A stretch of DNA of 64,000 bases from Hexactinellida sp. DTS-2022 (Eukaryota > Porifera > Hexactinellida). A program made the position numbers and the translations under genes. Numbering within the stretch: position 1 is the first letter of the stretch; each line of letters starts with the position of its first letter. The stretch is taken from contig JAPNXP010000001.1 in the NCBI GenBank assembly GCA_028753945.1, positions 6,562,501-6,626,500 of the forward strand, written 5' to 3'. Positions 1 through 64,000 of this stretch are shown one piece after another. Under the pieces are notes generated by a model. It was not told where the DNA came from, searched no databases, and saw only the letters and a list, made by a program, of their open reading frames with translations.

Positions 1-179
1 TAGATTTGGATTCGAGCTATCCTTATCGTGCAACTAAAATTTATTGAGCAACTAATGGGAGTATTTGAATTTCCCAAACATATTACAATGTGTAGCATTT
101 TATTAAGGGGACTTTATGAGGAATATATTTAATTAATACACCACAAAGATGTATAATTCTAAATGATTAGTTTCAAGGC

Positions 180-330
180 GTAGTAAGGCCGCGCAGCGGC
201 CATCAATTGAGGCGTGAAGTGCCGAACCGTCGCAATGCGACCGAGACCGAAGGGCTCGTATTATTAAATCTCGATTGTTGTATGTGTGTTTGTTTGTTTG
301 TTTGTTAGTCCGGATTGTATTAAAGTGATG
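180..330 (+). repeat. Helitron-like GC hairpin and adjoining 5' end, copy 1
   Basis: A short GC-rich block with small palindromes (ggccgcgcagcggcc; gtcgcaatgcgac) reads into ccgaagggctcgta, followed at once by TATTAAATC and a GT/TTTG-rich stretch. The same order occurs in reverse at 52.67-54.43 kb and in part at 1.0-1.1 kb. The terminal hairpin followed by a TTAAAA-like start resembles one Helitron-type element abutting the next. No coding capacity. The family assignment is inference. Confidence 0.45.
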
Positions 331-427
331 GGGAATAGAAACCGCATTTATATATTAGATATAAACTAACTTTTAAATTTTATAATAAGTAAACAAGTAT
401 GATGATTTCGAATTTCTCATTTATATA

Positions 428-905
428 CAGTACCCGGACAATAGTATTCGACCACCCAACATTTTACCATTGAAAATAGTACTATAGTAGGTCTAATACT
501 ATTGTTCAATGTAATAAATCTTTATGACATACTGCTATTTTGATTTCAGATTCGTATTCTACGCATTCGAATTACCCATTGTAGATGCTTCCAATTGATT
601 ACATATTAATTCGGTTGAAAATTATCATCAAATGGCAACATGTGCCACCAGTTCCCATCTCTCCCATAGTGGCAATTTGGGAAAAGTGGTGCATATTGGC
701 ACAGGAAGATAATTTTTACCAAATCAAAAAGGGATTGAATTGAAAGCTCCTACAATTGTTAATTCGAATGTGCAGAATACGAATATGTAATCGAAATAGC
801 AATATCTCATGTAATTGTAAAACACCATCTTCCATAGTTAACCCCACTATAGTACTATTTTCAATGGGAAATGTTGGGTGGTCGAATACTTTTGTCCGGG
901 TAGTG
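428..905. mobile_element. TA-flanked MITE, 478 bp (Tc1/mariner-like)
   Basis: The ends are inverted repeats: it starts CAGTACCCGGACAA and ends TTGTCCGGGTAGTG, and the similarity runs about 60 bp inward to an ACTATAGT motif. It is flanked by TA on both sides (426-427 and 906-907), the target duplication of the Tc1/mariner/pogo superfamily. No transposase inside, so it is non-autonomous. Confidence 0.75.
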
Positions 906-1004
906 TATTTCTAATATGAAAAACAAATTATAAATATGGAAATTTTATAAAGGGATCTATATAACGTCCCTTTCTACCATTTTCCATGGCAAAAAGGGTG
1001 AGGA

Positions 1005-1095
1005 CTGAGGAGTAAGGCCGCATAGCGGCCGTTAACTTGAGGTGCGTAGCATCGATCTGTTGCAAAGCGACCGAGACCGGAGGGCTCGTAGTATA
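1005..1095 (+). repeat. Helitron-like GC hairpin, copy 2
   Basis: A second copy of the block seen at 180-250: ggccgcatagcggcc, then gcaaagcgaccgagaccgg and agggctcgta, followed by an AT-rich run. It appears partial. Confidence 0.4.
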
Positions 1096-1181
1096 TATGT
1101 ATATATTAAACTTTTTATATAGCAACACTTTGATAGTTTCGTTAGTTATTTCCTTTTTCATTCTATTAATGATGGAAGATA

Positions 1182-1355
1182 CAGTGGAAGCCGCTTAATC
1201 GGGAGACGGTTAATCGGGAAATTCGGTTATTCGGGACGAAGCTTTGGAAACCAATTCGTATCAAATAGTATAAAGTATATCGGTTAATCGGGAGAACCGG
1301 ATAAACGGGACTAAATTCCTACTCCCGAGGCGTCCCGATTAAGCGGCTTCCACTG
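1182..1355. mobile_element. TA-flanked MITE, 174 bp (pogo/Tigger-like ends)
   Basis: It begins CAGTGGAAGCCGCTTAATCG and ends with the inverse, CGATTAAGCGGCTTCCACTG allowing for its boundary base, with TA flanking each end (1180-1181, 1356-1357). CAGTGGAA-type ends and TA targets are usual for pogo/Tigger-type elements. Non-coding. Confidence 0.8.
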
Positions 1356-1511
1356 TAGTAGCTTTAGTGCATCTAGACTTCTAGATTTATTTGTTATTGA
1401 AAGTAACATTTGATTTTTTGACTCTTTTTGGGCCCGCGGCCTGTGGAAAATGGCCCGCAGCCCGTGATTTACAATAAATCCCGCACGGTTCGCACTGTTT
1501 TGACAGAAATT

Positions 1512-3133
1512 CCCCCCCCCCCTTGTAAACTTTTCCCCTCCCCCCACGGTTTACATTGACTTGTCATTCTAAGTGAAGCCTATCAAGGTCTTGTTGACTT
1601 AAATGCGAAAGAAGGTCTACAATGACTTGTCATACTAAGTGAATCCTATCAAGGTCTTGTTGAGTCATTGTACTTAATTAAGTCTTAAGTATTATTAATT
1701 AAAAAGTTATATAATTATAAGTTATTACCCTCCAATGCCCAGGAATGTGAAAGTAAACCGGAATTTAATTCACTTTCAATTCAAATTGAAAGTGAAATGG
1801 GATTTTCTATTTATACCTTCTACCCCTAGCATCCGGGGGTTTTAATGATTAAATATTTTAATTTATTACGTTTGTGGAATGTGGATGCAAATATACTTGA
1901 ATTATCTATGATAGTTTGTTTACAATTTATTTCTATAAATATCTAAATATTATTTTTTAACCTCGATTGCTGTTTATTTGTTTGTTTTGCCGGATTGTAT
2001 TAAAGTCTTGGAGGAAGAGAAGGGTAATAAATTCCTCATTCTTTTTGAGATAAGACCTACTTTCAAATATTATTTAACAAGTAGTATGCTGAACACGAAA
2101 TTAACATTATAAATTTCTATCATGATTACTATTCTTGTTAGGTATTTATAAATAAGTAAACAATAGCTAAAATTTCAAATGAATAGAGGCTAGCAACCAA
2201 CGAGAATTATAAGTTCTGGTGTAAATGGAATTGGAAATATCAGTGCAATTATATGCTTCGTGTAAAGCTTTGTGTAGTTTGTTTGTAAATTCAGTACCAT
2301 TATCACTGATTATTTGTACTGGCGTGCCTTGTCTGCAATAGATGTAGAATAGGTATACCTCTGGCGACTTCCTTTGCTTCCTTCGTACGAAGAGGGCGGG
2401 TCTCAATCCATCTGGTGAAGTTATCGATCACTGTTAAAATGTATTTAAACCCATTCGATTCAACAAGCGGGCCTGTAAGGTCCATACCAACACGGAACCA
2501 TACTTTGGTGATAACAGGTAGAAGTTGTAGAGGATTTTTTGGGACTTTTTAAGCTTGGTTGATTCTTTAAACAACGTGCGCAGGCTTGTACATAGAGCGT
2601 GATATCTTTCTGCATACAGGGCCAGAAGTAGCGATCTTTGGCAATTTTGTAAGAGTATCGAGAGCATTGATGACCAGAGTTGTCATGTACCTCTTTGAGT
2701 ATGTCATCTACTTCATTCTTCATTATTACAAACAAGTCTTGGTTTTTCGAGGATTTAACTAATTTTCCTCCAAGAAAGCAGAATCTTGAAGATTTCTTGC
2801 GTAATTCTCTCTTCTGAGCTTTGTTATAACCAGGTGGATAGTTTCCAGTTATGAGATAATTTGAGATAAACTCGTATTTAAGGAGATCCATTTTGTAGAA
2901 TTAACACCAATTATGATTTGATAAATGTGAGGTCTATAAATACGGGATACGCGCCTAGAAATATCTGGTCACGAACGATGCAAGACTTCACTTAGTATGA
3001 CAAGTCATTGTAAACCTTCATTCGCATTTAAGTCAACAAGACCTTGATAGGCTTCACTTAGAATGACAACTGACAAGTCATTGTAAACCGTGGGGGGGGG
3101 GGGGGGGGGACAAAGTTTACAAGGGGGGGGGGG
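1512..3133. mobile_element. Decayed integrase-type DNA transposon with long inverted ends
   Basis: About 130 bp at each end are inverted copies: ttgtaaac, then acggtttaca, then a repeated ~75-bp motif containing gacttgtcat and cctatcaaggtcttgttga. Each end also has runs of C or G (1512-1522; 3093-3133). An integrase relic lies between on the minus strand. The layout (integrase plus inverted repeats, no LTRs or RT) suggests a Ginger-like DNA transposon, but I found no target duplication. A fragment of the same end motif is at 47,330-47,390. Confidence 0.5.
2167..2891 (-). pseudogene. Integrase relic (H2C2 zinc finger and DDE core)
   Basis: Reading the minus strand from 2891, frames give an H2C2-type integrase zinc finger (HDNSGHQ... 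then CARC), then the start of a DDE core (MDLTGPLVESNGF, FTRWIETRPL) and IISDNGTEF with the second catalytic Asp. The pieces lie in three frames with shifts near 2,480 and 2,340, so the gene is dead. The relation is to retroviral-type integrases as found in Gypsy, Ginger and GIN1. No RT or protease is nearby, which favours a DNA transposon origin. Confidence 0.65.
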
Positions 3134-3288
3134 TATATGGGAGTCATTTTCTTATGAGCTAGTATACAATAATGACCCTATTTGAGTGTCCATGGTATCT
3201 CTAATGAGGGGTGTCAAAATGCTATACGACAGCCACTGGTATTTGCTAGAGATCAAAAGCATTCAAGTTCCTAGTTCTGTGTGTAGCT

Positions 3289-3602
3289 CAGAGATGGAAC
3301 CGGTCGCGATTTTCATGATCCGACCCGACCAGTGCAGTTGGAAATTTGACCCGACCCGACCGGTCAATCATAGCTAGCAATAATTTATAAATAATAGAAT
3401 AAGAATCTAGTCATGTCATATAATTTAGGAATAAATATTATGGACATAGACCATTTAAGGAAGCCTCCTTTATAAGACTACTAAGCTCTAAGCTCTCAAT
3501 TGGAGCCAGATTCAATCAAAACAAATTATGATATTATGATATCGAATAGATCATATAGAGATCTTGACCGGCCGGGCAAGGTTCCGACCGGTTCCGTCTC
3601 TG
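3289..3602. mobile_element. hAT-type MITE, 314 bp
   Basis: Ends CAGAGATGGAACCGGT / ACCGGTTCCGTCTCTG are inverted. The perfect 8-bp duplication GTGTAGCT flanks it (3281-3288 and 3603-3610). CAG...CTG ends with an 8-bp duplication are diagnostic of the hAT superfamily. Non-coding. Confidence 0.85.
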
Positions 3603-3610
3603 GTGTAGCT

Positions 3611-4099
3611 GCAGGGAGGTAAGCACTAAAGGACGTCTCTAATGTACGTGTATTTAAATTGCTTCCTTAACTATTTAGACACTTTTGAGGGTCCACCGTC
3701 ACAAATCGCGTAAAAAGGTCAGATTGTTTACTGGCAGCCCTGTATAATATAAATGGGTGTGGGTAGGAATATATTCGTATTTCTCATTGTTGTGTTGTTT
3801 CTCCCTTACTAGAAGCCAACTAGAGGCCGGAGACTTTCTTGTGCAACTACATAACAATATCATAACATAAAATACTTGTAATATAATATATACAATATTT
3901 ACAGTTGATAATAGTATGTATACAAAATATTGTTTCTTTAATTAATGTGTGTATAATCTTATCATCATCAGCTTGAGACATCCCAGGTCTCATATCTAAG
4001 AATGATAATTATTAAAGTTGCTATAGTATAAATCGGTTATACCATATCCCTCGGGAAAGGAACATAAGTAAGTATTATCCGAGTGTATGTACTACCGAA
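3611..4099. other. No recognisable feature
   Basis: AT-rich sequence between a hAT MITE and the possible exon at 4.1-4.2 kb. I see no frame, repeat boundary or RNA gene here. Confidence 0.5.
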
Positions 4100-4201
4100 T
4101 TAACCCTCTTCATACAAACTAGCCAGTGACCCATCGCCATTCAACACTGCATTCGAATAAGTCGGAAAACGCAAAGGATTCGTTATAGCCTCTTTGAGAA
4201 G
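4100..4201 (-). CDS. Possible terminal exon of an unidentified gene
   Basis: On the minus strand an open frame of 33 codons follows an acceptor-like ttgctttag at 4202 and ends at TAA (4100-4102), finishing ...SLASLYEEG. Its composition is more balanced than the AT-rich surroundings. There is no domain I recognise, the polypyrimidine tract is weak, and no upstream exon was identified. Chance is a real alternative. Confidence 0.2.
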   Translation of the reverse strand, partial: LLKEAITNPLRFPTYSNAVLNGDGSLASLYEEG

Positions 4202-4308
4202 CTAAAGCAAATATTTTTATTTTTATTATGCTACGGATTGCAACTTGTGGTTAAATACTTCCCGATATTAGTCTATAAGCACCATTCCCGAGCTTTTGGC
4301 CCAGCTGT

Positions 4309-4716
4309 ATGACACTCTTCTCTGCATATCAATTCCTCCTTGCTTTTGTCATCAGCGGTCGGTTGTACGCAGGCTTTCATCCAGACAAAAATTTCTGCGT
4401 GCCTAGATTTAGTTTGAGCTCGTTCATTTTTCATTTTGTACGCCTAGTTTGCACATTTTGTATTAAGTCTATGGGAGCATCTCTCGATATTGTACACCTA
4501 GACACGATTTTTGTACGCCTAGATTAAAATCCATCCAAATTACGCTCCTTTAGGAGCGCCCAATACGCCTGGATAAAACCCTGGTTGTACGGGTCCTGGT
4601 TTATGCCAAACCGGATGGCCCTCGGGTCACCAACGCGTGATGCAGCCAAGTACAACTATGCGTGGGTGATGATCGGCTTTGGGAGATATAGGCCAGTGAT
4701 GTTTTGCCAATTTTAG
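4309..4716 (+). pseudogene. Small open frame split by a hAT MITE
   Basis: The frame from ATG 4309 reads to the MITE at 4370. If the 214-bp element and one copy of its duplication are removed, the same frame continues from 4592 to a TAG at 4714, giving about 61 codons. The second half has no stop in about 120 bp and is unusually GC-balanced for this window. I do not recognise the product, and 61 codons can occur by chance. Confidence 0.25.
4370..4583. mobile_element. hAT-type MITE, 214 bp
   Basis: It starts CAGGCTTTCATCCAG and ends GGATAAAACCCTG. The perfect 8-bp duplication GTTGTACG lies on both sides (4362-4369, 4584-4591). Internal copies of tacgcctag are repeated in both orientations. Non-coding. 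Confidence 0.8.
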
Positions 4717-4719
4717 AAG

Positions 4720-5541
4720 TGGGGGAAAGCGCATAAAAATTTAATTAGGCTGTTCTATCCTCCTAGGCATGGGAAAAAATTTGAATAATGTAATAGGGCT
4801 GAAACGAATCACTGAATATTTGTTCGAAATAATTGAACGAATATTCGTTGGTTTCGAAATTAATGTTCGTTTGAACAATATTAGACTGAAACGGATATTC
4901 GTTTACTACTTTGAACAACAACCTGATTTAGTAAAGTTGGAGAGATCCTAAATATAAATTCCTAACTTTTTGTGTCAATTTTGTGTCTAATACACTTTGT
5001 ACTATCATAAAATTATCGTAACATTTATTTTAAAAACCCTCACAGAGGGGAAGCCGGAAGGAAGTGAGCTTCTTCAGGTTGCACAGGCCGCACCCAATGT
5101 TTTATATAAATATAATTTAATTAATGTTTGAATGTAAAGATTTTAAATAAGAATCGTCTTTAATTAATTAATTAATTAATAAGTTATTAATTAATAATAT
5201 CCCCAATCTGGCTCGGAATGTGAAAATTGAAACTGAAAGTAAATACATTTTCAATTGAAAGTGAAAGTGAAACTGGGTTTTTTTTCTATTTATACTAAAA
5301 CCCTAAGCAATCTTAGGGATTATTAATTAATTAAAGTAGAATTATTTCAAATAGAAATAGAAATACGTCTACTTTACTATTTGGAATAATAGAATTAACG
5401 TCATCAACTGTAAAATGTTCCAAGTATTTTCATTACACTTGTATAAAACACATATTCACTTACAACAACTAGCATAACAGTCATTATCAGTAGTAGTAGT
5501 GGCTTATGTAATATGTTCTATTGTACCAGTATACTATAGAG
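4720..5541. other. AT-rich intergenic sequence with minor repeats
   Basis: 4,790-4,925 has imperfect repeats of gaatattcgttt. 5,040-5,130 carries a repeat (cctcacag...ttcttcaggttgcacaggcc...acccaatgttt) that recurs diverged at 41.61-41.75 kb and 46.85-46.92 kb. A TTAA run lies at 5,160-5,190. No gene seen. Confidence 0.45.
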
Positions 5542-5640
5542 CAGTGGTTCCCAACCTTTTTGTGCGGGCGGCACCCTTTTACAACGTATTCGTTTCAGCG
5601 GCACCCCCAAATCTGAGATTGAGGCCGACCGTTTTATGCT
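5542..5640 (+). mobile_element. Solo hAT-type end
   Basis: CAGTGGTTCCCAACCTTTTT followed by a G/C-rich stretch is a typical left end of hAT MITEs. No matching inverted end is found to the right, where sequence switches to the P-like relic, so it is truncated. Confidence 0.5.
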
Positions 5641-7032
5641 AGTATTATAATTAAAAGAACTTTCACGGAAATCTTGGTCCCCTACGAAAATTGTCCAGGG
5701 GGAGCGTTGTATAACAGAAAATATCTTTTCAGCAGAAATAAATGCGCATGGCAATTTACGGACAATACAGGACCAATTTTTATGAAGACTAGATACCATG
5801 ATAGCAAATACTGTTTTGGTTGGATCTTCAGGATTTAGATTAGAACCAACTAGTTTTCCTCCTTTGTAAGTAAGATATGTCCGATTTGATGTGTATTTCA
5901 TCCATTTGGATAATGACATGCTTTTGTTCAGTAGAAAAATATTTAGTCGCTTGTTTAAGAAAATATAAGAATTCCTTTTCAAGCCCAAAATAGTGATAAA
6001 ACTATTCTAAAGGTATGGAAGTGTGGAAGAGATAAACAAGGTAACTCTGGAGATACTTGTAGCAAGCTGGCGAAATCAGATGTGTTTTAAGTGCCAAAAT
6101 TTGGGTGATCAAATTAAATCTGCGCCTGTTTTAGGAATGAGGCTATTTTCTAGATGACAAAGAATGAATTGAAGTCCAGAAAGCTCTGGACAATCGAAAA
6201 ATTCATCAGAAGTAGGAACTTTTTCAATTGCTTGTTGTACAGTTGAAACTGGGTTTTTTTGCCCCCCTAAATGCATGGAAAAAGAGGCAAAAAAACCCGA
6301 TTTCGACTGTAGATGTTCCATTGCCATAGAAATAGGGGTAGCGTATGTACATTCGGTATTAGAGGTATAGGCTGGTGTAAAATTCATAATTTTCACTTAA
6401 AATTGACTCAAGCAGTCGAGTATTCTGATAGAGCATGTAGAGAGAGGGATAACATCACCGTTATAAAATGCTTTTATAGACAAATCGGATTCAACTATCA
6501 AGTAAACATCGACCAAAAATATTTGAATTCAGCAAGTGAGGACGCATAAAAATTAGACTCTGCTCATTCGGAAACCATAATGACCATTAGGTAAAGAAAT
6601 ACAAGTTAACTTCACTTTCAAATCCTGAAAACCGTGTATCAAATACTTCTCGTTGTCTTCAGTCTGTGATGTCAAGCGAAGTGCTACAGCCTGCTGGAGT
6701 AGTTCATCATCTTTCGAATCGAAGGAGAGACGCTGCGTTTTGTAGTAGACTGTGAAGAGTAGTCTGATGGATAAACTGGTACTGTCCAATCTTTTAACTT
6801 GGGATTTTTGTGTGGATACTCGTGGTAAGTCCCATCTCCGTTAGGAACTTTGTGGGTGTACTCAATATACTCTTCTCTAAAATGTTTCACGCATACAAAA
6901 CAGTTTTCAGATTATCTACATCTTCTCTATGCAGAGCTGCAGAGCTCGAATCCAAGCTGAATACAGGAATACGATCTCTGGATTATACACGTAGAAACTC
7001 TTACAACCGGGAGCAGAGCATGTATTCAGCAT
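5640..7032 (-). pseudogene. P-element/THAP transposase relic 1
   Basis: Reading the minus strand from 7032: a THAP zinc finger start (MLNTCSAPGCKS, Cys pair), its second half near 6,890-6,790 (KHFREEY..., then PKLKDWTVPVYPS, the typical HF and AVP-like box), then linker fragments with CPELSGLQFI near 6,200, then an RNase H-like core fragment at 5,990-5,690 (KGGKLVGS, ...AIMVSSLHKNWSC). This order, THAP then RNase H fold, is that of P-element/THAP9-type transposases, normally 700-900 aa. Several frameshifts and a lost C-terminus, replaced by a hAT end, show it is dead. Confidence 0.75.
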
Positions 7033-7075
7033 TCTGATTGATATAGTTGCTAATATATAACAAAAGGAATCTTTT

Positions 7076-8316
7076 AAAAAATCCAAAATTGCAGCTGTGC
7101 CGACAGCATGTTCCTTTGGTGGCACTATATTTTGGTGGTGGTTTATTGATAGTGCCTCCAAAGGAATATGCTGTCGGCACAGGCTGCAATTTTGGATTTT
7201 TTTTTCGCCATTTCATCATCACTATGAAGGTGTTAAATTATTTCAGAAAGGTGTTTCAGAATGCATCGACGCTTAGAGTGGTGGAAGTTTCCATTTAGCT
7301 CACTTCATTTTAGAGATATTCAAGTTTGAGTAGAATATAAAAGGTGAAGACTTAGCATTTTGTATGTCTGTGTTTGGTATATAGAATTCACAAAATTGTA
7401 AAAACTCATGTTTTAAACGATGTCATCATCACCTCAAGGTGTCAAGACCCACTTGTATAGGTGGCACGTGCCATAAGGACCAATTGATAAATTGAAAGTT
7501 TGTTTCTATCTTGTATCATCTCTGAAATTTATGATATTTAATTAATTAGTATAAATATTTATTAATATTATTTATAATATGACACCAATTTCAATGTCAA
7601 CTTAGAATTATTAAGTTAAATTATTTTGTCATAAATACTTAATTAATTAATTTGTCTATCAAATTTCAATTCCGCACACTCGATGACCACTAATAAACAA
7701 ATTGGAAGCATCTATATAAGTCATATACTGACTGAATTAATTATAATTAATTACGTCAGTATATTAACAGTGCAATAATATTCTCGCAGAAGTAAATATA
7801 ATCACATAATCTGTCGTAGTTATGGAATGTAAAATCTCGGTTTTCAATTGGAAAATAGAAGCCTACTCGATCTCACAAGTTGAATCAATATAATTATCAC
7901 AAGTTGAAACAATAGAATTCGATTTAACACTTTCAATTGAACTGAAGTGTTAGTAAACAAAGGAAATTTGCAACTCAATTGTGGCACAAACGAAGCACAA
8001 TTTAAAAATTCGTGCACTGTGAAAAGGTGTAGAATTTAATTCTCTATCGAATGCATATAAATTGATATTAGGGTACTATATTTATTGTTCCTATTGTAAA
8101 ATTAAAATGGTGTAAAAATGTGTCCAAAAATTTTTAATCAAAAATCGTGACCCCAGGTGCACATCTGTAACCCACAAGACACCTGTCCTGAAAATTTCAG
8201 TTCTTAGTCAATAAAACTCTGTTGTGTGGACCATCTACGGACCAAAAATAATAATAATAACTAACCAAGCAGTAAGATTATAACTGGGCCACTATACTAT
8301 AGTAAAGTCGGCACAG
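7076..8316 (+). repeat. Repeat family R, copy 1 (hairpin, body, one palindrome unit)
   Basis: A ~130-bp hairpin (7076-7205; arms containing ccaaaattgcagc, tgccgac and ttcctttggtggcactat, with the right arm reading atagtgcctcc) is followed by a ~1.06-kb AT-rich body. The body holds the internal palindrome gaattaattataattaatta near 7,735, then gaccccaggtgcacatctg, tctacggacc and AAT repeats, and one actatagta palindrome unit (8290-8316). No coding frame is conserved between copies. The element class is unknown. Confidence 0.8.
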
Positions 8317-8722
8317 TAATTAGTATGGGAGTGGGTATGTTGAAAAGTGATTATAAAAATTAATTTAAGAAACAAATAAAGAAAATTTAATGTTGGATAT
8401 CATATAATGCAACTCATATTCAAATATTATGGTTTATTGTAAATAATTAAATCATGACAGAATATTGTGGTTACCTAAAATTCCCCATCTTCGACCGCAT
8501 CCATGGTACCAAACTCGTAGTTTACTGTTAGGCCTTATGTAAAGTAGGCTATGATAATACTAATTGAATGCATCCTACAGTTAATTAATTATTTGGAAAC
8601 TTTAGATCATTTATCATTTCATGATTATGTGATTGACGTAAGCTAAATACATCACGAATAGAAATAAACTGATGGAAACCAAACTGGATTAATCAGGTAT
8701 GCAATTTCGGAAATAATGTAGG
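8317..8722. other. Unique-looking AT-rich spacer
   Basis: Between repeat R copy 1 and the foldback element. I see no frame, repeat or RNA gene. Its last eight bases (8715-8722) are the left target duplication of the following element. Confidence 0.5.
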
Positions 8723-10347
8723 CATAGACTCCTTAAGTAAAGGACTGGAACGTCGCGATCTCGGGGGTTTTAACTTGAGTCTGAGAGGCTCCAATTATAA
8801 AAATTGATAAAGCATTAGGTTTCCGGTCTCCAAGTGTGATTTTTGGCATATAGGGGTAACTTTTGGCACCCGTCAACAATTTGAGGTTTTCACTCAAAAT
8901 TTCTCACACCTCGACAAGTTATGACGTCATTGTCACCAGGGTTGGGTTCAAGTACATTTGAAAGTAATTAAGTACAAGTACTACTACTTTTCAGATATTC
9001 AAGTACAATACAAGTACAAGTAAACTTAAAGTACTTAAGTACAAGTACAATGAAAAAATTAGGAAAATACTTAAGTACAAGTACAAGTACTTCCCAAGCT
9101 CTTATGATAAATCTCTCGTACTAATAGTAGAAATTGCTAAATACATAGTTTATATAGTATCATCCAAATCTATTTAATTGATTTAGCAGTAGTCCTTGAC
9201 ACGAACACAATTCCTAATATACTAAGTATTAAGTAACACTACTTTATTTGAGATGGGATTTGAGGAACATCAATGATGTGTGTTGGAAATATATTGAATG
9301 ATAAAAAAAGTCACGAGTAACAAGTACTCAAGTACAAGTGCAAGTACTTTAGAAAATTGAGGAAAGCAATTAAGTACAAGTACAAGTACAACGGAATAAA
9401 TGGTGAAAGTACTTAAGTACAAGTACTCAAAAAATGTACTTAATTACAGAAGTACTTAAGTAAATTGTACTTGAACCCAACCCTGATTGTCACATTTCGA
9501 GAACCCTGAAAAGTCACTTAATCGCACATAATTCGCGCACTCTAAGAGATAAAAATCTGAAAATTTAATAGAACATGCACATTAATGATGCGGACACTTT
9601 GGTAACACCAGATTGCCAATATGCTTACTCATTATCACATGATGACGTAATCACTAAAATTTCACATTGTTAAATTTGACTATTTAGGCCTATTTACGCT
9701 TTATAGTCAATGTTATAAGTGTATAAACCATACACCAACCGAAAAGCGGTTGGTATGTGGTTGGGTTCTTCCGCAAAGCACGCTAGTATCTTTATAGATT
9801 GATTCTACAGTATATCTATATATACTAGTGCGCTTCGCTTGCTAGGTCGCTTTGCGGCAGAATCCAACCACATACCAACCGCTTTTCGGTTGTGTATGGT
9901 TTATACACTTATAACATTGATTATAAAGCGTAAATAGGCCTAAATAGTCAAATTTAACAATGTGAAATTTTAGTGATTACGTCATCATGTGATAATGGGT
10001 AAGCATATTGGCAATCTGGTGTTACCAAAGTGTCCGCATCATTAATGTGAATGTTCAAATATATTTTCAGATTTTTATCTCTTAGAGTGCGCGAATTATG
10101 TGCGATTAAGTGACTTTTCAGGGTTCTCGAAATGTGACAATGACGTCATAACTTGTCGAAGTGTGAGAAATTTTGAGGTAAAACCTCAAATTGTTGACGG
10201 GTGCCAAAAGTTACCCCTATATGCCAAAAATCACATTTGGAGACCGGAAACCTAATGCTTTATCAATTTTTATAATTGGAGCTTCTCAGACTCAAGTTAA
10301 AACCCCCGAGATCGCGACGTTCCAGTCCTTTACTTAAGGAGTCTATG
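8723..10347. mobile_element. Foldback element of the P-like family, with a perfect 8-bp target duplication
   Basis: Two arms of about 0.5 kb (8723-8936 plus 9494-9790; 9845-10347) are near-perfect inverted copies around a ~55-bp centre. Ends are CATAGACTCCTTAAGTAAAG and its inverse. AATGTAGG is duplicated at 8715-8722 and 10348-10355. The arm is the same sequence as the terminus beside the P-like transposase relic at 45.83-46.20 kb, so I infer a non-autonomous P-superfamily element (8-bp duplications and CA..TG ends are known for P elements). The left arm is interrupted by a hAT MITE. Confidence 0.8.
8937..9485. mobile_element. hAT-type MITE, 549 bp, filled with aagtacaagtac repeats
   Basis: Ends CAGGGTTGGGTTCAAGTACA and TGTACTTGAACCCAACCCTG are perfect inverses. 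ATTGTCAC is duplicated on each side (8929-8936, 9486-9493). The two flanks rejoin to match the other arm of the foldback, which serves as the empty site. The interior is largely degenerate aagtacaagtac and contains no frame. Confidence 0.9.
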
Positions 10348-10419
10348 AATGTAGGTGAAGATTAAATCATCAAACCTCAATATATGCAATAACGCAGCAA
10401 TAGGAGGTTACATTTATAA
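10348..10419. other. Right flank of foldback element
   Basis: Short unique sequence beginning with the right target duplication AATGTAGG, up to the palindrome array. Confidence 0.4.
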
Positions 10420-11340
10420 TGTGCCGACTATACTTTAGTATAATGGCCCAGTATTGAAATCACTGCCTTTATTTTTTACTGTCCCGACTATACTATAGTA
10501 TAGTGGCCCAGTATTGAAATTGCTGCCTTTATTATTATTATTTTTTACTGTAACGACTATACTATAGTATAGTGGCCCGGTTCTAATCTTACTGCCTTTA
10601 TTACTGTGCCGACTATAGTTTAGTATAGTGGCCCAGTATTGAAATCACTGCCTTTATATACTGTGCCGACTATACTATAGTATAGTGGCCCAGTATTGAA
10701 ATCACTGCCTATATTTTTATTATTTTTACTATGACGACTATAGTATAGTATAGTGGCCTAGTTCTAATCTTACTGCCTTTATTACTGTGCCGACTATACT
10801 TTAGTATAGTGGCCCAGTATTGAAATCACTGCCTTTATTAATACTGTGCCGACTATACTATACTATAGTGGCCCAGTATTGAAATCACTAGCACTGCCTT
10901 TAATATATTTTATTATTATTTAAGTATAGTGGCCCAGTTCTAATCTCACTGACTTTATTTTTACTGTGTCGACTGTACTATAGTATAGTGCTGTGGGACA
11001 AACAGGGGGGCGCGGGGGGGCATGTGCCCCCACGTAAAGTTGAAGGGGGACACCATTAATGGTGTGGGTGTTACCGTGCCCTCTTGTTGGTATGGACTTG
11101 TTACTCTATTGGTTCCATGAATGGTTACAAATCGATATCTGGGTATCTCACAATCAATTTTTTTGTTTGTCCCCCAAACCCCAGAGGGTCGCTCGGTACA
11201 CTCGCTCCCGCCCCCCCAACTTTAACCTCATACTTGTAAAACTTTGCGCCCATGGTATGGTGGCCCAGTTTTAATCTCACTGCCTTTATTTGTTTACTGT
11301 GCCGACTATAATATAGTATAGTGGCCCAGTATTTAAATGA
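10420..11340 (-). repeat. Array of an 18-bp palindrome minisatellite
   Basis: About ten units of 60-120 bp, each with a variant of ACTATACTATAGTATAGT, preceded by tgtgccg and followed by ggcccag, tattgaaatcactgcctttatt and AT runs. The orientation is opposite to the arrays at 32-42 kb. 10,985-11,262 is a foreign insert (G/C-rich, with gggacaaaca near the left and tgtttgtccccc near the right). Units differ mainly in single bases inside the palindrome, often preserving symmetry. Confidence 0.8.
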
Positions 11341-11780
11341 CTGCCTTGGTTAGCCTGGACTGTAAGTGCCAAATGTCTAAAAATTTCAGGATAGGTATCT
11401 GGTTGTTCATTAATGTGCTTCTCCTGGCCAAAAATTTCAATTTCAATTTTGGGATACATTTTGACACCTTCTAGAATTTGTCTGGGCCATAACTCAAAAT
11501 ATTTTTTACTAAACCCTCAATTATTATTTCACCATTGGATTCATCTTAAAATTCTGCGTCTGATGGGAGAAGAAAAAAATGGGTTTAATTTCTGCCATAA
11601 ATGGGGGTTAAAATTTCTTTGTTTACTCACACTTCAATTTCAATAAAACTGTTAAATCAAATTCTATTGTTTCAACTTGTAATAATTATATTGATTTAAC
11701 TTGCTAAATCTTACTCTATTGTTTCAACTTACGATAATTATATTGATTCAACTTATAAATTCCAGCTGGCTTCTATTCAA
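11341..11780 (-). repeat. Repeat R copy 2, part left of the MULE
   Basis: The reverse complement of the R variant at 31.14-31.56 kb (gccataaatgggggtt, aaattttgtctgg..., and the tail gcactta...tgtccta variant). It ends at CTATTCAA, the target duplication of the MULE, and continues beyond it at 14,668. Confidence 0.65.
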
Positions 11781-11794
11781 GGGTAGCCTGAAAA

Positions 11795-12195
11795 TGTCCT
11801 ACAAAAGTACAGGAATTTGTCCTACAACTATAAACTCGGAATTTGTCCTACAGTTAATTCAAGCCCGGAATTTGTCCTACAACCTAGTCCGGAATTTGTC
11901 CTACAGTTAATTCAATTCCGGAATATGTCCTACAAACTAGTCCGGAATTTGTCCTACAAATAATTCAAATCCGGAATTTGTCCTACAGATAAAATTCAAT
12001 TCCGGAATTTGTCCTACAGATAATTCAATTCCGGAATTTGTCCTACAAATAATTCAATTCCGGAATATGTCCTACAAACTAGTCCGGAATTTGTCCTACA
12101 AATAATTCAAATCCGGAATTTGTCCTACAGATAAAATTCAATTCCGGAATTTGTCCTACAACCTAGTTTGGAATTTGTCCTACAACCCAGTTAGT
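11795..12195 (+). repeat. Left terminal inverted array of MULE 1
   Basis: About fourteen tandem units centred on tccggaatttgtcctaca, with two spacer types (actagtccgg and ataattcaattccgg). The first unit (gcctgaaaatgtcctac) is the most diverged. Confidence 0.85.
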
Positions 12196-12343
12196 CCTTT
12201 CTCTGTATCACTGAGAGATTATTTAATATTGCCAACATAATTGTGAGAAAGAGAATGAAGAGCAGCAAATGAAATACAAAATATAAATAAATATAATAAT
12301 GAAGATTAAGAATTGTAAATTGGCGAAGGAAAACAACTTTGAT

Positions 12344-14017
12344 TTATTGATAAATTTTCAATACACCATCAATTTTGCTCCTGCAAATTGGGCAATTAGC
12401 TTTGATTTCAAATAAATGATTTGCACATGTATGACAGAAACCTGCATGAACGCATTGATCGTGTAAAAGGGCGAAGTTTTCTGATCTGCATAGTAAACAA
12501 ACATGACAATGATCATTATTCAGTTCATCATTTGTCGAATCTGATGAGATGTCAGAAATATCTGTATTAGCTAATGTTAACGTATCTGAATGAAAATTCA
12601 AACTTCCAATTGTCATTGCAATTAAATCAAGATATTCTAATGAAGTACATTTCTGATTGAGAAGACTTTCTCTTAATTCTTTTCTGCGCTTTGTTTTTGA
12701 CTTTGTGATGGAGTTAGCTGCTCTAGTAGTCTCTTCACCTTTCGATAGCCTTTCCAGTTCAATATCATAATCGGAGATTACTTTATTCAGACTTTCCATA
12801 AATCTCCATATATTGGGGTGTGGGCCTTTAACATAAGACTTTAATGTTTTGTGGTAAGATTCCGCCCCATTATTAGTTGCTGTCTCATAATAAAAGACTG
12901 ATAAGCTACTATTTCCGCTTAGCCATGTCTTGTTAAAATATGCTCTTAACGCTTTTACCAAGGTTTTTTCAGATTCAACTAAGTCGTTTATTGGTATTTC
13001 CAATGACAGATATACAGGGTAGATCTCTTCTTCAGGTAGCCAAGGCAGTGCCATTAGTTGTCTGATCCATTTTCTAAAGTTTTGATTTTTCTTGTACAAT
13101 ATTATCAGTCCCAGTCTTTGAACTTTCTCATATAGCGCTTTGGTATAGTGGAACCAACATCCAATAAGCGTTATCGAGGGAAACAATTCTTTAAGAGCAT
13201 TTCTTGGAGCTGGTTCAAAATCCCCAATCGCAAATGTTGGAACAAAATTCGGGATTAATTCGTGAATTGAAAAAAGTACAGCTCTGTATAAATTTTCGGT
13301 TTTTCTAGTCATTAGAATATGTAATGCTGGAAGAGTGTGACCATTAAATTCAATAAAAATGGTAAAAAGTTGTAAAAATAATCTAGGAACAACTTTGAAT
13401 GTACCATCGAACTGAATGTGTGTGGAATCTGGAAGCTTGTTTATCATGCAATCTGATCCAAAGATAAATGCTACTTCATCCTCATCAGTAACTGTCTTCA
13501 AATGATGACCAGAATACCCCGATTCAAGTAATAATACTCCAAATTCTTGTGCAGATGATGGTAGTTTTGGTTGTATTTTCCTTCTTCTCTTAAACATAGA
13601 ACTTTCCAACTTCCTGAAGGTAACAGATGATGCACCATCAGAATCTCGGCAACATTCATTGAATACTTCTCTAAGGTCACTTGTAGAAGTTTCGGCCTTT
13701 CGCTTAATGTTGTTGCTTAGGATGATTCTATTTGCGTTATAAGACTCGATAGGGTGATTATGGGATTGTGTTAGTTCAAACAGATTTGTCAATTTGTCAA
13801 TTTTGCCACAGGATTGGCAGCCATACGTTCTAAACAATGTACATTTGACATAAGTTGAAATTTCCGATTCTCGAACTTTAATATATCGGAACCCCTGACA
13901 TTCGTAGTTCTTTGAGTTCAATTTTTTTCCTTCAACGATAACATAATCCATTAAAAAGAGCAAGTGAGTTACTGATGATAGAAGTTCTAAACTACTGAAG
14001 GCGTACCTAGCATCCAT
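12344..14017 (-). CDS. FLYWCH-MULE transposase with C-terminal RING finger
   Basis: 557 aa, ATG at 14,017. A FLYWCH zinc finger at ~30-93 (YECQGFRYIK, C59-C70, then HNH88) would bind DNA. The MULE RNase H-fold core follows: D204 in FDGTF, D266 in IGDFE, the C287-x2-H290 motif, and E386 in TNNGAESYH are the expected catalytic and metal-binding residues. Residues ~507-545 form a C3HC4 RING (CLLC, QCVHAGFCHTC, CPICR) of the MDM2/IAP type, which is normally an E3 ubiquitin ligase module. FLYWCH-MULE is known in invertebrates; the RING tail is not usual. No in-frame stop or frameshift, and the gene lies between its own inverted ends, so the element may be competent. Confidence 0.9.
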   Translation of the reverse strand: MDARYAFSSLELLSSVTHLLFLMDYVIVEGKKLNSKNYECQGFRYIKVRESEISTYVKCTLFRTYGCQSCGKIDKLTNLFELTQSHNHPIESYNANRIILSNNIKRKAETSTSDLREVFNECCRDSDGASSVTFRKLESSMFKRRRKIQPKLPSSAQEFGVLLLESGYSGHHLKTVTDEDEVAFIFGSDCMINKLPDSTHIQFDGTFKVVPRLFLQLFTIFIEFNGHTLPALHILMTRKTENLYRAVLFSIHELIPNFVPTFAIGDFEPAPRNALKELFPSITLIGCWFHYTKALYEKVQRLGLIILYKKNQNFRKWIRQLMALPWLPEEEIYPVYLSLEIPINDLVESEKTLVKALRAYFNKTWLSGNSSLSVFYYETATNNGAESYHKTLKSYVKGPHPNIWRFMESLNKVISDYDIELERLSKGEETTRAANSITKSKTKRRKELRESLLNQKCTSLEYLDLIAMTIGSLNFHSDTLTLANTDISDISSDSTNDELNNDHCHVCLLCRSENFALLHDQCVHAGFCHTCANHLFEIKANCPICRSKIDGVLKIYQ

Positions 14018-14224
14018 ATATACACACTTAATACTATTGGGTGTTTCTCACTGAAGACATAAAGTTGATAATACAAAACAAATTACAAGATGAATAACTA
14101 AATAAAGTTGTTCATAAAAAACAAATAGTGATGAGTGTAAACAGTGGTGTGTTGCTAGGGAGGAAAGTAAGAGTTCCCCCCCCCAAACATCCCTATTCCC
14201 TGGGTGTAAACACATTCCTCAGTA

Positions 14225-14660
14225 ATTAACTGTAGGACAAATGTCGGAATTGAATTATCTGTAGGACAAATTCCGGAATTGAATTATCTATAGGACAAAT
14301 TCCGGAATTGAATTATCTATAGGACAAATTCCGGAATTGAATCATTTGTAGGACAAATTCCGGAATTGAATTATCTGTAGGACAAATTCCGGAATTGAAT
14401 TTTATCTGTAGGACAAATTCCGGAATTGAATTATCTGTAGAACAAATTCCGGACTAGGTTGTAGGACAAATTCCGGAATTGAATTTTATCTGTAGGACAA
14501 ATTCCGGATTTGAATTATTTGTAGGACAAATTCCGGACTAGTTTGTAGGACATATTCCGGAATTGAATTAACTGTAGGACAAATTCCGGACTAGGTTGTA
14601 GGACAAATTCCGGACTAGGTTGTAGGACAAATTCCGAACTTGTTGTAGTACAAAATCAGC
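14225..14660 (-). repeat. Right terminal inverted array of MULE 1
   Basis: About fifteen units of ctgtaggacaaattccggaa with ttgaatt or ctaggtt spacers, inverted relative to the left array. The outermost unit (ttgtagtacaaaatcagctt) is diverged, as at the other end. The array starts about 210 bp from the start codon, so any promoter lies within or next to it. Confidence 0.85.
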
Positions 14661-14667
14661 TTTCCCC

Positions 14668-14766
14668 TATTCAATCGCAGTAATACTATACAATGGATAA
14701 AAGCAAATTAAATAAATTTAATAAGGATTTATTGAATTTACTCAACTCGCAGTGGATAACATAGCT
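14668..14766 (-). repeat. Repeat R copy 2, part right of the MULE
   Basis: The reverse complement of 35.02-35.11 kb (actcaactc..gtggataaca). It continues copy 2 across the MULE and abuts the hairpin of copy 3 head to head. Confidence 0.55.
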
Positions 14767-15899
14767 AAAACAAAATTGCAGCCTGTGCCGACGCATGTTC
14801 CTTTGGTGGCACTATATTTTGGTGGTGGTTTATTGGTAGTATACCTCCAAAGGAACATTCTGTCGGCACAGGCTGCAATTTTGGATTTTTTTCGCCATGT
14901 CATCATCACTATGAAGGTGGTAAATTATTTCAGAAAGGTGTTTCAGAAGACATCGCCCTTAGAGTAGTGGAAGTTTCCAATTAGCTCACTTCATTTTAGG
15001 ATATTCAAGTTTTAGTGGAATATAATAGGTGATGACTCAGCATTTGTATGTGTGTGTGTGTGTTGGGTGATCACCCAAAACCAACCAACCCATTTGAATT
15101 ATATAATTCACAAAATTGTAATACACATTTTTTTTACGATGTCATCAACACCACAAGGTATCAAGACACATTTGTAGAGGTGTTACGTGGCATAAAGATC
15201 AATTGATAAATTGGAAGTTTGTCTCTATCTTGTATAATCTCTGAGATTAACGCCATTTAGCAAATTAGTATAAATAATTATTAATGTAATTCATAATTTA
15301 ACACCATTATTATGTACAACAAAATAAATTAAATAAATTATTTGCATTAATAATTAATTTAAATTGAATTTCACTATCATATTTGAATTCAGCGCACTCG
15401 GAAACCCCAATAATTTAATTGGAACGGTCTCTATAAGATAAACACAGAGCAAATAAATTTGATATAATTATGTCAGTGTATCCATTGTGCAACAATATTC
15501 TCGCAGAAGTAAATATAATCACATAATCTGTCGTTGTTATGGAATGTAAAATCTTAGTTTTCGATTAGAAAATAGAAGCCTACTCGATTTAACAAGTTGA
15601 ATCAATATAATAATCACTAGTGACACAATAGAATTAGATTTAACACTTTCAATTGACCGGAAGTGTTAGTAAACAAACGAAACATGCAACTCAATTGTGG
15701 CACAAACAAAACCCAATTTTAATATTCGTGCACTGTAAAAAGGTGTAGAATTGAATTCTCTATCGAATGCATATAGATTGAATATTCGGGCACTATTTAT
15801 TGTCCCTGTTATAACATTAAACAGGTGTACAAATGTGTCCAAAATAATGTGATAAAAAATCATGACCCCAAGTGCACATCTCTAACCCATGAGACACCT
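14767..15899 (+). repeat. Repeat R, copy 3
   Basis: Hairpin 14,767-14,892, then the 'B-type' body (cattattatgtacaacaaaataaatt). It stops abruptly after gagacacct, where the Transib-like element begins with CACAGTG. The missing tail resumes at ~20,102. Confidence 0.75.
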
Positions 15900-16510
15900 C
15901 ACAGTGGGGCAAAATGGCAATAATGGCGGAATAGGTGTTTGGGTTAAAGTTAGACCTATCAAATGTATTATTTACATATGGGTTTTCTACTATGAGAAAT
16001 CGTTTGGTATGTTCAGATTTTTTCTAAGGATACCCTATAAATTGTTGTCACGTCATCATGATTTACAAAAAAACAAAAAAATATTAATTTACTACAATAA
16101 TGCACCTAATGTTAATTACTATTTCGATTTATAATTTACATTGTTTATAATGATGCTAGTACATGTAAAGCCATTTTGATAATTTGATTCACCTCAATTT
16201 ATTGAATACCTTATTCTAATATAAACGAGTTTACAAGGAAATCTTCTTCACTTAATTTACAAATATTTCTTTTTTTTTTTCTGTAAACATCCTATAACTT
16301 GCCAGAACTGGATCACTTTGACATAAAATACGCATGAATACATCTTTAATGTTATCTTCAAACGTGAATTTTCTGGATAGCTTCTCTCGGTACCTTCTAA
16401 CGTATTTATTTAAAGATTCAATGCATTCCTCTGACAATATTTTCATTCCACATCCATTATTATAATCTGCTACAAGTTCCACAGAATGAGCCAATAACTT
16501 GTGTAGAGAT

Positions 16511-17092
16511 CAGTGCTCGACAAATTAGGTGGTTTGGTGGCGCTACTAGCGCTAGCACGGTACGTGGTATACCGATGGTATAATTAGGTATAACCAATTA
16601 TACCAAATTAGTGTCTAGTTTCGGTATATCACCTAATGCTTAATATTTATTGAATTTACCTAGATTACACCTAGATTATACCAATATTAAACCACAATAT
16701 ACCACGTATATTTCGAGTATTTAGGGTAGTATAGATGTAGGTACACGTAGTATATTAAATGTGTAATGGAAGTTTAGAATATTATACCGAACAGTTCCTA
16801 ATTTGGTATAATTAAACCGTGGGCGCTAGCCACCAAAAATCTTATTTAAGCCACTAAATTTTGTCTTTGGTGGCTTAACTAATCTACCATAAATTGTGAA
16901 TTATTTGACTTTGTGTAGATTATATTTTTCGTTGCATCAATTGTTATTAACATTAGTGTTGTTTTACGGCATCAGAACTTTGTTAAGTTATCTGTCGTTT
17001 GTTAAACTGTACTTTGTTTATTATTAAGCACCAGAGAAAGTGAGGTGGTGGCTTAATTAGCCACCATCAAAATTTCATTTTGTCGAGCACTG
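16511..17092. mobile_element. hAT-type MITE, 582 bp, inside the RAG1-like gene
   Basis: Ends CAGTGCTCGACAAA and TTTTGTCGAGCACTG, with GTAGAGAT perfectly duplicated (16,503-16,510; 17,093-17,100). Removing it with one duplication restores the host reading frame through the His-x4-His motif. The interior has ggtataa-rich repeats and two opposed aagccacc motifs. Confidence 0.9.
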
Positions 17093-17233
17093 GTAGAGAT
17101 GGCGTGATGCTGGCCCATGGGAATGTTGTTAACACGAATAGATAAGTTTCTTTACAAAAACTGTTGAGTTTAAATGTGTCAAGTTTCGAACTGCTGTTAT
17201 AGAGTCTTAAGATAACAGAGAGATTTCTTCTGA

Positions 17234-17652
17234 CAAGGCTGGATTCGGTTAACCGGCTAACCGGTTAACCGTTGCTGACATCGGTTAACGGTTAGAGATT
17301 TTATTAACCAGTTAGCCGGTGTGTTGAATATCAGCAGAGTTATTGGGAAATTATTGTATAAAGCATTAAATTTTTTGAATTTTATCAGAATATGTTAGTC
17401 CTAAATCCATTTCTCATCACCACTTAAAAATTTTATTTGACAACATTGATTTAAATTTGCCTAAAGCACGAAATGTATCAGTAAATATACTTATGCGGTT
17501 ATACTTTATACAGCTGAGTCTTATTCTGTAGTATAATCACATTTTTATAAAGGATTTATTGTATTATGTAGGATGGCCGGTTAACCGGTTAACCGTGGCG
17601 AGAAATAGAATTGTAACCGTAGCCTTAGATCGGTTAACCAACCCCACCCTTG
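17234..17652. mobile_element. hAT-type MITE, 419 bp, inside the RAG1-like gene
   Basis: It starts CAAGGCTGGATTCGGTTAAC and ends GGTTAACCAACCCCACCCTTG less its last base, with a CTTCTGA duplication (17,227-17,233; 17,653-17,659), 7 of the expected 8 bp. The interior is rich in ggttaaccgg. Removing it keeps the transposase frame open. Confidence 0.8.
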
Positions 17653-19331
17653 CTTCTGATTAGAGATATTGACAACTTATCTTCGTGCAATAATGTAGAA
17701 GTTGTCCACTTTATGAATTCCTTTTCATTTAGAAAACAGGATCGTGCTATGTTCCCAGTTGTACTTGTCCCTCCATCACAGGAAGGAAGATCGATATGAA
17801 ATCCTGTTTTCTCCAACAAAAAAGTGCGCATTTTATCCATAGATCTTTTTATTTTTGGAGATCTAGGAGACCATTTCTTGAGATTAGCATCTAAGTGGTA
17901 AATTAAAAGCATAAACCACCTAAACCCACATAGATAACTGTGTAGTGGGGATACAGGTAGGATATTGATATCCGAGGCTGGAGGATGAGTTAAACCGAAT
18001 CTCATCTCAGAAGGTAGCTTGAGAAATTCTTCCGGATTGACATCACTGAAAATGTCAATTGCATCTTTTACATGCCTATTGATGGGGAAGCCATAATTAA
18101 CAAGCTCGATATCTTTAAGTTGATCGCGATTAGCTGTGCATAGTTGACATACAGCACCTCCAGCCCCACTTAGTATAGCGGACATTTTGCCATCGAACAG
18201 AGTCCTCTTTACAATCACATTTACATGCCCTTCACGTAGTTCTAAGCCATTAGATTCTAGTAAACAAGTTTTAGGATTAATTAGTGTTTTCATGAGATAA
18301 TTGACACTTTCGTAATTTTCTTTTTGAGATACTAATGCAACTGGCCTCGTCACAAAAGGTGAGTTAGGGCATGGATTTGACCAAATTTCCTTACCAGATT
18401 TATCGATTAGGGACAAAGCTTTGAAGGCAAATAATATGAGAGATTTCGTTGAGAGGGTTGGGTTTGTAGGAATCTGGTTGTAAAGTCGATGACTCCCTGA
18501 GCAATCTAAACCATCAGCTATCGTGAGAGTTAAAGGGTAATGAGATTCTATGCAAGAAGGAATCAACTGTACTATTCTTTCTGTTGTTTTATGTACTAAA
18601 GTAGAGTATGGAATATTCACTCCTATGGAATTTCCTTGTTCATTATTTAAGACAGAGATTTCCTGTGCTGAACAAATTTCATTTCGGTATGCTACAATCT
18701 TCTTGTAACCAGGAAAATGAATATCTTCTGACTTGCAGATACGACGGAGGTCAATGTATTTCCTTTTCCCAATTTCCAAGAGATCTAACATAAAGGAGGC
18801 TTTTTCTAATGGGAACTTGTTAACTTGATTGGGTGCAGTTCTCGCAGCAACATCGCTACATAATTTGGCTGTATCTCTGTCATAATTATCATTGCTGATA
18901 CACTGGAGTGCTAAAGCTGCAATTGTTCTGGAGTCAGTATTTTCTCTCTCAGCGAGAAAAGTGATATGATCGAGTAGTACCATAAGCCGTGTTCTTATTG
19001 TTTGCAGAGTAACTGCTGAAATATATTTCCTGTTTGTATTAGAGAGAGGTTCAACAAATGAAATTGTATCAGTCAGTTTATCTGTTCCATCAGATCTCAT
19101 CTTTTCTGAAGGTTTACATGCCCCATGTTCATAGAAAGGCAAAATTTCCCAATTATTCAGATCATTATGTCGGACAAACTCTCTACGGATAGTGGTTAAT
19201 TCCTGAAATTTCCTGTTCATCATTGAAAATTGAGATTCTGGTAAATCAAATTGGACCAGCATCTCGCTGGTTGCTTTACGACAGTTATTTTCCGCCTTTT
19301 GGAGAATATTTCTTGCTTCTTGATTGTTCAT

Positions 19332-20081
19332 TTTAGATTAAATGTTTAGAATTTTGAAAATTTATTGGATATTATATTATTTATGACCAATATTACTACA
19401 TTGTTTTAAGTCACTAATATCCCTATGAAACAAATTAATTGCATTCCATTTCTCGTGTTTGATATCTAAGAAAGTTCAAATAAATATTACATCTTACAAT
19501 ATTGATTGATAATAAATTTACATTTTTTTACTACATGCATTATGGGACTATTTTAGCGTAAACTGTATAACTGGAGACCAAAAAAGATATTTTGGTCATC
19601 TTTGGTCACCCTGAAATTAATACTAAATTTAAATCAATATTTGTCTTCACATATCACTAACTTCTTTGATCAGCAGTGATCAGTATAAGTTTCGACAGTT
19701 TAAAGTGTAGTGTCACCGTTTGTAATGTATTTGTGAAACAAGCTTTACGATTTCTGATGAGGAGTTTATAATATTCAACGGAATAATTCAAAATGTTTTT
19801 ATAAATGCAACAAGTAGATAGTAGATCCCTCACAAACAACATTCAAATACGTGTGATTCGTAGTTTTCATATGGCGATGACGTAAATGTCACTAATATAA
19901 TAAAAATATGTTGAATATTTTAGATAAAATAGAAACCATACTTTCAACCACAAACTATTTCATAACCACTGGTGTTAGAGTAATTAAATTTCGGATTCCT
20001 AGGTTTTCAATAGTTCTGATTTCGAATATCGCAATCATTTAGCAATTAAAAATGGTAAAATTTTTGTTTATTCAGCCATGT
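19332..20081. other. 5' non-coding part of the Transib-like element
   Basis: AT-rich sequence upstream of the transposase start, with no frame of note. It should contain the promoter and the right transposon end, but I see no inverse of the left end here. Confidence 0.5.
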
Positions 20082-20121
20082 TGAAATTTTCAGGACAGGT
20101 GCACCTGTCCTGAAAATTTCA
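20082..20121. repeat. 40-bp perfect palindrome at the right junction of the Transib-like element
   Basis: tgaaattttcaggacaggtg is followed directly by its exact reverse complement. The right half is ordinary repeat R sequence (cacctgtcctgaaaatttca, as at 8,180). The left half is its inverted copy and replaces the expected transposon end. Confidence 0.85.
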
Positions 20122-20331
20122 GTTCTTAGTAAATATAACTCTGTTGTGTAGAGAGGATACGGATGGATAATAATAATAATAACAATAAAATCAAAAATTG
20201 CAGCTGTGTCGACAGCATGTTCCTTTGGTGGCACTATATTTTGGTAGTTTATTGATAGTGCTTCCAAATGAACATGCTGTCAGCAGAGCTGCAATTTTGG
20301 ATTGTTTTCGCCAAGTCATCAATGCCTCAAG
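20102..20331 (+). repeat. Repeat R tail and next hairpin (copy 4, truncated)
   Basis: The R tail (cagttcttagtaaatataact...tacgg, then AAT repeats) leads into a hairpin at 20,190-20,306. The following body is cut after cgccaagtcatcaatgcctcaa by a hAT end. Confidence 0.7.
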
Positions 20332-22479
20332 CAGGGGCGGATTGGGCCGCCGGGACAAAGGGGTAATGCCCGGTGGGCCGGTGGGCCGGTGGATCGATGG
20401 GCTGGAGGTCGGACGACGGACGACCTTTATTCGGTGCATTGATACAAATGCATTGATATATATCAAAGATTATAATAGTCTCTATTCAGTCCTAGTGGAT
20501 TTATCTGCAATATTATCCCTTAGCTTTTCAACTTAGTCAATATACGTCTCTGTAATGGTGTGGCATATTAATTAAAGCTGAAATAATGTTCCAAGGTTCA
20601 TTGACCGTTCAATAGTGCAACCTGAAATTAGCAACCATAATAAGTCTAGAATAATCAATAACAAATTCAACCATTGTTTTACTATATTACGCATATACGT
20701 ATATGCATCCAGTGTTGAATTTGCTATTATATAAGTATTGCTCATACGCGCTTGCTAAGGCAGAATTTCACTTTTGGTAAACACTTTTTGAGTACAGATA
20801 TTAAAATACTATTAGCTATGCAAATTAAATGATTGGAAAGCGTAAAGGTTGGGCAGAAGAGCAGCGTGAGAAAAAGAAGATGTTGTTAATGTCAGATGCA
20901 GAGAAGTGTTCGAAGTTGACCGATATATTTAACTATTCTACTGTTACAGCAACTAGTGGACCTATTAATGCTACACAATGACACATACTTCCGGAGTAGA
21001 ACAGGATTGCACGACAATGACAAGCTACGCTATAGACGATACAAATGACATAGACGATCATGAAACCACTGTGGAAGAGAACTCAATGTTAGAGGAAAAA
21101 GTAGTGGATAACACAGAAATTGAATCCTTAGAAGAAGCACAAACCCACGTCGGAGATATTTTGTTAAACCCAAAGAAGATCAAAAGGCTTACTTTTTTCA
21201 TGTACATCCAATACAGCCATGTGATGGGAGAAATCTACCATTTTTACCAGAAAAAGTATTTAAAGGAAGGATAATACGCAACGTTTTAGAATAACATACA
21301 GTGAATCAAAAATGCCCTCTTCTGCACAGTTTGTTTGGCAAATAGCAAAATTTGATTGCGGTATTTTTTAGAGAGTCTTACAATAGGATGGATTTTTGGA
21401 GTAATTTATGCGAGAAAAATAGCCATCGTCGGTTACAAACTATTGGAGAACAGGTTTATGGTCTAAAGATGCAGCACTAACCAAATTTTTGGCTCTTTCG
21501 AGAGCCCACAGACTTCAATATACCTTGATGTTGTGCTTTCCTAGAACAAAATTGAAGAATCACAAAGTGGTATTTCTGAATTACGAGCGAAGGCTCGATC
21601 CCTTAAGACGCACTTTTGAAATTTGAAACCATAATGACAGCACATGTCTATCTACGGATCTTTCAATTAACAAACCTTTGTCCAAGTATCTACAAACAAC
21701 TCAACTGGGATAGACCTCTTGAAGGTACACCAATTGGTAATGGGTACTTTGCAACAACTAGTATCAATACAGCGAGATTTTGACACGGTAAAACTTACAG
21801 TTTATAGATTGGGTAGCCGATGAGCTGGATTGAAGGGTTCCTGAAAACTATATTATCTTACAGGACGCATTCCCAGCGAAGAGAACAAGAAGGAGGAAAA
21901 AGATGCCAGATGAATATGCATTCGAAGAACCAATTATTGATAGTTTAAAAAAATTCGAGGTACAAATACATAACAAGATTCTGGATAAAACTATTGAAAG
22001 TCTGAAATCGAGATTTGAGATTAATCAAGCCTTGTATAGAGATCTAGCTTGTTTGTCGCCGCTACAGTTTGAAGAAGTTAAGCAACAGATCCCCAGTGAC
22101 GCAATGGAAAAACTAAGTGAAACATTGATTAAGTTCGGTCAAAATGCATCCAAAGAGAATTTACAATCTGAGCTTCGGAATTTGGCTCACAACTGGGACA
22201 GGCTAAAAACAACACTTCCTGAAGAGTACAATATTCGCAATTACGAAGAACCAAATGAATATCCGGAAGAAATAATTAAATAAACTGAATTGTGTGAGAT
22301 TCTTTATAAAGAGGAGGGATCTGTCTGTAAGAGATGTCTAATGTGTCTAGTCTGTGTATACCTAATGCTGGAAAGATATAACTTGTTTAGCGAGGCTTAT
22401 AAGAATATTGGGTTGGCATATAAATATCTTCCACACTCTCTTCAACTCAAGTTGCATGCGAAAGAAGTTTTTCAACCCC
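20332..22479 (+). mobile_element. Decayed autonomous hAT element (TTF/ZMYM1-like)
   Basis: The left end CAGGGGCGGATTGGGCCGCC is a classic hAT terminus; a related end is at 43,318-43,385 in reverse. A broken transposase follows from ~20,831. The right end is missing: sequence changes to repeat R tail at ~22,480. No target duplication can be checked. Confidence 0.6.
20831..22479 (+). pseudogene. hAT transposase relic (TTF-type zinc finger family)
   Basis: The frame begins KRKGWAEEQREKKK with a basic N-terminus (20,831), continues through an acidic linker (20,978-21,200) to a degenerate TTF-finger region (HVHPIQPCDGRNLPF, another frame, ~21,200). Helical segments follow at 21,903-22,283 (open for 126 codons), and a C-terminal dimerisation-type segment has CKRCLMCL, RYNLFSEAYKNIGLAYKYL and HSLQL (22,290-22,470). 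The order matches ZMYM1-like hAT transposases. Frameshifts and stops lie near 20,980, 21,280-21,900 and 22,284. The terminal conserved ERSF-like box is degraded. Confidence 0.7.
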
Positions 22480-23783
22480 AGGTGCAAATTAGACGGTCCA
22501 TCCGCACTTACATGTCAAGTTTCAGCTCATCAACTATAAAGCTCTGGCCAGGGAACCGTATACGGAAAAAAAGAAAAAATCCAAAATTGCAGCTGTGCCG
22601 AGACATGTTCCTTTTGTGGTACTATATTTTGTTGGTGGTTTATTGATAGATCCTCCAAAAGGAAAAAAGTTAAACTATTTCAGAAAGGTGTTTCAGAAGG
22701 CATCGACCCTTAGAGTGGTAGAATTTTCGTTTTAGCTCACTTCATTTTAGTCATCATCACCTCAAGGTGTCAAGATCCATTTGTAGAGGTGCTACGTGGC
22801 ATAAGGATCAATTGATAAATTTGAAATTTGTTTCTATCTTCTATAACAGGGGTGTGCAACCTGCGGCCCGCAACGCTCTGTGCTGCGGCCCGCGTGCTAC
22901 GCCTGTGCTTAATCATTCTAATTATTCAAAATATTAACAATGTTTTCTTCTAATCTAAATCTGAAGATTCGAAAACTATCCGAATCGCGGGCCGTGACAG
23001 ATCTGAGAAGCACAATGCGGCCCAGTGTTAAAAGAGGTTGCACACACCTGATCTATAATCTCTGAGATTTATGATATTTAATTAATTAGTATATATAATT
23101 ACATATTAATATTATTTATAATATAACACCAATTTCAATGTCGAGTTTCAATTATTATGTTAAATTAATTTGTCATAAATAATAAGTTAATTAATTTGGC
23201 TATCAAATTTCAATTCCGCAAACTCGATAACCCCTAATAAACAAATTTGAAGCATCTATATAAGTCATATACTGACTGAATTAATTAAAATTAATTACGT
23301 CAGTATATTTATAGGGCAACAGTATTCCTGCAGTAAATATAATCACATAATCTGTCGTTGTTAAGGAATGTAAATCTTAGTTTTCAATTAGAAAATAGAA
23401 GCCTACTCGATCTCACAAGTGGAATCAATATAATTTTTACAAGTTGGAAACAATAGAATTATAATTAACATTTTCATTTGAACTGAAGTGTTAGTAAGGA
23501 ATTTGCAACTCAATTGTGGCACAAACGAAACCCAATTTAGAAATTCGTGAACTGTGAAAAGGTGTAGAATTCGATTCTCTATCGAATGCATATAAATTGA
23601 ATTTTCGCGCACTATTTATTGTTCCTTTTCTAACATTTAATAGATAAAGAATGTGTCCAAAAAAAAATAATACAAAATCGTGACTCCAGGTGCACATCTG
23701 TAACCCATGAGACACATATCCTGAAAATTTGGGCTCTTAGTTAATTAAACTCTGTTCTGTGGAGAGAATACGGACTAATAAAA
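22480..23783 (+). repeat. Repeat R, copy 5 (interrupted by a hAT MITE)
   Basis: A tail fragment of the second tail type (aggtgcaaattagacggtcc) leads into a truncated hairpin (22,576-22,668; right arm missing) and an A-type body to 23,783. The body is interrupted at 22,847-23,050. Confidence 0.75.
22847..23050. mobile_element. hAT-type MITE, 204 bp
   Basis: Starts CAGGGGTGTGCAACCTGCGG and ends AGAGGTTGCACACACCTG. The duplication is TTCTATAA / ATCTATAA (22,839-22,846; 23,051-23,058), 7 of 8 identical. The uninterrupted site is visible in the R copy at ~36,270 (cttctataatctctga). Confidence 0.88.
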
Positions 23784-24634
23784 AGAAATTGCAGCCTGTG
23801 CCGACGCAAGTTCCTTTGGTGGCACTATATTTTGGTGGTGGTTCATTGATAGTGCCTCCATAGGAACATGCTGTCGGCGCAGGCTGCAATTTTGGATTTT
23901 TTTTCCGCCATGTCATCATCACTATGAAGGTGTTAAATTATTTCAGAAAGGTGTTTCAGAAGGCAACGACCCTTAGAGTCGTGGAAGTTTCCATTTTGCT
24001 CACTTCGTTTCAAAGATATTCAAGTTTCAGTAGAATATTATAAGTGATGAGTCAGCATTTTTTATGTGAGTGTTGGGTCATCACCCAAAACCAACTAACC
24101 CATTTTATATGTCGAATTAAAAAAATTGTAAAAATACATTTTTTTAACGATGTCATCATCACCTCAAGGTGTCAAGACCCACTTGTATAAGTGGTACCTG
24201 GCATAAGGACCAATTGATAAATTGAAAGTTTGTTTATATCTTGTATCATCTCTGAGATTAATGAAATTTAGCTAATTAACATAAGAATTTAATTAATGTA
24301 TTAATTATTTAACACCATTATTATATACAGCAAAATAAATTAAGTTCAATTATTTGCAATTATTATTAATATAAATTGAATTTCACTATAATGTTTGAAT
24401 TCCACGCACTCGATAACCCCAATAATCCAATTGGAACCGTCTATAAGTTAAATACAAAAGGAATTAATTATAATTAATTACGTCAGTACATTAATTGTGC
24501 AAGAATATTCTCGCCTAAATAAATATATTCACTTAATCTGTCGTTGTTGTGGAATGTAAAATCTTACGGTTCTATCATAAACCATCTTGAGTTTAAAGCC
24601 ATTCATTCATTATGTATTGATAATAAATTATATT
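23784..24634 (+). repeat. Repeat R, copy 6, part left of the OTU transposon
   Basis: Hairpin 23,784-23,905, then a B-type body to 24,634. It continues to the right of the inserted transposon at 31,027. Confidence 0.75.
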
Positions 24635-24642
24635 ATTTTTAG

Positions 24643-25345
24643 ACGAGTGTTATCTTAGCGGCGGATTCATCGGCGGATTCGCAGACCTCACGTTTATGCT
24701 AATAACTCAAAAAGTTTACGCTGTACGTGAAAAATTTTCACATCAGCGGGAAGATGAAAGTTGTGACAACCCATATATAATCCCAAAATGTCAAAATTCC
24801 TTAAGATGACTCAGCAATTTTCGCTCAAATTTAGACCTCGGTTTTTCCATAATAACTCAAAAATTATCCATCAAATCAAATTTTCCTTTTAATCACATGT
24901 CTATCTCACCTATGACAACCTGTCATGCAAATTTCAAAACAAAATATTCATTTTTGAAAAAAAATTTTGAACATAAATTTCATTAAATTAATTTCACGAT
25001 CTTATCGGCGGATTCGCAGACCTCACGTTTATGCTAATAACTCAAAAAGTTTACGCTGTACGTGAATTTTTTTTACATCAGCGGAAAGATGAAAGTTGTG
25101 ACAACCCATATATAATCCCAAAATGTCAAAATTCCTTAAGATGACTCAGCAATTTTCGCTCAAATTTAGACCTCGGGTTTTCCATAATAACTCAAAAATT
25201 ATCCATCAAATCAAATTTTCCTTTTAATCACATGTCTATCTCACCTATGACAACCTGTAATGCAAATTTCAAAACAAAATATTCATTTTTGAAAAAATAT
25301 TATTAACATAAAATTTCACTAAAATCGGCTTACAATGATGATTTC
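24643..25345 (+). repeat. Left inverted end of the OTU transposon, tandemly duplicated
   Basis: The ~350-bp end occurs twice in a row: 24,643-25,003 and 25,004-25,345 (both with cggcggattcgcagacctca and catgtctatctcacctatga). The single right copy is 30,650-31,018. Only the outer left copy retains the extreme terminus. Confidence 0.85.
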
Positions 25346-26090
25346 CAATATCCATAATGTTGATATGTTGTCATTTAATAATACTATTGATAAGAATGTA
25401 TTTGATTTGCGTCAGTGTTCACAGGAATTAAAGTTTTAGGTACCTCTGAAGAATAATTAATGACCGCATTCCTAATTATATCAGGCTTAGTGATTACTTT
25501 CTGTAAACAAGCTTACATAATACAAACAACTTCATATATACAAATATATTTGGAATGCAATATTCATTAAGAGAATAGAATCAGACATATAAACAATATT
25601 ATGGTTACTACAACAATGTTAGGTATTTTAAGCATCTCCAGGTTTTTCCATTTCCATAATCTGCGTAACTTCTATCTGAATGATCTTACTTGTGGCCATG
25701 TTCCTTCTCTCCAAATATACGTACTATTTGCCTTTAAAGAGGGTGAATCTCATATAAATGTAAAGCAACATATTATCTCAGAATATGACTTACCAACGAG
25801 TGCATGTTATTAAAATGGTGACAAATATTAGTAATGCTTTATATAGAAAGATCGAGATAACCAAAGTTATTCTAAAAAAGTAAGAGAACTACTTAGTAGA
25901 ACATGGAAATAAAGAGAGAACTAGTTTATTGGTTTAGGATTTAACACATTAATGATAATATGCATTAATTCTTTTCACTGATACGATATTAAAAGGGCGC
26001 CATTAAATATAACAGGAAAGTACATCTACAAATTGTGGTAAAACTATTGCAACTCTTCTAAAACTCTGCCTTGTTCAATTTAAAAAATAA
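25346..26090. other. 3' non-coding region of the OTU transposon
   Basis: AT-rich; no credible frame. It should hold the polyadenylation site of the minus-strand gene. Confidence 0.5.
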
Positions 26091-29000
26091 TTAACTATTA
26101 TTTTCGAATTTAACAGAAATAATAGGTTCATAATGATTCCCAATATTTCGTATATATATCCCATTTGGGGTTGGCGCCTTCATTAACTCTTCAAAAGTTG
26201 ATCCATTCCCTGAAAATCCAATCCAACGTGTTCCCAACGGACCCAAGAATACCCAGATATCTATATTAAATAACAAAGCAGTTGCAAAGAGTTCAAGATC
26301 AGTAGCCCATTTCCCACTCTTCCTCATTCCTGTTTTGTTGACCCAGTCTTGTACATTTCGATAATTACCCTGCGTATAAACATATTTTGTGCGTAAATAT
26401 TTATTGCAACTCATACTTAGGTCACCTAGCATATTATCGATTATTAGCTCCCTAAACTCTGCATGGAAATCTTGACTACCAGTGATGAGATAAGAAATTG
26501 TCGAGAAATAGCAATTTCCATCGCCAATTATATATTGAGTCAAGTTTGGCGAATAACTAAATAAACTTTCTTCATTATCTACAATATCATTATAGGAGTA
26601 CGGTAACTCCTCGCGAAAGTGAAACTTCCACTTTTTACATGTAGAAATCTGCCAGTCTGTATGTGGCGGACGAAAGCTTGGTAGTACATATCGTATTAGC
26701 CCCGTCTCAACTATTTCCTCATCTGTAATTATAGAGGCCACTCGCATTACCTTTGATGCAGTTTGCGTACGTAAACTAGATAACTTTTCGCATTTTCGTG
26801 GGACAAATTTACGCTTAATTTTACATATTTTATTTTTCTTCTCAACTTTTTTCTTCTTAAATGTTTGAAATTCATATGATTTAGGTTGTAAATAACCGCA
26901 ATACACTTTCTTTTTTCGTGACCATTCTTCAACACTTTCCTCTTCCAAACTATTTCTTACTCTTTTATGACCTTTAAATACCTTATTCGCTCGCGGGTGA
27001 AAGGCAAATTGAAACGCTGATAACCTACTTACTATACCAGGATACAACAATTGTATCAAATCTCCAGGCCTCAAATTAGTTTTGGATTCCAAAATATTTA
27101 ACTTAACAATACGCATCCAATTCTCCACAATAGCGTTGCTAAAGATGCTAGTCTTGTTCTTATCCGCTACACTAATAGGTCCTAAGATTATTCCACTCCA
27201 TAAAGGTAATATAGGTAGGTAGAATGTTAACAAGTATTCTATAAGCTCCGGATTATAACAAGGATTTGGATCTGCATTTTTTCCTGGATTATTGTTGATC
27301 CAAGATTTGCAATTTTTTGCAATATTTACAAAATGTTTGCCGAAAGGGGATTTTTCTCTGTATGTTTTACTATCCTTGTTATCAATAGCAATATTATTAT
27401 CGTCCATATGTTCTTCAACCAAATATTCATTAGTCTCTGAGGAGTTTACGGAATCATTACTAATGAATGTTTCTAGCAAATGAGTATGTGTCTTTACTAT
27501 TGCACTTAAAGAACTACTCATAAATACAATGCATAAAGATTGGAATAAATTATTGATACTTGTCATTTCAACAGCGCGTACAATAAATCCGATACTATGT
27601 AAAAACAGTTTTCTCACTTCTTTTTGTAGTTTAAATTTTTTATTTATATGAAATCCTATGCTGTGCATTAAATGAGCCGAACATAAGTGAAGAATTACTT
27701 TAAAGTCCGTCTCATTAACTGCAGAATTTACATCTACCATATTCCAACACTTATGGAGATAGGTATCTATATCACACTTGAGAAAAATACTACAAGAACT
27801 GTGAATCAAAACCCAGCTGAAATCTATTTCAACTTGTGAAATGTTTAGATCGCCCAGTATTTTCTTTGCATCAAGGGACCATTTGTGCAAAAAATAACTT
27901 ATTTCAGCACTGGTGTGTCCTGAACTAATCATTTCTGCTAGTGGAATTGGACTAGTGGAGTAAGTAGGATGTCTTACAGTTAGAGCGTAATAGAATACTT
28001 TCTTTAGTGAGGGTTCTATTTTCCTAACAATTGATCCTGTGGCATCCAAGTGAAGAACAATTCTTGTATCTTTAAACAATTTCAATATTTTGATTTGATC
28101 TTCAGTGTACATATGTACAATAAAAGGATTATGACTTAGTGACTGTATGTAACCTCTAACATGAAGGCCAATAACACTATTTCTATAATACTGTTGTAAG
28201 CTAATTAACTCAGTCCAGTTATCATTAGAATACCTCTGTAAACTAGACAAATCAAATTTAGCTTTTCGCAGGACTGCAGAACTTCTAACCTTATTTAGGT
28301 TACCATAATTAAGCGCTAAGTTTGTGTTCTCTACAGAATCAAATTGATCATAGAAATAAGCATTTACAGATGTATCTGCTACCCCTCTAGCTACTTCTAA
28401 CCTATGCGAATGTGATAAATTTCGTGAGTGCACAGTTGTATTATCGAAATGCTGTTCAGATAAGGTTCCATAAGCTACATACTCCACAATAATATTTTCA
28501 TCAATTTTACACTCCAACGGCTCTTTCTTTATTACAAATGTAAATTCAAAACAATCTTTAAACTTACACACTGCTTTAGCTCTAAAAAAACAGCTATTTT
28601 GTTTTCTACTACTAAGTTTATTAACCTTTTTGTATTGAAAAGAAAGAACACATACAAAATTTCCCTCGATTTTTGAACTAAATAAATTGGTCCAATCTTT
28701 AGAAAATACTACAGAGTCTCCATGAATTAGTGTAATACTTTTCCATTCCATTCCACTTAGCAAAAATTCACCACAGATTTCCTCACTAAACATGGATTGT
28801 TCAACTATGACTTCATTACCCAGAGTACTGTCGTCATCTTCTGATGGCACTAGCAATTTGGACTCAGGGATATTAGAGGTAATAACAATTTCAGGTTGCG
28901 GGTCATCGGTAGATGACAATACCGGGACTTGTTGATTTGAAGAAGAAGAAGAGGTATGATGCAATTTTAGGCACAGAGATTCATGAAATGAGCTTAAAGT

Positions 29001-29828
29001 ATCTGAACTTTCTCGACAGGCTAGAATAAAGCTAGTGAATAAATCTAGTTGTTGCACTGTGATAGCTATATATGAATTCCCGAATAGCTCTAATATCCTA
29101 CAACTAATGTTTTCAACTAAAATCCACGCTTCCACTAAGTTACAATTTCGCCTGATTAGTCGAATCCATTGCATTGACTCCATTAGACAGCAACTAAACT
29201 TTTTCGACTGGTCGTGGAGTTTGTCATCCACTAGCATGAACTCACCACTAACAAGCGGACACTCTAAGCTGAAAAATTTCATTGCATCTAACCATAGACT
29301 ATTATTACAGTTTATGAATGACCAAAAATGGCTATCAGTCCTCCCTGTTTGGGGAGGAGGAGAAGCTATCTTAGACATGAGACCGTAAAGCTGGCAGTCA
29401 TCGCAACCAGATGCCAATAAACCTAGCAAACTGTTATTCGTTACGTCTCGCTGTAAACTAGGAAAACTGAAATCGATTTCATCCAAACTCCTCTTACTGA
29501 GTTCTATAGTGTCAGGATATGAGCTAGCAGATACTAACTGAGTACTGATATGCTCTACTGCCAATCGGGATACATCATTGGTGATAGACTTACGCGTACT
29601 GATCATTTGCTTTACGAGATGCTGAAAGTTTCCTCTATTCAATCTCCATTTGGAGCTGAGAGAATCGCGCTTAGTAGCCTTGTTTTTTCCAAAAAGAATA
29701 ATTGATAATTTTCCCCAGACAGATTTTGGCTTATGTTTGTCTCCTTTGTTCAAAGCATCTCTTACGCTATCGAAGCTTTCATAGCCGAGTTTCTGGAGAG
29801 CTTCCACGAATTGCTCTATTGAAGTCAT
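26091..29828 (-). CDS. DDE-like transposase with C-terminal OTU cysteine protease
   Basis: 1245 aa, single open frame, ATG at 29,828. The middle holds an RNase H-like transposase core: D595 (LHLDATGS), then AEMISSGHT, D669 (VEIDFSWVL), HLCSAHLMHSIG, and E902 (NAIVENWMRIVK) are good candidates for the catalytic triad. A basic stretch (KKKKVEKKNK) precedes an OTU domain at ~1090-1245, with D1103 and C1106 in GDGNCYF and H1232 in GNHYEPI as the expected protease residues. OTU enzymes usually cleave ubiquitin chains. Related DDE-OTU proteins appear, from memory, as uncharacterised genes in cnidarians and arthropods. The gene sits alone inside matching inverted ends, so it is probably that element's transposase. 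Confidence 0.85.
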   Translation of the reverse strand: MTSIEQFVEALQKLGYESFDSVRDALNKGDKHKPKSVWGKLSIILFGKNKATKRDSLSSKWRLNRGNFQHLVKQMISTRKSITNDVSRLAVEHISTQLVSASSYPDTIELSKRSLDEIDFSFPSLQRDVTNNSLLGLLASGCDDCQLYGLMSKIASPPPQTGRTDSHFWSFINCNNSLWLDAMKFFSLECPLVSGEFMLVDDKLHDQSKKFSCCLMESMQWIRLIRRNCNLVEAWILVENISCRILELFGNSYIAITVQQLDLFTSFILACRESSDTLSSFHESLCLKLHHTSSSSSNQQVPVLSSTDDPQPEIVITSNIPESKLLVPSEDDDSTLGNEVIVEQSMFSEEICGEFLLSGMEWKSITLIHGDSVVFSKDWTNLFSSKIEGNFVCVLSFQYKKVNKLSSRKQNSCFFRAKAVCKFKDCFEFTFVIKKEPLECKIDENIIVEYVAYGTLSEQHFDNTTVHSRNLSHSHRLEVARGVADTSVNAYFYDQFDSVENTNLALNYGNLNKVRSSAVLRKAKFDLSSLQRYSNDNWTELISLQQYYRNSVIGLHVRGYIQSLSHNPFIVHMYTEDQIKILKLFKDTRIVLHLDATGSIVRKIEPSLKKVFYYALTVRHPTYSTSPIPLAEMISSGHTSAEISYFLHKWSLDAKKILGDLNISQVEIDFSWVLIHSSCSIFLKCDIDTYLHKCWNMVDVNSAVNETDFKVILHLCSAHLMHSIGFHINKKFKLQKEVRKLFLHSIGFIVRAVEMTSINNLFQSLCIVFMSSSLSAIVKTHTHLLETFISNDSVNSSETNEYLVEEHMDDNNIAIDNKDSKTYREKSPFGKHFVNIAKNCKSWINNNPGKNADPNPCYNPELIEYLLTFYLPILPLWSGIILGPISVADKNKTSIFSNAIVENWMRIVKLNILESKTNLRPGDLIQLLYPGIVSRLSAFQFAFHPRANKVFKGHKRVRNSLEEESVEEWSRKKKVYCGYLQPKSYEFQTFKKKKVEKKNKICKIKRKFVPRKCEKLSSLRTQTASKVMRVASIITDEEIVETGLIRYVLPSFRPPHTDWQISTCKKWKFHFREELPYSYNDIVDNEESLFSYSPNLTQYIIGDGNCYFSTISYLITGSQDFHAEFRELIIDNMLGDLSMSCNKYLRTKYVYTQGNYRNVQDWVNKTGMRKSGKWATDLELFATALLFNIDIWVFLGPLGTRWIGFSGNGSTFEELMKAPTPNGIYIRNIGNHYEPIISVKFENNS

Positions 29829-30022
29829 TACTAGATGAAATAATAATAATAATTTTAATTAATCAATACATATATATATACTACTACAGTAGAACCTCGT
29901 TAGTACGAACACGGTTAATTAAGTCATTACTAGATGAAATAATAATAATTATTATAATTAATCAATACATATATATATACTACTACAGTAGAACCTCGTT
30001 AGTACGAACACGGTTAATTAAT
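29824..30022. repeat. 99-bp tandem duplication including the OTU gene start codon
   Basis: 29,824-29,922 and 29,923-30,021 are near-identical (gtcattactagatgaaataa ... cagtagaacctcgttagtac). The first unit starts in the gene's first codons and contains the 5' part of a pogo-like end, so the pogo end and the start codon region both exist twice. Confidence 0.85.
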
Positions 30023-30170
30023 ACGAATTTCCGGATAAGAAGAACAGTTCCACAAAATCAGGTCCTTACAATGGCGATTGAATGGGTATTACTCCGGTTA
30101 ATACGAACTCCGGATAAAGCGAACAAATTTTTATTGTCCGTTGGTATCGACTGCATATAGTAATTATATT
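29986..30170 (+). mobile_element. Truncated pogo/Tigger-like MITE
   Basis: CAGTAGAACCTCGTTAGTAC preceded by TA, followed by alternating tacgaa and ggataa motifs. The family also occurs at 52,206-52,365. The inverse right end is missing. A short duplicate of its left end is at 29,887. Confidence 0.65.
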
Positions 30171-30649
30171 AGTATTCGAGGCCGGCGGTATTTCCTTCCG
30201 CCGGACTTGGGCATCCAAAGCTTGAAGGCCACGTTATTGTAAATTAAATTTTAGATCTGATCATTCAAAATGTAGTGGTAAAAATATCGGTCTGGCCATG
30301 GCCTGCCCTGGTATTAAAATAAATAACAAAGTAGCTAAAAGGCAAATAAAATAAAAAAACTCACTTGAATTGGAAGAATCGACTTGGAGGAATAAAGAAG
30401 AGAGCAGAAAATAAATGAGAAGAAAATGGAGATGAGAAATATGCTGTAAAGTCAAAAAGATCTTTGAAAAAAAAGTGAAAAGTGTGTTTGAAAAAAATGA
30501 AATAAATTCGAAGAAAATCAAGTACACGTAGAAGAAAGGCAGTGTACCATTTATAGTGAGAAATCATTGAATTATAAACAAAGGATATAATAAATTCTGA
30601 TCAATAGTTATTAGACAACATATTCTACATTGTGGATATTGGATAGGTA
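30171..30649. other. 5' region of the OTU transposon
   Basis: Contains a small hairpin (gccggcggtatttccttccg) near 30,180 and a purine-rich stretch. Minus-strand frames at 30.26-30.57 kb are low-complexity and not credible. Confidence 0.45.
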
Positions 30650-31026
30650 TTCAAATCATCATTGTAAGCCGATTTTAGAAAAATTTATGTTAATAATATT
30701 TTTTCAAAAATGAATATTTTGTTTTGAAATTTGCATGACAGGTTGTCATAGGTGAGATAGACATGTGATTAAAAGGAAAATTTGATTTGATGGATAATTT
30801 TTGAGTTATTATGGAAAAACCGAGGTCTAAATTTGAGCGAAAATTGCTGAGTCATCTTAAGGAATTTTGACATTTTGGGATTATATATGGGTTGTCACAA
30901 CTTTCATCTTCCCGCTGATGTGAAAATTTTTCACGTACAGCGTAAACTTTTTGAGTTATTAGCATAAACGTGAGGTCTGCGAATCCGCCGATGAATCCGC
31001 CGCTAAGATAACACTCGTATTTTTAG

Positions 31027-31599
31027 TTATTTATTTTAGCAAAGTTATCCACGGTTAAGTTGAATTAAGTCAACAAATTCCTTATATTATAATATTTTAT
31101 TTAATCCATTGTATAGTAATACTACAATTAAATAGAAGCCAGCTGGAATTTATAAGTTAAATCAATATAATTATCGCAAGTTGAATCACTAGAGTAGGAT
31201 TTAACAAGTTAAATCAATATAATTATTACAAGTTGAAACAATGGAATTAGATTTCACAGTTTTACTGAAATTGAAGTGTGAGTAAACAAAGAAATTTCAA
31301 CCCCCATTTATGGCAGAAATTGACACCTTTATTGAAATATTTTTTCTCCCATCAGACGCAGAATTTTATGGCGAATCCAAATGTGAAATAAAATTTGGGG
31401 GTTTTGTAAAACAATTTTTGAGTTATGGACCAGACAAAATTTGAAAGGTGTTAAAGATGTGTCAAAAATTTGTTAATAAAAAATCGTAACCCCAGGTGCA
31501 AATTAGACGGTCCCATCGCACCTACATGCCAAGTTTAAGCCCATCAACAATTAAGCTCTGGCCAGGGCACCGTCTACGGAGAAAAAATAAAATAAAAAA
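31027..31599 (+). repeat. Repeat R, copy 6, part right of the OTU transposon
   Basis: Begins ttattttagcaaagttatcc and contains the extended body variant (catttatggcagaaatt; accagacaaaatttgaaagg) and the second tail type ending gtctacggag. Confidence 0.75.
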
Positions 31600-32919
31600 A
31601 AATCCAAAATTGCAGCTGTGCCGACGCATGTTCCTTTGGTGGCACTATATTTTGGTGGTGGCTTATTGATAGTGCCTCCAATGGAACATGCTGTCGGCAC
31701 AGCTGCAATTTTGGATTTTTTTTTCCGCCATGTCATCATCACTATGAAGGTGTTAAATTATTTCAAAAAGGTGTTTCTGTAGGCAACGACCCTTAGTGAG
31801 TTGTAAATTTCGTTTATGCTCACTTCATTTCAAAGATATTCAAGTTTCAGTAGAATATAATAGCTGATGACTCAGCATTATTTATGTGAGCTCTGGGTCA
31901 TCACCCAAAACGAACCGACCCATTTGAATTATATAATTCACAAAATTGTGAAAACACATTTTTTTTACGATGTCATCATCACCTCAAGGTGTCAAGACCC
32001 ACTTTTATAGGTGTTACGTGGCATAAGGATCAATTGATAAATTGGAAGTTTGTTTCTATCTTATTTGATTTCTGAGATTTATGATATTTAATTAATTAGT
32101 ATAAATAATAATTAATATTATTTATTATTTAACACCAATTTCAATGTCAACTTACAATTATTAAATTAAATTATTTTGTCATGAATAATTAATTAATTAT
32201 TTTGTTATCAAATTTCAATTAAGCACTCTCGATAACCCCTAATAAACAAATTATAAGCATCTATATAAGTAATATACTGACTGAATTAATTATAATTAAT
32301 TACGTCAGTATATTAAGAGTGCAATAATATTCTCGCAGAAGTAAATATAATCACATAATCTGTCGTTGTTGTGAAATATATAATCTTTTTTTCCAATTGG
32401 AAAATAGAAGCCTACTCGATCTCACAAGTTGAATCAATATTATAATAACGAGTTGAAACAATAGAATTAGATTTAACACTTTCAATTGAACTGAAGTGTT
32501 AGTAAACAAAGGAAACTTGCAACTCAATTGTGGCACAAACGAAACCCAATTTAAAAATTCGTGCACTGTGACAAGGTGTAGAATTTAATTCTCTATCGAA
32601 TGCATATAAATTGATTATTCGCGCACTATTTATTGTTCTTTTTCTAATATTAAACAGGTGCAAAAATGTGTCCAAAAAAATGTGATAATAAAACGTGACC
32701 CCAGGTGCACATCTGTAACCCATGAGACACATATCCTGAAAATTTGGGCTCTTAGTTAGTAAAACTCTGTTCAGTAGAGAGGCTACGGACTAAAAATAAC
32801 TAACCAAAGCACTAAGATTAGAACTGGGCCACTATACTATAGTATAGTCGGCACAGTAATAATAATAAAGGCAGTGATTCCAATACTGGGCCACTATACT
32901 ATAGTATAGTCGGCACAGT
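31600..32919 (+). repeat. Repeat R, copy 7
   Basis: Hairpin 31,600-31,724, A-type body, tail type 1, then two palindrome units (32,823-32,919). Confidence 0.8.
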
Positions 32920-34140
32920 AAAAATCCAAAATTGCAGCCTGTGCCGACGCATGTTCCTTTGGTGGCACTATATTTTGTTGATGGTTTATTGATAGTGCCT
33001 CCAAAGGAACATGCTGTCGGCGCAGGCTGCAATTTTGGATTTTTTTTCGCCAAGTCATCATCACTATAAAGGTGTTAAATTATTTCATGAAAGGTGTTTC
33101 AGAAGGCTATGACCCTTAGAGTGGTAGAAGTTTCCATCTTGCTCACTTCATTTGAGAGATATTCAAGTTTCAGTAGAATATAATATGTGCTGAGTCAGCA
33201 TTTTTGGGTGCGTGTTGGGTATTCACCCAACTCCAACCAAACCATGCAAATTATTTAATTCACAAAATTGTAAAATACATTTTCTTGACGATGTCATAAT
33301 CACCTCAAGGTGTCAAGACCCACTTGTATAGGTGGTACGTGGCATAAGGACCAATTGATAAATTGAAAGTTTGTTTCTATCTTGAATCATCTCTGAGATT
33401 AATGAAATTTAGCTAATTAGTATACTATATAATTAATTTATTAATTATTTAACACCATTATTATATACAGCTATACAGCAAAATAAATTAAGTTCAAATA
33501 TTTGCAATTATTATTAATTTAAATTTAATTTCACTATGATATTTGAATTCAGCGCACTCGATAACCCCAATAATCTAATTCGAAGCGTCTCTATAAGTTA
33601 AACAGAGAGCGAATTAATTTGAATTAAATATGTCTTGTATCCATTGTCAAGAATATTCTAAGCAGAAATAAATATAATCACATTATCTGTCGTTGTTAAG
33701 GAATGTAAAATCTTAGTTTTCAATTAGAAAATATTAGCCTACTCGATCTCACAAGTGGAATCAATATAATTATACAAGTTGAAACAATTGAATTATATTT
33801 AACACTTTCAATTGAACTGAAGTGTTAGTAAACAAAGAAATTTCAACCCCCATTTATGGCATGAATTACTATATTTAAAAATATGCATTTTTTCCCATCA
33901 GACGCTGAATTTTATCGTGAATCCATTAGTTAAAAAAATTGTGGCTTTAATATAACATTTTTTGAGTTAAGAACCAGACAAATTTTGAAAGGTGTTAAAA
34001 ATTTGTTAAAAATTTGTAAATAAAAAATCGTAACCCCAGGTGCACCTCTGTAACCCATGAGACACCCATCCAAAAAATTTGGGCTCCTAGTTAACTAAAC
34101 TCTGTTGTGTGTAGAGGATACGGACTAATAATAATAATAA
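32920..34140 (+). repeat. Repeat R, copy 8
   Basis: Hairpin 32,920-33,048, B-type body, tail type 1 with ATA/AAT repeats and no palindrome unit. Confidence 0.8.
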
Positions 34141-35816
34141 AAAAATCCAAAATTGCAGCCTGTGCCGACGCATGTTCCTTTGGTGGCACTATATTTTGTT
34201 GGTTTTTTATTGATAGTGCCTCCAAAGGAACATGTTGTCGGCACAGGCTGCAATTTTGGATTTTTTTTCCGCCAAGTCATCATCACTATAAAGGTGTTAA
34301 ATTATTTCAGAAAGGTGTTTCAGAAGGCTACGACCCTTAGAGTGGTAGAAGTTTGGTTTTAGCTCACTTCATTTTAGAGATATTCAAGTTTAAGTAGAAT
34401 ATAAAATGTGATGACTCAGCATTTTTTATGTGCGTGTTGGGTGATCTCCCAAAACCAACCGTCCCATTTGAATTATATAATTCACAAAATTGTGAAAACA
34501 CATTTTTTTAACGATGTCATCATCACCTCAAGGTGTCAAGACCCACTTGTATAGGTGGCACCTGGCATAAGGACCAGTTGATAAATTGAAAGTTTGTTTC
34601 TATCTTGTATCATCTCTGAGATTAATGAAATTTAGCTAATTAGTATAAAAATTTAATTAATGTATTAATTATTTAACACCATTATTATATACAGCAAAAT
34701 AAATATAGTTCAATTATTTGCACTTATTATTAATTTAAATCGAATTTCACTATCATATTTGAATTCAGCGCACTCGATAACCCCAATAATCCAATTGGAA
34801 CCGTCTAAAAGTTAAATACAAAAGGAATTAATTATAATTAATTACGTCAGTACATTAATTGTCAAGAATATTCTCGCCGAAATAAATATAATCACTTAAT
34901 CTGTCGTTGTTGTGGAATGTAAAATCTTAACGGTTCTATCATAAACCATCTTTAGTTTAATGCCATTCGTTCATTACTTATTGATAATAAATTAAATTAT
35001 TAGTTATTTATTTTAGCAATGTTATCCACGGTGAGTTGAGTAAAGTCAACAAATTCCTTATATAAATTAATTTAATTTAATCCATTGTATAGTAATGCTA
35101 CAATTAAATAGAAGCCTACTCGATTTCACAAGTGGAATCAATATAATTATCGCAAGTTTAAACAATAGTGTAAGATTTAACAAGTTTAATCAATATAATT
35201 ATTACAAGTTGAAACAATGGAATTAGATTTAACAGTTTACTGAAATTGAAGTGTGAGTAAACAAATAAATTTCAACCCCCATTTATGGCAGAAATTAAAC
35301 CCATTACTAAAAATTTATTTACCCATCAGACGCAGAATTTGAAGATGAATCCAAAGATGAAATAAAAATTGGGGTTTAATATAACATTCTTTGAGTTATT
35401 GACCAGACAAATTTTGAAAGGTGTTAAACATGTGTCCGAAATTTGTTAATCAAAAATCGTAACCCCAGGTGCACATCTGTAACCCATGAGACACCTGTCC
35501 TGCAAATTTGGGTTGTTAGTTAATCAAACTCTGTTCTGTGGATGAGCTACGGAAGAATAATAATAACTAACCAAAGCACTAAGATTAGAACTGGGCCACT
35601 ATACTATAGTATAGTCGGCACAGTAATAATAATAACCAAAGCACTAAGACCAATACTGGGCCACTATACTATAGTATAGTCGGCACAGTAAAATAATAAA
35701 GGCAGTGATTCCAATACTGTGCCACTATACTATAGTATAGTCGGCACAGTAAAAATAATAATAAAGGCAGTGATTCCAATACTGGGCCACTATACTATAG
35801 TATAGTCGGCACAGTA
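34141..35816 (+). repeat. Repeat R, copy 9
   Basis: Hairpin 34,141-34,268, B-type body with the extended variant (34,930-35,440), then four palindrome units (35,580-35,816). It contains the uninterrupted sites of the OTU transposon (~35.0 kb) and MULE 1 (~35.1 kb). Confidence 0.8.
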
Positions 35817-37318
35817 AAATCCCAAATTGCAGCCTGTGCCGACGCATGTTCCTTTGGTGGCACTATATTTTGGTGGTTTTTTTTATAGTGCCTCCAAAGG
35901 AACATGCTGTCGGCACAGGCTGCAATTTTGGATTTTTTTCCATGTCATCATCACCATGAAGGTGTTAAATTATTTTAGAAAGGTGTTTCAAAAGGCAACG
36001 ACCCTTAGTGAGTTGGAAGTTTCGTTTTAGCTCACTTCATTTCAAAGATATTCAAGTTTCAGTAGAATATAATAAGTGATGAGTCAGCATTTTTTATGTG
36101 CGTGTTGGGTGATCACCCAACACCAACAAACCCATTCGAAATATAGAATTCACAAAATTGTAAAAAGACATTTTTTTGATGATATTATAATCACCTCAAG
36201 GTGTCAAGATCCACTTGTATAGGTGGTACGTGGCATAAGGATCAATTGATAAATTGGAAGTTTCTTTCTCTCTTCTATAATCTCTGAGACTTATGATATT
36301 GAATTAATTAGTATAAATAATTATTAAAATTATTTATAATATAATACCAATTTCAATGTCAACTTACAATTATTAAGTTTAATTATTTTGTCATAAATAA
36401 TAAATTAATTAATTTGGCTATCAAATTTCAATTCCGCACACTCGATAACCCCTAATAAACAAATTGGAAGCATCTATATAAGTCATATACTGACTGAATT
36501 ATTTACGTCATTAGTATATTAACAGTGCAATAATATTCTCGCAGAAGTAAATATAATCACATAATCTGTCGTTGTTATGAAATATATAATCTATTTTTCG
36601 ATTGGAAATTAGAAGCCTACTCGATCTCACAAGTTGAATCAATATAAATAATAGCGAGTTGAAACAATAGAATTAGATTTAACACTTCAATTGAACTGAA
36701 GTGTTATTAAACAAAGGAAACTTGCAACTCAATTGTGGCACAAACTAAGTACAATTTGAAAATTCGTGCACTGTGAAAAGGTGTAGAATTTAATTTTCTA
36801 TCGAATGCATATAATTTTAATTTTCGGGTACTATTTATTGTTCCTGTTTCAATATTAAACAGGTGTAAAAATGTGTCCAAAATAATGTAATAAAATATCG
36901 TGACCCCAGGTGCACATCTGTAACACATGAGACACCTGTCCTGAAAATTTGGGCTCTTAGTTAATTAAACTCTGTTCTGTGGACGATCTACGGAAGAATA
37001 CTATACCAAATCAGTAAGATTAGAACTGGGCCACTATACTATGGTCTAGTCGGCACCGTAATAACAACTAACCAAAGCACTAAGACCAATACTGGGCCAC
37101 TATACTATATTATAGTCGGCACAGTAATAATAACCAAAGCACTAAGACCAATACTGGGCCACTATACTATAGTATAGTCGGCACAGTAATAACTAACCAA
37201 AGCACTAAGATTAGAACTGGGCCACTATACTATAGTCTAGTCGGCACAGTAATTACTAACCAAAGCACTAAGACCAATACAGGGCCACTATACTATAGTA
37301 TGGTAGGCATAGTAATAA
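35817..37318 (+). repeat. Repeat R, copy 10
   Basis: Hairpin 35,817-35,939, A-type body, five palindrome units (37,010-37,315). It contains the uninterrupted site of the 204-bp hAT MITE near 36,270. Confidence 0.8.
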
Positions 37319-38742
37319 ATTCCAAAATTGCTGCTGTGCCGACGCATGTTCCTTTGGTGCACTATATTTTGTTGGTGTTTTATTGATAGTGCTTCCAAAG
37401 GAATATGCTGTCGGCACAGGCTGCAATTTTAGATTCTTTTTCGCCATGTCATCATCACTATGAAGGTGTTAAATTATTTAGAAAGGTGTTTCAGAAGGCA
37501 TCGACCCTAAGAGTGGTTGAAGTTTCTATTTAGTTGACTTCATTTTAAAGATATTCAAGTTTGAGTAGAATATAGTAGGTGATGACTCAGCATTTTTTAT
37601 GTCTGTGTTGGGTCATCATACAACACCAACCAACCCATTCGAATTATATAATTCACAAAATTGTAAAAACACTTTTTTTTAACGATGTCATCATCACCTC
37701 AAGGTGTTAAGACCCACTTGTGTAGGTGGTACGTGCCATAAGGACCAATTGATAAATTGAAGGTTTGTTTCTATCTTCTAGAATCTCTGAGATTTATGAT
37801 ATTTAATTAATTAGTACAGTGGAACCTCCACAAACGGGGTGCCAGGGACGCAAAGTTTAGCCACCCCGATTCCCCATTACTGCCGATCCTCGTTTGTGGA
37901 GGTTCATTTATGTGGGACTAGGAATTTGCTTCATTTTTTTTAACCCAATTTTCAGAGGATCCCCGTTTCCACCGGCCCCGTTTGTGGAGGTTCCACTGTA
38001 TAAATAATTATCAATATTATTTATAATTTAACACCAATTTCAATTTCATTTATTAAGTTCAATTATTTTGTCATAAGTAATTAATTAATTAATTTGGCTA
38101 TCAAATTTCAATTCCGCACACTCGATAACCCCTAATATACAAATTGGAAGCATCTATATAAGTTATATACTGACGGAATTAATTATAATTAATTACGTCA
38201 GTATATTAATTAACAGTCCAATAGTATTCTTGCATAAGGAAATATAATCACATAATCTGTCGTTGTTAAGGAATGTAAATCTTAGTTTTCAATTAGAAAA
38301 TAGAAGCCTACTCGATCTCACAAGTGGAATCAATATAATGATCACAAGTTGAAACAATAGAATTAGATTTAACACTTTCAATTGAACTGAAGTGTTAGTA
38401 AACAAAGGGAATTTGCAACTCATTTGTGGCACAAACGAAGCGCAATTCTAAAATTCGTGCACTGTGAAAAGGTGTAGAATTTAATTCTCTATCGAATGCA
38501 TTTAAATTAAATATTCGCGCACTATTTATTGTTCTTTTTCTAACATTAAACAGGTGCAAAAATGTGGCCAAAAATTTGTAATAAAAAATCGTTACCCCAG
38601 GTGCACATCTGTAACCCATGAGACACCTGTCCTGAAATTTCAGTTCTTAGTAAATATAACTCTGTTCTGTGGAGACGATACGGACCAATAACTAACCAAA
38701 GCACTGAGATTAGAACTGGGCCACTATACAATAGTATAGTCG
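37319..38742 (+). repeat. Repeat R, copy 11
   Basis: Hairpin 37,319-37,440, A-type body interrupted by a pogo-type MITE, tail type 1, and a palindrome unit in which MULE 2 is inserted. Confidence 0.8.
37817..37998. mobile_element. pogo/Tigger-type MITE, 182 bp
   Basis: Starts CAGTGGAACCTCCACAAACG and ends GTTTGTGGAGGTTCCACTG. TA lies on both sides (37,815-37,816; 37,999-38,000). The uninterrupted sequence ttaattagtataaataatta is seen in other R copies. Confidence 0.92.
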
Positions 38743-38749
38743 GCACCGT

Positions 38750-40597
38750 GTCCACCCATCTTGCCGAAAGCCATCTTGCCGAAAGGCCATCATGCCGAAA
38801 GCCACCATGCCGAAAGCCATCTTGCCGAAAGCCATACTGACGATATTATTTATAATCCCAATGGTGTCAATGGTGTTGATACGATAATAAATAGTTTTGA
38901 ATGGAGTGTAATGATGTAAACATCAGGATTATAGTGTAACTTGTAAACGACAAAATAGATACCTCTTATAAATACTAGTTTTTTCATTTAACAATTAAAG
39001 GGAAAATGGAATTTTCATCAACAATATTCAGTGGAAGAAAGTTACTCTATAAAAGATACATCTATATTAAAGATAAAGACTCAATTGATTCTACTTACTG
39101 GCGCTGTGAGAAACTAGATTTATGCAATGGACGTATAACAACACACAGAGTTAGCGGATGCATAAAAAAGCCACCTTCTACCCACACTCATTCTCCTGAT
39201 TCTGCCGCTATTGAAGCTGTCAAAACTATTGGAGACATAAAATTGCGATCTACTCTTACTGAGGAACTTACATCTTCTGTAATTCAGAATTCTACGAGAT
39301 ATATTTCGATTCCTGCAGCAGTCAAACTTCCCTCTAAAAACAGTTTGTCTAAAATCGTGCGGCGTAAGAGGAGAGCTCCAGATGATGATTTTTTCGAGTC
39401 GGTGCATACTACAAGAGGACAACAATTTTTGATCTCTAACAACCCAGAATTGGATTTGATTGTGCTCGGCACCCAGGAAAATATCCAAATGCTAACCAGA
39501 TACCCCAACTGGTTTTGTGATGGTACCTTCGATTCGGCGCCCGTGGGATATCAATTGTATACCATCCATGCTTTACTTAATGAAACCGTCACTATTCCAT
39601 TGGTATTTTGTATTTCCAAATCTAAAACTGAGGTAGTGTATAAGGAAATTTTCTCAACTCTTAAGGAGAACTTTCCAATGCTCAATCCAGCAACAATAAT
39701 GTTTGATTATGAAAGAGCTGCAATAAATGCATTTGCACAGGTTTTTCCTAATGCAGAGATTAAAGGCTGTTTCTTTCACTTTGGCCAAGCTATATGGAGA
39801 CATATTCAAACCTTGGGACTGCAACAACGGTATCAAAATGACGAAGAATTTGCTGTTATAATAAAGCAGTTTCAGGCTCTAGCCTTCGTACCAACAGTTG
39901 ATGTTATTCCTTGCTATGATGAATTTTTATCCTCACTCAGTGATGAACTAGTGAATGATTTAAGCGAATTCCTTGATTATTTCGAAAGAACCTGGATTGG
40001 TTTGGAGCATCATGGTAGACGCCGCCGCCCTTTATTCTCCATTGGACTGTGGAATGTAAGAGATAGGGTTGAGTGTGCACTGCCAAGAACCAACAATTCT
40101 GTTGAGGGTTGGCATAGAGCCTTTGATATCAGGATAAATATAACATATCCTTCAATTTCCAAACTCATCCGTAAAATTGTAGCGGAACAGAGTGGAAACG
40201 AGATAACGTTGGAAAAATTTCGAAGCGGTCACGAACTGGCCAAATCAAAGAAAAAAAATATTCAGCTCAACAAAAGAATAGAGAAACTTGTTAATGAATA
40301 TTTGTTTATTCCTCATCTCGAGTTTCTACGTGGCATATCGCACAATTTATCATACTAACTATTTTTTGTTATTTTCTATTTTGTACTTTATTTATTAAAG
40401 ATTCACTCATCTCTCTTTAGCTACTAAGTAATATGTATTTGGTTAATAATTACTTAATTAAGTTTTTCACAAACACAATATCAGTAAATTCGGCAAGATG
40501 GCTTTCGGCATGATGGCCTTTCGGCGAAGATGGCTTTCGGCAAGATGGCTTTCGGCAAGATGGCTTTCGGCAAGATGGTTTTCGGCAAGATGGGCTA
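38750..40597 (+). mobile_element. Intact MULE 2 with minisatellite inverted ends, 1.85 kb
   Basis: The ends are tandem copies of a 15-bp unit (cttgccgaaagccat) at 38,757-38,843, inverted at 40,490-40,597. GCACCGT is repeated at both junctions (38,743-38,749; 40,598-40,604), 7 of an expected 9 bp. The insertion lies in a palindrome unit whose halves resume on each side. One uninterrupted transposase gene lies inside. Confidence 0.85.
39006..40358 (+). CDS. FLYWCH-MULE transposase
   Basis: 450 aa, ATG at 39,006. The N-terminal FLYWCH finger (KRYIYIKD, YW32RC34, C40, H60-x-H62) should bind DNA. The MULE core has D172 (FCDGTFD), D234 (MFDYERA), C255-x2-H258 and E367 (RTNNSVEGWH), all positions expected for catalysis. 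It is shorter than MULE 1's protein because it has no RING tail. No frame damage. It is divergent from MULE 1, so they are separate families sharing the same architecture of minisatellite ends. The gene fills most of the element, with about 160 bp upstream after the terminal array. Confidence 0.9.
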   Translation: MEFSSTIFSGRKLLYKRYIYIKDKDSIDSTYWRCEKLDLCNGRITTHRVSGCIKKPPSTHTHSPDSAAIEAVKTIGDIKLRSTLTEELTSSVIQNSTRYISIPAAVKLPSKNSLSKIVRRKRRAPDDDFFESVHTTRGQQFLISNNPELDLIVLGTQENIQMLTRYPNWFCDGTFDSAPVGYQLYTIHALLNETVTIPLVFCISKSKTEVVYKEIFSTLKENFPMLNPATIMFDYERAAINAFAQVFPNAEIKGCFFHFGQAIWRHIQTLGLQQRYQNDEEFAVIIKQFQALAFVPTVDVIPCYDEFLSSLSDELVNDLSEFLDYFERTWIGLEHHGRRRRPLFSIGLWNVRDRVECALPRTNNSVEGWHRAFDIRINITYPSISKLIRKIVAEQSGNEITLEKFRSGHELAKSKKKNIQLNKRIEKLVNEYLFIPHLEFLRGISHNLSY

Positions 40598-40604
40598 GCA
40601 CCGT

Positions 40605-40690
40605 CGGCACAGTTATAATAATAATAAAGGCAGTAATTTCAATACTGGGCCACTATACTAAAGTATAGTCTGCACAGTATTATTTAATAA
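40605..40690 (+). repeat. Palindrome units between MULE 2 and the Helitron
   Basis: The rest of the split unit (cggcacagtt) and one further ccactatactaaagtatagt unit. It ends at A40690, the left half of the Helitron AT target. Confidence 0.7.
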
Positions 40691-41399
40691 CTAGCCGGGT
40701 GCCCGCGCTTCGCCGCGGTATTCGAATTCACGGGATGTCTTATAATGAGTTTATGATTTGAAATATGACGGATGTGTAATGTGAAATATGACGGATGTGA
40801 CAGAACTTAAAAATATTATAAACAGTTGTATTAATATTACGGGGACCATAGGAATGAGACTATTGACAACTCAATGCAAGCTGAAATTTTATTGGTTAAA
40901 TCATGTCAGTTATAGCAAGGGACATTCAATTGTTGTTTTCTTTCATACACAATTGACCCATTGAATTATAGACCAATAAAACTCGAGTCAGAATAATGTG
41001 AAAACTCTGCAATCTGATAGGTCAAGGTCGGTACCCTCGCAAAGTGTGAAATATATGCATATGGTAAATTGCAAATTATGCATTATATTTACTTTTAAAT
41101 ATCATATTTGGATTCCTCATACACTAAAACCTAGATTGCACGTTTGAAATGTTTTTCTAGCAGCACTGTGAACTTTTGATAATTCCCATTGAAATGTATG
41201 GGAAGGTGCCAAAAAATCACATATTTTGAGTTAACTTCGCGAGGAATGTAAATATCTCTTAAAAACTCCTTATTCATGGTGGTGGGATAACTCCTAGATG
41301 GCATGCAAAATTTGGTTAAGATCTGTTGTGAACTCTCGGAGGAGATGTGATGACAGACACACACACACACACACAAACCTACTACTTTATATATATAGA
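40691..41399 (-). mobile_element. Complete non-autonomous Helitron, 709 bp
   Basis: Read on the minus strand it starts TCTATATATATAAAGTAGTA and ends ...GCGGGCACCCGGCTAG, with a GC hairpin (ccgcg-cttcgc-cgcgg in plus orientation) just inside the CTAG end. The flanking bases are A and T, the AT target of Helitrons, without duplication. There is no Rep-helicase. A GT-rich tract follows the 5' end. Confidence 0.92.
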
Positions 41400-41600
41400 T
41401 AATTGGCAACCAAAGCACTAAGATTAGAACTGGGCCACTATCATAGGCGTCGTAATGCAAACGTCGATCCTTCGGGGCGCCCGGAAATTCCGGGTAAACT
41501 CTGGGAATAGTATTAGTAGCATAGGGGCAACCCTTCCGGGCACCCGGGCGGATTACGACGCCTATGGCCACTATACTATAGCATAGTCGGCACAGTTTTA
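41400..41600 (+). repeat. Palindrome unit with a nested MITE
   Basis: Continues the array right of the Helitron (ccaaagcactaagattagaa). The palindrome is interrupted at 41,442-41,566. Confidence 0.7.
41442..41566. mobile_element. 125-bp MITE with CATAGG..CCTATG ends and 8-bp duplication
   Basis: Starts CATAGGCGTCGTAAT and ends ATTACGACGCCTATG. GCCACTAT is duplicated exactly (41,434-41,441; 41,567-41,574). The CATAG ends recall the foldback element at 8.7 kb, so it may be P-like rather than hAT. Confidence 0.85.
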
Positions 41601-41869
41601 AAAAAAGCCCCTCACAAACGGGATGGGAGTGTGCTCCTTCTGATTGCACCTACCCAATGTTTAATTTAACTAGAAATTCAATATTCAAATTATATTTCAT
41701 CTTAGTGTAATATAATTTAATTAATGTTTGAATTCTGAAGACTTCAAATGTTTAAATTAATCAGATTACTTATATGGAGCTCAGTTACTGGTTACTGAAC
41801 TGCCATATAAGGAAGTGTTTGAATTCTAAAAGACCCATAAGCTCCGAAATGAAATTTAGACATAAATAA
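41601..41869. repeat. Diverged dispersed repeat and AT-rich spacer
   Basis: cccctcacaaacgggatggg ... cctacccaatgtttaattta resembles 5,040-5,130 and (reverse or partial) 46,855-46,920. No coding capacity. The rest is AT-rich without features. Confidence 0.45.
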
Positions 41870-41994
41870 AAAAATACAAAATTGCAGCCTGTGCCGACAC
41901 ATGTTCCTTTGGTGGCACTATATTTTGTTGGTGGTTTATTGATAGTGCCTCCAATGGAACATGCTGTCGGCACAGGCTGCAATTTTGGCTTTTT
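41870..41994. repeat. Stand-alone copy of the R hairpin
   Basis: The same 125-bp hairpin as in R copies, but without R body on either side. This suggests the hairpin is a separate foldback MITE that joined or seeds R units. Confidence 0.75.
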
Positions 41995-42234
41995 ATTATT
42001 TCGATATAACTGACGAACAAAAGCGAAATTGAGAAATCAGGCTTCGAGGTGATCATCTCCAGGAAATTCTATATATCCTGTCCAACTTTGAAATCTCCAT
42101 TCCCAATGGTCTAGTCAGGCCATCACATACGGCCGGCCGGCCGGAAGTCTGATAGAGGTAAATTAAATACTGTGTACTTATAGTATAAAACTATAGTAGG
42201 ACCCTACTATAACGTTTTTCACTAGAAGAAGCAC

Positions 42235-42310
42235 ACTAAAAATAAAGGCAGTAAGATTAGAACTGGGTCACTATACTATAGTATAGTCGGCACAGTAATA
42301 ACTAACTGTT
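42235..42310 (+). repeat. Isolated palindrome unit
   Basis: One aaaggcagtaagattagaac unit with the 18-bp palindrome, outside any R copy. Confidence 0.7.
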
Positions 42311-42462
42311 TATAGAATTTATTATCCATACATAATGGATGAATGTAATTAAACTCAAGATGGTTTAAGATAGAAACAAGCTTCCCATTTACCAATCGTT
42401 CCTTGTAGCTCGTGACCACTTGACAAATGTGTCATAACATCCTAACGTGATGTTGAGATGGC

Positions 42463-42596
42463 AAAAAAAATCCAAAATTGCAGCTGTGCCGACAGCATTT
42501 TCCTTGGAGGCACTATCAATTACCCAACCGTTAGTAACCAAGAGACTGTGCCACCAAAGGGAAATCCGTCGACACAGCTTCAATTTTGGATTTTGT
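42463..42596. repeat. Stand-alone R hairpin, variant loop
   Basis: Arms match other hairpins (ccaaaattgcagctgtgccg), but the ggaggcactat side is on the left and the loop is unrelated (caattacccaaccgttag). It is a diverged, possibly inverted copy. Confidence 0.7.
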
Positions 42597-42609
42597 TATT
42601 GCCTGGCAC

Positions 42610-42734
42610 CAGAGGCGGCGCCAGGATTTTCAGGTAGGGGAGCTCTGGGGGGGGCCACACTGTACAACAATGTTATTCTAGGGGGGGCAGCCTCAAAATA
42701 GGGGGGGCCATGCCCCCCCCTGGCGCCGCCACTG
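42610..42734. mobile_element. hAT-type MITE, 125 bp, G/C-rich
   Basis: Starts CAGAGGCGGCGCCAGG and ends CCTGGCGCCGCCACTG. CCTGGCAC is duplicated exactly (42,602-42,609; 42,735-42,742). The interior has long G runs. Confidence 0.9.
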
Positions 42735-42742
42735 CCTGGCAC

Positions 42743-43317
42743 AGATCAAGTGGGATAATTATTAAAAAATGTAGACACATGCAATACAATATATTTTAGA
42801 ATGTGACAAAATTGTTTGACGATTTAATCAAATTGTAAAAGCTGAGTCCAAATTAGTACCTACGTGACGTCACAATCCCATAAATCGGTATATGTGTGTC
42901 TCATTGTATGTTCTGTTATCATCTAAAATTTTGGGCGAATCTTCAGATCACTAGAGCTTATGGTCTTCCCTATTAATTCTGGACAAACACACACACAAAA
43001 CACACAACAATTGTGCTTTTAATAACCAATCCAATCGATAACATGATCTGACAATCCATCCAATCGATAATCGATAAAAATCATCGATTATTTATCGATT
43101 TTCTATCTATTTTTCATTGACTATTTATCGAATACTTGTCGATTTTCTATCGGTAAATTTATAGATTATTTATAGACTATTTATCATTTTAATAATCGAT
43201 TATCTTTCAGTTATTTATGGATTATTCATCGATTTTATATGGATTATTTATCGATTGTTTATAAAGTTTCTTCAATCAACTCGGAATATATCTATCTATC
43301 TATCTATCTATATATAT
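42743..43317. repeat. Spacer with atcgatta-rich simple repeats and (ATCT)n
   Basis: 42,940-43,012 is a Helitron-like 5' region in reverse (ggacaaacacacacac ... gcttttaat). 43,020-43,260 is dominated by degenerate ttatcgatt motifs. 43,290-43,312 is an (atct)n microsatellite. Confidence 0.5.
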
Positions 43318-43385
43318 ACAGGGCCATAGGCCACCGGGCATATCCCTGTGTCCCGGCGGCCCATTCCGCCCCTTCCTCGTTACCA
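43318..43385 (-). mobile_element. Solo hAT end related to 20.33 kb
   Basis: On the minus strand this reads ggggcggaatgggccgccgg ... ggtggcctatggccctg, matching the left end of the dead hAT element at 20,332. Confidence 0.5.
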
Positions 43386-43402
43386 TCTTCATCACCAATG
43401 AT

Positions 43403-45693
43403 CTACTCCATACTAGTGCTATCACCATTTTTTATAAACAAGGTATCCGGCCAAATAACAACTTTATGCTTAAGGGTACCATCAGACCTCAAGAGTTCTT
43501 GAGTGTCTTGAGGAGTGATCTCGTCAATGAGTTCACTTCGCTCAGCTGGATTTTCGGAAGTTGTACAATTCTTGTCGCAATCAATCACATGAGAACTAGA
43601 TTCTGGCATAATGTCATGCTTAATGAGTATTTGCAAGTTTACAATTTTAGCTGCAGCCATAATGTCAACTACTTCAATATAAAAGTTTCCACCTCTTCTT
43701 TGCCTGGCTTAGCCGAATTTTTTTTCCAAGGCTTCATCCGCGAATATAGCAGGAAGAACGTAGTCAAAGTCTTTGTCCGCCAGAAGGAATTTGGCAGCAT
43801 CCACATTATTACGTGTGGATCAGTGAAGGCTTCAGCAGTTAGCTTTGTTAGCTTCAGCCCACGACCACCACCTCCTTGCCATGCGCAGGTAGATATAATT
43901 TGGCAGGCCTCCTCCAGCCTAGTGAAACTTGTACAGTCTGCTGTCCAAGGCTGTCTGGATTCGTCGCGAAGATGGATAGCTGAGAAACGGTCTTTCACAT
44001 TCATCATCTTGAACCACTCACTCATTGTCTGGGTGAGAATGATGGTGCCTTCGCTGATGCCCAGTGAATGCTTGAACGTCTTCAAGGCAGCGACAGTCTT
44101 GTCATTGAACACTTAACATACTAATAGTACGCTCTGCCGTTGAAGGGGCTAGGAGAAAACAGCGGTGTGTGTCAGCTTGGTTAAGCGAATAGGAGTAGCT
44201 CGGTCGATCTCATAAAGCTTCTGAATATGATATTATATAATTATGATAATTATATGTTATCACTCCAGTAAGCTTTGTACTCATTGCCATCTACGACAAA
44301 TCTTGCTATCAACAGTAATCCAGTTGTTGCAGACATTTTTGAAGATGTGCAAGTAGCGTACATTAAGAACATAGATTGCTCTTGAATCGATAGCACTTGA
44401 CAACTTCAAGGTCCTCCAAGTTTTGAATAAACACTGCGGTTGGTATTGCAATAGTCACATATTAAAGAAATCACAGTACCGCCAGCACCAACTACAGCTG
44501 AACCAGCTTCGATAAGGAGTTCCTTCAGCTGATCCGAAGTTAGTTTTTTTGCAGGGCAAAACGCGTAGAATATAGCGTGGACCACCAAAATGGCAGGCAA
44601 CTTCAACGACCATAGCATGTGAAATAATCATTTCATGGTCACCACCCGCTGCAGCATTTCGAGAGTATCCAAGAACATGCCCTCCAGAAAATCGAAATGT
44701 CTCCACCAGCTTTACCTCGTCAAACATTAAATTCACCAAACGCTGCTGTGGCTTAAGCTGTTCGAACAAGGTTTGAGGTTGGCGTCCTGCAGACTCCTAG
44801 CAAGAATCTGTTTTACCTTTTCTGTTGATGGTAGAATGATTAACCCGGCTCGTGAATCATTAAGTATGCACTGGGTGATATGTTGTGAAGCTGCATTGCG
44901 AAAATCATAGCATCAGTGTCATCGGCGTCAATCAGGAGATTTGAATATAAGGCGCAGCTGCGACAGAATGAAGGTGAAATGAGCAAGCTCGTGCGCCTCA
45001 GTCATATTGCAGAGCTGGCTTATTGCGTGCTCAAGAATTTATTGGCTTGTGTCTCATAGGCGTTTACCTGGTCAGTTATGTATCTAATCTGGGACCATTT
45101 CGAGAGTAAGCTGTTCTTCTGCAAAGGAAATAGTCGCTTGTACACCTCAATGCCATCTTTGTAAAACTCGATTCAAGAATAGGAATCCAAGTGGTGAGCT
45201 GACTTGTTGGAAATGAAAGAACTGATTGACAGTTTGTCCAGTAGCGTCAGTTCTTGATAGGTACAGGTTTTTCTGGTCTTTTAATTCGTTAAAGCAAGGA
45301 AAATAGGAGCTTATTTTGGAGCAAAAGTGGTCGAAATCTTGGATCTTGTCTGCAACCTCATTAGCTGCCTGCACCTTCTTAGCTCTTGATTCTGATGTAG
45401 ATGATGTTGGGCGTGGGGCTGAGGTGACCTGCTTCAAAACCGATTTCGGCACTCCAGGAAATTTTGATGGGCGGTTCTTGGGTCGCTTTCCACCCTTAAC
45501 TGACACCCATTCACAATTGAAATGTGTCCACAAATATTATCTCCTTCAAGCGCTTCAAGCTTTAATTTTCATTCGGCATTGCCAATATCCATCTCTCCCT
45601 CTCCTCAGGATCTTTTGGGAAGGATATGACCTTTACATAAGGGGTCCCATCATAGTTTCCTCTATACCAAAAACAGCTGCAACGACCTGGCAT
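43403..45693 (-). pseudogene. P-element/THAP transposase relic 2
   Basis: The minus-strand start at 45,693 gives a degenerate THAP finger (MPGRCSCF, FPKDPEERERWI, then HFNCEW near 45,530). A basic linker is followed by an RNase H-like core in pieces: LMFDEVKLVE (first catalytic Asp) and GGHVLGYSRN at 44,769-44,650, VEVACHFGGPRYIL, CPAKKLTSDQLKELL and ISLICDYCNTNRSVYSKLGGP to 44,406. A C-terminal part lies at 44,112-43,403 (VAALKTFKHSLGISEGT). The layout is that of P-element/THAP9-like transposases. Multiple shifts and stops make it dead. Its own terminus lies upstream at 45.83-46.20 kb. Confidence 0.75.
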
Positions 45694-45828
45694 ATTGTCA
45701 CAAAAGATGAAAACAAAACAAAGATCCTGTTAGATCACCAGCTGGACAAGTTCAGACAAAAAATGTGGCCAATACTTTAATTTTAAGCTTCCTGGTTGTG
45801 GCTGGCAAATTTAACACTGTGGAATTTT

Positions 45829-46201
45829 AGTGATGACGTCATCATGTGCTAATCAGTTAGCATATTGGTGATCTGGTTTGATCAACTTGTCCGCATCATT
45901 AATGTGCATGTTCTATTAAATTTTGAGATTTTTATCTCTTAGAGGGCGGGAGTTATGTGCAATTAAGTGAATTTTCACAGTTCTCGAAATATGACAATGA
46001 CGCATAACTTATCGAGGTGTGAGAAATTTTGACTGGAAACCTCAACTTGTTGGCGGGTGCCAAAAGTCACCCCTATATGCCAAAAATCACAATTGGAAAC
46101 CGGAAACCTAATGCTTTTTCAATTTTAAAATTGGAGCCTCTCAGACTCAAGTTAAAACCCCGAGATCGCGACTTTCCAGTCCTTATCTAAAGGAGTCTAT
46201 G
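45829..46201. mobile_element. Terminus of the P-like element (half of the foldback family)
   Basis: ~370 bp colinear with the right arm of the foldback at 8.7-10.3 kb (gacgtcatcatgtg, gttctcgaaatatgacaatg, ccctatatgccaaaaatcac), ending aaggagtctatg at 46,201. It links the foldback family to the adjacent transposase relic. The matching left end beyond 43.4 kb is not present. Confidence 0.8.
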
Positions 46202-46272
46202 GTAGCACTACAATAATTGAAAATAATTTTTGAAAATGGCAGGAGTGTTGTGACCGAAAGAATCGCTATAGG

Positions 46273-46649
46273 CAGAGGATCCGAATGGATTACGGATTTA
46301 CGAATATGGAATCCGTCAAATCCGTGATTTACGGATTTGGAATAATTCTCAAATCTGTAAATATCGGATATATTAATGGATTTTGAAATTATTCTCAAAT
46401 CTATAAAAAGTCCTTTATGGTAATATGGTATAATGGATCCATATGCATTTGTAAGTTCGTATGCATTTAGGATATCCGTATGGAATTGGAATTCTGTATG
46501 GATTTTATTAGAAATTAAAAAATCAGCTATGGATATGGTCCATATGGATACAGATTTAGAGATTGAAAATCCGTGATTTATTTAATTCTACATGTGATGT
46601 ATTATGAAGCGGATATGGATACGTGTTCCGAAACCTTTCGGACCCTCTG
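46273..46649. mobile_element. hAT-type MITE, 377 bp, with gatccgta-type repeats
   Basis: Starts CAGAGGATCCGAA and ends TTTCGGACCCTCTG. GCTATAGG is duplicated exactly (46,265-46,272; 46,650-46,657). The interior is built from degenerate ggattacggattt and atatggat motifs. Confidence 0.85.
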
Positions 46650-46657
46650 GCTATAGG

Positions 46658-47017
46658 TAATTTTCAAGTAGAATTATCCGTAATTCCGTATAATAAGTTA
46701 ATAACCAATTCGGAGTTCAAATATTTTCCCACCAAAGGAACAATAGTCTTCCTTATTCCTTAGGGGTTAAATTTTTTTGAGCGCGGGTACTGAGGTGTAC
46801 CCCCCTATTACAAAATCCTGGCGAGAAGTCGAGAACCCTGGTGGGATGGGACCTAAAATCGGGTGCGGCCTGTGCCAACAAGAAGAAGCACACTCCCATC
46901 CCGTCTGTAAGGTTTTTTTTTGTATACGTTTATTGTCAGAATTGTATTCTGGATTATAAAGATAGGTATTTTACTCAAATAGTAAGACAAATGTATTTAT
47001 GTAGTGCTAATACTTAC
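46658..47017. other. Spacer with a dispersed repeat fragment
   Basis: 46,855-46,920 matches the repeat at 41.6 kb (gtgcggcctgtgccaac; cactcccatcccgtctgt). The rest is featureless and would be intron if the neighbouring exon is real. Confidence 0.4.
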
Positions 47018-47229
47018 CAGTTTTTCTTTTGAGGCATCAATTCTAACATTGAGCACATCCTCGTATTCAGCAGATCTCACGTTTGTTATATCATCATATG
47101 TGTCTCTATCTGGATGCCTGTTTGAGACAGCACCCATTACATCATCATATAATTTGGGTCTTATATTCGTTACATCATCGTAGTTTGCGTCTGTGTTAGG
47201 TTGTGTCACACTGTTCATTACCATATAAC
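47018..47229 (-). CDS. Candidate host exon with repeated phosphotyrosine-type motifs
   Basis: A 212-bp minus-strand exon bounded by acceptor aataactag (ending 47,230) and a strong donor CTG|GTAAGT (47,017). It encodes about 70 residues with four acidic tyrosine motifs: YDDVTNIR, YDDVMG, YDDITNVR and YEDVLNVR. Pairs are separated by seven residues (YDDV-x7-YDDV; YDDI-x7-YEDV), close to ITAM-like spacing. This looks like part of the cytoplasmic tail of a receptor or scaffold that recruits SH2 proteins when phosphorylated. It does not resemble any transposon protein here. Neighbouring exons were not found, and the function is inference. Confidence 0.5.
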
Positions 47230-48755
47230 CTAGTTATTTGAAACACTAATATTTTTCACATTAATTAAACAAACTAGGAAATTTAAGTTTCGGTAAATTA
47301 AATTTGAATTAGTGTCAAATATCCATTGTGCATGTTAAAAGTCATACTACTAAGTGAAGCCGATCAGGTTTTGTTGAGATAATTATTTATCTATCACGTA
47401 CTATTAGAACCAGTAATGTGCTCCGTTACTCAGTACGGAGTAACGGTAAAGGAAAAGTAACGATAACGGTAACGGGGAAAAAGAACGGTAACGGACATTC
47501 GTTACTTTTAACTAGTTACCGTTATCTTTGTTGATCAGTTACTCTTACCACTACATTACAGTAACACAGTAACGTTACTACGTTAAAACTTACTCCATTG
47601 CCATTACAACGTTATTTTTAATCAGTTACCGTTACATTTAGGTAACGGTAGTACTGATTAAAGGTGAACGGATTAACTTAATAATAGTAACGGAGTAACG
47701 GTAGCGGAACAAATAAAGTAACGGTAACGAAGTAACGGCAGGGACGACGCCAGAATATTTCATCTAAGGGGAGCATTGAAATTGCGAGAGGGAGCAAACA
47801 TTCTATTAATGTTAGAACTGTTGTATGACAGTTCAACTACCATGACAGTTTAACTACCTTGTATTATTAATACCATGGATATGCCAGGGATGCCAACCAC
47901 TTGAAATTAAAAAGCGGGAGGTTTTGCTATTTTGGCGGGAGTTTACCAAAAAATCGGGAGACTCAAAATATATACTATTTCTTTGAATCTATCATGAATT
48001 GAACGATACAATATGATTATTTTTTATGTTTGGATATCTACAATTAGGAAACGCGTATTTTTCAAGTTCTATTTATCAAATTATATTACTTCCGGCGTAT
48101 CTCATATTCACCCAATGTATGCAATAATACAATAAAACGAAATACCTAGATTAATGATTATAAATTTCAAAGTTTCTATATAGTGTTTTTTTTATTAGAT
48201 ATAGTACGTAGATGTTGCAGTGTGGAAGCAAGTTTGGTGTGCGTGCACGTACACCGGTGTACCTGTAAGTAGACCAACTCGTTGGTATGCGTGCACGCAC
48301 ACCAGTGTACCTGCAAGTACACCAACTTATTGGTGTGCGTGCACGTACACCAGTGTACAACAAGCTTACCACTAAACAAATGTTGTGGTTACTTGACAAT
48401 AAATGTTTTAATTTCACTTGATTTTTAGTCTTATATTGTAAATTTCTAATGATATTATTACCTACAAAGCTCTTTGATTACTTTAACAAGGTTACAAATT
48501 GTTTCTAAGGTGTACATTCAACAAATATGACAAACGATTTATTCTGTTCTTACGATATCTAAAAGATTATTATATTAATTATTTGAATTAGTAAGTTAAG
48601 CTTACAAGTCATCTTAAAAATTCGGTTAATTAATAGGAATACCCTGCGAAAGCAATATTTAAATGCATATTTGTATCAGATTTATTTCCTAAATTTTTTA
48701 ATTTCATTTCTCTATGTTCATCACCACTGATTAACAAAATAATGATTTCTGCAAT

Positions 48756-49790
48756 GGCCATGTTGAATCCATCAAGCAATACTCAAAGAGAGATGTTCTT
48801 GGAATCCATTAATTTGCTTCCAACTTCAACAAAAACTGGTTTGTTTTCTCTGATGAAATAGAATGCAAAAGGGAACTTATACTCAGCTCCTATGCCATTA
48901 GTTAAATCTCTTAAAGAAAAATGGCTGAGAGTTCAATCGCGTTACAAAATTGTTAATTATCAGGAAACACATATTCTTTACTTAAGAGAAACTGATAAAA
49001 CTATAGCAAAACGAGTGTTGGCAACGAATGAATTGTTCGATATTTTAACCCAGGTTCACAAAAACTAGGAAGACCATCCAGGTCGAACAAAACTATTCAA
49101 ACGTATTTCAGAAAGGTACCATGGCGTAGCTGAGAAAGTATGTGGGCTCTTCGTTGCAGGATGTGATGTTTGCATTCTAAAAAATCTAGAAAATCAATGA
49201 AATTGCCTGCCTCAAGCCAATAATATCCAATAGTTTTGGTAATAGAGGTCAAGTTGACCTCATTGACATGAGCGGGATGAATCTTGCTGAAAATATGCCT
49301 CCTGATGGGAAAACTCCCTATACATTGGTTTATATCGATCATTTCACAAAAAAAGTGAATCTAATGCCTCTCATACGCAAATGTGCACAATAATTTTTCG
49401 ATGCTCTTCTGGATATTTTTTGTGAGCAGGGTCCTCCAAGTATCCTACATTCTGACAATGGCAGGGAATTCAGTAACAATTTGTTATTTTCCACACTTAA
49501 AGAAAAATTTCCAACGGTCAAGATAATTCATGGAAAGCCTAGGCATCCTGAATGTCAGGGAGCTGTGGAATGTGTCAATAGGGATATGAAAGATGCTCTT
49601 TTTTCGACCATGTATGATAATAACAAGGACCAGTGTTGGGTAAAATATTTACGTTGGATAAAATTTCGTCATAATACTGCTTACCATACTACGATTAGAA
49701 TGTCCATATGAAGCTGTTTTTAACAGAAAACCGAGGTTGATCTTTCAAAATATTCGATACCCGAAGAGCAATGAGATGAAATAGAAGGAG
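48756..49790 (+). pseudogene. Ginger/KRBA2-like integrase, N-terminal part
   Basis: Begins near ATG 48,756. Recognisable in several frames: an H2C2-type zinc finger region (NELFDILTQVHKN, then CDVC, 49,030-49,180), VDLIDMSGMN with the first catalytic Asp (~49,253), YIDHFTKK, then SDNGREFSNN with the second Asp (~49,455) and HPECQGAVECVNRDMK with the catalytic Glu (~49,560). The order and wording match KRBA2/SCAND3-like integrases. Stops at 48,870, 49,066 and 49,390 and shifts show decay. A good donor-like ggaggtaagt at ~49,815 may start an intron before the C-terminal part. Confidence 0.75.
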
Positions 49791-50272
49791 AAAATGATTT
49801 GGAAATGTACTTATTGGAGGTAAGTATTAAATATTATAGTACGGAAAAAAATTATGAGTCCACCGGTCGCTTCGCGGCCGGTGTAAGTAGTTATCAACAA
49901 CCTAGTTGCATCTTTGTTTAAATAAATAAATTGCTAAAGTTTAAATTTCACCGTAAATTTTACGCGAGTAACAATGAATACATATTTCAAATTTGCAACT
50001 CTCATATAAATTATTTCTATAATAATATCTGTTGTTGATTATATAAAAGGAGCAAAAAATGCAGATTAAATTCTATTTCGCTGTATTATCTGGGCAAATA
50101 ACTAACCAACGGTTTTGGTAGTTTGCTTTGCAACATCAGAGTTTTAAGTTAATACCTTAATGTTCTTTAGAATTCACATCAGTCAACCTTGGATTAACAT
50201 AATTTTCAAGAGCCATCTTTCTCAGACCAAAATTCTACATATTTTCATGACCCTTATTCTAAGTTTCCACCA

Positions 50273-51058
50273 ATGACTAGTGATAACTATGAAGAAGAGA
50301 TTTCAATACCACCTCCAGAAGGTACATTAGTGTTTACAGAACATGCAAATCTTCATGTGAGGAATAGTTTGAATCCTTACTTAGGTTCCACTTCAGAATC
50401 ACATTTTCCAATTCAAGATAGTCCAAATCCCGTGAAGGATTGCATTGCTTGTGGTGGCGAAACGACCGCGGCACATAAGTGTCCTGGGTGTAATAAATTT
50501 ATTCATGCAATTTGTGGGAGGCTAGTTGGTGAAGAAGGCTATGGAAGCAATGTGTGGTGTGCTGCGTGCGACCTATCAACTAAAAATGAAATGAGCACTA
50601 CGTTGCGCTTAAATATTAGACGCTCACAGGAGAAATGTGTCACCAAAGAATGTTAAATGCCAGCGGAAAAAAGGTTCCAACCAGCTGAAATTGGGGATAA
50701 CATTATTATTCCAATTTCGAAGCCTGACAAACAATCAACAATTGGTCCTCGTAACATTTTTGGCTGTATTACCGGCGAAGTTGACGATATTTATATTATC
50801 GGTACCTTAGAAGGGGAAATATCAGTAGGTTACAGTCGAAACCAGTTTGAAATATCCACAGCTAACGTTCTAGCTCCATCAATGATACCTCCACAACTAA
50901 TAACTCAGACGGCTGTAATGCAAAGGAACTCGCTTGGAATAGGGCCAAATGCATGCAAATGTAAGAAATGTAACACAACGCGATGTCCTTGCAGAAAACA
51001 TTCTCGACACTGCACAACCAAATGTCATAATGGTAAATCTTGTTTAAATAAACAGTAA
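50273..51058 (+). pseudogene. Ginger transposase C-terminal part (zinc finger and Cys-rich tail)
   Basis: One frame of 261 codons with a single stop (TAA 50,654-50,656). The first half has CIACGGETTAAHKCPGCNKF, HAICG and GEEGYGS, a treble-clef-like finger also found in KRBA2/SCAND3-type proteins. The end is a Cys-rich CKCKKCNTTRCPC ... HNGKSC tail typical of these integrase-derived proteins. The lone stop suggests recent inactivation of this part, though the integrase core is more decayed. Confidence 0.75.
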
Positions 51059-51724
51059 ACCATCCATAACATTGAAAATTTGTTAAGGTATATAATTGCA
51101 ATATTAGTATTTGTATTATAATTAGTTATTAATAGGTTGCTGAAAATAATTTAGTAGTAACTCAATTAATTAAATTGATTACAACATTTTATACGTTATA
51201 ATTTATTTTGCATGTATATCAGGATTCTGATTCAGTAGGAATGGAAACCAATTCAGGAATGGAAACCAATCTTGGATTTGATAAACACCGGTGTCGCAGG
51301 GTATTCCTATTAATGTTAAGATGACTTGTAAGCTTAACTTACTAATTCAAATAATTAATATAATAATCTTTTAGATATCGTAAGAACAGAATAAATCGTT
51401 TGTCATATTTGTTGAATGTACACCTTAGAAACAATTTGTAACCTTGTTAAAGTAATCAAAGAGCTTTGTAGGTAATAATATCATTAGAAATTTACAATAT
51501 AAGACTAAAAATCAAGTGAAATTAAAACATTTATTGTCAAGTAACCACAACATTTGTTTAGTGGTAAGCTTGTTGTACACTGGTGTACGTGCACGCACAC
51601 CAATAAGTTGGTGTACTTGCAGGTACACTGGTGTGCGTGCACGCATACCAACGAGTTGGTCTACTTACAGGTACACCGGTGTACGTGCACGCACACCAAA
51701 CTTGCTTCCACACTGCAACATAGA

Positions 51725-51992
51725 TGTAGAAGACTTAAAATCTTCAAAAGTTTTACGGACATTTTTCTTGAGATTTCAAGGAATTTCATTACGATTACGC
51801 CATCAAATTTGTAAAATGTGTTGTAAGTTGTAACGCTTATTCCACCTCTGGTTGCATAGATCGACATATAAACTAAACGAGAAAAATATTCAACATCGTT
51901 TCTAGTATAACAGCTTTGTGGAGGGTGTAGGAACAAGGAAATCCGGGATATTTTTTAGAATTTCTTCCAAATTCAAATTAAACATAATAGTA
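51725..51992. other. Interior of the enclosing hAT-like element
   Basis: AT-rich; no frame or repeat recognised. Confidence 0.4.
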
Positions 51993-52168
51993 CAGTTGAA
52001 ACCGGATATTTTTAACACATTCTTTTAACGAAAATTTGTAAAAAATATCCGATTGTTAAAAATACCCGATTTTACAACAACAACAATAAATAATTATTTA
52101 CAAGAAAATGTGTTAAATATATCCGATTGTTAAAAATATCCGGTGTTAAAAATATCCGGTTTCAACTG
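51993..52168. mobile_element. TA-flanked MITE, 176 bp
   Basis: Starts CAGTTGAAACCGGATATTTT and ends AAATATCCGGTTTCAACTG. TA on both sides (51,991-51,992; 52,169-52,170). Several internal atatccgattgttaaaa copies extend the inverted ends. Confidence 0.9.
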
Positions 52169-52205
52169 TACAGTGAGTGATTGGGGCTAAATAATCTTAA
52201 CTAAC

Positions 52206-52365
52206 TACAGTAGAACCTCGTTAGTACGAACACATTTAATACGAATTTGCGGATAAGACGAACAAACAGATCCACAAAATCAAGTCCCTACGATTCCTAT
52301 TGAATGGGTATTACTCCGGTTAATACGAACCGTCCGTTGGTGTTCGTATTAAGTATATATTAACT
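52206..52365 (+). mobile_element. Truncated pogo/Tigger-like MITE, copy 2
   Basis: TA then CAGTAGAACCTCGTTAGTAC and about 130 bp colinear with 30.0-30.15 kb (tgaatgggtattactccggt). The right inverted end is missing. Confidence 0.7.
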
Positions 52366-52629
52366 TTCCAGACGATCGAGCGGAGCGAGCGAGAAAAAAA
52401 TTATGGGTGTTCATGGATTTTGGTGAATTTACAGGGGCAAATTGGATCCTAGTACAGGGAATTGTCTCAATTGGGATGGCAAGTATGAACTAAAGATAAC
52501 TTATTAAATCGAATTTAATATCATCAATGGATCAGAGCATTGAAATAGTATTAACAAAATATTTTACCAGGTGGGCATTGCCCGACGTCCCTGAGTAACG
52601 GAGTAACGGAAGATTTAGTAACGGAGCAC

Positions 52630-53864
52630 ATCTATCTATACTATTAAAACACAAGGGTGTGTATATATATATATACGAGCCCTTCGGTCTCGGTCGCTTC
52701 GCGACGGATCACTCTCTCACAAAAAAGTCGCGAAGCGACTTTTGTTTGTTCGTGTTAAGCACTACGCGATGCAATTAACGGCCGCTTCGCGGCCTTTCCC
52801 TTCCCAAAAAGCTATGATATTACTATTCAGTTTCACCTGTGGCTGGTGAATTACACACTATTACTTAATAACGCGTGCCTAAAATTCATTTGGGTTCTGA
52901 TTCCTGTAATTTGTTTGGGGAATTATGTTGAGTAAGTTATTCCCATTGCTCAATAGTTATTAATTATTAGTTAATTAATAGCTCAATAATTCTTAAGGAT
53001 AGCTCGTTCAGCTATATTAAAAGGTTCAGCTTGTTAGCTCAAATAAATTGAGACCTGTGGTTGGTAAATTATACGCAATTAATTATTTCAGTAAATTGTA
53101 TTGCAAAGTAATTTACTAACTCTGGGTGTAATCTCTCCATATTAATGGTTTAAAGATGAGAATAAGACCGCTTCGCGGTCTTATTCTCACAATTAAACCA
53201 TTATTATGGAGAGGTAAATCCAGGGTTGAAAATATTTGATTTATAAATAGTAATAAAGTTCTACATCTCAGTAAACAATTCTTTTTGCAGGAGCTGGGTT
53301 AGTGAATTATTTAATTTAATTGATAGTAATAATTAACATAATACATCTCATCGTTAGGCAGAACCAAAAATCCTAGATTACTTAACTTAATTAATTTCTA
53401 GTAGAAATTCTAGGTTAGAAATTACGTAATCCCATTGATAGTCTTATTATAGGAAGCCTATAGGTGTAATAAATAAACAATGCATCAAAGAAATTAACTA
53501 CTCTAAGCGCATTCTTGTTAACCAAACAAATCAGATCACCCACATGGTGCTACAAATAATAGGACACATTTTAACTATAACTTTCGCTATCTAAGTTTGT
53601 AAAAATTGATCGTTTTCACAAAGGTGTTCCATTATGTGCTGTCTATTTTCATATAAAATTTATACTAACCGACTCAAATTTGCAAAAGTTATTAAGGAAA
53701 AGGTTACCGTGTGATGTCATACTCACAATATTTCGCTTAGAAAACCAACAGACCCATGTCGCTATGACAAACTACTCCTATATACCAAATTTCAGCTCTC
53801 TTTGTAGCATGGTCTTTTCAATCAATTACGGACAAACATCCCCACAACAATTCCGCTTTTAATA
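52630..53864 (-). mobile_element. Helitron-like copies, first unit
   Basis: 52,631 has a plus-strand Helitron-like start (tctatctatactattaaaac). From ~52,675, cgagcccttcggtctcggtcgcttcgc and the hairpin ggccgcttcgcggcc form a GC-rich end. A body follows to the reverse 5' end at ~53,860 (aattccgcttttaatata). The body shows a ~40-bp-arm inverted repeat at 53,136-53,216 around gaccgcttcgcggtc. No helicase. Confidence 0.5.
53136..53216. repeat. Long hairpin with GC centre
   Basis: Arms ctctccatattaatggttta / taaaccattattatggagag enclose gagaataagaccgcttcgcg and its inverse. Confidence 0.75.
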
Positions 53865-54425
53865 TACGAGCCCTTCGGTCTCGGTCGCTTCGCGACGGAT
53901 TACTCTCTCACAAAAGTCGCTTCGCGACTTTTGTTCGTTCGTGTTAGGCACTACGCAATACAATTAACGGCCGCTTCGCGGCCTTTCCCTCCCCAAAAGC
54001 AATCACATTAATAATGAGTTTTAAAAGCTCAATAAATTTCAGTTACACGATAAGAAGCTCGAATCAAAATAATACTAAAAGAAAAACAGGCAATAGAATA
54101 GACAAATGATTGATTGGTTAAACGAATTTATTTTCAATCAATCAGATTGCAGCCTCATAAAATATTTCTATTATGCACAATCTATTTATACTAATTGAAG
54201 AAATCTGCTAATCCATACTAATAACCCTCGAATTTAATTGGCTAACAAATTTTGTCACCTTCAAATGTGAATATTTCTCTTCAAAAACCAATAGATCGTT
54301 GTCGCAGTACAAAATTACCCCTGTATACAAATTTTCAGCTTTCTGGGACTCGTAGTCTTTCCAATCAATTCTGGACAAACACACAAACAAACAAACAACA
54401 ATTGCGCTTTTAATATAGAGATAGA
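53865..54425 (-). mobile_element. Helitron-like copy, second unit
   Basis: The same GC-rich end (53,865-53,995, ~95% like 52,675-52,804), then a body ending in a minus-strand start TCTCTATATTAAAAGCGCAA at ~54,424 followed by a GTTTG tract. TCTCTATA-TTAAAA starts are typical of Helitrons. It is in tandem with the previous unit. Confidence 0.6.
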
Positions 54426-54556
54426 TATATACGTATAGATATTTGTTTGTATTTTCCGAGTTGATTGAAGAAACTGGACAGTTTCCAAATTTGATTTTTG
54501 GCATATAGGTGTAATATAACCAAAGGAAATTGTATCGCTCAACCAGTTAATCGAGA

Positions 54557-54687
54557 TTGTTACTAAGATAGATTAGAAGTAGAGCGGGATATTTTGGATG
54601 TATAAAAAATAGCTTGCTAGTTATGTATTTGGACTTGGTTATGTATTCCTAATTATTACACAATTTAACAAAGATAGTTATCTTACA
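54557..54687 (+). other. Probable 5' LTR of the dead Gypsy element
   Basis: Starts near TGTTACTAAG and ends ...TATCTTACA just before the primer-binding site. The 3' copy is not present in the window, so the boundaries are uncertain. Confidence 0.4.
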
Positions 54688-54689
54688 AT

Positions 54690-54700
54690 TGGTAGCAGAG
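54690..54700 (+). promoter_or_regulatory. Primer-binding site of the dead Gypsy element
   Basis: TGGTAGCAGAG directly after the LTR end resembles the initiator-Met tRNA complement TGGTATCAGAG. Confidence 0.6.
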
Positions 54701-54709
54701 AGTTCAAGT

Positions 54710-55340
54710 ATGGCAGAAAGATTTGTTAGTATTCCAAGGGTATTTGCAGGTGGGGATATCGAGGAAGGGTTTCAGCGTTACGAAATTTGTTCGTTAGCAA
54801 ATGGTGGAATTAGGAAGAGAAAGCATTAAGAATTCCTACTCTTCTTGAGAAAGAGGCTTTCGCTATACATATTGAATATGTCCAGAAGAACGTAAACACG
54901 CTATTAAGCAGTTGTTAGGCAAGCCAATACCTGAAATGGATGACAGGTCTCGTGAGCAGTTGTTGCTACACAGATTCTTAAGTGGAATCCCTGAAAACTA
55001 TAGTAAATTGATTCGAACCTGTCCGGAAATTTAAATACTACACAAGCTTTAAAGGAGGTAAAACTATTATCACTCTGTCAACCAGAAGCAGAAAATAGAA
55101 TAGCGTCTATCAAAGCTCATCAGATATAATTATCGATGCAAGGCTCAAGAATTTGGAAGAAAAGTTTGAGAAAGTATTGGATACGTTAGGAAATAATGAT
55201 GAATCATCAATGGTAATTGGCCAAAGAAGTAACAGTTCTCGAAATTCAAATTTCAGATGTTTTAAATACAAAAAAATCGGTAATCTTGCTAGGGAATGCC
55301 GAAGTTCGAGAATATTTTGTTTTAACTGCCAGGAGCATGG
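54710..55340 (+). pseudogene. Gag relic of the dead Gypsy element
   Basis: ATG 54,710 starts MAERFVSIPRVF. Broken frames follow a Ty3/Gypsy-type gag (GKPIPEMDDRSREQLLLHRF, IPENYSKLIRTCP), then a CCHC knuckle region (CFKYKKIGNLARECR) and a second knuckle CFNCQEHG that is cut at 55,340 by the younger Gypsy. It continues at 60,028. Confidence 0.75.
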
Positions 55341-55483
55341 TGTGACGCGAAGAAGATATAACGTATATATATGTAATAGAAATACAAGTAAGTTCAGCTA
55401 TACTAACACTATAGTCGGAATACTAAGTTGACATACTATTATACTACTATACTGTGGTATCCTAATAATGCGTGAGCGTTACA
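55341..55483 (-). repeat. 3' LTR of the young Gypsy element
   Basis: 143 bp. In element orientation it begins TGTAACGCTCACGC and ends CTTCGCGTCACA. Confidence 0.9.
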
Positions 55484-55494
55484 TCACTCCTCCT

Positions 55495-58400
55495 CTAAAA
55501 CCAATCGAGATCTGTGTCGTAATGCACCACCAACACATAGTCATCGTATTTCTTAGATTTACGATTGCGCAACGGATATCTCCTTTGGGTCGGAACTTCT
55601 GCCTCCTGCTCATCCGGTTCTTGTTCCACTTGGTGTGGGTTTTCTATTTCTGTTGTGTCCACTAACAGCTCCTGCTCGATGGGCTCGAAACTTGCATCGT
55701 GGAGCTCTTCACCTCCTGTGAAATCCTTTCCCTCTGGACCTTCAGTACTCGCGGCTTGTTCTACTACCCTTGTAGTAATGGGAATCTGTCCGCCTTCCTT
55801 GAACAGTTTGCAACGACTGAGATGAATCCATTTTAGTTTGCTTCCCTTCTTTATCTTGCCGTTAGCCCCCCTAACATCCGAAACTACGTAAGGCCCGCCA
55901 TATTTGGGGTCAAGAGAATCTCTGCACCTTGCGTTTGCTTCTAGCACCAGGTCGCCCTTCGCGAACGGAGGGAGTTGAGCCCCTTGGTTTCTGCTGTAAT
56001 TCCTGTCCATCCTGCTTTGCCTGTCGTTTTCAGCTGCTAAACTCTTTAATTCCGATGAGAGTTGTTTCAGTCTCTCTGCGTGCTGACTGTAGCTGAGTTC
56101 GCTCGTCCACTCCTTCCTAGTCAACATTGCATCTATGGGGGACAATGGCTGTCTGCCCGTCATTAGGAGTTGTGCAGAGAATTTCGTAGAGGAATTCTCA
56201 GCGTTGTTACAATAAAAGGCCACTTCAGGCAAAATGTCAGGCCATGATTCCTTAGGTAGTTGGCGGTCTAGCGTTAAGCATCTAGCCACTTGCTTGACTA
56301 AGCCAATGCTTCTCTCGACTAGTCCGTCCGCTTGTGGGTGATAGGGTGATGAGTGTCGTTTCTCAATGCCCAACCTATCGCACATCTTCCTAACTTCAAC
56401 GCCATCTATGTTGTGTGCTTGATTTGATAACAAGCCTCTGGGCACACCATGGCCACGAAAGATCCATCCTCGTTCGAATTCGCGTATCAGGGATGCAGCG
56501 GTCTGGTCCTGAAGAGGAGCCAGTTCGATGTACCGTGTAAAAACATCTACAATACATAAGAAGTATCGAAACTTGTCATCTGCCCACGGTAGGGTTCCTA
56601 CATCCATGGCTACCAAATCCCCCGGACCTAGTCCCTCGACTCTGAAATCCTGGATCGGTACTTTTGCCCGGTTTGATCCCTTGGCTCTCTGACATGTAAA
56701 ACAGCTTTGACAAACCTTTCGCGCATCCCGTGACATACCTAGCCAAAAATAACTTCTTCTGAGATTCTGCAAGGTCCTCCTCTGCCCGAAATGCCCCGCA
56801 GCGTGTACTCTTTTCACCACTTCATCTTGGGCTTCGCTTGGTACAACTACGCGATCCTGAAATAGTAGTAGGCCATTCGTGACGTTTAAATGCTCTGCGA
56901 CGTCACGGAGTTGTCCCGAGCTAACTCTTCCCTTCGTTTTTAATTGTTTCAGGGCCTCACATGTTACTGGATCCTGTTTCTGCTGTCTTTGCATTTGAAA
57001 CGCATCCCACCTGCTCTCAACGCGAACCTTAGTCTTTACTGCAAAAACTTTATCTTCGAAGACACTTTCATCTTGAACTTTCGCGTCGATTGCTACGTTC
57101 GGGTTTCTGCTTAAATAGTCTGGTAAGTTGTTTTCTTTACCGGGCCGGTGGGTGATGGTATACGAATATTCCTCCAATTCTAGTATCCATCTCGCAAATG
57201 TCCTACGAGGGTCCTTCTGGTCGCGAAGCCATTTTAGCGGACAATGGTCTGTTATTAGATCCACCTCACCTCTGGCTCCCAAGTAGGTTTGCCATTTCCG
57301 ACATGCTGCGACTAGAGCCCAAGCTTCTAGCTGCCCCGCGCTATAATTTCTCTGAGCGCCGCTAAGGGAGGACGAAAAGTAGTCTATGGGGTGCAACTGC
57401 CCGGTTTCCTCATTTCTCTGAGACAACACTGCTGCTACAGCTGTTGCGCTGGCATCTGCCTCGATTACGAATTTATTTCTCCAGTCCGGAAATGCCAGCA
57501 ATATTGGTTCCTGTACGAGCTTGTGTCGCAGGGAGTCAAAGGCGTTCTCGCATTCACTATTCCAAACCCAGCTAGCCCCTTTTCGTGTCAATTCGTATAG
57601 GGGCGCGGCTAAATGGGCCAATTCCGGGATGTACGAGCGATAAAAGTTCAGGCTTCCCAAAAAACGCTGCAACTCTGTCACTCCTTGAGGCCTAGGAAAC
57701 TTGGACAATTTCTGGGCGGCAGAACTCATGGGTGTTCGACCATGCCTGGTTACGACATGACCTAGGAATTCTACCTTTTTACGGGCAAACTGACATTTCA
57801 GTAACTTTACATGAAGCCTAGCTTGTTGCAAGCGGGTAAACACTGTCCGTAAGTCCTCCATATGTTGTTCAAAGGAATGGGAATATATGATAAGGTCATC
57901 AATATATGAATCGGTGTGCTTGAGCCCACGCAACGTATTGTCCATAAGCCTTTGGAAAGTAGCCTGCGCGTTCACAAGTCCAAACGGCATGACCAACATC
58001 TCAAAAAGGCCTCTCGGCGTGTTGAAAGCCGTCTTTTCTACATCTCTTTCTCGCATAGGCACGCACCAATACGCTGCCGAGATATCGATTACTGAAAAAT
58101 ACTGGAAACCGTGTAGTCTGTCCAAAATTGCCTGTACTTGAGGTATTCCGTATGCATCCTTCTTTGTTACACTATTAAGCCCGCGGTAGTCGATGGCGAA
58201 TCGTTTCTTACCGTCCTTTTTGGTAACCAATACTACGTTACTCGCCCATGGTGAGTTGGAGGGTCTACATAATTCCTGACTTAATAATTCTTCCAATTGC
58301 GAGTTAATCTCATCTTCCCATTGGGGAGGCAATCTTCTGGGCCTCGCTTTGCTTGGGGCTGCTTCCCTTGTGTCAATCGCGTGTTCGCATAAAGTGGTTC

Positions 58401-59856
58401 GGCCCGGCATGTCATTGAATAACGGTTCGAATTCTTTCAGCAAAGTTAGGAACTTGATCTGTTGTTCACAATTTAAGTCGGTCTTGGTAACTTCGATTCG
58501 TTGATCCTCGCCACACCTGTTTATCTGTGCTATTGAACGTGCTCTTGCCAATGGATCCCCTCCCGTTGCCTGTTCCTGGATCCCTATCCTGATTTTACCC
58601 AGTGTAATAACCCCTTCATCCCAATCAAAGGTTACGCGCCCAAATGACTTTAGAAATTGTCGACCCAATAACAAAGCCTGTTCTTCGCCCTCTAATACGT
58701 GTACGCGCGTCCAGCGGGCCTCTTCACCGCTCACGCTAATCGGAATGTCTACACTTCCAACGACTGTAACGGGTGCTCCGCCAACCCCGTAAACTTGCCC
58801 TGTCTTGGACATTAAGCGATCGGTCAGCCCTAACTCCCGCATAGTTTGTACGTCCATAACATTTACCTTCGCCCCGGTATCTAATAGGGCGCGTATGGTA
58901 CTATCTCCGACTCTCACCGAAATGGATGCTGCTTTCTCGTCTGCCTGGTTGCTAACTCCCAAATTCTTTACATAATCTTTTCTTGTGTAATTCCTTCCTC
59001 TTCTCCCGCTGCTACCTCGCCATTCAGCCGTACACTCTTGTACATCATGGCCCTTTCCATGACAATCGTTGCATATCCTATCTGGACATCTTTGGTAGCC
59101 ATGCCCCCTTCTGCCGCATGTAAAACAGGTTATGTGGCTGTATCCACGTGACGCACCTCGGTAGATCCGCTCACCCCTCCTTTCAGATCCATATTGTCGG
59201 ATCTTCCACACATGAGGAAAGGATGGATCTGCCTCCGACTCGTTCAACTGCTGGTCTTCGCTCGCGTCTTCGCTAACCATTTTGCAGTGACCGACAGCTT
59301 TCTCATCAGGCGCTTCTCGTGCTCCGTAATCTGAAGGCACATCCGCTTGGCGCAGATTCTGTTGCACGAGACTTATAAACTCCCGCATTTGAGTATCAGA
59401 CACTGTGCTTTCGTCTCGCTCGCGTAACCACCTCTTTAAGGTAGAACACACCTTGTTTGGGAGTTGAGTTACTAGGGTTGTGCAAACCTGTCGATTGAGA
59501 AACCCTCCTCGTTTTGCCTCCTTCCATAATCGGGTAAAGAACACTTCGATACGTGTTCCTCTTGCCCAGACCATGCTACGGAATCTTGACGTAGCTTCAA
59601 ACTCGTCAATTGGGGCGTCTAAAGCGTTGCTGAGAACTTTGAATGCTGCCTCTACTGACTCTTCTTTTATAGCTAATAGCGTTGTATCCCTCTCAAACTC
59701 GTCCCTGCATACGTACGACGGTAAGATTTGAATGACTGCCTTTTCGCCAGCGTGGGCTGCGAGCGAGCTCGTGGCGGCTACGAACAGTGGTTGCCACTCT
59801 TCGATCCGTTCTCCCGGTCTCAGCGGTGGGATTGAAATATTCATGGGTGCGGCCAT
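55495..59856 (-). CDS. Gag-Pol polyprotein of the young Gypsy element
   Basis: 1453 aa, single frame, ATG at 59,856 only 24 bp inside the 5' LTR. Order: gag (1-~225), two CCHC knuckles (~242-275), aspartic protease (LLDTGAKVNV, D326), reverse transcriptase (~520-700, SYIDDLIIYS), RNase H (IEADASATAV; DHCPLKWL), H2C2 integrase finger (HAAGHFGQ...CFTCQRAKG), integrase core, and a C-terminal basic YPLRNRKSKK tail. The integrase-first order after RNase H is Ty3/Gypsy. Oddity: the second integrase catalytic position reads LLSNQAHN, with Asn1145 (AAT) where Asp is expected. No env. Gag and Pol are fused in one frame with no shift. Confidence 0.93.
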   Translation of the reverse strand: MAAPMNISIPPLRPGERIEEWQPLFVAATSSLAAHAGEKAVIQILPSYVCRDEFERDTTLLAIKEESVEAAFKVLSNALDAPIDEFEATSRFRSMVWARGTRIEVFFTRLWKEAKRGGFLNRQVCTTLVTQLPNKVCSTLKRWLRERDESTVSDTQMREFISLVQQNLRQADVPSDYGAREAPDEKAVGHCKMVSEDASEDQQLNESEADPSFPHVWKIRQYGSERRGERIYRGASRGYSHITCFTCGRRGHGYQRCPDRICNDCHGKGHDVQECTAEWRGSSGRRGRNYTRKDYVKNLGVSNQADEKAASISVRVGDSTIRALLDTGAKVNVMDVQTMRELGLTDRLMSKTGQVYGVGGAPVTVVGSVDIPISVSGEEARWTRVHVLEGEEQALLLGRQFLKSFGRVTFDWDEGVITLGKIRIGIQEQATGGDPLARARSIAQINRCGEDQRIEVTKTDLNCEQQIKFLTLLKEFEPLFNDMPGRTTLCEHAIDTREAAPSKARPRRLPPQWEDEINSQLEELLSQELCRPSNSPWASNVVLVTKKDGKKRFAIDYRGLNSVTKKDAYGIPQVQAILDRLHGFQYFSVIDISAAYWCVPMRERDVEKTAFNTPRGLFEMLVMPFGLVNAQATFQRLMDNTLRGLKHTDSYIDDLIIYSHSFEQHMEDLRTVFTRLQQARLHVKLLKCQFARKKVEFLGHVVTRHGRTPMSSAAQKLSKFPRPQGVTELQRFLGSLNFYRSYIPELAHLAAPLYELTRKGASWVWNSECENAFDSLRHKLVQEPILLAFPDWRNKFVIEADASATAVAAVLSQRNEETGQLHPIDYFSSSLSGAQRNYSAGQLEAWALVAACRKWQTYLGARGEVDLITDHCPLKWLRDQKDPRRTFARWILELEEYSYTITHRPGKENNLPDYLSRNPNVAIDAKVQDESVFEDKVFAVKTKVRVESRWDAFQMQRQQKQDPVTCEALKQLKTKGRVSSGQLRDVAEHLNVTNGLLLFQDRVVVPSEAQDEVVKRVHAAGHFGQRRTLQNLRRSYFWLGMSRDARKVCQSCFTCQRAKGSNRAKVPIQDFRVEGLGPGDLVAMDVGTLPWADDKFRYFLCIVDVFTRYIELAPLQDQTAASLIREFERGWIFRGHGVPRGLLSNQAHNIDGVEVRKMCDRLGIEKRHSSPYHPQADGLVERSIGLVKQVARCLTLDRQLPKESWPDILPEVAFYCNNAENSSTKFSAQLLMTGRQPLSPIDAMLTRKEWTSELSYSQHAERLKQLSSELKSLAAENDRQSRMDRNYSRNQGAQLPPFAKGDLVLEANARCRDSLDPKYGGPYVVSDVRGANGKIKKGSKLKWIHLSRCKLFKEGGQIPITTRVVEQAASTEGPEGKDFTGGEELHDASFEPIEQELLVDTTEIENPHQVEQEPDEQEAEVPTQRRYPLRNRKSKKYDDYVLVVHYDTDLDWF

Positions 59857-59880
59857 CCAGACACTGACTACTTGTATTTA

Positions 59881-60027
59881 TGTGACGCGAAGAAGATATA
59901 ACGTATATACGTATATGTAATAGAAATACAAGTAAGTTCAGCTATACTAACACTATAGTCGGAATACTAAGTTGACATACTATTATACTACTATACTGTG
60001 GTATCCTAATAATGCGTGAGCGTTACA
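59881..60027 (-). repeat. 5' LTR of the young Gypsy element
   Basis: 147 bp, the same as the 3' LTR apart from an extra cgta near 59,909. It would carry the promoter. Immediately inside it the element strand reads TAAATACAAGTAGTC, which I cannot match to a standard tRNA primer. Confidence 0.9.
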
Positions 60028-61252
60028 ATGGTCACATCAAAAGAAATTGCCCTTTAAACTACCAAGGGCCGACTGGAAGGAACACCACTCGGCCGATAAG
60101 AAGATTCGTCCCAAAGATGAATTAAATGATGCCTATTCAATAGTATCAACTTCTATCTCAGCTTCTTTTGATTTTGGACATTCATTGTTGGGGATGTTAG
60201 TATCGGAAATTCAATAGATAAATCATTGCTCGAACAGGTTCATCAGTTTCTTTTATTAGAAATGAGATTGTGAAACGGTGTGGACAAGAAGTTGATTCTA
60301 ACTATTTCAAGAGACTTATATCGGCTTCAGGGAATGAGTTACAAGTCAACGGAAGGTAGTTCTACCAATTCGATTTGGTATGTTGCACGTTACTCAGGAG
60401 TTTATCGTTGTCTCAGAATTAATAACACCAGTGATTTTAGGAGTAGATTTTTGTCAGCCAACAATATATGTCTAGGAATGGGCGCGGGGGGCTATTGAGT
60501 CGCCTAAACTAGGAAAAAATTTCCAGGATATAAACCGAGTATTTCTGATGTTGAGATGTTAATATAAATAAGAATATCAAGGTTGAATCTGACTATTACT
60601 GCTATTTGCACAGTTCATCAACAAGTTCTGGTAAAATTTCCAATATTATTGCATTTACCGCCGAAAAAGGTTCGGATGATTGCGATGAATGTCATATTCC
60701 AATGTTAGGCAATGATATCCGTTATGAGCTGCCAGAATATCCGAGAAATTGAAGATTTAAATTTGGAATTTCAAGAACGTTTTTCGAGTACTCCTGGGCT
60801 GACGCTCACGGATATTACTTGTAATCGAATTTGTACTGAAGAAAGCAAGCCTATTAGAGTACCTCCCAGGAGGATCCCAGCACAAAATCAACAGGAAGTT
60901 GAGGATCAATTGCAAAAACATGCTTAATCAGGGAATATTTAGAAAGAGTCAAAGCCCATGGATAGCACCAGCTGTTCACGTAGCAAAGAAAGGTGGTGGA
61001 ATTCGAATTTGTGTGGATTATCGTGAATTGAACAAGAGAACTGTAAAATACGCATATCCTCTACCTTTGACTGATGATATCCAGTCGTATCTTACAGGTG
61101 CACTAGTGTTCTCAACATTGGACCTTCATTCTGGATATTGGCAACTTCCAGTTTATAAAGATGATATTGAGAAAACAGCATTCAGCCCAGGACCTGGAAT
61201 GGGATTGTACGAATTTGTCTGTATGCCATTCGGATTTTGTAATGGTCCGAGT
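60028..61252 (+). pseudogene. Pol relic of the dead Gypsy element, part 1
   Basis: Resumes the interrupted CCHC knuckle (HIKRNCPL). A decayed protease region (TGSSVSFIS, ~60,240) is followed by reverse transcriptase: SPWIAPAVHVAKK, IRICVDYRELNKRT, FSTLDLHSGYWQLPV and FVCMPFGFCNGPS, open for 127 codons from 60,899. It is interrupted at 61,253 by a hAT MITE within the RT frame. Earlier stops (60,560-60,900) show that it is dead. Confidence 0.8.
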
Positions 61253-61724
61253 CAGGGAATGAAGGGTTCACGAACGGACTGAATAAACCCAATTCAGTTC
61301 ATTTCAAATTAACGCACGTTCAGTTCGTTTACGTTCACGTTCTAACTTCAACACCACCAGCGTTCGTTCAGTTCGTTCAACGGGCTGACCGGCGTTCGTT
61401 CAGTTCGTTCAATTCGTTCGTTCGTTCAGTTCGTTCAGTTCGTTCAGTTCATTCAGTTCAGATGAGTTGGTGGTGGTTATTAGGTATGACAAGCAGTTTG
61501 GATTAATGATTCAGTATTTCTAATTTATCGATATTCAGTTTAGTATTTCAGTTCGTTCGTTCAGTTCTTTCAGCTCTTTCGTTCGTTCGTTCAGTTCGTT
61601 CAACTGCCGTTCAGGAAACCGTTGGCGTTCGTTCAGTTCGTTCAACGTAAATGCCATAAAAGTGCTGCGTTCAGTTCGTTCAGTTCAAGTTCAAAAAGTT
61701 CGTTCGTAAACCTTTCATTCCCTG
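61253..61724. mobile_element. hAT-type MITE, 472 bp, with gttcgttcag repeats
   Basis: Starts CAGGGAATGAAGGGTTCACG and ends AAACCTTTCATTCCCTG. GTCCGAGT is duplicated exactly (61,245-61,252; 61,725-61,732). The interior is almost wholly degenerate gttcgttcagttc. Excising it restores the RT reading frame. Confidence 0.9.
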
Positions 61725-61918
61725 GTCCGAGTTCATTCCAAAGAATGATGGAATCTGTATTACATGGTTCGAAGAACTCCAAGGTTTTCATTGATGATAT
61801 TTTAGTGTTTTCAAGTTATATGCAGGAACATGTTAAAGATTTGAGAGAAGTGTTTACGAGACTAATAATCTGGTCGTTGAAATTCCAAAATGGGTCATAC
61901 CTAGAAAAATTCATATAA
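61725..61918 (+). pseudogene. Pol relic of the dead Gypsy element, part 2
   Basis: Continues the RT as SSFQRMMESVL, then FIDDILVFSS with the catalytic Asp pair, and EHVKDLREVFTRL. The sequence diverges after ~61,900; RNase H and integrase are missing. Confidence 0.8.
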
Positions 61919-62479
61919 AGTCTATTTTAGTATCACTAGAAGCGAAATTTTTCGCAGAATAGCATATCCAAAATCCGCTAAAATCCGTTATGGGGAAATT
62001 TTTTATGCGGGTGGCAGTGTCGGCCAATTCATAGTAAATCACCGACATTTCCGTAAGCACCAAAATTTTTCCACGTCAGACCATTGCTTGGGCACTCGAT
62101 TTTTGATAGGATCCACTTCCGCCGGATACATTATGACCTCCATCATGCATTTAAAAATGGTCACTTTAATATTATTCGGACAAAAGTCCGCATTCACGAA
62201 CTTATGTCAAATGACTTCGTATAAGGTTATTATATGCATAGTGGTTATCAGAACAGTGTGCGCTGTCGAAAGATGGGTCACTCGATAGGGTTGGTATCAT
62301 TATTGAGAATGGAATGTTCAACATTCCACCGTTGTTAAGGAAACTTTTTTTATCGAATATGGTCATGTGACCCCTCTAATTAACGGAAATTCCATGCTGA
62401 TTACGAATATCTTATTTCTAGATTGGATTAAATATCACTTTAAAAGTTATATTACATTTGGTGGTTCCCTGGAGCACCA
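61919..62479. other. Unassigned sequence
   Basis: Short runs resemble coding sequence (plus-strand frame 62,088-62,288), but no known motif is seen. No repeat boundary found. Confidence 0.35.
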
Positions 62480-63060
62480 AAGAATCTGCTAGAGAAAAGA
62501 GTGGTAAAGCAAAGTTGAAACCTCTCGAACCGATTATCAGTATTCATGAATAGTTGCCCTACCGAATTCGAATACTGATATTCGGTTGAGTAACCGAATA
62601 CGAATACTGATATTTGGTTGAGTAACCGAATACGAATACTGATATCAGGTTGCCAACCAAATTACAACTATTCGGCAAATAATATTCGGTTCAACCAAAG
62701 ATATCAGTATTCGGTTTCAACCCTGAGGTAAAGGTATTCGAAGAAAAGTTGCAAGTAAGAATAAGCTCCCAAGAAATTGGGCTGATTTCTTTCGTGATCC
62801 AACTAATAAACAAGAACTGTTTGCATTTCTTTCCAACAAGATTGCCAATGTGAATTGTCCCGGAGGCAAATAAATAATCATCATGACTGGTGCCACAGCT
62901 ATTGTTCGAGCATTTGATCGTTCTATTGCACGATGTGATCATGGGGAAGATGACACCAAACTGCTGATCCATTTACAGAATGCCCTTCTCAATAGCTGTA
63001 CTAATTACTAAGTTAAGTGTCTAGTGCGCACAATTGACACGGATGTAGTATACTAGTATT
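62480..63060 (+). pseudogene. Fragment of a widespread invertebrate transposon-borne protein
   Basis: Plus-strand frames give RNWADFFRDPTNKQELFAFL, SNKIANVNCPGGK, then after a shift RSIARCDHGEDDTKLLIHLQ, NALLNSC and VRTIDTDVV. This block (NKxELFxFLS ... CDHEEADTRxxxHL ... VRTVDTDVV) is, from memory, common in uncharacterised proteins of cnidarians and molluscs and is probably transposon-derived. I cannot name the family. Stops and shifts occur at 62,871 and 63,008. A hAT MITE interrupts its 5' part. Confidence 0.5.
62511..62725. mobile_element. hAT-type MITE, 215 bp
   Basis: Starts CAAAGTTGAAACC and ends GGTTTCAACCCTG. GGTAAAG is shared by both flanks (TGGTAAAG / AGGTAAAG; 62,503-62,510 and 62,726-62,733). 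The interior repeats ccgaatacgaatactgata. Confidence 0.75.
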
Positions 63061-63539
63061 GGTGATCCTTGTTGGAAAGTTACACCACTTGATTGCCATA
63101 AGCAAAGATGTGAACATTTGGGTTAGCTTTGGTACAGGAAAGAACTTTTACATACGTACTATGATATCAATAGGAGTGTGAAGTTTGCGCTGTATTCAAC
63201 TGAGCACAGATCAAAATGAAAGTTGAGGCCCTTCCCATTATTGGATTTGGATAAAAATTACACATATTAAAGAGGAGATACGGACGTTTATGATTTTGGA
63301 TTTAAAGAAATTTTTTATTATTTTTTTTCTATTTATATTTTTACATTACGAGTGAGCATTAATTTTTTTTTTTTGACAACATTTTGGGAAATTGAATTTA
63401 AAACTTTGCATACATCTTTGTGACTATGGGACGTTTCTTATGCCAAAATATTTCAAAAAATTATCAACATTCCTATGAGATATAGCTTGGCAAAGTTGAA
63501 CATGTGTTTACTTCAGATTATATATTATTTCTTTATTAT
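63061..63539. other. Unassigned AT-rich sequence
   Basis: No frame, repeat or RNA gene recognised; homopolymer-rich around 63,300-63,380. Confidence 0.4.
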
Positions 63540-63551
63540 CGTGGGGTATAG

Positions 63552-63720
63552 GTCACTTCGTACCCAACACCCTTTCGTACCTTAATCACGACAACTTCGT
63601 ACCCAATACTCTTTCGTACCCAACACCCTTTCGTACCTTAATCACGACAACTTCGTACCCAATACTCTTTCGTACTCAACACTTGTTCGTACCCGATAGT
63701 ATTCCGTACTTGACATTACT
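63552..63720 (+). repeat. ttcgtaccc minisatellite with 56-bp higher-order unit
   Basis: Repeats of cttcgtacccaacaccctt and cttaatcacgacaa alternate; the higher-order unit is 56 bp (starts near 63,559 and 63,615), then it decays. The design is like the terminal arrays of the two MULEs, so it may be the left end of another MULE cut by the window edge. Confidence 0.6.
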
Positions 63721-64000
63721 ACATCTAGGTATAAAGAAAGTTTAATTATTAATAGTGTACTACTAAATTTAAATCACTAAATTTCCTATCAAAGTCAAGT
63801 TAGTCAACACAGTACATTTATCCTGAAACAGGCCCATTCAAATGGCCAACTGCTCTTAGTAATTGGGACGTGGAGATTTCGTTGTCCTGATACCGTCGCC
63901 AAATTTCAAATATCTTTCCCTGAAGTTTTCTGTGTTGTGTTCGTTGATGTCGCCGCAGTTTCCTTTCTGAAATTAGCCGAAGATGGAGTCTCACAGTCTC
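63721..64000. other. Window edge, no recognised feature
   Basis: No complete frame or repeat. Sequence beyond the edge is needed to judge whether this belongs to a third MULE. Confidence 0.35.

Follow-up and report, generated by a model that had tools for sequence, protein, structure and literature searches.

A 64,000-nucleotide stretch of the Hexactinellida sp. DTS-2022 assembly (Porifera), referred to here as the window, carries on its minus strand a gene resembling the RAG1 recombinase and the Transib transposases. The original prediction, made from the sequence letters, was a RAG1/Transib-like recombinase kept in frame around two hAT insertions. To which of the two branches does the gene belong, is it still functional, and what has happened at the ends of the element that carries it? 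The last question bears on immunity, as V(D)J recombination couples a hairpin-leaving transposase with hairpin-opening repair that gives P nucleotides. Palindromes of that kind at Transib ends, most of them started by two bases and extended serially, would make this pairing readable, and testable, in a transposon outside immunity.

A dead Transib copy divided by two inserts

The locus is best explained as a Transib DNA transposon copy, recent but dead, that two later MITE insertions have divided (Table 1). The signature motifs (ADGLDCSGSH, CQLC, GNIAR, HKLLAH, and SEECIESLNK) lie on the minus strand at the places claimed for them, in a protein that aligns with its relatives. The span first proposed, 16252..19331, contains the gene but missed the borders of the element, 15900 to ~20101, with AGGTG on both sides. 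Close copies align in DNA as far as 15900 on one side and ~20083 on the other; the 5' terminus has been rewritten, and the element sequence proper runs from 20082. Other copies start with CACAGTGGGGCAACATGG and end with the inverted repeat of CACAGTGGGGCAAAATGG. The window copy keeps the CACAGTG heptamer at its 3' end and has lost it at its 5' end; most ends of the relatives carry it (with one or two changes in L066, L070, and L142). Target site duplications (TSDs) of Transibs are 5 bp, as given in an excerpt of PMC7204232; besides the AGGTG pair in the window, a duplication was found in 49 of 54 paired copies.

Both predicted inserts are present. The second is flanked by an exact duplication of 8 bp, ATCTCTAC, and its 14-bp terminal repeats open with CAGTG, the start expected of hAT repeats; it thereby has the 8-bp duplication and short terminal inverted repeats (TIRs) of a hAT MITE. 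The exact duplication of the first is 7 bp rather than 8 bp, and its hAT label is tentative. Empty sites are available for both: copies L010 to L013 lack the two inserts, and L009 lacks the first.

The frame has not been kept open, since it now terminates within the first insert after 565 aa. In addition, an A-rich run near the C terminus, in the last segment (16252 to 16509, an 85-aa frame), is one base shorter than in all four close copies compared, and because of this the end of that segment is out of register; the predicted length of ~687 aa therefore does not describe the family protein. The middle segment is similar by eye to the matching stretch of L015. As it stands, the window copy is dead, its frame split by the inserts and its end shifted by the length change. 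There is next to no probability that it is instead a host gene, domesticated and preserved by selection despite the two inserts: much coding sequence is intact outside the inserts, but against the idea stand the stop inside the first insert, the later length change, and the high identity to other copies that are also broken, which fits a young, decaying transposon.

Table 1. Positions of the Transib copy, its parts and its scar in the window, and of two host repair proteins
Feature	Position	Strand	Remarks
Transib element, window copy	15900..20101	-	3' terminus at 15900; borders and TSD from comparison with close copies
TSD AGGTG, 5 bp, 5' side	20102..20106	-	
TSD AGGTG, 5 bp, 3' side	15895..15899	-	Flush with CACTGTG
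3' terminal inverted repeat	15900..15918	+	Read outside-in, CACAGTGGGGCAAAATGGC; RSS heptamer CACAGTG at start
Transposase, N-terminal and central part	17634..19331	-	565 aa and stop inside first insert; HzTransib E = 7.2e-10
First MITE-like insert, 419 bp	17234..17652	-	Ends CAAGGGTGG/CCAGCCTTG; 7-bp duplication TCAGAAG
Transposase, middle coding segment	17093..17233	-	Open in its own frame (ORF 17067-17264)
Second MITE, hAT-like, 582 bp	16511..17092	-	TIR CAGTGCTCGACAAA; 8-bp duplication ATCTCTAC
Transposase, C-terminal segment	16252..16510	-	HKLLAH histidines and SEECIE glutamate box; end out of register; HzTransib E = 2e-6
19-nt reverse complement of flank, P-nucleotide-like arm	20083..20101	-	Occupies the place of CACAGTGGGG in other copies
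Perfect no-loop palindrome	20082..20121		Arms of 20; axis 20102/20101 at the TSD/TIR boundary
Artemis-like and SNM1A-like host proteins	L151 107-1342; L150 359-1600	- (both)	

Relatives in the genome and other features of the window

A translated search of the genome (112 Mb, 18 contigs; 77 of 840 first-look candidates scored) gave at least 84 matches, and the window copy is one member of this large Transib expansion. Rarity had been put forward as a reason for interest in the gene, which these matches contradict, as do descriptions of Transibs as widespread (PMC9435367; an excerpt of PMC7204232). The closest copies have 94 to 98% DNA identity over long aligned stretches and are likewise broken, and remoter families mostly have ~40 to 53% identity over most of their length. 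Among these other families are several intact proteins of 708 to 751 aa, the longest of which (L027) has an aberrant tail. One relative (L018, 2023-4251) carries an extra five-cysteine cluster, LCETCICEKKTVCLKC, in its N-terminal part that is absent from the other aligned sequences.

The window also holds two MULE transposase frames, one of 567 aa with a C3HC4 RING finger at its end (12344-14047, minus strand) and one with an N-terminal FLYWCH zinc finger (38979-40358, plus strand). A single open frame of 1,255 aa (26091-29858, minus strand) has an OTU-like cysteine protease domain near its C terminus. A SCAND3-like zinc finger frame (50198-51058, plus strand) is followed directly by a frame that is rich in cysteines and has no Pfam match, and a long open frame at 55495-59877 (minus strand) is presumably, by its motifs, a Ty3-type retroelement polyprotein.

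Transib rather than RAG1

The two window pieces were searched separately with the inserts left in place. Neither the 565-aa nor the 85-aa frame reached the Pfam RAG1 cut-off, which six of seven relatives scanned reached or passed over part of their length. Among PDB sequences, HzTransib (from Helicoverpa zea; 6pqn and 6pqx) was the best match to both pieces (Table 1), beginning after the N-terminal region; the 85-aa piece also matched unrelated designed helical-repeat proteins (5e-5 to 1e-3). A profile of eight relatives matched all three comparison groups and scored highest against HzTransib (153 bits, compared with 70 for amphioxus RAG1L and ~53 for RAG1). By sequence, the gene is a Transib transposase rather than RAG1, in a comparison in which HzTransib was the only Transib. 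Membership in the RAG1/Transib superfamily, the first part of the prediction, is upheld by the HzTransib matches and by the fold, and the choice between RAG1 and Transib is answered in favor of Transib.

The structure was modeled for relative L025, not the window copy, from 16 sequences (pLDDT, 79.6); an earlier, poor model from eight sequences (pLDDT, 58) was left out of the fold search. The top match by E value was 6pqx, the HzTransib hairpin-forming complex (E = 1.1e-22; TM score, 0.81 by target and 0.56 by query). RAG1 followed with E values from 5.2e-21 and TM scores of 0.63 to 0.73 by target and up to 0.58 by query, and amphioxus RAG1L had a TM score of 0.70. Lower values, 0.53 to 0.68 by target, were obtained for the remaining HzTransib entries. 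The predicted fold confirms the RAG1/Transib superfamily but does not decide the branch.

Residues D273/D276, D380, C395/C398, the H-x4-H pair, and the SEE box are nearly or fully invariant in the alignment; we take the catalytic assignment among D273/D276, D380, and the SEE residues from RAG1. The alignment of the eight-relative profile extends into the N-terminal part of the RAG1 core, a part that we take to be the nonamer-binding domain. A nonamer-binding-like domain occurs in both Transib subgroups (Tao et al. 2022, PMC9435367). By manual count, the stretch from the ZnC2 cysteines to the next conserved histidine is 65 residues long in the window protein, compared with 60 in amphioxus RAG1L and 30 in HzTransib. 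Helices are predicted in the segment after ZnC2 (alpha11-alpha12 region), which was judged by length rather than by residue-by-residue alignment. Retention of this segment, as far as length can tell, and the alignment of the N-terminal region with the RAG1 core are shared with the Subgroup I Transibs of Tao et al. (PMC9435367), as is a zinc-knuckle tail in L019, L020, L021, L025, and L028. In these five, the tail reads C-x2-C-x3-GH-x5-C, one residue longer than the C-x2-C-x3-GH-x4-C of the Subgroup I CTT1 tail, and the window family has no knuckle. The shorter form also defines the invertebrate RAG1L tail in an excerpt of PMC7204232. Taken by sequence, these features suggest Subgroup I membership for some of the Transib families.

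It is extremely unlikely that the gene is instead the RAG1-like (RAG1L) gene of a RAGL transposon, near vertebrate RAG1. Such an identity would agree with the partial Pfam RAG1 matches of six of seven relatives, with the reach of the family profile into the N-terminal RAG1 core, and with a fold that fits RAG1 about as well as HzTransib. The catalytic and zinc motifs, the CACAGTG heptamer, the RSS-like termini, and the 5-bp duplications are likewise traits that the element shares with RAG1, amphioxus RAG1L, or RAGL transposons. However, the profile score of HzTransib is more than twice that of amphioxus RAG1L and far above that of RAG1. The 708- to 751-aa relatives begin ~85 to 125 residues ahead of the RAG1-core-aligning region, and the long N-terminal non-core (zinc-finger) region of RAG1 and RAG1L is absent from them. 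A search for a RAG2 partner (PF03089) gave 0 matches, with its controls silent too. The fold search does not settle the branch, and the profile scores are the ground for rejecting a RAG1 or RAG1L identity.

Palindromic additions at the 5' ends

The window copy has lost the first 10 bases of its 5' terminus, and the flank's reverse complement stands in their place. The palindrome formed in this way (Table 1) has no counterpart in the 64-kb window, in which no other zero-loop palindrome with arms of at least 12 was found. A covalently sealed flank, if opened off-centre, would leave just such a zero-loop palindrome.

Additions at the same place are common among the relatives. Among 54 paired copies, 26 were flush with their duplications at both ends, 20 had an insert on the 5' side only, 3 had inserts on both sides, and 5 had no duplication found; extra bases thus lie between the TSD and the 5' terminus in 23 of the 54. 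Duplications were found in 49 of the 54 true pairs versus 309 of 2,862 mispaired flanks, and a few of the 49, most likely C11:2698510, may be due to chance. Flush pairs made up 8 of 8 in family A, 8 of 10 in other autonomous families, 2 of 5 in the window family, 6 of 11 in family C, and 2 of 20 in family B; in the last, 15 pairs had a 5' insert and 3 had no duplication found. Examples from family B, given as TSD followed by run, are CCACT + (AGCT)5, TGAAG + (CTAG)3, AAGAC + (GTAC)2, TATCG + (CG)6, and CGGTA followed by a TA run, and inserts often extend as runs of AGCT, CTAG, GTAC, CATG, CG, or TA.

Most of these additions match, in reverse complement, what stands next to them. Of the 19 inserts that are 2 nt or longer, 16 open with the reverse complement of the final two TSD bases (binomial P = 4e-17 at a chance of 1/16), the opening that P nucleotides have. 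Reverse-complement copying of standing sequence suffices to build 13 of the 16 inserts that are 6 nt or longer; the same holds for 0.3% of random sequences of 6 nt and for 0 of 20,000 when the length is 12 nt or more. Composition-keeping shuffles parse in 2 to 10% of cases for the three 6-nt inserts and in 0 to 2% for longer ones; parsing is less telling for inserts of C and G only, and shuffles of those of 6 nt parse in 6 to 10%. The longest possible first step, in the 19 inserts with a palindromic start, is 2 nt in 11, 1 nt in 3, 3 nt in 4, and 19 nt in the window copy. In family B, 13 of 23 5' ends have a run of at least two palindromic dinucleotide links directly against the TIR, compared with 0 of 23 at 30 nt outward and 0 of 18 at the 3' ends. 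Such runs occur at 1 of 8 5' ends in family A; in family C, the counts are 1 of 9 on the 5' side and 0 of 9 on the 3' side. The window background is 489 of 63,880 positions (0.77%).

The inserts are seeded by the local duplication, and the bases were therefore added after insertion; the duplication is displaced, and the inserted bases are therefore not part of the target. It is very unlikely that the runs are pre-existing microsatellites preferred as transposon targets, common as (CG)n and (TA)n are among simple repeats: the duplication that was found precedes the run on the 5' side, it lies directly at the 3' TIR in 14 of 15 family-B copies with a 5' insert, the 3' flanks hold no runs, and most runs begin with the reverse complement of their own duplication. 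This origin was rejected because of the displacement on the 5' side, with a 3' side nearly always flush.

Sampling of the paired ends

Several ends were dropped before the 54 pairs were counted. One end was not found for L009, L013, L014, and L027, and C1:7327320 and C10:3097182 had a 3' end only, with no intact 5' partner paired. Unpartnered 5' ends (L032, L065-L067, L069, L075, L078, and L127) and 3' ends (L048-L058, L079, L080, L082, L088, L090, and L091) were dropped as well. Also left out were C11:12826130 and C1:2619739 (L129/L089), the latter with one mismatch in its duplication (CGGTA/CGGCA); L019 was counted under C4:1684905. Ends were picked by a TIR and duplication score, which favors flush pairs, in families O except L017 and L023 and in L010, L011, L020, and L021. 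The flanks of C3:3337470 and C3:3316031 are identical, and the two probably represent a single event that entered the count twice. The 3' sides of L012 and L023 can alternatively be read as carrying short palindromic additions.

Flank hairpins as the proposed origin

The explanation that we consider best, and probable, is a dead Transib copy with serial P-nucleotide additions from flank hairpins that were cut again and opened off-centre. The DDE transposase of the family would recognise termini starting with CACAGTG and cut exactly at the terminus, leaving a covalently closed hairpin on the flanking DNA. Such cutting would have recurred after insertion at the boundary between TSD and terminus, at the 5' ends of the window copy and of many relatives. 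The flank hairpin would then be opened off-centre, usually ~2 nt from its tip. Filling in of the opened end would yield P nucleotides, and its ligation back to the transposon end that it came from would give an open-and-shut joint. An intact terminus could be cut again, and P nucleotides would accumulate as self-complementary runs between TSD and TIR; growth could be serial because the terminus is mostly unharmed and cutting can recur. The hairpin opener would probably be an Artemis-like nuclease of the host. The sequences themselves show the Transib kinship, the termini, the duplications and their displacement, the inserts, and the palindromic seeding by the local duplication; from these patterns we infer the hairpin intermediate, the repeated cycles, and the role of Artemis.

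Several observations are consistent with this scheme. RAG cuts by way of flank hairpins, according to excerpts of PMC7204232 and PMC8355894, and the PDB includes an HzTransib complex that is hairpin forming by its title. Artemis opens hairpins 1 to 3 nt from the tip, mostly at 2, as stated in an excerpt of PMC3528771, and by analogy an opening mostly 2 nt from the tip is Artemis-like. The host genome encodes a protein closer to Artemis (9.9e-44) than to Apollo (1.8e-23) and, in addition, an SNM1A-like protein. As in V(D)J coding joints and open-and-shut joints, the additions are seeded by the flank and are mostly 2 nt; unlike in those joints, they would pile up serially at a transposon end, in a germline. 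Searches of titles on Transib hairpins, footprints, or palindromes and on P nucleotides with transposons returned no title on such palindromic tracts. To our knowledge, serial accumulation of P nucleotides at a germline transposon end has not been described.

Other observations speak against it. The runs are concentrated in one non-autonomous family, B, while family A and most pairs of the other autonomous families are flush, and palindromic runs at 5' junctions are rare in families A and C. The 3' side is almost never affected, and the model therefore has to assume that one end is cut without the other. Of the 16 long inserts, three parse incompletely, and the duplication of one of these is probably due to chance; a palindromic start is lacking in 4 of all 23 inserts. 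A review (excerpt of PMC13041557) places the Artemis cut at the apex or 2 to 4 nt from it.

The main rival to serial cutting is slippage after one event, with a single short P insert per end that was later lengthened by replication slippage or templated end joining. We regard it as unlikely, although replication slippage could lengthen a short P insert: tandem tetramers are prone to slippage, and several runs are multiples of 4 nt (8, 12, and 20). Slippage requires more than one unit to start, however, and the motif switches midway in C4:1784911, C13:2369712, C6:3062806, and L094. The run in C9:823463, moreover, is 6 nt, or three half-units.

Significance

We lean toward serial cutting: Transib ends would have been cut many times after insertion, with RAG-type hairpins opened in an Artemis-like manner and rejoined, leaving a countable palindromic record of cleavage. 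The gene itself is one more Transib, and the terminal scars matter more. If the proposal is right, the tracts would record, copy by copy, the number of times that an end was cut, and RAG-style cutting, Artemis-style opening, and P nucleotides would be part of ordinary germline transposon repair, outside antigen-receptor systems.
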